This document shows positions 1 through 33,824 of a stretch of DNA of 33,824 nt, piece by piece. A program made the position numbers and the translations under genes. The stretch is from Cylindrospermum sp. FACHB-282 (GTDB taxonomy: Bacteria; Cyanobacteriota; Cyanobacteriia; Cyanobacteriales; Nostocaceae), in the NCBI RefSeq assembly GCF_014697195.1, contig NZ_JACJRJ010000059.1, forward strand, positions 1 to 33,824. The letters are read 5' to 3'. How positions within the stretch are numbered: the stretch's first letter is position 1; the number at the start of each line of letters is the position of its first letter. Under the pieces are notes generated by a model. That model ran no database searches and was not told the DNA's origin. It worked only from the letters and a program-made list of their open reading frames with translations.

Positions 1-29
1 GAAGCTAATAAAACGCTTAGGATACGGTT

Positions 30-59
30 TTCGTAACTTTAGCAATTTTAGGTTACGAA
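30..59. repeat. Inverted repeat upstream of the first PEP-CTERM copy
   Basis: The 8-base arm TTCGTAAC (30-37) is matched by GTTACGAA (52-59) with a 14-base AT-rich spacer. It could be an operator or the end of a transcript entering from the left. No T-tract follows and no gene is visible in the first 127 bases, so the role is open. Confidence 0.35.
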
Positions 60-127
60 GTCTATTAAACTGGCATTTTAGTATTAATTTTGCATAAAGG
101 AAGCGGTAGAACCTTTTAAAATACACC

Positions 128-793
128 ATGTTAACATCCTGGAAACGCTGAACTCAGCCTATAGCCATAACAGCACTCAGTCTCACCATACTTGCTGCTA
201 TGGGAACTGCCAGAACTAGCGCTGCAACTATAACGACAATCAATATTGCTGGAACTTTTGGGCCAAACTTAATTGTGGAACTACCTGATTACCCTGAATT
301 TTTGATTCCTCCTAATCTGTATACTACCTTTGCTGGATACTACACAGTGGATCCGGATAAACTTCCTAATGACCCCTATGATGACAATCAGGTGGCAAGA
401 GGGGAGATGATTTTACGAGACTCTTCAGGTGTGATTGTAGAAAGTTTTCTCACAGGAGATGGCGAGTTTATGAGCGCGTCTTTACAAGGAGTAAGCTTTT
501 TCGATGGTGGAGCAAATATATTCTTTGATTTATTTGTAAACAGCGACTTAACACCACGCCAAGAAGTACAGTATGGCGTTCCTAGTTATGGATTGCTCCG
601 GATAAACCTCGATAGATATATTACGCGAGGCTTATTCAATGTTACTTCGATAGACTCATTCAATGTTACTTCAGTTTCAGTTCCCGAACCTTTTACCCTG
701 GGGGGTACAGCAGTTGCTGGTGTGATGGGGTTTTGGTTGAGACGTAGAAAACTCAAAGCATCCTTACCAGAAAGTAATCCCAACAACATTTAG
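128..793 (+). pseudogene. PEP-CTERM secreted protein, copy 1, broken by a stop in the signal peptide
   Basis: This is the left member of a tandem pair with the gene at 1048. Aligned to that copy, translation would begin at ATG 128, but codon 8 (149-151) is TGA where the sister gene has CTA, so the signal peptide is cut after seven residues. The next in-frame ATG is at 200 and would give 197 residues lacking the hydrophobic signal segment. The rest of the frame is open: a beta-rich body of unknown function, then VPEP, a hydrophobic helix (GGTAVAGVMGFWL) and an Arg-rich tail, the PEP-CTERM sorting signal. Proteins of this class are exported and processed by an exosortase; without a signal peptide this product should not enter that route. 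It also carries an 8-residue internal duplication (FNVTSIDS/FNVTSVSV) absent from copy 2. Pseudogene status is inferred from the stop; the intact remaining frame suggests recent loss. Confidence 0.75.
635..682 (+). repeat. 24-bp tandem duplication inside PEP-CTERM copy 1
   Basis: Two adjacent 24-base units (635-658 and 659-682) both begin TTCAATGTTACTTC and encode FNVTSIDS and FNVTSVSV. The sister gene has a single unit at the same place, which explains the 24-base length difference between the copies. It lies just before the VPEP motif and keeps the frame. Confidence 0.85.
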
Positions 794-803
794 CCTAGAG
801 ACA

Positions 804-831
804 GGGGCGTTGTAGTCCGCCCCGTCGGGGT
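804..831 (+). terminator. GC-rich hairpin after PEP-CTERM copy 1
   Basis: GGGGCG (804-809) pairs with CGCCCC (818-823) over an 8-base loop; an alternative stem CCCC/GGGG (820-831) overlaps it. No T-tract follows. The same structure follows copy 2, so it is part of the duplicated unit. Confidence 0.4.
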
Positions 832-887
832 TATCCCTGGCTAACTTTCAGTGTTGCACCCTAATTTATTGGTTGACGACGCAACAA

Positions 888-926
888 CTAAAATCCTAAC
901 TTTTCTAACACAGGCTTTGTCGAAAC
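888..926 (-). pseudogene. Duplicated 3' tail of the HdrB-like gene
   Basis: Bases 888-926 match the last 39 bases of the HdrB-like gene that ends at 1784, including its TAG stop, and similarity ends after 926. The tandem duplication that made the two PEP-CTERM copies therefore broke inside the HdrB-like gene and left its last codons here without the rest. Confidence 0.75.
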
Positions 927-1047
927 AGGGTTTCTGTTTTTAGCCCTCAGCCAAATATTAGTCATGTGTTTTCTTCATGAAGACTACCCATAACTACTGC
1001 TTTTTTGCGAGTATAAAAGAAGCGTCTACTTTGTTTCAAAATACACC

Positions 1048-1689
1048 ATGTTAACATCTTGGAAACGCCTATCTCAGCCTATAGCCATAACAGCACTCAG
1101 CCTCGCCATGTTTGCTGCTATGGGAACTGCCAGAAGTAGTGCTGCAAATATAAAAACAATCAATATTGCTGGAACTTTTGGGATAAACTTGATTCCACGT
1201 GAATACCGTGAAGGTTTTTATGATCCTAAGTTGGAATATGGTACTTTTGTTGGATACTACACACTGGATCTGGATCAACTTCCTACTGAGCCGTATGACT
1301 CAGATCCGAGGGTGACAAATTGGAATGTGATTTTACAGAACTCTTCAGGCGCAACTGTAACAAACTTTTCCCGTAGAGATGAGGGATTTATTCTCGCGTC
1401 TTCCAAGGAAGTAATACTTGCCAATGGTATAGGATATGAAAGCTTATCTTTATTTGTCAACAGCGACTTAACACTACGGCAAGAATTACGGTTTGGCGTT
1501 CCTACTTATGGATATTACGAGTTATACGCTGATAAATATACTCCGATAGGCAGATTCAATGTTACTTCAAATTCAGTTCCCGAACCTTTTACCCTGGGGG
1601 GTACAGCAGTTGCTGGTGTGATGGGGTTTTGGTTGAGACGTAGGAAACTCAAAGCATCCTTACCAGAAAGTCATCCCAACAACATTTAG
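1048..1689 (+). CDS. PEP-CTERM secreted protein, copy 2
   Basis: A 213-residue exported protein of unknown function. It opens with a classical signal peptide (basic MLTSWKR, then a hydrophobic run, then an Ala-rich cleavage region near residue 33). The body has no recognised domain. The end has VPEP, a hydrophobic helix and RRRK, the tripartite PEP-CTERM signal, which in cyanobacteria directs proteins to exosortase processing and the outer surface or matrix. The ATG at 1048 is chosen because it gives a complete signal peptide. It is the functional-looking sister of the broken gene at 128: the first 33 codons, the last 45 codons and the downstream DNA are nearly identical between them, while the middle has diverged strongly. 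The next gene runs convergently. Family assignment is firm; biological role is unknown. Confidence 0.85.
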   Translation: MLTSWKRLSQPIAITALSLAMFAAMGTARSSAANIKTINIAGTFGINLIPREYREGFYDPKLEYGTFVGYYTLDLDQLPTEPYDSDPRVTNWNVILQNSSGATVTNFSRRDEGFILASSKEVILANGIGYESLSLFVNSDLTLRQELRFGVPTYGYYELYADKYTPIGRFNVTSNSVPEPFTLGGTAVAGVMGFWLRRRKLKASLPESHPNNI

Positions 1690-1699
1690 CCCAGAGACA

Positions 1700-1727
1700 G
1701 GGGCGTTGTAGTCCGCCCCATCGGGGT
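1700..1727 (+). terminator. GC-rich hairpin between convergent genes
   Basis: GGGGCG (1700-1705) pairs with CGCCCC (1714-1719), followed by an overlapping CCCC/GGGG stem. It lies between the PEP-CTERM gene and the convergent HdrB-like gene. There is no clear T-tract, so termination is an inference from position. Confidence 0.4.
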
Positions 1728-1783
1728 TATCCCTGGCTAACTTTCAGTGTTGCACCCTAATTTATTGGTTGACGACGCAACAA

Positions 1784-2689
1784 CTAAAATCCTAACTTTT
1801 CTAACACAGGCTTTGTAGAAACGATGTGGCGTTCTAAACCCAATTCTTTCGGGCTAACCCCCAAAGCCAAAGCAATTAACTGAGGTAAATGCAACACTGG
1901 CAAACCTAGCTTTTGACCAATCACCTTTTCTACCTCTGGTTGACGAGAATCTAAATTGAGATGGCACAGAGGACAAGGGGTAACAATACAATCAGCATCA
2001 TGTGCCAAGGCTTCTTGAATATGCATCCCAGCCATTTTAAAAGATTGGGTAGTGGCATAACTAGATAGAGGCCAACCGCAACATTGAGTCCGTCCACGGT
2101 AATAAATTGGTGTTGCACCCACTGCCCGAAACACATTTTCCATTGCTTCCGGCTGGAAAGGGTCGTCATAGGGCATAGACTTTTGGGCGCGGAGGAGATA
2201 GCAGCCATAAAAAGCCGCACATTTTAATCCACTCAACTTTAAAGTAACACGTTTGGTGATTTCCTCTAAACCGTAATCTGTCACTAGAGCATAGAGGAGA
2301 TGTTTAACCTCAGTACTGCCGCGATAAGGGGCACAGCTTTCTTTTTGCAGCAAGCCATTAACCTGTTCAATGTAGGCTGGGTTGCTTGACTGGCATGCTT
2401 TGAGCCGTTCATCAACATGACCGATAACACCCTGACAAGTGCTGCAATGGGTGAGTAGGGGCAGATTTAATTCCTCTGCTAAGGCAATATTCCTGGCGTT
2501 AACCGTATCTTCCAACAGTTGGGAATCTTCTTTAAATGTACCTGAACCACAGCAAGCAGCTTTTTTCAGTTCAACTAATTGAATGCCCAAGGCTTGGGTG
2601 AGGGCTTGAGTTGATAGATAAAGCTCCCGGCAAGCACCTTGAGCTACACAGCCGGGGAAGTAAGCGTATTTTAGTGTCTGAGATAGCAT
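1784..2689 (-). CDS. HdrB-like Cys-rich (CCG-domain) protein
   Basis: A 301-residue protein of the heterodisulfide reductase subunit B / CCG-domain family. Two complete Cys-rich motifs are visible: C14, C46-C47 and C82-x2-C85 in the first half; C163, C203-C204 and C239-x2-C242 in the second. In the family these motifs bind non-cubane iron-sulfur clusters or zinc and serve in electron transfer to disulfides or quinones. Methanogenesis is not meant: cyanobacteria keep HdrB-like proteins of unproven role, possibly linked to succinate-dehydrogenase-type or other redox complexes. A longer frame reaches ATG 2725, but the start at 2689 (MLSQTLKYAYFPGC) is preferred because it places the first motif at the usual distance from the N terminus; no convincing ribosome binding site decides it. 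No partner subunit is adjacent. Its last 39 bases are duplicated at 888-926. Confidence 0.8.
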   Translation of the reverse strand: MLSQTLKYAYFPGCVAQGACRELYLSTQALTQALGIQLVELKKAACCGSGTFKEDSQLLEDTVNARNIALAEELNLPLLTHCSTCQGVIGHVDERLKACQSSNPAYIEQVNGLLQKESCAPYRGSTEVKHLLYALVTDYGLEEITKRVTLKLSGLKCAAFYGCYLLRAQKSMPYDDPFQPEAMENVFRAVGATPIYYRGRTQCCGWPLSSYATTQSFKMAGMHIQEALAHDADCIVTPCPLCHLNLDSRQPEVEKVIGQKLGLPVLHLPQLIALALGVSPKELGLERHIVSTKPVLEKLGF

Positions 2690-3287
2690 AGAAATATATT
2701 TGGGTAGGGCAACTGCCCTGACCATAACTGTTTTAACACCATTTGTTAAATTGGCTCCACCGATCAGAAGATGCTAATTAAAGCCAAATTAGGGTGGAAC
2801 CCTTACTTTGTGTGGCTGATGTCGTTTTTTTTGAATTTAAATTCTGAGAGGATAATGCTTTTAAGAATTTTAAATGCGGTTTGGACTAAAGGTAGCCATA
2901 GAATCTGTTGATTTTATTAGCAAAGTTGTGAAAACTAAATTGAGATATGTTGGAGAATAGTAAGCATTATTGTGCGATAGCGCTCTTGCGGACTTGATGA
3001 GGCGATGGGCTTCTCTCCGAGACGCTCTGCGAACGCCCCGCTGGATGTGATGGTGCGTATGTTGCCCCATTTGTCTGAGAAATAGGGGTAAAAAACTGAT
3101 ATGCGGGTTCTTTGCCCAAATTCGGCTTTGCTTGGTTCCATCTGGCTTTCAGAATAGCAAACAGCGCCAAGCTTCTTTTGGGGCTGGGGCATATACGGAC
3201 GATCACCCTTTCCGATAAGATGTATATGCTCAAAACAACATCGCCATAAAGAGCAATTCATAGCAACTCAATTAAGGACTTTTATCT
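2690..3287. other. Gene-free region upstream of acpP
   Basis: About 600 bases between the HdrB-like gene and acpP. Frames here on the minus strand show no family features and are treated as chance. It should hold both divergent promoters. A dispersed repeat-like block lies at about 2974-3041. Confidence 0.5.
2974..3041. repeat. Dispersed cyanobacterial repeat block
   Basis: The stretch contains GATGGGCTTCTC followed by GAGACGCTCTGCGAACGC, a wording that resembles short dispersed repeats common in Nostoc intergenic DNA. The assignment is from memory of such genomes; only one copy is in this window. Confidence 0.4.
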
Positions 3288-3539
3288 ATGAGCCAAGCAG
3301 ATATTTTTGAAAGAGTAAAGAAAATCGTCGTCGAGCAATTAGACGCTGATGTGGAGAAAGTTGTACCAAACGCCAGTTTTACAGAAGATTTAGGGGCTGA
3401 TTCCCTGGATATTGTCGAACTGGTGATGGCTTTGGAAGAAGAGTTTGATATCGAAATTCCTGACGAAGCCGCCGAAAAGATTTTAACGGTTCAAGAGGTA
3501 GTGGATTACATCAACAGTAACGTTGCCGCATCCGCCTAA
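3288..3539 (+). CDS. acpP: Acyl carrier protein
   Basis: An 83-residue acidic acyl carrier protein that carries growing acyl chains on a phosphopantetheine arm during type II fatty acid synthesis. The attachment serine is S39 in [10 protein letters not shown], the invariant DSL motif. Length and the four-helix pattern ([40 protein letters not shown]) fit the family. AGGAC 10-14 bases upstream can serve as ribosome binding site for the ATG at 3288. It is followed by fabF after a 164-base spacer containing an inverted repeat; acpP-fabF is the usual cyanobacterial and bacterial order. Confidence 0.97.
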
Positions 3540-3550
3540 AAAAAATGCCT

Positions 3551-3665
3551 AGTCATGAGTGCTGAGTTTATAGACGCTAGGCTTTTCTCTGAAAAGCATC
3601 AAGCATAAATTATCAAACAAACAGTAAACTCTTGACTCAGGACTTGGAACTCAGCACTCGTGATT
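3551..3665. repeat. Long-range inverted repeat in the acpP-fabF spacer
   Basis: AGTCATGAGTGCTGAGTT (3551-3568) is matched by AACTCAGCACTCGTGATT (3648-3665) with two mismatches. The arms hold degenerate seven-base units (for example GAGTGCT, GACTCAG) like the short tandem repeats of heterocyst-forming cyanobacteria. In the transcript the arms could fold over about 80 bases between acpP and fabF. Confidence 0.6.
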
Positions 3666-3703
3666 ATTCTGCTTGCAGCTTTCTCGCCACCTTTAACTAA
3701 GTC

Positions 3704-4954
3704 ATGACAGATTATAAACGTAACCGCGTTGTTGTAACTGGTGTTGGCGCGATTACACCTATTGGTAACACACCAGCTGAATATTGGGAAGGATTGTTGA
3801 GTGGACGCAATGGCATTGACTACATCACTGCTTTTGATGCTTCAAGCCATGATTGCCGCATTGCTGGTGAAGTGAAAAACTTCGATCCACATGATTACAT
3901 GGAGCGCAAAGAAGCCAAGCGCACGGATCGGTTTGCCCAATTTGGAATTGCGGCCGCAAAACAGGCTGTATCAGATGCACAGTTAGTGATCAATGATCTG
4001 AATGCAGACCAGGTAGGCGTCATTATTGGTTCTGGCATTGGCGGGATCAAGGTTTTAGAAGACCAGCAAATAGTCTACATGAACCGTGGGCCTGATCGCT
4101 GTAGTCCATTTATGATTCCGATGATGATCGCCAACATGGCAGCAGGATTAACGGCAATTCACACTGGTGCTAAAGGGCCAAATTCCTGTTCTGTCACAGC
4201 CTGCGCCGCTGGTTCTAACTCTATAGGAGATGCTTTTCGCCTGATCCAAGGCGGATATGCCCAGGTGATGATTTGCGGTGGGTGTGAGGCGGCAGTTACA
4301 CCCTTGTCTGTGGCTGGATTTGCCGCAGCGCGGGCCCTTTCAACTCGCAATGATGATCCTGCTCATGCTTGCCGTCCCTTTGACCGCGATCGCGATGGAT
4401 TTGTCATGGGTGAAGGTGGGGGAATTTTAATTCTCGAAGAACTGCAACACGCCATTAGTCGTGGCGCTCGCATTTATGCTGAAATAGTTGGCTACGGTAT
4501 GACCTGTGACGCTTACCATATTACCTCCCCAGTACCTGGTGGTTTAGGCGCGGCTAGAGCCATGCAACTGGCACTGAAGGATGGGGAACTAACACCAGAA
4601 ATGGTAAGCTACATCAATGCTCATGGCACTAGCACCCCAGCTAATGATTCGACAGAAACAGCAGCGATTAAAAAAGCTTTGGGAGAATCTGCCTATCATC
4701 TGGCAATTAGTTCCACTAAATCAATGACAGGTCATCTTTTGGGAGGTTCTGGAGGCATTGAAGCGGTGGCTACGGTACTGGCGATCGCCAATGATCAAAT
4801 TCCACCAACAATCAATCTAGAAAATCCCGAAGCAGTGTGTGACCTAGATTACGTGCCCCATTCTAGTCGCGCTCAAAAAGTAGAGGTAGCGCTATCAAAT
4901 TCTTTTGGGTTTGGCGGTCACAATGTCACGCTAGCCTTTAAGAAGTACCTCTAA
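3704..4954 (+). CDS. fabF: Beta-ketoacyl-ACP synthase II
   Basis: A 416-residue condensing enzyme that extends acyl-ACP with malonyl-ACP in the cytosol. The thiolase-fold catalytic triad is intact: C167 in SVTACAAGSN, H307 in NAHGTSTPAND and H344 in STKSMTGHLLGG. The N terminus VVVTGVGAITPIG and the C terminus NSFGFGGHNV are typical of FabF, and the length is normal. It lies downstream of acpP on the same strand and before tkt, an arrangement found in other cyanobacteria. The start is the ATG at 3704, the only one that leaves the usual short leader before VVVTG. No strong terminator is seen after it. Confidence 0.97.
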   Translation: MTDYKRNRVVVTGVGAITPIGNTPAEYWEGLLSGRNGIDYITAFDASSHDCRIAGEVKNFDPHDYMERKEAKRTDRFAQFGIAAAKQAVSDAQLVINDLNADQVGVIIGSGIGGIKVLEDQQIVYMNRGPDRCSPFMIPMMIANMAAGLTAIHTGAKGPNSCSVTACAAGSNSIGDAFRLIQGGYAQVMICGGCEAAVTPLSVAGFAAARALSTRNDDPAHACRPFDRDRDGFVMGEGGGILILEELQHAISRGARIYAEIVGYGMTCDAYHITSPVPGGLGAARAMQLALKDGELTPEMVSYINAHGTSTPANDSTETAAIKKALGESAYHLAISSTKSMTGHLLGGSGGIEAVATVLAIANDQIPPTINLENPEAVCDLDYVPHSSRAQKVEVALSNSFGFGGHNVTLAFKKYL

Positions 4955-5207
4955 AATCACCAATTTTGCTGCTGGTCATATCTCCTTTTAGGAGAATTTG
5001 GAAAGTATCATAAATGTCATTACGTGCTGAACTCTTAGTTCAGCATGACCAAAATAATAGCTTTATTTATCACCAGAAACTCAGAAGATCCCGCTTGTCC
5101 ATCAACAATCGGGAATGGGATGATGAGGATATTGGGGAAATCAAAAATGACCCCAGTAAGAGAGAGAGCTACGAGTATTGCTAACCCGTCGTTAAGAACA
5201 AGAGATT

Positions 5208-7220
5208 ATGGCTGTTGCAACCCAATCCCTCGAAGAACTTTGTATTAACTCGATCCGCTTTTTGGCAGTTGACGCTATAGAAAAGTCAAAATCGGGACAC
5301 CCTGGACTGCCGATGGGCGCGGCTCCAATGGCTTTTGTCCTTTGGGATCGCTTTATGCGGTACAACCCGAAAAATCCCAAGTGGTTCAATCGCGATCGCT
5401 TTGTTTTGTCTGCTGGACACGGCTGTATGTTGCAGTATGCCATGCTGTATCTGACAGGTTACGATAGCGTCACCATCGAAGATATTAAACAATTCCGTCA
5501 ATGGGGTTCTAGAACGCCCGGACACCCAGAAAACTTTGAAACAGCAGGCGTGGAAGTTACCACTGGCCCCTTGGGTCAAGGAATTGCCAATGGAGTTGGT
5601 TTAGCGATCGCTGAAGCACACCTCGCTGCTAAGTTCAACAAACCCGACGCTAAAATTGTTGACCACTACACCTATGTAATTCTGGGTGATGGTTGCAACA
5701 TGGAAGGTATTTCCGGTGAAGCTGCTTCTTTCGCGGGACACCTGGGATTAGGCAAACTCATTGCTCTGTACGACGACAACCACATCTCCATCGATGGTTC
5801 TACTGATGTAGCATTCACCGAAGATGTTTCCAAGCGGTTTGAAGCTTATGGTTGGCACGTTCTGCACGTCGAAAATGGTAATACCGATTTAGAAGCAATT
5901 TCCAAAGCAATTGAAGCAGCAAAAGCTGTCACCGATAAGCCGACCATGATTAAGGTCACAACCACCATCGGTTACGGTTCCCCCAACAAGCAAAACACCG
6001 CTGGTATTCACGGTGCTGCCTTGGGTGCAGACGAAACAGCATTGACTCGTCAAAATCTAGGTTGGACATACGGGCCTTTCGAGATTCCACAAGATGCCCT
6101 CAACCACACACGTAAAGCAGTAGAACGCGGTGCAGGTTACGAAACCGACTGGAACAATACTTTTGCTGACTACAAAGCTAAGTATCCCCAAGAAGCGGCT
6201 GAATTTGAACGCTATGTTAGCGGTAAACTGCCCGACGGTTGGGATAAAGTACTACCAACCTACACCCCCGAAGACAAACCACTACCCACCCGCAAACACT
6301 CAGAAAACTGCCTCAACAAACTAGCAGCGGTTTTACCTGAGTTAATTGGTGGTTCCGCTGACTTGACCCACTCCAACCTTACCGAACTCAAAGGCTTTGG
6401 CGACTTCCAGAAAGGACAATACCAAAACCGCAATATCCACTTTGGTGTGCGGGAACACGGTATGGGCGCAATCTGTAACGGTATGGCACTCCATACTTCA
6501 GGATTAATTCCCTACGGCGCTACCTTCCTGATCTTCACAGATTATATGCGGGCTGCTATTCGTTTAGCCGCCCTTTCCCAAGCCGGCTCTATTTGGGTAA
6601 TGACCCACGATTCCATCGGTCAAGGTGAAGATGGCCCCACTCACCAACCCATTGAAACCCTAGCTTCCCTGCGAGCTATTCCTGATTTAACTGTGATTCG
6701 TCCCGCAGATGGAAACGAAACCTCTGGTGCTTACACAGTAGCAATTGAGAAGTCAAAGGCCCATGCTTCTACACTGTTGGCGTTCACCCGTCAAAATGTC
6801 CCCAACTTAGCAGGTACTTCGATTGAAGGCGTCAAGAAGGGTGGATATATAGTGGTGGATTCCCAAGGTACACCAGATATCATCCTCATTGGTACTGGTT
6901 CAGAATTGAGCCTCTGTGTCACCGCAGCTGAGAAACTGACCGCTGAAGGTAAGAAAGTCCGTGTTGTTTCTATGCCTTCAACGGATTTGTTTGAAGCACA
7001 AGATGCAGCTTATAGAGAATCTGTTCTACCTAAAGCTGTCACCAAGCGTGTATCTGTAGAAGCCGGTACCAGTTTCGGCTGGCATAAGTATATCGGTACT
7101 GAAGGCGAAGCTGTAAGTATTGATCGCTTTGGTGCTTCTGCTCCTGGTGGTACTTGCATGGAGAAGTTTGGCTTCACTGTTGAGAATGTGTTAGCTACAG
7201 CTAAGAAAGTTTTGGGTTAA
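5208..7220 (+). CDS. tkt: Transketolase
   Basis: A 670-residue thiamine-diphosphate enzyme that moves two-carbon ketol units between sugar phosphates in the Calvin-Benson cycle and the pentose phosphate pathway. Visible family features are the N-terminal [15 protein letters not shown], the diphosphate-binding [15 protein letters not shown] with the following [10 protein letters not shown], the pyrimidine-domain [13 protein letters not shown] and the C-terminal GASAPG block. Length matches bacterial and plant transketolases. The ATG at 5208 gives the normal N terminus ([11 protein letters not shown]). The 253 bases before it hold an unremarkable frame that overlaps this start and is not taken as a gene. 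It ends at a strong terminator. Confidence 0.97.
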
Positions 7221-7249
7221 TAGCAACGGAATTTTCTCTTAATTTTTGA

Positions 7250-7280
7250 GGGTGGGCTGAAGGGCCTGCCCTTTTTTTTT
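7250..7280 (+). terminator. Intrinsic terminator of tkt
   Basis: GGGTGGGC (7250-7257) pairs with GCCTGCCC (7264-7271), six Watson-Crick and two G-U pairs, with a six-base loop and a run of nine T (7272-7280). This is a classic rho-independent terminator 30 bases after the transketolase stop. Confidence 0.9.
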
Positions 7281-7369
7281 AACGCAAAGGGGCGCGGAGG
7301 GAAGCGCGGAGTTTCGCTGAGGAGGATTGTTTATAATTGGGGTAATTGGTTGATGAATGAGGGAGAATT

Positions 7370-7636
7370 ATGCAGGAAGTAGCTAACTATCATCTTGTAG
7401 AAAAGCTGATTCACGGTAATAGTTTATATCTAGTTAAATTGAACCAACTAGAAATGATAAATATGTTGGTAGAACTATTTGGGCAGTTTTCACCAGCAGA
7501 AATGCGGGAAATTAAAGATTATGACTTAATAAAGAGAATTGATAAAATTTTGGTACTAGAGGCGGTTTCGGGTACATTAAATGATTTAACTCCTGAAGAA
7601 ATAGCCATTTTTGATGCAGCGGTAGAAGGAAGATAA
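7370..7636 (+). CDS. Small antitoxin-like protein upstream of a decayed PIN toxin
   Basis: An 88-residue acidic protein of no certain family. It is mostly helical (LVKLNQLEMINMLVELFGQF; IKDYDLIKRIDKILVLEAV) and ends FDAAVEGR. Its stop codon overlaps the start region of a remnant that reads like the N terminus of a VapC/PIN-domain toxin. Small helical proteins in front of PIN toxins are commonly their antitoxins, so an antitoxin role is inferred from position and size, not from a recognised DNA-binding motif. The start ATG at 7370 is preceded by GGGAG at good spacing. With the toxin reduced to a stub the gene may be an orphan, kept either by chance or to neutralise toxins elsewhere. Confidence 0.6.
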   Translation: MQEVANYHLVEKLIHGNSLYLVKLNQLEMINMLVELFGQFSPAEMREIKDYDLIKRIDKILVLEAVSGTLNDLTPEEIAIFDAAVEGR

Positions 7637-7695
7637 AAAGGGTAACTTATTTACTAGATACAAATATTGTTACTTACATTTTGATTTTTGTCTAA
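7633..7695 (+). pseudogene. Truncated PIN-domain (VapC-like) toxin
   Basis: Read in the frame ATA-AAA-AGG the bases give KRVTYLLDTNIVTYIL, then IFV and a TAA stop at 7693. YLLDTNIVTYIL is the opening strand and helix of PIN-domain ribonucleases, with the first catalytic aspartate in LDTN. The first codon is ATA where ATG is expected; changing A to G would restore both a start and an ATGA overlap with the upstream gene's stop, the usual coupling in such operons. The remaining ~110 residues of a PIN domain are missing. Identification rests on a short but characteristic motif. Confidence 0.65.
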
Positions 7696-7699
7696 TTAT

Positions 7700-8308
7700 T
7701 TAATTTAATACAGGTTCAAATATAGCTATGGCATTGACAGCCCTTTCGAGGCTGGGAGAAAAAGACTTAGCAACTTCAACTTGCCAAAAATGCTCAACAA
7801 AGTAAACCAACTGTCCATTATAGTCTCGACCTACCTTCGCAGTGCTGTTAGGTTGTGGGACGATAGCCTCACGCAATACACGTTTTTTAGATTTTTTTGC
7901 AAGATTAATTAGTGTTTGTTTGGGATCATTAATGGCATCAACATCTTGTGGAATCAATATCTCCTGTACTCCCAGGAAGTTGGCAAAGGCTTCACGATGA
8001 GCTAAGAGCCATGCTTCAACTTCTCTGACAGCGATACGAAATAAAAGATTAGGATGCTTTGGGGATGGTAGCCATTTTTGAATTAGTTCTAGTGGACACT
8101 CTATTCTATCAAGGTCTGTCAAGACTATATAAGGTGTTCCTTTAGCAGCATTATTGAATCCATTTATAGTCTTTTTAAGATAGCCAGAGCCTTGTTTACA
8201 ATAGCAAGCACCTACTTTGTAAGGCCGGTTTGATTGGTGTAAAATTGCCCGCAATACAGCTTCACTCAACGGGTCTTCAACAGCTAAGTTAATAGGGATG
8301 AAGTCCAC
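7700..8308 (-). CDS. TOPRIM-like (DUF4276-type) protein, second gene of an ATPase pair
   Basis: A 202-residue soluble protein with a TOPRIM-like pattern: a strand ending in glutamate E11 (NLAVEDPLSEA), the DxD motif D65/D67 after a hydrophobic strand (YIVLTDLDRIE) and an acidic REVEAW (E96, E98). This resembles the DUF4276 group and the TOPRIM nuclease parts of OLD-family, Gabija and PARIS systems. It starts with GTG at 8308, sharing one base with the TAG stop of the ATPase gene upstream, so the two are translationally coupled. A metal-dependent nuclease or RNase-like effector controlled by the ATPase is the likely role; this is inference from fold pattern and pairing. The locus is AT-rich and lacks HIP1 sites. 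The family name is tentative. Confidence 0.65.
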   Translation of the reverse strand: MDFIPINLAVEDPLSEAVLRAILHQSNRPYKVGACYCKQGSGYLKKTINGFNNAAKGTPYIVLTDLDRIECPLELIQKWLPSPKHPNLLFRIAVREVEAWLLAHREAFANFLGVQEILIPQDVDAINDPKQTLINLAKKSKKRVLREAIVPQPNSTAKVGRDYNGQLVYFVEHFWQVEVAKSFSPSLERAVNAIAIFEPVLN

Positions 8309-9456
8309 TACAGATGAAGCTCCAATTTATTAATCTCAGATGGTTTAGTCAATGGTAAGACGGCATCAGCTATACTTAAACCTCCTTCTAACAAATACTG
8401 CACATTATCAATAGAGGATGCTGGAGTAATTTTAGTTCCTTCTGGACTGGGCGTTAAAAGTAGGATTTCTTCACTCCCAATTCCCTGATCTTCTAGTAAA
8501 TCTGCACTATGTGTAGTGAGTATTATTTGCCTTTTTTTCTGACGCTGCATTCGATGCATTAAAGAGGGCAATTTTTTAATTATAGCCGCGTTCAAAGATA
8601 ACTCTGGCTCCTCAAGAAGTAGTAGTGAGTCAGTTTCCAGTAATGACCAAAATAAGCCTATTAGACGCAATGTTCCATCGGAAAATTGATCTTCTCTTTG
8701 CTTACCTGCGTCAGGACGCCAATGCTCATATACTGCTTCTAAATGTGGAACACCCATCTCGTCTTTTATATCAGTAAGATGTTTCAATTGGGGAACAACT
8801 GAACGCAAAGTATTTTCAATCTTTGTCAATCGAGATTTGCGTGTTCTTTCAGAAGTTTTGGTAATACGCTCAAGAAAACTTCGCCCAAAAGGATCTTCTG
8901 ACATACCCGAACCAGAAAATGCATCTGGATAACGCAGTAACTGGGGAACCAGGTGTAGATATAGTACAGATTCAAAGAATTTAGCAATTTCTCTGAATTC
9001 AACATTGGCGTTGATTTGTTCTAAGTGTGTTTGCGTTTTTCTGAGTTTATCTTCATCATCTTGCTCGTTTGGTCTATTGAGTATCTGCTCATTGTCTTTC
9101 CATACTCGCTCATAAGATAAAATAGGTGGATTAGAACCCCCCTTTTGTTGTTTGATCCCGATAGCATACTTCCATTTAGGATCATGATTAGAGTATTCTG
9201 AAAGATGTACTTCTATCTCAATAACAGGGTATCTTCGTGCTGACAAACAACGAATTTTTGATACACCCCCACGCTCACTGACAGCTTTTTGTAAGCCACC
9301 ACCTGGTTTAGCAATATCCCGCAAAAAGCGGAATACATCAAGAAAGTTAGATTTTCCACAGGCATTAGGCCCGACCACAAAAACTCTGTCGCCTAATTTA
9401 ACATCCACTGAGATAAAATTGCGCCAATTTTTTAGTATTATATGAGAGATAATCAT
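8308..9456 (-). CDS. AAA (ABC/OLD-like) ATPase, first gene of a two-gene module
   Basis: A 382-residue P-loop ATPase of the RecF/SMC/OLD-like AAA_15/AAA_21 group. Walker A is GPNACGKSN (about residues 29-37), the signature is FSDGTLRL (258-265), Walker B is LLLLEEPELSL (278-288) with the catalytic glutamate, and the H-loop is TTHSAD (314-319). The middle insertion (about 40-250) is helical and charged and has no named domain. ATG 9456 is chosen over an in-frame TTG six bases upstream. The downstream gene encodes a TOPRIM-like protein and overlaps by one base. Such ATPase plus TOPRIM pairs (PARIS, Gabija, OLD class) are anti-phage systems; here the partner is not the DUF4435 or helicase type I would expect, so a named system is not assigned. 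An ordinary repair role is possible. Confidence 0.85.
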   Translation of the reverse strand: MIISHIILKNWRNFISVDVKLGDRVFVVGPNACGKSNFLDVFRFLRDIAKPGGGLQKAVSERGGVSKIRCLSARRYPVIEIEVHLSEYSNHDPKWKYAIGIKQQKGGSNPPILSYERVWKDNEQILNRPNEQDDEDKLRKTQTHLEQINANVEFREIAKFFESVLYLHLVPQLLRYPDAFSGSGMSEDPFGRSFLERITKTSERTRKSRLTKIENTLRSVVPQLKHLTDIKDEMGVPHLEAVYEHWRPDAGKQREDQFSDGTLRLIGLFWSLLETDSLLLLEEPELSLNAAIIKKLPSLMHRMQRQKKRQIILTTHSADLLEDQGIGSEEILLLTPSPEGTKITPASSIDNVQYLLEGGLSIADAVLPLTKPSEINKLELHL

Positions 9457-9713
9457 TAGCAAACTAGATAATTTTCATATACAAAATTTCGTGTCTAAAT
9501 TATTGATTAACTCAGCCAATCAATAATCAAAATTATAGTTTAAATTATAGTCAGCACTATTCTATCTTAATTTAATTTAAAAGAAAGTGTTTGCAGCTAC
9601 TTAGCGATCAAGTTTAAATTTTGATCAATAAAAAAGCGATCACACCCCATCCCCCACGCCAAACTAGAAAAAATGCCATATTACTTAATAACGCCCCAAA
9701 ACTAGGAGGTTCC

Positions 9714-9967
9714 ATGACCTCAACACCAATATTGCATTGGTCAAAATAAATGAACGCGGACATTATCCCATTGAAGCGATGGGTATCGAGTTAGGAGTTT
9801 GGCAAGGTCGTTATCAAAATCTTGAATTACCCTGGTTACGCTGGTGGGATAATCAGGGTAATTTGCTGCTGACAGGTTGGGAACAAACGCAGTTAGCAGA
9901 AGCAAGGGCCGAACGTTTGGCGGCTAAGTTAAAAGAATTGGGTATAAATCCTGATGAATTAGTGTGA
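9714..9967 (+). pseudogene. Uma2-family (DUF820) gene with a large internal deletion
   Basis: A start ATG at 9714 is preceded by AGGAGGT but reads only MTSTPILHWSK before a stop. From 9737 a different frame reads VKINERGHYPIEAMGIELGVW, then WLRWWDNQGNLLLTG and a heptad-like QLAEARAERLAAKLKELGI tail, which is the C-terminal end of long cyanobacterial Uma2-family proteins. About 150 residues, including the PD-(D/E)XK-type core, are absent. The best reading is a Uma2 gene whose middle was deleted with a frame change. The only start for the surviving frame is a weak TTG. Confidence 0.7.
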
Positions 9968-9987
9968 TATCAAACCCAATATTTAAG

Positions 9988-10021
9988 CCTCTCCCCGCTG
10001 CGGGGAAAGGTTTGGAGAGGG
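9988..10021. repeat. Nested hairpin repeat between convergent genes
   Basis: CCTCTCC (9988-9994) pairs with GGAGAGG (10014-10020), and inside it CCCCG/CGGGG forms a second short stem. It lies between the Uma2 remnant and the convergent dehydrogenase gene and could end both transcripts. Similar sequences are frequent between Nostoc genes. Confidence 0.5.
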
Positions 10022-10091
10022 GTCAAGCAGTGACGATATATGGGAGGATGTCAATCCACTGAGAAGCCTAACCAAAGAGCTAAACATTAAT

Positions 10092-10127
10092 GGCGATCGC
10101 CTCCGGCGGGCCGAGTGCCCATCGCAC
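10092..10127. repeat. HIP1-containing dispersed repeat
   Basis: A HIP1 octamer followed by CTCCGGCGGGCCGAGTGCCC and ATCGCAC. GCGATCGCCTxCGGCGGGC wording is a common dispersed repeat in Nostoc genomes. It lies just after the dehydrogenase stop codon. Confidence 0.4.
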
Positions 10128-10148
10128 ATTTCCTCACCTTTGTTTAAA

Positions 10149-11303
10149 TCACAGCAAAGCCACACCCTTGATATAGTCAGGGTTTTGATGGTCAGTGACA
10201 AAAGCCTGAGGGACATCTACAAGAGATTCATAACGGTGAGTAATTAACGACCCAACATTGATCTGCTTGGATTCGAGCAAATCTAGCGCTTTTTGATATG
10301 TGAGCGTTCTACCCTGAGAATCAAAACCGCCTGATGCACCTGTAGCAGTGACCAAAGTTGGCTCTATAAACTGTAAGTTGTTCAGTACACTTACATCGGC
10401 CCCAGCATGACCGTAGCCATAAAGTAAAATTGTCGCCTGTTTACGAATTAAGCCAGGAATAGAATTGAACACCGAACCTGCACCAGACGCATCAATAAAA
10501 TACTCTACTCGTCGTCCGTTAGTTTGCTCTTCTACCACTTCAGCTAAATCATCCACTAATGGATCAATTACTACTGCACCAAAGCCTGTAGCTAAATCTC
10601 GTCTAAATGCGTTTGGTTCGCTTACCAACAGCAAGCCATCATATTGAAGAATATTTCGGAGATACTGGATAAACATCAATCCTGCTGGACCTCCTCCACA
10701 AATCAGAATTGATTTAACGCGACGGTCAATTTCCTCAGCACCAATTGCATAACGAGTGCGAGAGCGATTAACTCTGTCTGAAGCATGAATCACACAACCT
10801 AGTGGTTCTGTTAAAGCGGCTTCGACTCGGTCTAAGTCTGAATTAATGGGGATGAGATTGACAGCAGGAAGTGCAATGTATTCAGCCAAACCTCCCGGTA
10901 ACCCAGTAATACCATGCTCAGTGTAAAACTGACATTGGTGTGAATCTCCAGTAGTGCAGTATTCACAAAGGGGCTTCTTCCTCTTACTAAAGCAGTTTAA
11001 TCCTTGATCTAAAACTACGCGATCGCCTGTTTGTAAATCTCTAACCTCTTCTCCAACCTCTGCAACCACCCCAACAATTTCATGGCCGAGAATCTGCGGT
11101 TGTTCTACTAGGGAGATAGGTCTTCCCCGTTTATCTGTATTGTAATTAGCTTCTCCTGAAAATATATGGAAGTCTGAGCCACATAATCCTACTGCTTGTA
11201 CCTTGACTAAAACATTATGTGGGTTTACTGCTGGAATCGGGAATTCTTTTAACTCAAGCTTGGTTATATCACTTAATAATAACCCTTGCATTGTTGAAGT
11301 CAT
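10149..11303 (-). CDS. Zinc-dependent MDR-family dehydrogenase
   Basis: A 384-residue medium-chain dehydrogenase/reductase. The catalytic zinc ligands C41 (GLCGSDFH) and H74-E75 (ILGHEIVG) are present. Four further cysteines, C104, C113, C116 and C124, fit the structural zinc lobe, with a wider first gap than in standard alcohol dehydrogenases. The Rossmann region reads SILICGGGPAGLMF, followed by the acidic SEPN expected for NAD(H) binding. GHEIVGVVAEVG and GDRVVLD are typical of the family. Substrate cannot be told; sorbitol/threonine/inositol-type dehydrogenases and aldehyde reductases all share these motifs. Start is ATG 11303, with a second Met four codons in. Monocistronic on the minus strand, in front of a surface-protein gene with a short spacer. 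Confidence 0.88.
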   Translation of the reverse strand: MTSTMQGLLLSDITKLELKEFPIPAVNPHNVLVKVQAVGLCGSDFHIFSGEANYNTDKRGRPISLVEQPQILGHEIVGVVAEVGEEVRDLQTGDRVVLDQGLNCFSKRKKPLCEYCTTGDSHQCQFYTEHGITGLPGGLAEYIALPAVNLIPINSDLDRVEAALTEPLGCVIHASDRVNRSRTRYAIGAEEIDRRVKSILICGGGPAGLMFIQYLRNILQYDGLLLVSEPNAFRRDLATGFGAVVIDPLVDDLAEVVEEQTNGRRVEYFIDASGAGSVFNSIPGLIRKQATILLYGYGHAGADVSVLNNLQFIEPTLVTATGASGGFDSQGRTLTYQKALDLLESKQINVGSLITHRYESLVDVPQAFVTDHQNPDYIKGVALL

Positions 11304-11387
11304 GATATTAAATCCAGTTTTTAGTTATTTTCCAGCCCGCCCAAGCGGGCTTTGTTTCTGTAGCTGCAGGTTTTAGCCTGATAGCTT

Positions 11388-12968
11388 TTATACAGTCACA
11401 ATATAAGGAGAGTTAATTGCCGCTACGCGATCGCTATTCACTAAAGCTTGATATACTAACGCCGCCACCTCTCCGCGAGTTGCATCGCGGGTGGGATTAA
11501 GTTGTTTAGCAGTCGGGTAATTGACAATAATCTGCTTTTCAGTAGCCGTTATTACCGCAGCCTTGGCATAGTCAGGAATTTTTGCTTGGTCATCGAAAGC
11601 TTTTTTGGCGGTTCCAGCACTCGCAGATAACCCCAGTCCATTCACTAGGGAGACAATTACTTGTACGCGCTGAATGTTTTGGTTAGGACGGAAGTCACCA
11701 TTGGGAAACCCAGAGAGAAACTGCCCTTGATAAGCTTGTTGAATTACCTGGAATGCCCAAAATTTATCTGGTACATCCTTAAATTTGATAGCAGTGCGTT
11801 TGCTGGGTGGGTTGAAAGCTTTTACCAATAAGGCGGCATATTGCGCCCTTGTCATCGTCGCATCGGGTTTAAAAGTCCGATCAGGAAAGCCCTTAATTAT
11901 CTCCAGTTTGACTAATTCCCGAATAAACGCAGCTGCCCAATGATTACTAATATCGGTTAAGTCGCTGGCTGTTGGAGTTGGTATAGGTGTTGGAGTTGGT
12001 ATAGGTGTTGGAGTTGGTATAGGTGTTGGAGTTGGTGTTGGGGTTGGTATTGGTATTGGTGTTGGGGTTGGTGTTGGAGTTGGTATAGGTGTTGGTACTG
12101 AACTATCTGCAAACTCTACTTTTCCGGTAACCTTAGCCGGATCTATTTGATTTCCCACAGAAACAAGCTTGTTGGAACTGGCATTTTGCAAATCAAATTT
12201 ACCGTTATTGCGGAAGATGTTACCACCTGGGTTATTAGTACTGCCGAGATCTGGTAAAGCAGTGGCAATCACCGTCACACCATCGTCAGTGTTTCTCTCA
12301 CTGAGATTATTTCGCAGCACAGGACGCGCAGTTCCAGAAATGACAATTCCAGAGCGGTTTTCGGAAATTTTGTTATCTATAAGTGTGGGTGATGCAGCAT
12401 CACTAATGGCAATGCCATAACCGGTTTTAACGCAGATGTTACCTTGAACTTGACCTTGGGAACTTTTAGCGATCGCAATTCCGTTAGCCGCATTCTCACT
12501 AAACACATTACCTTGAATCACTGGATTAGCATCACCAGTTGCAAAAACTCCCTCACGCTTACAATTAGTAAAAGTGCTATTAGCAACGGTAGGAGTACTC
12601 GATTCAACCCATGCACCACTACCACGACTAGCCAAATTAGTCACAGTCACCCCCCGGAGTTCAGCGCTATTCAGCAGCACAAAGGTAACGTTTTGACCTG
12701 CAAAAGTGCGGCTGAGGTAGCTACCACTCCCTTCAATTAAAATGCCGCTACCTTTGTTAGCTTCATTACCCACCACTATCACCCCAGTGGCAACAATTAG
12801 GGGAAAAGCTTCACCACTGGCAGCATTATAATTACCATCTGCCAGTTGAATTTTAGTACCTATTGTGGCTTGCTTTAAAGCTTTTGTAATCGTTTTAAAC
12901 GGCGCTTGTTGGCTGCCAGAGTTACTATCACCACCTGTGGCTGGATTTACGTAAAAATTTTGCGGCAT
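11388..12968 (-). CDS. Beta-helix (DUF1565) protein with Pro-Thr linker and three SLH domains
   Basis: A 526-residue surface-type protein. Residues about 5-285 open with FYVNPATGGDSNSGS, the DUF1565 start, and continue as right-handed beta-helix coils (repeated N-x-I-x-x-N patterns, e.g. NRSGIVISG). Residues about 292-333 are an almost pure Pro-Thr-Ile linker. Residues about 338-526 hold three SLH motifs (ISNHWAAAFI..GFPDRTFKPD; FWAFQVI..GFPNGDFRPN; DYAKAAV..NPTRDATRGE). SLH domains bind peptidoglycan-linked polymers; beta-helices often bind or cut polysaccharides. Oddly no signal peptide is visible: the DUF1565 motif begins four residues after the only in-frame ATG, and upstream the frame hits a stop with no start. 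Either export is unconventional or the leader was lost. Confidence 0.88.
   Translation of the reverse strand: MPQNFYVNPATGGDSNSGSQQAPFKTITKALKQATIGTKIQLADGNYNAASGEAFPLIVATGVIVVGNEANKGSGILIEGSGSYLSRTFAGQNVTFVLLNSAELRGVTVTNLASRGSGAWVESSTPTVANSTFTNCKREGVFATGDANPVIQGNVFSENAANGIAIAKSSQGQVQGNICVKTGYGIAISDAASPTLIDNKISENRSGIVISGTARPVLRNNLSERNTDDGVTVIATALPDLGSTNNPGGNIFRNNGKFDLQNASSNKLVSVGNQIDPAKVTGKVEFADSSVPTPIPTPTPTPTPIPIPTPTPTPTPIPTPTPIPTPTPIPTPTASDLTDISNHWAAAFIRELVKLEIIKGFPDRTFKPDATMTRAQYAALLVKAFNPPSKRTAIKFKDVPDKFWAFQVIQQAYQGQFLSGFPNGDFRPNQNIQRVQVIVSLVNGLGLSASAGTAKKAFDDQAKIPDYAKAAVITATEKQIIVNYPTAKQLNPTRDATRGEVAALVYQALVNSDRVAAINSPYIVTV
11971..12096 (-). repeat. Minisatellite coding for the Pro-Thr linker
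   Basis: About 126 bases made of variants of GTTGGAGTTGGTATAGGT and GTTGGGGTTGGTGTT on the + strand, encoding PTPTPI units on the minus strand. Such arrays change length by slippage, which would alter linker length without breaking the frame as long as units are multiples of three. Confidence 0.9.
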
Positions 12969-13395
12969 ATTTATACTCTTAAAAAAGACATAGACATCCT
13001 AGCGCTAACCATCAAAGTGTGAGGTGAGGGGTGGATACCTTAAATAACTTGAAGAATTAATCACTCTAAATGTCAAAAATTATGCCCATGCTTTTGAATT
13101 TGATTAAAATAGGGGACAAGAAATAAATCCGCCCTTGCTGTAAATGGCTAAAACAGGTGCAATCGCTAAAATTAAAGCTGATTTATGCTTACACTTCATG
13201 GATACTCGACAGTTGTAATTGTATTGACTAATACATTGATACGTAAATACGAGTAGATAGCTGTAATATAAAGCCTTGTTAGTATAGAAAAAAGCGGAGA
13301 AGTTTTTCCAATGAGTGAGGCGGATCATCACTGAAATCGCTATACTCCAAAGTGATACCCTCACTATATACAGAAATTTTTTAGGGCTGGATTTT
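12969..13395. other. Divergent intergenic region
   Basis: About 430 bases between the SLH-protein gene (minus) and the DUF3318 gene (plus). Both promoters should lie here. I see no repeat, RNA gene or credible small gene; a minus-strand frame at 13104-13364 shows no family features. Confidence 0.4.
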
Positions 13396-14040
13396 ATGAC
13401 ATCCTATGCAACCTCCTCTGCCAAAGCGGAAATGAGTGAACTCCGGCGGCTAAAAGGCTTACTACCGCCAGAATTGCAAAGTTGGGTCACGGTAGAAGGC
13501 ACAACTGAGGTCAATCCACCCCTGATCCGCTGCGAAGAAATTGGTAAAGACCAGGTAGAAATTCAAATTGACCTGGTGAAATGGGATGCCCTCGCAATGG
13601 ATCAGCGTAATCTGCTGTTCTGGCATGAAGTAGCCCGCGTTCAAAATGACACGATTCCCAAAGATGGTTGGGAAATGGCAGCACTAGCGATTGGTTTAGG
13701 TGGTGCTGTTGGTGAGTTATGGGTACAAGATGGATTACTGCTGGTGTTAGCTTTAGCCCTGTGTGGCGTTTCCGGCTGGCGGCTTTATCAAAAAAATAAT
13801 GGGGACAAACAACTCAAAGAAATAATTGATGCTGACGAAAAGGCGATCGCACTAGCAACGCGCTTTGGTTATAGTTTGCCTAACGCCTACAAGAGTTTAG
13901 GCAGTGCCTTAAAAAGTTTAGTGGAAAACACTCCTAGCAAGCGCCAGCGATCGCGATATGAAGCAAGACTTTCTGCCCTCAAACGTAGTGCCAATAAAGC
14001 CAAAACCAAACCTAGAACTACAGCCGAGGGTGGACTGTAG
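13396..14040 (+). CDS. DUF3318 membrane protein
   Basis: A 214-residue protein of a family essentially restricted to cyanobacteria (DUF3318), function unknown. The N-terminal 100 residues are soluble and include LLPPELQSWVTVEG and FWHEVARVQND, where HEVAR resembles but does not complete an HExxH metal site. Two adjacent hydrophobic segments (MAALAIGLGGAVGELWV and LLLVLALALCGVSGW) form a hairpin in the membrane. The C-terminal part is basic and helical (QRSRYEARLSALKRSANKAK). The frame is open from 13315, but ATG 13396 gives the usual family start MTSYATSSAK and is preferred. Confidence 0.8.
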   Translation: MTSYATSSAKAEMSELRRLKGLLPPELQSWVTVEGTTEVNPPLIRCEEIGKDQVEIQIDLVKWDALAMDQRNLLFWHEVARVQNDTIPKDGWEMAALAIGLGGAVGELWVQDGLLLVLALALCGVSGWRLYQKNNGDKQLKEIIDADEKAIALATRFGYSLPNAYKSLGSALKSLVENTPSKRQRSRYEARLSALKRSANKAKTKPRTTAEGGL

Positions 14041-14101
14041 AAACCAGAAGTGGGGTGGGTAATACCCAACCCCATTAAATGTATTTAATCACTATTACTT
14101 T

Positions 14102-15604
14102 TTAATGGGATACAGCCTTAGTCTGCCGCTTTAGCCAGAAAGCACTCAAGCCCAGTAGGATTAACCCAGCACTTGCAGTTGGTTCTGGTATCTTTTCTGG
14201 TGGCACAAATCCCTGTAACTCCTGACTACTAGCTTTAAAAGAATAAAGATAGCTAGGGATCAAAGATTTTCCTGCTGGACAACCGCTATCAATTGGTACT
14301 TGAGTACTGTTAGTACCATCTGTACAAACATCAAACTGTACATTACTCGAATTCTGAGTCACGCTGAAGTCATTATCTGTACCCATGATAATTGCGTAGG
14401 AACCATCAGCTAGTTGCGGGCCAATAGCCAGACCTTCAAATTTCTCTGGGATTATCTGCCCGTTTCCTTTCAGAATATCGGCAATGTCAATAAACGGTGA
14501 CGTAGACTTGCTTACAGGTGTTACACCAGAGGGTAGATTATTCGTCCCTGCCAAACTAATGTTACTAACATCGGTTGCACCTGTGAGGTTAATTTTATAA
14601 ACCCGTTTGCTACCAGTAGGCTGTGCACTTGTAGCAGGATCTACGCCAAGGCCCCGATTATCCCGTTCCAAAACTAAAAACTCTTTGTCATTTAAGGCTG
14701 TAATGGCGCTAATAGCAATATTTCGCCCTTGGGCAGTAGCTGAAAAATCATCTGCTGTTCCGGGAAGGCGGTCATTAATATCGCTCAGACTTTCTAGCTG
14801 ATAGATATATTGTCCCGTACTCTGACCAGTTGCAGTGTCAAATTCTACTAGCCGTAAATTTTGACTCCGCCGTCCATCATTAGAAGCACCTTCATTTACC
14901 AACGGGTCTTGCAGCATTGCATATAGTTTGCTGCCATCTGGACTTAAAGTTACCCCTTCAAAGCCTCGGTTATCTTGACGACCACTGGTAATGATGGGGC
15001 GACCATCAACATAGTTGACATTGCTTCCAGCTTTGGAAAGTAAATTGCCTGGGGTCTCAAATACCCGAATAAACTTACCAGTGGGACTGAATTCGTATAT
15101 GGACGGCCCATATTCATCAGAAATGTAGTAATTACCGTTAGGGGCAATTGCAAAGCCTTCTGAGTCTAAGCTTAGACCTAGAGTTCCCGAATTACCGTTG
15201 AGTAAGTTGGGGTTTAAGCCATTGAAGTTATCACCATTTTTGGTAAACAAAATAGTGTCTAGTAGTTGAAAGTTGCTGATTGCACCAGTGTTGTGGTCAA
15301 CGTCTAGGGAAAATTTTTGCACTCGCGTCTTGTAGTCTATGATGCCACCACCGGGACCGCGATCTACTAAACCATAGTACACATTGCTATAGCGATCGTA
15401 GTACAGATCTGAAAAAAGGCCACCTAAGCGGTTAGTATTAGCGTTGTTGCTATTAGATGGGTACAAATCTGTACTTTCTCCAGGAATTACCAGGCTGTTA
15501 GTCATGGTAGCAGCGCTGGCAGATGTCACAAACCCCACAATACTCACTACAGATGCCACAAAAGAACGACCCAATAGCGAAAGCCAATAATTTGTCCGAA
15601 TCAT
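14102..15604 (-). CDS. Exported esterase-like phytase-family protein with PEP-CTERM
   Basis: A 500-residue exported protein. The signal peptide is MIRTNYWLSLLGRSFVAS followed by a hydrophobic stretch and ASA-ATM. The central 430 residues match the esterase-like activity of phytase family in pattern, a beta-propeller with GLVDRGPGGG, GLSLDSEGFAIAPNGNYYISDEYGP, RGFEGVTLSPDG and FEGLAIGPQ. Substrate is unknown; phosphate ester cleavage outside the cell is a reasonable guess. The C-terminal IPEPTASAGLILLGLSAFWL plus KRQTK is a PEP-CTERM sorting signal. ATG 15604 is taken as start; a TTG four codons upstream is in frame but less likely. Confidence 0.87.
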   Translation of the reverse strand: MIRTNYWLSLLGRSFVASVVSIVGFVTSASAATMTNSLVIPGESTDLYPSNSNNANTNRLGGLFSDLYYDRYSNVYYGLVDRGPGGGIIDYKTRVQKFSLDVDHNTGAISNFQLLDTILFTKNGDNFNGLNPNLLNGNSGTLGLSLDSEGFAIAPNGNYYISDEYGPSIYEFSPTGKFIRVFETPGNLLSKAGSNVNYVDGRPIITSGRQDNRGFEGVTLSPDGSKLYAMLQDPLVNEGASNDGRRSQNLRLVEFDTATGQSTGQYIYQLESLSDINDRLPGTADDFSATAQGRNIAISAITALNDKEFLVLERDNRGLGVDPATSAQPTGSKRVYKINLTGATDVSNISLAGTNNLPSGVTPVSKSTSPFIDIADILKGNGQIIPEKFEGLAIGPQLADGSYAIIMGTDNDFSVTQNSSNVQFDVCTDGTNSTQVPIDSGCPAGKSLIPSYLYSFKASSQELQGFVPPEKIPEPTASAGLILLGLSAFWLKRQTKAVSH

Positions 15605-15742
15605 ATTTGCAAGCAAAAAAAGCTAGTATTGGGGTATAGTACTACGTATTAACAATTATTTGGTTATGAGTGAATTCTCCTAGACTTGGTAACATCAAAA
15701 ATTCATCAAGTTTGGTTTTTCCTTCATTACAGCTTCGTTAAA

Positions 15743-16540
15743 CTACAACTGGTTCAGCACTTTATGTGTTTGGGGGATCACACGCACTTGCTTGACAAAC
15801 CGTTTCATCAAAGCCTGCCATCCTAAAATTTGGTCAGGAGTTGGTGTCAGTACAGGCACTTGGCTAAGTTGTTCAGCCGCTGCCAAAGGTGTAACAGGTT
15901 GTAAAAATATCGGGATATCCTGACTAACAGCTGCGACCAACAAAGCTGAACGTTCCAATTCACCTATATCTGTTTGTTGAGAAACGATTATCTTGACAAA
16001 AACATCTAAATGTGAATCAAAGCATATTTTGAGAAATTTTGTATGTTCTTGCCAATAACTTTCACCGCTGACACTGGGTAATTTTAAATCCATGCCCACA
16101 GAGTCTAGATAGGGAAGAATCATCAACAATTGTTCCGGACGATGTCCACCGCTTTCCAGGTATATAGGTAGAGCAGTAGTAGCTCTCAATTCTGGGAGAA
16201 ATTGCGCCAAAAATGGGGCATGAAGAAGTGGTTCGCCCCCAGTTAAGCTAATGCTATCGTGTAGACAAGGTAAGTTTTGCCTTTCAACCCATTCGATTAA
16301 TATGGGTAGGGGAACGGGATTAGAATGAATTTCAAAGTCCCGTAATCCTGGGGAGCGCTCGATTTTACAGCTAGTGGGTGCATTCCAAGTGTGGGCACTA
16401 TCGCAAAAGTGACACCGCAAGTCGCAAAGAGCAAAGCGAATAAAAATCTGACGTGTCCCGACATTTAGTCCTTCCCCTTGAATTGCAGAAAAGACTTCAA
16501 CCAGGCGTGCGGTAGGTTCAACTGTAGTTTTAGCAATCAT
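15743..16540 (-). CDS. queE: 7-carboxy-7-deazaguanine synthase, radical SAM
   Basis: A 265-residue radical SAM enzyme that converts 6-carboxytetrahydropterin to 7-carboxy-7-deazaguanine, a step towards queuosine in tRNA. The N terminus RLVEVFSAIQGEGLNVGTRQIFIR is the QueE substrate region. The cluster cysteines are C39, C43 and C46 in CDLRCHFCDSAHTW, the CxxxCxxC radical SAM motif. SLTGGEPLLH is the SAM-binding GGE motif. The frame runs up to 16588, but ATG 16540 (MIAKTTVEPTARL) places the catalytic region at the usual distance; the upstream part is probably untranslated. Other queuosine genes are not adjacent. It is divergent from the STAS-sugar transferase gene. Confidence 0.93.
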   Translation of the reverse strand: MIAKTTVEPTARLVEVFSAIQGEGLNVGTRQIFIRFALCDLRCHFCDSAHTWNAPTSCKIERSPGLRDFEIHSNPVPLPILIEWVERQNLPCLHDSISLTGGEPLLHAPFLAQFLPELRATTALPIYLESGGHRPEQLLMILPYLDSVGMDLKLPSVSGESYWQEHTKFLKICFDSHLDVFVKIIVSQQTDIGELERSALLVAAVSQDIPIFLQPVTPLAAAEQLSQVPVLTPTPDQILGWQALMKRFVKQVRVIPQTHKVLNQL

Positions 16541-16740
16541 ATGATGATAGCAACGCGATCGCTTTGTGTCGGCATAACAGAACAACAACTATGTTTTTGG
16601 CTTCTTGTTCTATTGTGAACCGTTATCAGCGATGTCTAATCTCATTGCTAGCAACTAGCAATTGGTGACGATCCCTACTGATTTTACATGAGGTTAGGTA
16701 ATTTTTAGGACAAAATGATGTTTGGCAGATTAGATTTTAG

Positions 16741-17790
16741 ATGGCAACTAAAATGCATAGCTTCATGAGCAGCCAACCCACAGAGGCAGATTTTCCAGTT
16801 ACTTACCTAAACGACACGGTAATAGTGCAGGTGTCTACGCGGTTGAGCGTGCTTGAAGCTGTAGGCTTTAAGCAAACCTGCCAAAACTTAACCCAAGCCA
16901 ATCCACATCCAGGGCAAATTATTATTGACTTTCAGCAAACTACTTTTATGGATAGTAGTGGTTTAGGTGCCCTGGTGAGTAATTTTAAAATTGCCCAAGA
17001 AAAAGGGATCGCATTCAGACTGCGAAATGTTACCCCCCAAGTGATGGCAGTGTTAAACCTTACAGGATTGGATCAGGTTTTACCGATTGATTCTCTTAGT
17101 AGCGTGTCGCTGATAGAAGCGAATAACACCGTAGATACCCGTAAGAATAACTCCCGGAGAGTAGAGCCGCTACCCCAGACTCATCCTTCGGTAGCATCTT
17201 GGATGAAACGATTCATAGACATTGTTGGGGCAATGGTAGGTTTAGTGATTACAGGAATTTTGATGATTCCGATTGCGATCGCCATTGAAATCGACGATCC
17301 CGGCCCGATTTTCTTTTGTCAAACCCGTTGTGGTTGGATGGGGAAGCGTTTTTCGATTTGGAAATTCCGCTCCATGTGCGTGGATGCAGAAGCCAAAAAA
17401 GCCCAAGTACAAAACCAAGTACAAGGGGCCTTTTTCAAAAATGAAGCCGATCCCAGAGTCACGCGGATAGGGCGATTTTTGCGTCGCACTAGCTTGGATG
17501 AACTGCCACAATTTTGGAATGTTCTCAAAGGAGAGATGAGTTTAGTTGGTACTAGACCACCCACACCTGATGAAGTGGAACGCTATGAAGTGCCAGAGTG
17601 GCAACGTTTGGATGTTAAGCCTGGGATGACTGGTGAATGGCAAGTAAATGGACGCTCCACAGTACGTAGTTTTGAGGATGTAATTCGCCTGGATTTGCAG
17701 TATCAAAAAAATTGGTGTTTAGCTTACGATTTAAAGCTGATTTTCAAAACTGTAGCCATTGTGTTTAACAGAAATAGTGGTGCTGTTTAG
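16741..17790 (+). CDS. STAS domain fused to bacterial sugar transferase
   Basis: A 349-residue two-domain protein. Residues about 18-120 are a STAS domain of the anti-sigma-factor-antagonist type, with the phosphorylatable serine site FMDSSGLGALV (S72/S73). Residues about 152-349 are a bacterial sugar transferase (WbaP/WcaJ/PglC-like monotopic phosphoglycosyl transferase): KRFIDIVGAMVGLVITG membrane anchor, DDPGPIFFCQTRCG, FSIWKFRSM, the catalytic SLDELPQFWNVLKGEMSLVGTRP, and VKPGMTGEWQVNGRS. Such enzymes move a sugar phosphate to undecaprenyl phosphate to start exopolysaccharide or heterocyst envelope polysaccharide. A STAS front suggests control by a partner-switching kinase/phosphatase pair. 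A second Met at residue 5 or 9 could be the start. No kinase gene is in view. Confidence 0.9.
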   Translation: MATKMHSFMSSQPTEADFPVTYLNDTVIVQVSTRLSVLEAVGFKQTCQNLTQANPHPGQIIIDFQQTTFMDSSGLGALVSNFKIAQEKGIAFRLRNVTPQVMAVLNLTGLDQVLPIDSLSSVSLIEANNTVDTRKNNSRRVEPLPQTHPSVASWMKRFIDIVGAMVGLVITGILMIPIAIAIEIDDPGPIFFCQTRCGWMGKRFSIWKFRSMCVDAEAKKAQVQNQVQGAFFKNEADPRVTRIGRFLRRTSLDELPQFWNVLKGEMSLVGTRPPTPDEVERYEVPEWQRLDVKPGMTGEWQVNGRSTVRSFEDVIRLDLQYQKNWCLAYDLKLIFKTVAIVFNRNSGAV

Positions 17791-17815
17791 CTAAATTATC
17801 TTTAAAAAACGCGAA

Positions 17816-17840
17816 ATCCCACTCCTTCAAGGGGTGGGAT
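17816..17840 (+). terminator. Hairpin after the sugar transferase gene
   Basis: ATCCCACTCCTT (17816-17827) pairs with AAGGGGTGGGAT (17829-17840) with one G-U pair; the tip opens to a small loop. It is 26 bases after the stop. A weak TTTTT lies about 15 bases later. It may be a terminator, or a solo right-end hairpin of an IS200/IS605 element, which has similar ATCCCAC/GTGGGAT arms. Confidence 0.5.
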
Positions 17841-18284
17841 CAGCTTATGTAAATTTTTCTAGAGCCTAACCTTGAGATATAGATAGTATTCTGGCGACAT
17901 TTTTGAAGAAGAAATATAACCATGAGCTGATACCGATCTCTCTTTAGGTAGACTAAGCCTAGGTCTCAAATGTTGTATCGTTATTTTTAGCAGCTAATAG
18001 AAGAAAGCCTGTAGGCTAGATGTGGCAATACTTCCAAATATATTGATTGACAGTAAATAATGGCTATAAAGCCATCGGTGGATACATCGCTACACCATTC
18101 GCCAGCCAAAATTGCTTGCACGAGAGCCAAATCTAAACAGCTAATTGTCGAACCAGCCCCATAGACACCTATTTTTTTGTTAGTATTCAAAAAAACCTAT
18201 TCATCCAATTGCAGTTCAATTGTTTGTTGTTTTTTAAGTAAATGTAGAGAGTTGTTACAAGAGGAAGAAAGCACCTGAGGTTTA
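17841..18284. other. Gene-free region upstream of rsfS
   Basis: About 440 bases. A 67-codon minus-strand frame with TTG start (17987-18190) has no family features; it is not called. No RNA gene or strong repeat is seen. The promoter of rsfS should lie at its right end. Confidence 0.4.
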
Positions 18285-18746
18285 ATGACTGATTATTTCC
18301 AAGGAAACTTCCCATTACAATCTGTCCCTCTGATGAAGAATACGGTGAGCAGCCCACTGGCGCAAACCGATGAGGAGAGTGCAAAATTAGCTTTAACCAT
18401 CGCCGAAGCTGCATCAGACCGCAAAGCAGGTGAGATTTTATTGCTCAAGGTAGGAGATGTATCTTACCTATCAGACTACTTTGTGATGATGACTGGCTAT
18501 TCTAGGGTACAAGTAAGGGCGATTGCCGCAGCAATTGAGGCACAGGTCGAAAGTGAGTGGCAACGGCGTCCCATTAGGACAGAAGGAAAAGCTGAGGGAA
18601 GTTGGGTGCTACAAGACTACGGCGATGTGATCGTTCACATCATGATGCCAAGAGAACGGGAGTTTTACAATTTAGAAGCGTTCTGGATACATGCAGAACG
18701 GATTGCGCTGCCAAACTCCGATGACCAAGGGAGTAAGCCAAAATGA
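18285..18746 (+). CDS. rsfS: Ribosomal silencing factor RsfS (Iojap family)
   Basis: A 153-residue protein of the RsfS/Iojap/DUF143 family, which binds ribosomal protein L14 on the large subunit and blocks subunit joining when nutrients are short. Family pattern: [21 protein letters not shown], the [22 protein letters not shown] core, [21 protein letters not shown] and [10 protein letters not shown]. The first 40 residues are a variable leader; a Met at codon 17 (18333) is an alternative start. The stop overlaps the start of ycf36 by four bases (ATGA), so the two are co-translated. Confidence 0.93.
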
Positions 18747-19243
18747 TTAAGTCCTCAGTTCCAAATTGCCCAGTTCCCATAGAACAACAACCGCTCAATG
18801 AGTACGAAGAGTTAAAAAGCTCTTGGCTGTTTCGCGATAGCACCTTAAATTTGGGCAAGTATATCACGAAAATACTTTGGATCTGGGGATTATCGTGGCT
18901 ATTGGCAGGGCCTGTAGCGGCGGCAAGTTTTCCCCCACACAAGCACATAGCCCATTTTATCCTCTGTGGAGCCGCAGGAGCAAGTGTAGGGGTACTGCTG
19001 GCACTGGCGCGGTTGTATTTGGGCTGGTTCTACGTGCGCGATCGCCTCTACAGTCCTACAGTATTTTATGAAGAGTCAGGCTGGTACGACGGTCAAACTT
19101 GGACAAAGCCACAGTCTGTCCTGACTCGTGAACGCCTGATTGTGACATACGAAATTAAACCTATTCTCCAACGCTTACAAATTACCTTTGCTGGCTTGGC
19201 GGGAATGTTTCTTATTGGTACTATAGTTTGGCATTTGTTTTAA
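18743..19243 (+). CDS. ycf36: Ycf36 / CGLD27-family membrane protein
   Basis: A 166-residue protein of the Ycf36/CGLD27 (DUF1230) family, conserved in cyanobacteria, algae and plants and of unsettled function, connected in plants to chloroplast iron homeostasis. The signature [19 protein letters not shown] is at the N terminus. Hydrophobic segments are at about 45-65 ([18 protein letters not shown]), 75-98 and the C terminus ([16 protein letters not shown]), so an integral membrane protein is expected. [10 protein letters not shown] is a further family block. The start overlaps the rsfS stop. Confidence 0.9.
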
Positions 19244-19266
19244 TTAGTCATTGGTCAGTGATCAGT

Positions 19267-19369
19267 GGTGAGCCAGTGAGGTCTTGGGCTTTTTCATGCC
19301 ATTTGCTTCAACGGGGGGAACCCCGCCAACGCAGTGGCTCCCCATCAGCAACTGGCGAACCCGCAGGGT
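19267..19369. repeat. Dispersed hairpin repeat with a second repeat nested inside
   Basis: The outer parts 19267-19288 (GGTGAGCCAGTGAGGTCTTGGG) and 19343-19369 match the reverse complement of the repeat at 27453-27507. Between them, 19289-19342 replaces a simple GGTTTCCCCC loop with a different block (ACGGGGGGAAC to GTGGCTCCCC) that matches a third repeat at 31696-31743. So one repeat type sits inside another. It fills most of the spacer between ycf36 and the asparaginase gene. Confidence 0.75.
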
Positions 19370-19386
19370 CAGTGGTTAAGAAAAAA

Positions 19387-19414
19387 CAACTGGCAACTGA
19401 CAACTGACAACTCA
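19387..19414 (+). repeat. Short seven-base tandem repeats
   Basis: AACTGGC, AACTGAC, AACTGAC and AACTCAT follow one another. This is the short tandemly repeated repetitive sequence type of heterocystous cyanobacteria; degenerate units also precede the repeat (19244-19266). Confidence 0.7.
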
Positions 19415-19438
19415 TAAAAAAGAGATAAATTTTAACCC

Positions 19439-20392
19439 ATGACAATGGGAAAACGAACTCAGGCCCCAGCACTGGAAGTCAGGCTGCTACGGGAAGGCAT
19501 TATTGAATCGCGGCATACTGTCCAGGCTGTTGTCTGTGACGAGCGGGGACGGGTTCTATCCGTTGCCGGTAACTCGGAAACTGCTGCATTTGTCCGTTCA
19601 GCCCTTAAACCATTTCAGGCTCTGGCAGTCACCACCACAGGCACACTGGAACGTTACGACCTCAGCGATCGCGATTTGGCAATAATCACCAGTTCCCACA
19701 AGGGAGCTATAGAGCAGGTCAGACAGGTATTTAACATCCTGTGGCGCACCGATCTTGACCCGACGGCACTCCAGTGTCCAATTCCTCAAGGCAAGCGCAG
19801 CCCTCTGGAATACAATTGCTCTGGTAAACACGCGGGGATGTTAGCTGTTTGTCAGCAACGTCATTGGCCTCTAAACAACTACTTGGATCGTAAACACCCC
19901 ATACAACAGTTGATTCTCGCCAAAGTAGCAGAATTGCTGCGAATGCCTGCGGAGGAATTTCTCACCGCTCACGATGACTGCGGCGCACCCACATATCTAA
20001 TGCAACTCAGTCAAATGGCCTCTTTGTATGCCCTGCTAGCCTCTAGCACTAACTTGGATATGGAGCGCATTGTCCGTGCCATGACTCATCACCCAGTCTT
20101 GGTGGCAGGAGAGGGGGAATTTGACACGGAATTGATGCGCTTAACTCCAGGGGAACTGGTAAGCAAAGCTGGTGCTGAAGGAGTGCAGTGCATTGGTAGG
20201 CTCGGTGAGGGTATGGGATTGGCAATTAAAGTCATGGATGGAGCCAAGCGGGCAAAATATGCCGTAGCGATCCACTTGCTCCAGCAAATGGGCTGGATTA
20301 GTCCCAGCGTGGCTGAACGCCTGTCGGAAAAGTTCATGAGCTTGGGAAAATACAAGCGTTTAGAAGTAGTTGGAGAATTATCGCTTTTGTAG
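19439..20392 (+). CDS. L-asparaginase II family protein
   Basis: A 317-residue protein of the asparaginase II family (PF06089 type), which hydrolyses asparagine to aspartate and ammonia and is distinct from bacterial type I/II tetramers and plant-type enzymes. Family features: VRLLREGIIESRHTVQAVV at the start, FVRSALKPFQAL, ITSSHKGAIEQV, YNCSGKHAGMLAVC, HDDCGAPTYLM, and AGEGEFDTELM. Length is near normal. ATG 19439 is followed by a second ATG two codons on; either may be used. The C-terminal GEGMGLAIKVMDGAKRA block is intact. It follows rsfS-ycf36 after a repeat-filled spacer. Confidence 0.9.
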   Translation: MTMGKRTQAPALEVRLLREGIIESRHTVQAVVCDERGRVLSVAGNSETAAFVRSALKPFQALAVTTTGTLERYDLSDRDLAIITSSHKGAIEQVRQVFNILWRTDLDPTALQCPIPQGKRSPLEYNCSGKHAGMLAVCQQRHWPLNNYLDRKHPIQQLILAKVAELLRMPAEEFLTAHDDCGAPTYLMQLSQMASLYALLASSTNLDMERIVRAMTHHPVLVAGEGEFDTELMRLTPGELVSKAGAEGVQCIGRLGEGMGLAIKVMDGAKRAKYAVAIHLLQQMGWISPSVAERLSEKFMSLGKYKRLEVVGELSLL

Positions 20393-20445
20393 TTGACAAA
20401 CTTTTGACTTCGAGTTATATTAAAGAAGTCGAGAGACGAAAGCAA

Positions 20446-20765
20446 CGCGGGATAGAGCAGCCTGGTAGCTCGTCGGGCTCAACGGTGAAATTAACTAAAC
20501 GCTTATCAGTTAACTTCACAGTGGGCGGCATATAAAGAAACTTATATGCGTTTATCTGTCAAACTCGGGGAAGCCAATAGCGCGGTAATCCCGAACCAAG
20601 CCTCAGAAATGAGGAAGGTGTAGAGACTGGAAGGCAGACACCCTAACGTTAACGACGAGGGTGAAGGGACAGTCCAGACCACAAACTGGTTAATCCAGGC
20701 AACGAAAGTTGTAGATGGTAAGCATAACCCGAAGGTCAGTGGTTCAAATCCACTTCCCGCCACCA
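20446..20765 (+). tRNA. Initiator tRNA-fMet(CAU) interrupted by a group I intron
   Basis: The two exons (20446-20479 and 20723-20765) join to a 77-base tRNA with anticodon CAT. Initiator hallmarks are present: unpaired C1/C72, three G-C pairs in the anticodon stem (GGG/CCC) and an encoded CCA. Stems check out: acceptor GCGGGA/TCCCGC, T-arm AGTGG/CCACT. The interruption lies in the anticodon loop between U33 and C34. It is followed at once by a terminator. A standard tRNA search without intron models could miss it. Confidence 0.95.
20480..20722 (+). other. Group I intron in tRNA-fMet, without an ORF
   Basis: A 243-base intron. Because CA occurs at both junctions the ends can slide by up to two bases; the group I rule (U before, G at the end) selects 20480-20722. 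Conserved core blocks are visible: a P-like AAACTCGGGGAAGCC, a Q-like AATCCCGAACCAAGCC, an R-like TGTAGAGACTGGAAGG and an S-like AAGGGACAGTCC. Peripheral stems include GTGAA-TTAAC/GTTAA-TTCAC and GCATATAA/TTATATGC. No reading frame for an endonuclease fits inside. The intron type is known in tRNA-fMet of other cyanobacteria. Confidence 0.9.
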
Positions 20766-20776
20766 AATTAAAAATG

Positions 20777-20814
20777 AAACCCTGGAATTTGAAAAGATTC
20801 TGGGGTTTTGTTTT
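20777..20814 (+). terminator. Intrinsic terminator of tRNA-fMet
   Basis: AAACCCTGGAAT (20777-20788) pairs over all 12 positions, two of them G-U, with ATTCTGGGGTTT (20797-20808), with an 8-base loop, followed by TGTTTT and more T-rich DNA. It separates the tRNA from the endonuclease gene. Confidence 0.85.
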
Positions 20815-20833
20815 AATTATTTTGATTTTGCAG

Positions 20834-21316
20834 ATGGACACAAAACTTAAAGGAGACATAGCTGAACAAGCAGCTGTTCTTCATGCCTTAAAGCGCGGTT
20901 GGGGAGTTTTGAAACCTGTAGGCGATCGCCTACCTTATGATTTAGCATTTGATGTAGAGGGAACTCTAGTAAAAATCCAAGTTAAATATGCTTGGCTTGA
21001 TGAACCTTGTGGTAATTATGTGGTAGATAATCGCCGTACTAAAACCAATCGGCGGATAATGCTTCGAGAAGTGTATAAGGCAGCAGACTTTGATTTTGCT
21101 TTAGTCTATATAGAAAATATTGACCTGTTTTATATCTTCCCGGTAGACGTATTTATAGACTACGGTAGCGAAATACACCTTGTTGAAGCTAAAAAACGAC
21201 AGCGGAAACCGCGTTCGGCACAGTATCGGAATGCATGGGAGTTAATTTCATCAAAATCTCTAAGTAAAGAATATTGTGACTGTTCCCCTGTCGAACTCGT
21301 TCAAGTAGAGTTTTGA
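20834..21316 (+). CDS. PD-(D/E)XK homing endonuclease, I-Ssp6803I-like, outside the intron
   Basis: A 160-residue protein resembling the group I intron-associated PD-(D/E)XK endonucleases, whose model is I-Ssp6803I from the tRNA-fMet intron of Synechocystis. Visible residues in matching order are E11 (KGDIAEQAAV), D36 (LPYDLAFD) and Q49-V-K51 (KIQVKYAW), a QxK variant of the usual D/ExK. RRTKTNRRIMLREVY is a basic region. In Synechocystis the gene is inside the intron; here the intron is ORF-less and this gene starts 69 bases after the tRNA, beyond its terminator. The frame extends to an ATG at 20774, but that lies in the terminator, so ATG 20834 (MDTKLKGD) is chosen. No obvious ribosome binding site is seen. 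It may be a generic nuclease of the same fold. Confidence 0.8.
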   Translation: MDTKLKGDIAEQAAVLHALKRGWGVLKPVGDRLPYDLAFDVEGTLVKIQVKYAWLDEPCGNYVVDNRRTKTNRRIMLREVYKAADFDFALVYIENIDLFYIFPVDVFIDYGSEIHLVEAKKRQRKPRSAQYRNAWELISSKSLSKEYCDCSPVELVQVEF

Positions 21317-21357
21317 TCTATTCTGGAAGAAAAGCCATCCAAATAGCTCGGAGAAAC

Positions 21358-22788
21358 ATGGTTGTGAAGTTGCAACGACCAATTTTAGTGGGAGGATTGG
21401 GACTGTCCTTTTCCCTGTGGATGTTGGACAGTTGGCACGATTCTATAGTGCAGGTGGGTGAATTTGGGTTATTGAGTGCTTTAGCGGTTGGTGGTGGTTT
21501 GTGGTTATTCCAGCAAAAACGCCCGAAAGTCGGTTTAGAGCAGCTAGATGGTATGCTCGTAGATAGAGCTACCGTGGAAAAAGCGATCGCTAAAACCGAA
21601 GCCTTAATTAATCAACTAGCGCAAGAAGCAGAAAACCATCCCGCCTTAGAGAGACTGCGAGAACAAGTTACTCAGTTATTCTTTGAGTTAGACAGACAAG
21701 AAATTAAACTCGCTGTCACTGGCGGAAAGTCTGTAGGTAAAAGTACTGTTATTCAAGTCTTACAGCAAAATTTAGAGAAGCTACACTTCCAAGAGACAGC
21801 GCCTCTGTTTAGAGAAGCGGGTGACAACCCAGACGCAGAGGTTTTGGCGTCAGTACAAAAATCTGATTTTGTCCTGTTTCTGACAAATGGGGATTTGACA
21901 GACTCAGAATTTCAAGTTTTACAGCAGCTAAAAGCGGCGCATCAGCCAACAATGCTGGTTTTTAACAAACAAGATCAGTATATGCCAGATGAACGCGCCA
22001 GCGTTTTGCAGTCGTTGAAACAGCTGATGCAGGGAAATGTTGTGGCTACGGCGGTGTCTCCTGTTCCTGTGAAAGTGCGGAAATATGAAGCTGATGGTTC
22101 TGTGCAAGAGTGGATGGAACAACCAGCACCAGATATCCAGCAGTTGACGCAGCAGTTGGGTGAAATTCTCGCTATTCAAGCACAGCAGCTAGTTTTAGCA
22201 ACTACCATGAGGAGTGCTAGGTTGCTGCAAGCTGAGGTGAAGAACTGGTTAAATGCCACGAGATGCGATCGCGCCACCCCCATCATAGAACAATATCAGT
22301 GGATAGCTGCCGCCGCTGCCTTTGCTAACCCAGTCCCCGCATTAGATATATTAGCCACTGCGGCAATTAATGCCCAAATGGTAATGGATTTGGGTAAAAT
22401 CTATCAGCAGAAGTTTTCCCTAGAACAAGCGCAAACTGTCGCCGGAACAATGGGAAGTTTGATGCTGAAATTGGGTTTAGTCGAACTTTCGACAAAAGCG
22501 ATTACTACAGTTCTTAAAACTAACGCCGTTACCTTCGTAGCAGGGGGAATGGTGCAGGGTGTGAGTGCAGCTTATCTCACCAGAGTAGCAGGATTAAGTT
22601 TAGTTGCCTATTTTGAACAGCAAGAAATTGCCCTAGATTCAGGAAATGCTTTAAATCTGGATAAATTGCGTCAAACTTTGCAAAATGTCTTTCAGCAAAA
22701 TCAGCAGATGGCATTTTTGCAAGGCTTTGTTAAGCAAGGTGTGAAACGGTTATTACCAGAAACGCAGCAGGTTGAAGTTGTGGGATAA
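21358..22788 (+). CDS. Membrane GTPase-like protein with DUF697-type tail
   Basis: A 476-residue protein. Two hydrophobic segments occupy about residues 8-50 (ILVGGLGLSFSLWML and FGLLSALAVGGGLWLF). A GTPase-like domain follows: G1 motif GGKSVGKST (122-130) and G4 motif NKQD (203-206). The switch and G3 DxxG motifs are not clear. The C-terminal 190 residues (ANPVPALDILATAAINAQMVMDLGKIY and MLKLGLVEL) fit DUF697, a hydrophobic domain found with GTPases. Function is unknown; a role at membranes, as for dynamin- or YcjF-like proteins, is inference. ATG 21358 with GGAG upstream is preferred to an in-frame TTG at 21313 that would overlap the preceding gene. Confidence 0.82.
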   Translation: MVVKLQRPILVGGLGLSFSLWMLDSWHDSIVQVGEFGLLSALAVGGGLWLFQQKRPKVGLEQLDGMLVDRATVEKAIAKTEALINQLAQEAENHPALERLREQVTQLFFELDRQEIKLAVTGGKSVGKSTVIQVLQQNLEKLHFQETAPLFREAGDNPDAEVLASVQKSDFVLFLTNGDLTDSEFQVLQQLKAAHQPTMLVFNKQDQYMPDERASVLQSLKQLMQGNVVATAVSPVPVKVRKYEADGSVQEWMEQPAPDIQQLTQQLGEILAIQAQQLVLATTMRSARLLQAEVKNWLNATRCDRATPIIEQYQWIAAAAAFANPVPALDILATAAINAQMVMDLGKIYQQKFSLEQAQTVAGTMGSLMLKLGLVELSTKAITTVLKTNAVTFVAGGMVQGVSAAYLTRVAGLSLVAYFEQQEIALDSGNALNLDKLRQTLQNVFQQNQQMAFLQGFVKQGVKRLLPETQQVEVVG

Positions 22789-22796
22789 TTTCGCCC

Positions 22797-22825
22797 AAAG
22801 ACGCAAAGAAAAACTTTGCGTCTTT
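22797..22825 (+). terminator. Perfect hairpin after the GTPase-like gene
   Basis: AAAGACGCAAAG (22797-22808) and CTTTGCGTCTTT (22814-22825) form a perfect 12-base stem with an AAAAA loop, nine bases after the stop codon. The last bases of the arm provide the only T-run. The CGCAAAG wording recurs in Nostoc spacers. Confidence 0.6.
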
Positions 22826-22861
22826 ACACCATTGCGTGAAAGCTACCAAATTGGGAATACA

Positions 22862-23398
22862 ATGACAAAAGTTACACTCTACATCGCAGCCAGTTTAGAT
22901 GGCTATATTGCTAAAACTGATGGAGGAATTGATTGGTTATCGACGCTAGATATAGAGGGGGAAGACTACGGTTACACTTCTTTCTATGAATCAGTTGATG
23001 CTGTTATTTTGGGTAGCAAGACTTACGAAATAGGACTCAGTTTCAATGAGTGGCCTTATCCAGATAAAAAATCTTTCGTTTTCACTCGGCGTAATTTCAA
23101 ATCTGACCGAAAAGATATTGAGTTTATTTCTGACACAGTGCAGCAAGCATTAGCAAAAATAGAAGCGCAAGGCTTTGAAAATATCTGGCTAGTTGGTGGT
23201 GGAGAATTAATCAACTCATTTCTTCAGCACAGCTTAATTGACGAATATATTATTTCAACTATTCCAATAATCTTAGGTAACGGTATCCGCCTTTTTCCAC
23301 CGCCCAGCCCTGAAGAAGAATTAGAACTTATCAACTCAAAACAATATCCAACTGGTTTACTCCAAGCGCATTATAGAAGAAAGCGAAAGGGTGAATAA
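22862..23398 (+). CDS. Dihydrofolate reductase / RibD C-terminal family protein
   Basis: A 178-residue NADPH-dependent reductase-like protein with the fold shared by dihydrofolate reductase and RibD C-terminal domains. Family marks: VTLYIAASLDGYIAKTDGGIDWL at the start, VDAVILGSKTYE, FVFTRRNF and IWLVGGGELINSFLQHSLIDEYIISTIPIILGNGIRLF. It is probably not folA: this YyaP/YwjB-type branch is widespread and its substrate unknown. ATG 22862 (MTKVTLY) is the start; the open frame upstream would include the hairpin and the end of the previous gene. Confidence 0.88.
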   Translation: MTKVTLYIAASLDGYIAKTDGGIDWLSTLDIEGEDYGYTSFYESVDAVILGSKTYEIGLSFNEWPYPDKKSFVFTRRNFKSDRKDIEFISDTVQQALAKIEAQGFENIWLVGGGELINSFLQHSLIDEYIISTIPIILGNGIRLFPPPSPEEELELINSKQYPTGLLQAHYRRKRKGE

Positions 23399-23758
23399 GG
23401 TTTCTACATAACTGATTAAAAACTATATAAATTTTCAGGTTTTGGGATAATTACACGCACTCGTAGCAAAGGCGCAAAGAATCAAATCTTGCACTACGCA
23501 CCTTATCCGCCTACGATTGAAATCGCAGGCTAATAGCCCAACTCCACTAAAGTGGACTGAAAAGCAATCTTTAGTCTACTTGAGTAGACTTTAGCTATTA
23601 GCCAGGGAATTGATTCCTTGGCGGACTATGCTACAGTTAGGAGATGTGAGTAAAAAGCTCTTTATTCCGCAATACATTTCAGTTAACAAAAAAATCTATT
23701 TCTGTAGATGTTGGGTTTTTCTGTGGCTCAACCCAACCTACTATTACTAATAATAGTT
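23399..23758. other. Repeat-filled intergenic region
   Basis: A 360-base gene-free stretch dominated by the MITE-like element at 23506-23625. The start holds CGTAGCAAAGGCGCAAAGAA, another common spacer wording. No gene seen. Confidence 0.6.
23506..23625. repeat. 120-bp MITE-like palindromic element
   Basis: The ends are inverted: TCCGCC..GGCTAATAGC on the left, GCTATTAGCC..GGCGGA on the right. Each end is itself a hairpin (CGATT/AATCG; GGAAT/ATTCC), and the middle has TCCACT/AGTGGA and TAGTCTACT/AGTAGACT stems. Related sequences are abundant in Nostoc genomes. There is no coding frame; it may be a non-autonomous mobile element. Confidence 0.7.
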
Positions 23759-24127
23759 TCAGTGCTGAAAAAACCATTCCCAGATTTGTATAAAAATGTA
23801 CTTTTTAGAATCTGAAGAATAAACTTTTAGCTCATTTTTATTAATGTCTAGCTCAAGCTTTTCCACTGGAATTTCGCGGTATACATTATCGCTACTAAAT
23901 TTGAGGCGGTTATCTTCTAAGCGTGGGTTCTGGATACTTAGCCATTTTCCTTGAGCCATCCTATCTTCCTTTTTTCCAGTTGATGGATCTGTCAGGGTTC
24001 CCAAGACATTACGAAATTCTACCTGTTTACCGTCTAATTCATGCCACCAAGACTGAATTTTATCCCAATTCTCTTGGCTGTTGGGAGTTTTGTTTTCAGA
24101 ATACCAAAGAATAACATCCATGAGCAT
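23759..24127 (-). CDS. Hypothetical protein, 122 aa
   Basis: Not recognised. It is rich in Trp and charged residues (ILWYSENK, IQSWWHELDGKQVEF, IFIQIWEWFFQH), with alternating beta patterns and no membrane segment or signal peptide. ATG 24127 and ATG 24121 (MDVILWYSENK) both fit. It is one of three minus-strand genes left of a DNA methyltransferase and ends close to a repeat. Confidence 0.55.
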   Translation of the reverse strand: MLMDVILWYSENKTPNSQENWDKIQSWWHELDGKQVEFRNVLGTLTDPSTGKKEDRMAQGKWLSIQNPRLEDNRLKFSSDNVYREIPVEKLELDINKNELKVYSSDSKKYIFIQIWEWFFQH

Positions 24128-24281
24128 GAACTCGTTAATGTAACTTCTGTATTATAAACACCACAATTAACGCCTTGCTGGTAGTGATAACCGAATATAC
24201 TAGTTCACGTAAACTGTAAATGAATTTAAAAATAACTGAGCATTTAATTTGACAGGGTACTTTATTGATAACTTTACTTAT

Positions 24282-24533
24282 TTAAAAGCTATCTAAATCA
24301 TTCTCAGAGTATCCAGCACCTACAAAAGCAGGAGTAGTCGCAGCTTGCTTTTTAATAAGTTCTAGCAAAGCATTATTGCAGCGTTCTGTAAGTTCTGGAT
24401 ATTGATTTGCTATCCATTCCAGTTCTGTCACGCCAGCAGGATCACTAATATCAAAGCCGAGTTCAATTAATTCTTCAGTGTGCTTAAATGCAAGATTGAA
24501 AATACCATCAAAATCTATCAATTGTTCATACAT
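24282..24533 (-). CDS. Small acidic hypothetical protein, 83 aa
   Basis: Not recognised. Predicted mostly helical and strongly acidic (DFDGIFNLAFKHTEELIELG; ELEWIANQYPELTERCNNALLELI), ending GYSENDLDSF. No helix-turn-helix is evident, so a controller role cannot be claimed. It follows the 173-residue candidate nuclease gene by 93 bases on the same strand and may be part of the same operon. Confidence 0.55.
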   Translation of the reverse strand: MYEQLIDFDGIFNLAFKHTEELIELGFDISDPAGVTELEWIANQYPELTERCNNALLELIKKQAATTPAFVGAGYSENDLDSF

Positions 24534-24626
24534 AGTTACAATTTCTCTAAATTTGTATAGATATTAACTTTTTTCATGCAAGGTGTCTCAAGGTAACTGT
24601 TAAATACTATTATAATTCCATTCAAA

Positions 24627-25148
24627 TCATTGTTGACTTAAACGCTGAATATAGGCAATAACTTCTTCTTTGCTGACTATTTCATCCGGTAGTACCAGCC
24701 AGCTTGGATAAAGGTATACTGTATAACCTAACTGATTTGTTTTGCGCTTGTCTACTATCCTTCCCCAACGGTTAGGAAAAATAAACCAACGGGTACTCAG
24801 CCGTCTAGCAGGAATAGTACCCCAAGCCATCCCATTGGCTAGACAATACCAGATAATAACAGATGGGGGGTTAACCCATTGCTTGCTTTCAACTTCACCA
24901 CACATCCAGCCTTTATAACCAAAAGGTAGGATACGCAGATTTTCAACTACACTAGAAACACTTTTAACTGATATCCAAAATAACTGGTGTTCATTATCCG
25001 TGCCATATACTGGAATATCTTCATCAGTACCAAATTCAGTGATTCTAGATGCTCCTGCATTAATACCACGATTTCTTAACCCTCTGCGGACTATATCAAC
25101 TGCGCGTTTTCCTTCAGCCAAGAAATCTTCCCAGTTAGATGAGGACAT
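24627..25148 (-). CDS. Unknown protein divergent from a DNA methyltransferase, candidate restriction enzyme
   Basis: A 173-residue soluble protein, not assigned to a family. Its first 65 residues read as a helix with a possible glutamate (E12), then TDEDIPVYG (D42, D45) and FWISVKS (K62), which could be a PD-(D/E)XK nuclease core of the form D..x(S)xK. The rest has RWFIFPNRWGRI and YPSWLVLPDEIVSKEEVIAYIQRL. It is divergent from a C5 cytosine methyltransferase with 109 bases between starts, a layout common in type II restriction-modification loci. The nuclease idea is inferred from context and a weak motif. ATG 25148 (MSSSNWEDF) is preferred; ATG 25160 is in frame. Confidence 0.5.
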   Translation of the reverse strand: MSSSNWEDFLAEGKRAVDIVRRGLRNRGINAGASRITEFGTDEDIPVYGTDNEHQLFWISVKSVSSVVENLRILPFGYKGWMCGEVESKQWVNPPSVIIWYCLANGMAWGTIPARRLSTRWFIFPNRWGRIVDKRKTNQLGYTVYLYPSWLVLPDEIVSKEEVIAYIQRLSQQ

Positions 25149-25257
25149 AATAAAGGTCAAATAAGTGTTATAAAAAATCAGTGATTTATTAGTAAATAAT
25201 AGCAGATATTTGTCGGCGAATATTTTAATATATACTTGCCAATATTCTATTTATTTA

Positions 25258-26400
25258 ATGGCCAATTCACCCTCCATCTTTTCCTTCTTCTCCGGTGCCG
25301 GCTTTCTAGACTTAGGCTTTGAAACCAGCGGTTATAAAATCGCTTACGTTAACGAAATCTTCTCCCCATTCATCGCTGCATATCGCCATTCACGGGAACT
25401 TCTCAACCTCCCATCACCTGAATATGGATATCATCACGGGGAAGCAGCAGACGTAACCCAACTAATAGAAGGAACCCAAGCACAACACCTTAGTGATTTA
25501 ATCAAAGACAGCCGCAAATCATATAATATAATTGGCTTTATTGGCGGGCCTCCTTGTCCTGATTTTTCTATTGGGGGAAAAAACAGAGGACATTTAGGAG
25601 ATAATGGTAAACTTTCCGCCGCTTATGTCGAATTAATTTGTCGTCATCAACCAGATTTCTTTTTATTTGAAAATGTCAAAGGTTTGTGGAGAACAGCAAA
25701 ACACCGTTTATTTTTTGAATCTTTAAAAACACAGCTACAGCAATCAGGTTATATATTAACAGAACGATTAATTAATGCTATTGAATACGGCGTACCCCAA
25801 GATAGAGACAGAATTATTTTGATTGGTTTTAGAGATAATTTCCTCAAGGATATGGAAATAAATCCTGAAGTGATATTTCCTTGGGATAAATATATTTCAT
25901 ATCCTCAAAAACAAGTTTTCTCTTACCCTTGGTGCAAAAGCGAACTTTTTAAAAAAGATTCTATAATTCCTTGTCCTGATAATCTTCCTGAAAAACTAAC
26001 TGTTGAATATTGGTTTAGAAAAAATCAGGTACTGAATCATCCCAATTCTAAACATTATTTTCAACCAAGAGCAGGTATTACAAAAATTGCTGCTGTTGAT
26101 GAAGGAGATGTTTCTAAAAAGTCTTTTAAACGTCTACACCGATGGCGTTATTCTCCTACAGCTTGCTATGGAAATAATGAAGTACATTTGCATCCTTACA
26201 AAATCCGGCGAATTTCTGTTGCGGAAGCTTTAGCAATACAATCTCTACCTGCAAATTTTATTCTTCCAGAGAATATGTCACTCACCAATATGTTTAAAAC
26301 TGTTGGTAATGGTGTGCCATACTTAGCAGCAAAGGCATTAGCTAAAACGATCCTTGACTTTTTACAAATTGGGTTTACAAACCTAGAGAAAGGCTCGTAG
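25258..26400 (+). CDS. C5 cytosine DNA methyltransferase
   Basis: A 380-residue Dcm-type enzyme that methylates carbon 5 of cytosine. Motifs in order: I FSFFSGAGFLDLGF, IV with the catalytic cysteine C100 in GGPPCPDFSIGG, VI FLFENVKGL, VIII QDRDRIILIGF, and X MFKTVGNGVPYLAAKALAKTI. The variable region between VIII and IX (about 210-320) should set the target, which cannot be read from sequence. The ATG at 25258 starts just before motif I; the frame upstream is unlikely to be translated. The gene and its flanks are AT-rich and lack HIP1. The stop codon TAG falls in the first bases of a palindromic repeat (26394-26454), so the natural C terminus may have been altered slightly. Confidence 0.95.
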   Translation: MANSPSIFSFFSGAGFLDLGFETSGYKIAYVNEIFSPFIAAYRHSRELLNLPSPEYGYHHGEAADVTQLIEGTQAQHLSDLIKDSRKSYNIIGFIGGPPCPDFSIGGKNRGHLGDNGKLSAAYVELICRHQPDFFLFENVKGLWRTAKHRLFFESLKTQLQQSGYILTERLINAIEYGVPQDRDRIILIGFRDNFLKDMEINPEVIFPWDKYISYPQKQVFSYPWCKSELFKKDSIIPCPDNLPEKLTVEYWFRKNQVLNHPNSKHYFQPRAGITKIAAVDEGDVSKKSFKRLHRWRYSPTACYGNNEVHLHPYKIRRISVAEALAIQSLPANFILPENMSLTNMFKTVGNGVPYLAAKALAKTILDFLQIGFTNLEKGS

Positions 26401-26454
26401 TAAGGACTTCAGTCCTTAAAATGCTTGAATTGAGCGATAAATCGCTCACTACGA
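26394..26454. repeat. 61-bp palindromic MITE-like repeat overlapping the methyltransferase stop
   Basis: The ends TCGTAGTAA and TCACTACGA are near-inverted. Inside are two perfect hairpins, TAAGGAC/GTCCTTA (26401-26418) and GAGCGAT/ATCGCTC (26432-26447). The methyltransferase stop TAG (26398-26400) is inside the left end. Elements with alternating AAGGACT/AGTCCTT arms are widespread in cyanobacteria. Confidence 0.7.
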
Positions 26455-26694
26455 ACAAAATTTTCGTTTTTATTCAGAAAATTACAATTTTAGTTAAATC
26501 CAATACCATAATAATCTTCTGATGTCAACTTAAATACATACAATAATTTGGTGACACCTGGAAAGTCGGCATATCAGACCGATGGAGAAGGCGGTTTTCA
26601 GGATAAACTCGTATATAAATATGGTTTAATCTATATATAAGAAATGTCTTAATTTTTTATAAAGTTTAATAATCTAACACTGGCAGAACAAACG

Positions 26695-27375
26695 ATGGCA
26701 GCAGACTATCCCAACATTGATATTGCGCCATTTATCGATCACTCCCTCCTGTTGCCTACGGCTACCCCAGAGCAGGTGGTACAATGGTGTGAAGAAGCAG
26801 ACAGATATAATTTTGCGACGGTTTGCTTGAACCCCACCTACGTGAGACAAGCAGTTGAACTCCTCCACAATAAAAATCCGAAAGTCTGTACTGTGATTGG
26901 CTTTCCTAATGGGGCAACGACTTCAGCAGTTAAGTTTTATGAAGCTCAAGAAGCGTTGGAAAATGGCGCTGATGAGTTGGATGTGGTCATCAACTTAGGC
27001 TGGTTGAAGGCTGGAAAAATTGAGGAAGTACACCAGGAAATCGCTACAATTTGTGAAGTAGCTGGGCAATGCGTCAAGGTAATTTTAGAAACCAACCTGC
27101 TGACGGATGCTGAGAAAAAAATAGCTGCGGAAATAGCTATGGAGGCGGGAGCAGCATTCTTAAAAACCAGTACTGGTTGGAATGGCGGGGCGACGGTGGC
27201 GGATGTGCAGATGTTGAAGGAAATAGCGCGGGAAAGGGTGGGAATTAAAGCATCGGGCGGTATTCGCACCCACAATCAAGCGCTTGACCTGATATTAGCT
27301 GGTGCTACTAGATTAGGCACATCTCGCGGCGTTGATTTGCTCCGTCAGCGCGAAAATGTAGAAAAGAGCGAGTAG
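26695..27375 (+). CDS. deoC: Deoxyribose-phosphate aldolase
   Basis: A 226-residue class I aldolase that splits 2-deoxyribose 5-phosphate into glyceraldehyde 3-phosphate and acetaldehyde in nucleoside salvage. The Schiff-base lysine lies in [11 protein letters not shown] and the second lysine in [10 protein letters not shown]. Other family blocks are [32 protein letters not shown] and [16 protein letters not shown]. Length and motifs are normal. It is followed by recO on the same strand after a 162-base spacer full of tandem repeats. Confidence 0.96.
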
Positions 27376-27424
27376 TCATTTGTTTTTTGTCCCTTGTCAA
27401 TTGTCATCTGTCCTTGTCCTGATC

Positions 27425-27452
27425 TAATGACTAATGACTAATGACTAATGAC
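27425..27452 (+). repeat. Four perfect copies of a seven-base repeat
   Basis: TAATGAC occurs four times head to tail. This is a short tandemly repeated repetitive sequence of the type known from heterocystous cyanobacteria. Confidence 0.95.
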
Positions 27453-27507
27453 CCTTCGGGTTCGCCAGTTGCTCATGGGGGAAACCCCCAAGACCGCACT
27501 GGCTCAC
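27453..27507. repeat. Dispersed hairpin repeat between two seven-base arrays
   Basis: GCCAGT/ACTGGC encloses GGGGG-AAA-CCCCC. It matches, in reverse complement, the outer parts of the element at 19267-19369, so it is a dispersed element, here with its simple loop intact. Confidence 0.75.
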
Positions 27508-27542
27508 CAATGACTAATGACCAATGACTAATAACTAATGAG
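27508..27542 (+). repeat. Degenerate seven-base array that contains the recO start codon
   Basis: Units CAATGAC, TAATGAC, CAATGAC, TAATAAC and TAATGAG follow one another. The ATG of the last unit (27538-27540) is the recO start codon, so no ordinary Shine-Dalgarno sequence precedes it. Confidence 0.85.
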
Positions 27543-28446
27543 TAGAACCTACAAAGCAACTGGCATTAATCTCAAAACCCAGGCGCTGGGAGAAATGGAT
27601 CGAATAGTGACGATTTTGACACAGGAATTTGGTCTGATTCGAGCAGTTGCGCCTGGGGCACGCAAGCACAACTCTACCCTGGGCGGCAGGAGTGGGATGT
27701 TTGTGGTAAATGAATTACTGATTACTCAGGGGCGATCGCTCGATAGAATTACTCAAGCACAAACGATAAAAACTTATCCAGGTCTGGGTAAAGATTTGGT
27801 AAAACTTGCTGCTAGCCAATATTTAGCAGAAATAGTTTTGTTTCAGGCTTTAAGTGAACACCCCCAAGAAGAACTTTATGAATTATTCAATGAACATCTC
27901 CAGCGGATAGAAGTATTACCCAGGAATGAGCCAGGGGCTGTTGTGGCACATTTGGCTCATGGGGTATTTCACCTTTTAGCTTTAGCTGGACTGACACCTC
28001 AGGTGCAAGTCTGTTGCTTAACTCAACGTCCCCTAATTCCAGATTTTACCAACCCCAATTGGCAGGTAGGATTTAGCGTTTCTACGGGGGGAACGGTTTG
28101 TTTAGAGGCTTGGGAAAGCTTGCGAAGAGAGGGGCAAAGGGGGAGACAAACAAATTCTTCCCCATCACCCCATCCCTCAAAACCTGGCTCTCAAACAATT
28201 GTTCAAACAATTGTCCACCACCAAGACCTACCAGTGATTTCTAGTCGCCTAAGTGCTACAGAACTGGTTATGCTTCAGCATTTGTCGCAACCAGAGATAA
28301 TGCAAATAGATGCAGCCACAAATTATGGCTGGTTATCTGTTGAGCAAATTTTGCGCCAGTATGCTCAGTATCATTTTGGACGTCCGATTCGCTCTGCCAC
28401 CTTGATTGACTCTTATTTTGCCCCCAACCATCATGCAATCGTCTGA
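27538..28446 (+). CDS. recO: DNA repair protein RecO
   Basis: A 302-residue recombination mediator that anneals DNA and loads RecA with RecR. The N-terminal OB-fold reads [39 protein letters not shown], and the helical part [24 protein letters not shown] is typical. The cysteine region has VCCLTQRP and GTVCLE, an incomplete form of the four-cysteine zinc site. Residues about 194-225 are a low-complexity insertion ([21 protein letters not shown]), and QTIVQTIV comes from a 12-base tandem repeat. The start ATG sits inside a seven-base repeat array. The 3' end overlaps the MFS gene by 14 bases. Confidence 0.92.
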
Positions 28447-30082
28447 TTTGGATAAAAAAATCCTGCCTTTGTCACCCAGCCACGGTAAAGACCAAAATGG
28501 GGCATTAGATCCTACGGTACCCAATCACCTGAGTGTGCTTCCCACTATATCCAGTCAAATTAATAGCCAAGAAATGTCCCCAAAAGACGTTTCGCCAAAG
28601 GATCAAAACTGGATATCAGAAATACAATCAACTGATGTTAATCAGCAATCAGAAAAAAAATCAGATGGGAAATCAACTATTGCCCAAAGCAATGGGAATG
28701 GTAATGCCTCTGGGGAGAATTTACAAGTAGCGACTGACATAGAAAAAGAATCTACTCAATTAAATGGGTCTGGTTCCGGTGGGGATGCAGGGTCAGGGAA
28801 TGTAAAACCGCAAGGGTTTTGGCCAGTATTGAAAAACCCCAATTTTCTGGCTCTTTGGGGCGGTCAAGTTTTTTGTCAACTAGCTGATAAAGTATATCTG
28901 GTACTGATGATTGCTTTGATTAACAGCCAGTTTCAGGCGAGCGATCAGAGTATTAGTGGTTGGGTGTCGGCTTTGATGATGGCTTTCACTATTCCAGCGG
29001 TGTTGTTTGGTTCTGTCGCTGGTGTGTTTGTAGATCGCTGGCCAAAAAAAGTTGTGCTGGTAGCAACAAATGCTTGGCGCGGTATTTTGGTTTTGGCAAT
29101 TCCTCTGCTGCTGTGGTTAACCCATGATTGGAAACCTGTGGGAGTTTTGCCAGTGGGTTTTCTGATCATTTTGGGTGTGACTTTTTTAGTTTCCACGCTG
29201 ACGCAGTTTTTTGCACCGGCAGAACAGGCGGCTATTCCCTTGGTGGTGGAAGAACAGCATTTACTCTCGGCTAATTCCCTGTACACGACAACGATGATGG
29301 CGTCGGTGATTGTCGGCTTTGCTGTTGGGGAACCTCTATTAGCGATCGCCGATGGTCTTTGGTTTAAGCTTGGTGGTAGTGGTGGACTGGGTAAAGAAAT
29401 TTTGGTGGGTGGCAGTTATGCGATCGCCGGGCTAATTTTGTTGCTGCTAGTGACTAATGAAAAACCCCACCCTCCCGAAACAGAATTCCCCCATGTTTTC
29501 TCTGACCTACGGGATGGTCTACGATACCTCAAAGCTAATTATCGTGTCCGCAATGCTTTGTTGCAACTGATCATCTTATTTTCTGTCTTTGCCGCTTTAA
29601 CTGTTCTCGCCGTTCGGATGGCAGAAATTATTCCTAACATGAAAGCTTCCCAATTTGGCTTTTTACTGGCATCTGGGGGCGTTGGTATCGCCGCTGGGGC
29701 CACGATTCTCGGTCAGTTTGGTCAACGCTTCTCCTATAACCAGCTAAGTCTGTGGGGTTGTTTAGGCATGGCAGCATCTCTGATTGGTTTATCGGTATTC
29801 ACAACCCAGCTATGGGTAATCCTGCTGTTCTTGGCAATGTTGGGCGTTTTTGGCGCCCTAGTCGGTATCCCTATGCAAACTGCAATCCAAACAGAAACAC
29901 CACCAGAAATGCGTGGCAAAGTATTTGGACTGCAAAATAATGTGATTAATATTGCCCTTACCTTACCCCTGGCATTGGCTGGTGTAGCCGAAACCTTTAT
30001 CGGATTGCAGGCGGTGTTTTTGGCATTAGCAGTGATCGTCTTCTCAGGAGGTATATTAACCTGGTATAACTCCCGTGATTAG
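28433..30082 (+). CDS. MFS transporter with a long hydrophilic N terminus
   Basis: A 549-residue major facilitator superfamily protein, probably a drug/metabolite exporter of the MFS_3 (enterobactin-exporter-like) group. The first ~120 residues are hydrophilic, rich in Ser, Asn and Gln, and unlike a transporter. The membrane part starts at [29 protein letters not shown] is the loop 2-3 motif, and about 12 hydrophobic segments follow to the C terminus. ATG 28433 is chosen over an in-frame TTG at 28406; it overlaps recO by 14 bases. Substrate unknown. Confidence 0.87.
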
Positions 30083-30427
30083 ATGTCAGGTAGGAGCCAT
30101 TGTTCATCCCCTTGATATCAACAGTAATTTACTGAAAGCATTTGCTTTCGTGCTAAACTAATGTCATCGAAAATTTATCAAATACTTGCTGAAAATCAAC
30201 CTGATTATTAGCTAAAATGAGTTGTGATTAACTAAAAGAATTAACAACTTAGAAGTAGACTAAATAAAGCCATAAATGCACTGGTTAAATAAGCTTATGG
30301 TTATGCTATTTATCTGGAAGATGGTCTAATTTTATGCTAAATAAAAACTCAGTAAGTATACCGGGATAAGAAAACAGCAAAACAAACTGTTATTTCAAAC
30401 CCGCTTTTATTTATAGATAATCAAAGA
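30083..30427. other. Gene-free region upstream of the glycosyltransferase
   Basis: A 345-base AT-rich spacer. A small hairpin GAAAGC-ATTT-GCTTTC lies near 30136-30151 and could end the MFS transcript. No gene or known RNA seen. Confidence 0.4.
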
Positions 30428-31576
30428 ATGCATATAGCCTGGATTGGAAAAAAATCACCCTTTTGTGGCAATGTTACCTACAGTCGAGAGATTACAAATG
30501 CTTTGCTAGACCGGGGACATCAAGTTAGCTTTCTTCACTTTGCCCAAGAAGAATCTAAACCCAACAACTGGCCCAATTGCCAAGAGGTTTCCTTACCCTT
30601 TATTTACAAGTCCCAAGTTTACACTATTCCCACTTTCAAAGCGACCAAAGTCTTAACTGATTCCCTGCGGGAAATTAAGCCAGATATAGTCCATGCTTCC
30701 TTGACTCTATCTCCTCTTGACTTTGTCCTTCCAGAAATCTGTGAAGAACTAAATCTACCCCTAATTGCCACCTTCCACACCCCATTTGCTGGTAAGGGGG
30801 CAAAGCTGATATCGGGAACACAATTTTTGGCTTATCAACTCTACGCGCCTTTTTTGGGTAACTATGATCGCGTAATTGTATTTTCCCAAATTCAGCGGGA
30901 ATTATTGGCACGTATGGGTGTGCGAGAAGAAAATATAGCCGTCATTCCCAACGGCGTCGATACTACCAAATATTCTCCTGGTACTTCCAAAATCAAAGCA
31001 GAATTTGCCGCTGATCGCTTATTTGTCTACCAAGGTCGCATCGCCCCAGAAAAAAACGTTGAACCTCTCCTACGTGCTTGGAAGCAATCGGACATGGCCG
31101 TTGGTAGCAAGTTACTAATGGTAGGGGATGGGCCTTTGAAGTCCTCTTTAGAGCCGTTTTATGGATCAGAATCCGGCATTATCTGGTTAGGATTTGTAGC
31201 GGACGAAGAGCGACGCATCGAAATTTTACGTGGGGCAGATGTATTTATTTTGCCTTCTTTAGTTGAGGGGCTTTCTCTATCTCTATTAGAAGCAATGTCT
31301 TGTGGGCTGGCTTGTTTAGCTACAGACGTAGGCGCAGATGGCGAAGTATTAGAAAAAGGTGCGGGTGTCATTGTTAACACCAAAACAGTGCGATCGCAAT
31401 TAAGAACTCTTTTGCCACTGTTCCAAGACCATCCAGAGTTAACAACCCTACTAGGGCAAAAAGCCAGAAAGCGGGTGTTAGAGCGCTATACCCTCAGCGA
31501 TAATATCACGCATTTGGTAGAACTTTATACTAGTATTTTAGCGCAGCGACCTGTACCGCTAGGTCGGGGAGCTTAG
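30428..31576 (+). CDS. GT4-family glycosyltransferase
   Basis: A 382-residue GT-B fold retaining glycosyltransferase. The N terminus MHIAWIGKKSPFCGNVTYSRE carries the glycine-containing acceptor loop; IPNGVDTTKYSP, LFVYQGRIAPEKNVEPLLRA and the EGLSLSLLEAMSCG (E-x7-E) donor-binding motif are typical of GT4. There is no signal peptide, and a peripheral membrane location is likely. Cyanobacterial digalactosyldiacylglycerol synthase (DgdA) is a GT4 enzyme and is a candidate, but I cannot confirm that from motifs alone; a polysaccharide or other glycolipid role is equally open. It stands alone, with a HIP1 site just after the stop. Confidence 0.87.
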   Translation: MHIAWIGKKSPFCGNVTYSREITNALLDRGHQVSFLHFAQEESKPNNWPNCQEVSLPFIYKSQVYTIPTFKATKVLTDSLREIKPDIVHASLTLSPLDFVLPEICEELNLPLIATFHTPFAGKGAKLISGTQFLAYQLYAPFLGNYDRVIVFSQIQRELLARMGVREENIAVIPNGVDTTKYSPGTSKIKAEFAADRLFVYQGRIAPEKNVEPLLRAWKQSDMAVGSKLLMVGDGPLKSSLEPFYGSESGIIWLGFVADEERRIEILRGADVFILPSLVEGLSLSLLEAMSCGLACLATDVGADGEVLEKGAGVIVNTKTVRSQLRTLLPLFQDHPELTTLLGQKARKRVLERYTLSDNITHLVELYTSILAQRPVPLGRGA

Positions 31577-32491
31577 TTTATTCATGCGATCGCAATTTAT
31601 AGGAGAATACTGTTTAGTTAAAAATAATCATAGGTTGGTTTAAGGGCAGGGCTACCCAAGAAAAAGCATACAAGTGCTGGGTTATGTTCCTCAAAGGCCA
31701 CTTCACTCAACGGGGGGAACGCCCAGAGGTGAGTGGCTCCCCAACCTACGTAGTTTTCTGCTTTTTACCCTAACTCAAGGGTATTGATTCACAGCGTGAC
31801 ATACTCCTACTTCGAGTAGGCGAGAGGCTTCTGCTGCTTAAGCTAAAATTGTTGCCTTTTAGAAAACAAGTTTTGCTGATATGTATCACTAGTTATTTCA
31901 ATAAATTAGGAATTACGCACTGTACAAATTAACCATCATGTGAAATAACGAAATTCTGTTGTTTCATGCTTCTGGCGACTACCTTCGGGTAGTTAGCATA
32001 GACCCTTATCCTCTGACAGGGCACTTTGTAATCAGTTCCTTGTGGTTAGACATCACTTGCTAATAGTCAAAAAATGAAACTTTTCTACCGAAGAACTCAG
32101 ATTTCATATTTGATGATTTCTGTCAATGCGTGATTTCAGGAACTTTACATAACTTAAGAATCTTGTTACAGTTCTTTACATAAAAGTTAAACCTCTGATA
32201 AAACAACTGCATGATTGAGTGCAGTTCCGTAAAAGATGACCGAAGGTGAACCAACACCTTTGCTGTTGAACTAAAAATTTACCTGCAAGACAGTCCCTAG
32301 GCTAGCTTCGATTTCTATGTGAAAAACTTAGTTACCGCCAGCAATTTAGCCTTGGTAGAAGCTAACTTTTAGCACTAGAAGTCTTGAATTGATAGTTGAT
32401 TGTGTTTATTACCAGAAAGGTCTCAGCTTTTAAATTCTTAGTGGGAATTTTGAAAGCAGCTAATTAACAAACAATATTGGAGATTCTGATC
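31577..32491. other. Long leader region upstream of ocp
   Basis: About 900 bases with no gene. It holds a dispersed repeat (31696-31743), small hairpins CTACTTCGAGTAG (about 31807) and CTACCTTCGGGTAG (about 31979), and a repeated CTTTACATAA at about 32142 and 32173. The last could belong to the ocp promoter. Light control of ocp is known in other strains, but no regulator site can be named here. An unannotated small RNA is possible; nothing in the sequence proves it. Confidence 0.4.
31696..31743. repeat. Dispersed hairpin repeat
   Basis: GGCCACTTCACTC and GTGAGTGGCTCCCC flank ACGGGGGGAACGCCC. The block CAACGGGGGGAAC..GTGGCTCCCC also occurs as the nested insert at 19289-19342. Confidence 0.7.
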
Positions 32492-33460
32492 ATGGCTTTA
32501 ACTATCCAGTCTGCTCAAAGTATTTTTTCTAACACTCAAGTTCCTAGCCCGATTCCAGCAACTATCGCCTTGTTCGATCAACTCAATGTTGATGATCAAC
32601 TAGCATATCTGTGGTATGCCTACACGGAAATGGGTAAGACAATTACTCCCGCAGCACCTGGAGCCGCACGCCTGCAGCTAGCAGAAGGTTTGCTCACCCA
32701 AATTAAGCTGATGTCTCCTGAAGAGCAAACCAAAGTCATGCGGGATCTTGCAAGCCGTGCTGATACTCCTATCAGCCGTTCTTATGGATTCTTCAGTGTC
32801 AATACTAAGCTGGCTTTCTGGTTTGAGTTAGGAGAGTTGATGAAAAAGGGACTCGTCACTCCTATTCCTAGTGGTTATCAAATGTCTCCTGGTGTGCAAG
32901 TTGTGCTAGAAGCAACCAAAAAGCTAGATCCAGGTCAGCAAATCACCGTACTGCGGAATACCGTAGTAGATATGGGATTCGATACTTCTGAGCTTGGCCC
33001 AAGTAGTTACCCAAAAGCAGTTGCAGAACCTGCTTTTCAACGTACAACTCCAACTATTTCCTCTGTCAAGATTGATGGCGTCACAGAACCTGCTGTGTTG
33101 GGCTACATTGAAGCCATGAATACAGACAATTTTGAGGCTGCTGTGGCTCTATTCACTGCTGATGGGGCGCTGCAACCACCATTCCAGAAGCCGATTGTTG
33201 GTCGGGAAGCGATCGCCAAATATATGCGTGAAGAAGCCCAAGGACTTAACATGATGCCACAAATGGGTATCTGCGACGTTCAATCAGATGGCTCCAAACA
33301 ACTGAAAGTTACAGGTGTAGTCCAAACTCCTTGGTTTGGTGTTACTGTAGGCATGAATATTTCCTGGCGCTTTTTAATCAATCCCGAAGGAAAAATCTTC
33401 TTTGTAGCAATTGATATGCTCGCATCTCCCCAAGAACTCATGAACCTGCGTCGCGTTTAA
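32492..33460 (+). CDS. ocp: Orange carotenoid protein
   Basis: A full-length 322-residue OCP, the light-activated carotenoid protein that binds the phycobilisome core and dissipates excess energy as heat. The N-terminal helical carotenoid domain keeps W41, Y44 and W110; R155 and E248 can form the interdomain salt bridge (R155-E244 in Synechocystis numbering). The NTF2-like C-terminal domain keeps Y205 and W292, the carotenoid keto-group hydrogen-bond pair (Y201/W288 in Synechocystis), shifted by four residues by a longer linker. ATG 32492 (MALTIQSAQ) is the start; ATG 32477 is in frame but would add five residues. The recovery protein gene frp, often next to ocp, is not seen in the 360 bases downstream. 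Which OCP subclass it is needs comparison with other sequences. Confidence 0.96.
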   Translation: MALTIQSAQSIFSNTQVPSPIPATIALFDQLNVDDQLAYLWYAYTEMGKTITPAAPGAARLQLAEGLLTQIKLMSPEEQTKVMRDLASRADTPISRSYGFFSVNTKLAFWFELGELMKKGLVTPIPSGYQMSPGVQVVLEATKKLDPGQQITVLRNTVVDMGFDTSELGPSSYPKAVAEPAFQRTTPTISSVKIDGVTEPAVLGYIEAMNTDNFEAAVALFTADGALQPPFQKPIVGREAIAKYMREEAQGLNMMPQMGICDVQSDGSKQLKVTGVVQTPWFGVTVGMNISWRFLINPEGKIFFVAIDMLASPQELMNLRRV

Positions 33461-33467
33461 TCAAATA

Positions 33468-33515
33468 GGAGGCGTTAGGAAATGACGTTTTTGTTAAGCT
33501 ATTCCTAGCGCCTCC
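33468..33515 (+). terminator. Large hairpin after ocp
   Basis: GGAGGCGTTAGGAA (33468-33481) and TTCCTAGCGCCTCC (33502-33515) form a 14-base stem with one G-U pair and a 20-base loop. It starts eight bases after the stop. No T-tract follows on the + strand, so it may protect the mRNA end rather than stop transcription. Confidence 0.65.
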
Positions 33516-33572
33516 CAATTGTTGAAAAGTGCCGTGTTGGCGACAGGCTACGCCTACTCAATTAAAAACTAT

Positions 33573-33716
33573 CTATGCACCAGCTTGAAAAATCTGGTTA
33601 GCCGTCAGGTTTAAGTCTGGGAAAGCTGGTGATAGTATCCGGTCATTTCCTCTAAATTGACTAACTCGATATTCCCCATTCACTAATTCATATATCGAAA
33701 TAGTTGGTTGTTTAGC
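33573..33716 (-). pseudogene. 3' fragment of a Uma2-family (DUF820) gene
   Basis: On the minus strand the bases read AKQPTISIYELVNGEYRV, then QFRGNDRILSPAFPDLNLTA and NQIFQAGA before a TAG stop at 33573-33575. The F-RG-x-x-RI-SP-FP-L-LT pattern is the C-terminal strand region of Uma2-family proteins. Upstream the frame stops (TAA at 33717-33719), exactly where an IS-like end begins, so the 5' part of the gene was separated or lost by that insertion. Confidence 0.7.
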
Positions 33717-33719
33717 TTA

Positions 33720-33824
33720 TCCGACAGAAGCCCCACGCCTCACTCTTAGGAGCGTGGGATGAATGGCGCGTGAGTTGACGACAGTTCCCTGACTAATGTG
33801 CGTAGCACCAGAGAAGGGAGCATG
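33720..33824 (-). mobile_element. End of a probable IS200/IS605-type element, running off the window
   Basis: Read on the minus strand, the sequence has ATTCATCCCACGC, a hairpin CCCACGC/GCGTGGG (33732-33738 with 33752-33758) and then GGGCTTCTGTCGG just before the broken Uma2 frame. A hairpin close to the tip is the hallmark of IS200/IS605 right ends, and in TnpB elements it forms the end of the guide RNA. No transposase or TnpB frame is visible in the ~100 bases available. The call relies on hairpin position and a remembered resemblance. Confidence 0.5.

Follow-up and report, generated by a model that had tools for sequence, protein, structure and literature searches.

A homing endonuclease gene that has probably left the tRNA-fMet intron and now lies beside it in Cylindrospermum

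Results

An intron-bearing tRNA-fMet gene followed by an endonuclease gene

The window analysed here, a stretch of 33,824 nucleotides from Cylindrospermum sp. FACHB-282 (contig NZ_JACJRJ010000059.1), carries at 20446–20765 a tRNA-fMet gene with an intron inserted after U33, directly 5′ of the CAT anticodon (Table 1). A standard tRNA scan of the window found 0 tRNAs and missed this gene, which was recovered by ARAGORN when introns were allowed (run on L001, which is the window's own stretch of this genome). The intron matches the group I family RF00028 over 20507–20714 with 56.7 bits against a gathering cut-off of 50 (Rfam); the conserved group I core is matched in both sequence and structure, and self-splicing is putative. 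Helix names used below were assigned by us from the Rfam alignment, and our reading of P2 by eye is a hairpin with an 11-base loop. The earlier note described the intron as lacking an ORF, and indeed the longest plus-strand ORF that touches it encodes only 43 aa (20404–20535), while a 105-aa ORF at 20542–20859 is on the minus strand.

The gap between the end of the tRNA and the ATG of the endonuclease gene is 68 bases. The earlier note was thus correct in placing the gene outside and downstream of the tRNA, beyond a terminator, and wrong by one base in giving the gap as 69. The terminator-like hairpin precedes the ATG at 20834; it is one of 2 such sites in the consensus scan, against 1.1 expected from shuffles, and a hairpin with a T run is seen by eye in the equivalent position in relatives. 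An alternative start at an upstream ATG (20774, giving 180 aa) was rejected, as the 20 extra residues overlie the terminator and fall outside the Pfam match. The true start of the slr1306/DUF697 flank gene is probably the ATG at 21358. Elsewhere in the genome of the window there is one further, poorer match to the endonuclease, 31% identical over query residues 3–98, against a single good copy at this locus, and the only exact occurrence of the tRNA-fMet 3′ exon word is the interrupted gene itself.

Table 1. Coordinates of the features at the tRNA-fMet locus of the window
Feature	Position	Strand	Remarks	Basis
Asparaginase II flank gene	19439..20392	+	same position in empty and occupied alleles	PF06089, synteny
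tRNA-fMet 5′ exon	20446..20479	+	ends ...GGGCT (U33)	sequence; ARAGORN with introns on L001
ORF-less group I intron	20480..20722	+	243 bases	Rfam RF00028; boundaries, ORF list
Intron segment (about P2.1/P3) to which the displaced gene's 3′ end aligns	20533..20567	+	24/35 bases	
tRNA-fMet 3′ exon	20723..20765	+	CAT at start, CCA at end	sequence, ARAGORN
Predicted intrinsic terminator	20771..20814	+	in the gap from tRNA to endonuclease gene	consensus scan
I-Ssp6803I-like PDDEXK_5 homing endonuclease gene	20834..21316	+	160 aa	PF11645, PDB 2ost, PADLOC
Degenerate copy of intron core, forming the 3′ end of the endonuclease gene	21265..21299	+		
Right-hand edge of the insert	21311..21323	+	host TTTTGATCTATTC, containing the stop codon of the gene	L102–L109 versus occupied alleles
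slr1306 family/DUF697 flank gene	21313..22788	+		NF049994, 736 bits; synteny

The protein is an I-Ssp6803I relative under purifying selection

The encoded protein matches PF11645 (PDDEXK_5) with 180 bits against a cut-off of 26 (Pfam, E 2.8e-53), the homing endonuclease (HEase) model of PADLOC (E 5.4e-71) and, as the only solved structure up to E 1, that of I-Ssp6803I (PDB 2ost, 222 bits, E 2.6e-65), with which it shares 97 of 143 residues (68%), well outside what chance would give. The residue order of I-Ssp6803I that the earlier note had picked out is present: E11, D36, Q49 and K51, which we take to be the catalytic residues, are invariant across 45 aligned relatives. Because of the 68% identity to I-Ssp6803I, the site recognised by the enzyme would be expected to be the intron insertion site. 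An unrelated PDDEXK nuclease was ruled out by the 2ost match and by the grouping with I-Ssp6803I in the protein tree. For 35 closer pairs (dS 0.1–0.6) the median dN/dS of the endonuclease is 0.137, compared with 0.050 for the flank gene in the same pairs, and the endonuclease is therefore under purifying selection.

All relatives are tied to tRNA-fMet

A scan of a genome collection identified 51 related loci, assigned by record title to cyanobacteria, Bacteroidota, Planctomycetota, Chlamydiae, Patescibacteria and further groups, and all 51 are tied to tRNA-fMet. The gene is nested in the intron at 20 loci, including the remnant L051, and lies 45–2082 bases downstream of an intron-bearing tRNA-fMet, on the same strand, at 27. 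Two loci, L050 and L052, have an intronless tRNA-fMet with a broken gene downstream of it. At the remaining two, L029 and L047, the gene is preceded, some 100 bases ahead of position 3001, only by the last bases of a tRNA-fMet and a terminator, an arrangement suggestive of an element that integrated into the tRNA's 3′ end; both genomes have an intron-bearing tRNA-fMet elsewhere. With 51 of 51 loci, and 26 of 26 genomes in the survey described below, chance neighbourhood was ruled out. The identification of the protein as a displaced homing endonuclease is thus borne out by its grouping and by its location, and neither a grouping with unrelated PD-(D/E)XK nucleases nor relatives at unlinked sites were seen.

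Several variant arrangements were observed. Between 0.7 and 2 kb of extra DNA lies between tRNA and nuclease gene at L003, L018, L058, L060, L061 and L071. At L020 the nuclease gene is followed by a further, incomplete copy of itself (3′ exon +675 to +812), and at L075, L076, L077 and L080 an intronless tRNA-fMet is followed by a piece of the nuclease, N-terminal at L080 and C-terminal at the others. Plasmids, searched for a relative of the nuclease as a possible vector, gave no match. Phage matches amounted to 18 records, all below 60% identity (10 of the 18 among the matches listed), and one viral contig was matched. On this contig (L147:2001–2499) a 54% relative abuts an uninterrupted tRNA-Met, with another tRNA close by and no intron, an arrangement that could represent a different or older life style.

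Intron and gene are present or absent together

Among 388 Cyanobacteriales genomes, 26 match the alignment of the endonuclease protein (E 1e-10); the exact word for the tRNA-fMet 3′ exon occurs in 357 and that for the intron junction in 59. No gene copy in the 26 positive genomes is farther than about 2.4 kb from the 3′ exon. Nested genes make up five of these copies, and 13 more follow the tRNA directly; a further four stand 0.8–1.3 kb downstream, and the last four are fragments. The intron is present in 23 of these genomes, the other three holding gene fragments (G045, G077 and G318, three of the four fragments), and in 22 of the 22 with a longer gene (at least 115 model positions). In family f1, which comprises 71 genomes and is probably that of Nostoc, 12 have both parts, one has the intron only (G359), two have gene fragments only and 56 have neither. 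The association gives Fisher p values of 9e-11 within family f1 and 4e-18 over the order, which are descriptive only, since the species are related. A survey of 395 Bacteroidota genomes found the gene in 2, too few for a test of presence and absence.

Relatedness was taken into account on a tree of the upstream flank gene, where gene and intron change together in 13–16 of 16 independent contrasts and never oppositely (sign test, median p 6e-5, with 16 intron contrasts on starred branches). This set holds 88 rows on a quick tree, mixes sampled genomes with loci found via the gene or the intron, and comprises the loci with a long flank-gene match, less three duplicates. The concerted change could be explained by linkage alone, and gain and loss are indistinguishable in it. 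We fetched the loci of 36 of the 58 intronless f1 genomes, three other intronless genomes and 18 of the 36 genomes in the order with intron and no gene match (G359 and 17 others). The earlier note had proposed a comparison of tRNA-fMet flanks, and in the relatives intron and downstream gene are indeed present or absent jointly.

The insertion has a fixed site. Asparaginase II lies upstream of tRNA-fMet at 49 of 49 f1 loci examined, and an slr1306-like gene lies downstream within the fetched stretch at 35 of the 49. In empty alleles (for example L102–L109) the terminator is followed by TTTTGATCTATTC; in occupied alleles the gene stands between the terminator and TTTTGATCTATTC, and its stop codon lies within TTTTGATCTATTC. 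The sisters L011 and L101 differ in both parts, with upstream flanks 94–100% alike per 100-base bin, as do L015 and L082 (90–99%). No clear co-conversion step was found in the flanks of 15 sister pairs that differ in occupancy. One case of exchange between lineages comes from L008. Its short linker between tRNA and nuclease, with the terminator, is 90% like that of the window and only 48–53% like those of L005, L006 and L012, to which it is closer in the flank gene; for its flank-gene sisters L005 and L006 the figure is 52–53%. Much of the descent may nevertheless be vertical, with losses, because the dS of the gene is near that of the flank gene (medians 0.99 and 1.17, from 27 loci, 26 of them with the flank gene); the gene has less than half the dS of the flank gene in 17 of 282 pairs.

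Displaced genes end in a copy of the intron core

After codon 135, displaced genes align to their own intron, over approximately the 3′ strand of P2, P2.1, P3 and the start of P4. Comparison of 33 displaced genes with their own introns placed 17 at one exact offset and 22 within 3 bases, and in 15 of the 33 at most 1 of 500 shuffles scored as high. The tail of L015 scored 27 against a shuffle maximum of 13, that of L006 23 against 16 and that of L009 23 against 14. The window's own tail scored 13, with 1 of 500 shuffles as good, whereas for L018, L019, L020, L023, L033, L035, L059, L062, L065 and L066 at least 38 of 500 shuffles reached the observed score.

Of the fetched introns, 18 came from genomes in which the gene had no match, and a profile built from 10 of them was searched against 49 downstream stretches (L029, L047 and the nested loci being set aside). 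It matched 31 of the 49, of which 30 were at the 3′ end of the gene with E below 1 and 21 of those below 0.01; the best E was 1.3e-8, L036 reached only E 5.1, and the window's own tail matched weakly (3.5 bits, E 0.88). The control with reversed sequences produced 3 hits, none above 4.1 bits. In 19 of the 49 stretches no tail was found at E below 1. Three of these (L050, L052 and L080) have no gene 3′ end; the others, which do, are L018, L020, L023, L033, L035, L060, L061, L071, L073, L074, L076, L077 and four Bacteroidota genes. L018, L060, L061, L071, L073, L074, L076 and L077 belong to the same clade or family as genes with tails, and the tail has therefore been lost or eroded there. Ahead of the ATG the profile search detected nothing of the intron in any of the 49 stretches. 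The tails of the displaced gene L057 and of the fragment L078 seem to extend towards P5 and to be longer than in the Nostoc family.

The frames of the nested genes L021, L022, L024, L025 and L053 continue into the same part of the intron core. Diverged intron core forms the end of many displaced genes in the window's clade, from which we infer that they left an intron, and did so after core creep. For the window's clade, and for it only, the tails reveal a direction of movement, out of the intron. The earlier note had left it open whether the gene was at a stage before or after entry into the intron; the tails point to a later stage, that of exit, and a stage before entry is unlikely in this clade. 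In two further cyanobacteria an ORF-less intron (L120, L128) holds in its P2 loop what, by eye, looks like the start of the nuclease reading frame, and because these apparent first codons are kept, deletion of a nested gene does occur.

How often displacement happened was examined on a protein tree of 61 rows, from which broken genes were left out and in which L067 was read to residue 93 only. The nested and displaced labels need 6 changes on this tree, 1 of them forced by the starred branches alone, and 28 cyanobacterial displaced genes group at 83/88, a branch that is not starred. A single clade of all displaced genes was rejected by the AU test (p 0.018; the test was run after inspection of the tree), whereas one clade of the cyanobacterial displaced genes was not (p 0.355). 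At least two separate displacements, one cyanobacterial and one in Bacteroidota, are thus likely.

Uninterrupted targets occur beside broken genes

Among 44 genomes whose endonuclease gene is open none showed an uninterrupted tRNA-fMet gene, against 3 of the 6 in which it is broken (L005, L041, L044, L048, L050 and L052). The search used one exact word and covered 50 of the 51 loci, all except L051; because the word is exact, variant genes and those in gaps of draft genomes would be missed, and the exon of L038 does differ within it. The uninterrupted anticodon word occurs in four of the 50 genomes. G829 and G830 are the genomes of L050 and L052, both with broken genes, and in G825, the genome of L044, whose gene has an internal stop, the uninterrupted tRNA has the unpaired first base typical of initiators. 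The match in G391 is elongator-like, since the first base of that tRNA-Met is paired. This distribution is consistent with continued cutting of intronless tRNA-fMet by the nuclease.

The L044 genome carries, at L146, an uninterrupted tRNA-Met of initiator-like type in addition to the intron-bearing one, in which the broken gene is nested. The uninterrupted copy may be contamination of the draft.

Discussion

In Synechocystis PCC 6803 the gene for I-Ssp6803I lies inside the tRNA-fMet intron (PMC1995217), with a gene–intron overlap tabulated as 61 bases in P1/P2 (PMC3073962). The two systems have in common the protein family, the tRNA, an intron in that tRNA and an overlap between gene and intron; however, the gene is nested in Synechocystis, whereas that of the window is not inside the intron, which is ORF-less, and stands past the terminator. 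In cyanophage S-PM2 the endonuclease F-CphI is encoded by a free-standing gene beside the psbA intron, and the intron blocks self-cutting (PMC6083498). There too a free-standing endonuclease gene adjoins an intron-bearing gene, but the setting is a phage, the interrupted gene codes for a protein and the enzyme is of the Endo VII type, whereas here we have a bacterial tRNA gene and a PDDEXK enzyme, and the genes of its relatives carry intron sequence. No mention of an intron origin of F-CphI was found in the available part of that source. Core creep, the overlap of an intron ORF with the ribozyme core, has been described for ORFs inside introns (PMC3073962). The nested genes that enter the core are likewise examples of it, but in the displaced cyanobacterial genes the tail left by creep has moved out of the intron with the gene. 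In the literature searched, which for the most part did not cover subscription journals, we found no account of a displaced tRNA-fMet nuclease. For phage T3 gene 5.3 and I-TslI, nested and free-standing relatives cut one conserved target. This pair has reportedly been proposed as a route into an intron, whereas the cyanobacterial tail points to a route out.

A free-standing endonuclease gene adjoining an ORF-less intron is the arrangement of collaborative homing, and we regard the locus as a probable variant of that process, or of a mobile intron with its nuclease outside. Since gene and intron come and go together, they look like one selfish element split in two, and it is probable, in our view, that the gene moved out of the intron and that the linked pair is such an element, divided between neighbours. 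In a cyanobacterial ancestor the gene, together with up to about 70 bases from the intron at its 3′ end, would have been placed in the short gap that separates the terminator of the tRNA from the following gene, leaving the intron without an ORF. The protein would most likely still cut intronless tRNA-fMet at the anticodon, the site of the host itself being split by the intron, and repair from an occupied chromosome would copy intron, terminator and gene as a single block. Cutting, specificity, homing and the manner in which the gene moved are steps that we infer. The collaborative homing suggested in the earlier note gains support from the joint presence and absence of the two parts and from the finding that no open gene is accompanied by an uninterrupted target, though linkage alone could suffice.

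That is indeed the most serious competitor: the gene left the intron and no longer drives anything, intron and gene being simply linked. We think this improbable, if worth keeping in view. The two parts lie within 0.9 kb, so that ordinary exchange or loss would take both; much of the divergence fits vertical descent, the flanks have no clear co-conversion step, and six copies of the gene are broken. A protein that drives nothing would not, however, be expected to stay constrained, nor would uninterrupted targets be found beside broken genes and none beside open ones. Furthermore, the intron is kept at L003, L018, L058, L060, L061 and L071 despite insertions of 0.8–2 kb. A free-standing nuclease adapted to the intron site that has yet to enter the intron would match the published model of collaborative homing (PMC3984707, PMC6083498), and might account for the absence of a significant intron tail in the four Bacteroidota genes and in L020, L023, L033 and L035, as well as for the intronless tRNA-Met abutted by the relative on the viral contig. 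For the window we consider this very unlikely, since the ribozyme-core 3′ ends of many genes in its clade would be supplied by a stage within the intron and L120 and L128 indicate that deletion from the nested state occurs. A host role unrelated to homing, such as regulation of the locus or defence, agrees with purifying selection and with the inclusion of a homing-endonuclease model in PADLOC, but is the least credible of the alternatives, as patchy presence, decay in several genomes and the tie to the intron are unlike a host function.

The departure of the gene from the intron may also hold a more general lesson. Homing genes may be able to exit their intron repeatedly and settle alongside, with the host shielded by the intron and both parts driven by the gene next to it, and the cyanobacterial nuclease may still end in translated ribozyme core; the evidence leaves us evenly divided on whether this holds in general. 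Models of mobile introns are mostly one-way, with a free nuclease entering an intron, whereas the sequence fossils described here point out of it. One locus in sequenced cyanobacterial chromosomes, some of them from named culture strains, offers nested, displaced, decaying and empty states side by side, and hence a testable system in which to ask why a nuclease gene leaves, be it for relief from a splicing cost or for expression of its own, and whether unnested pairs home. If true, repeated exit from the intron would run opposite to the usual story in which a free-standing nuclease enters it.
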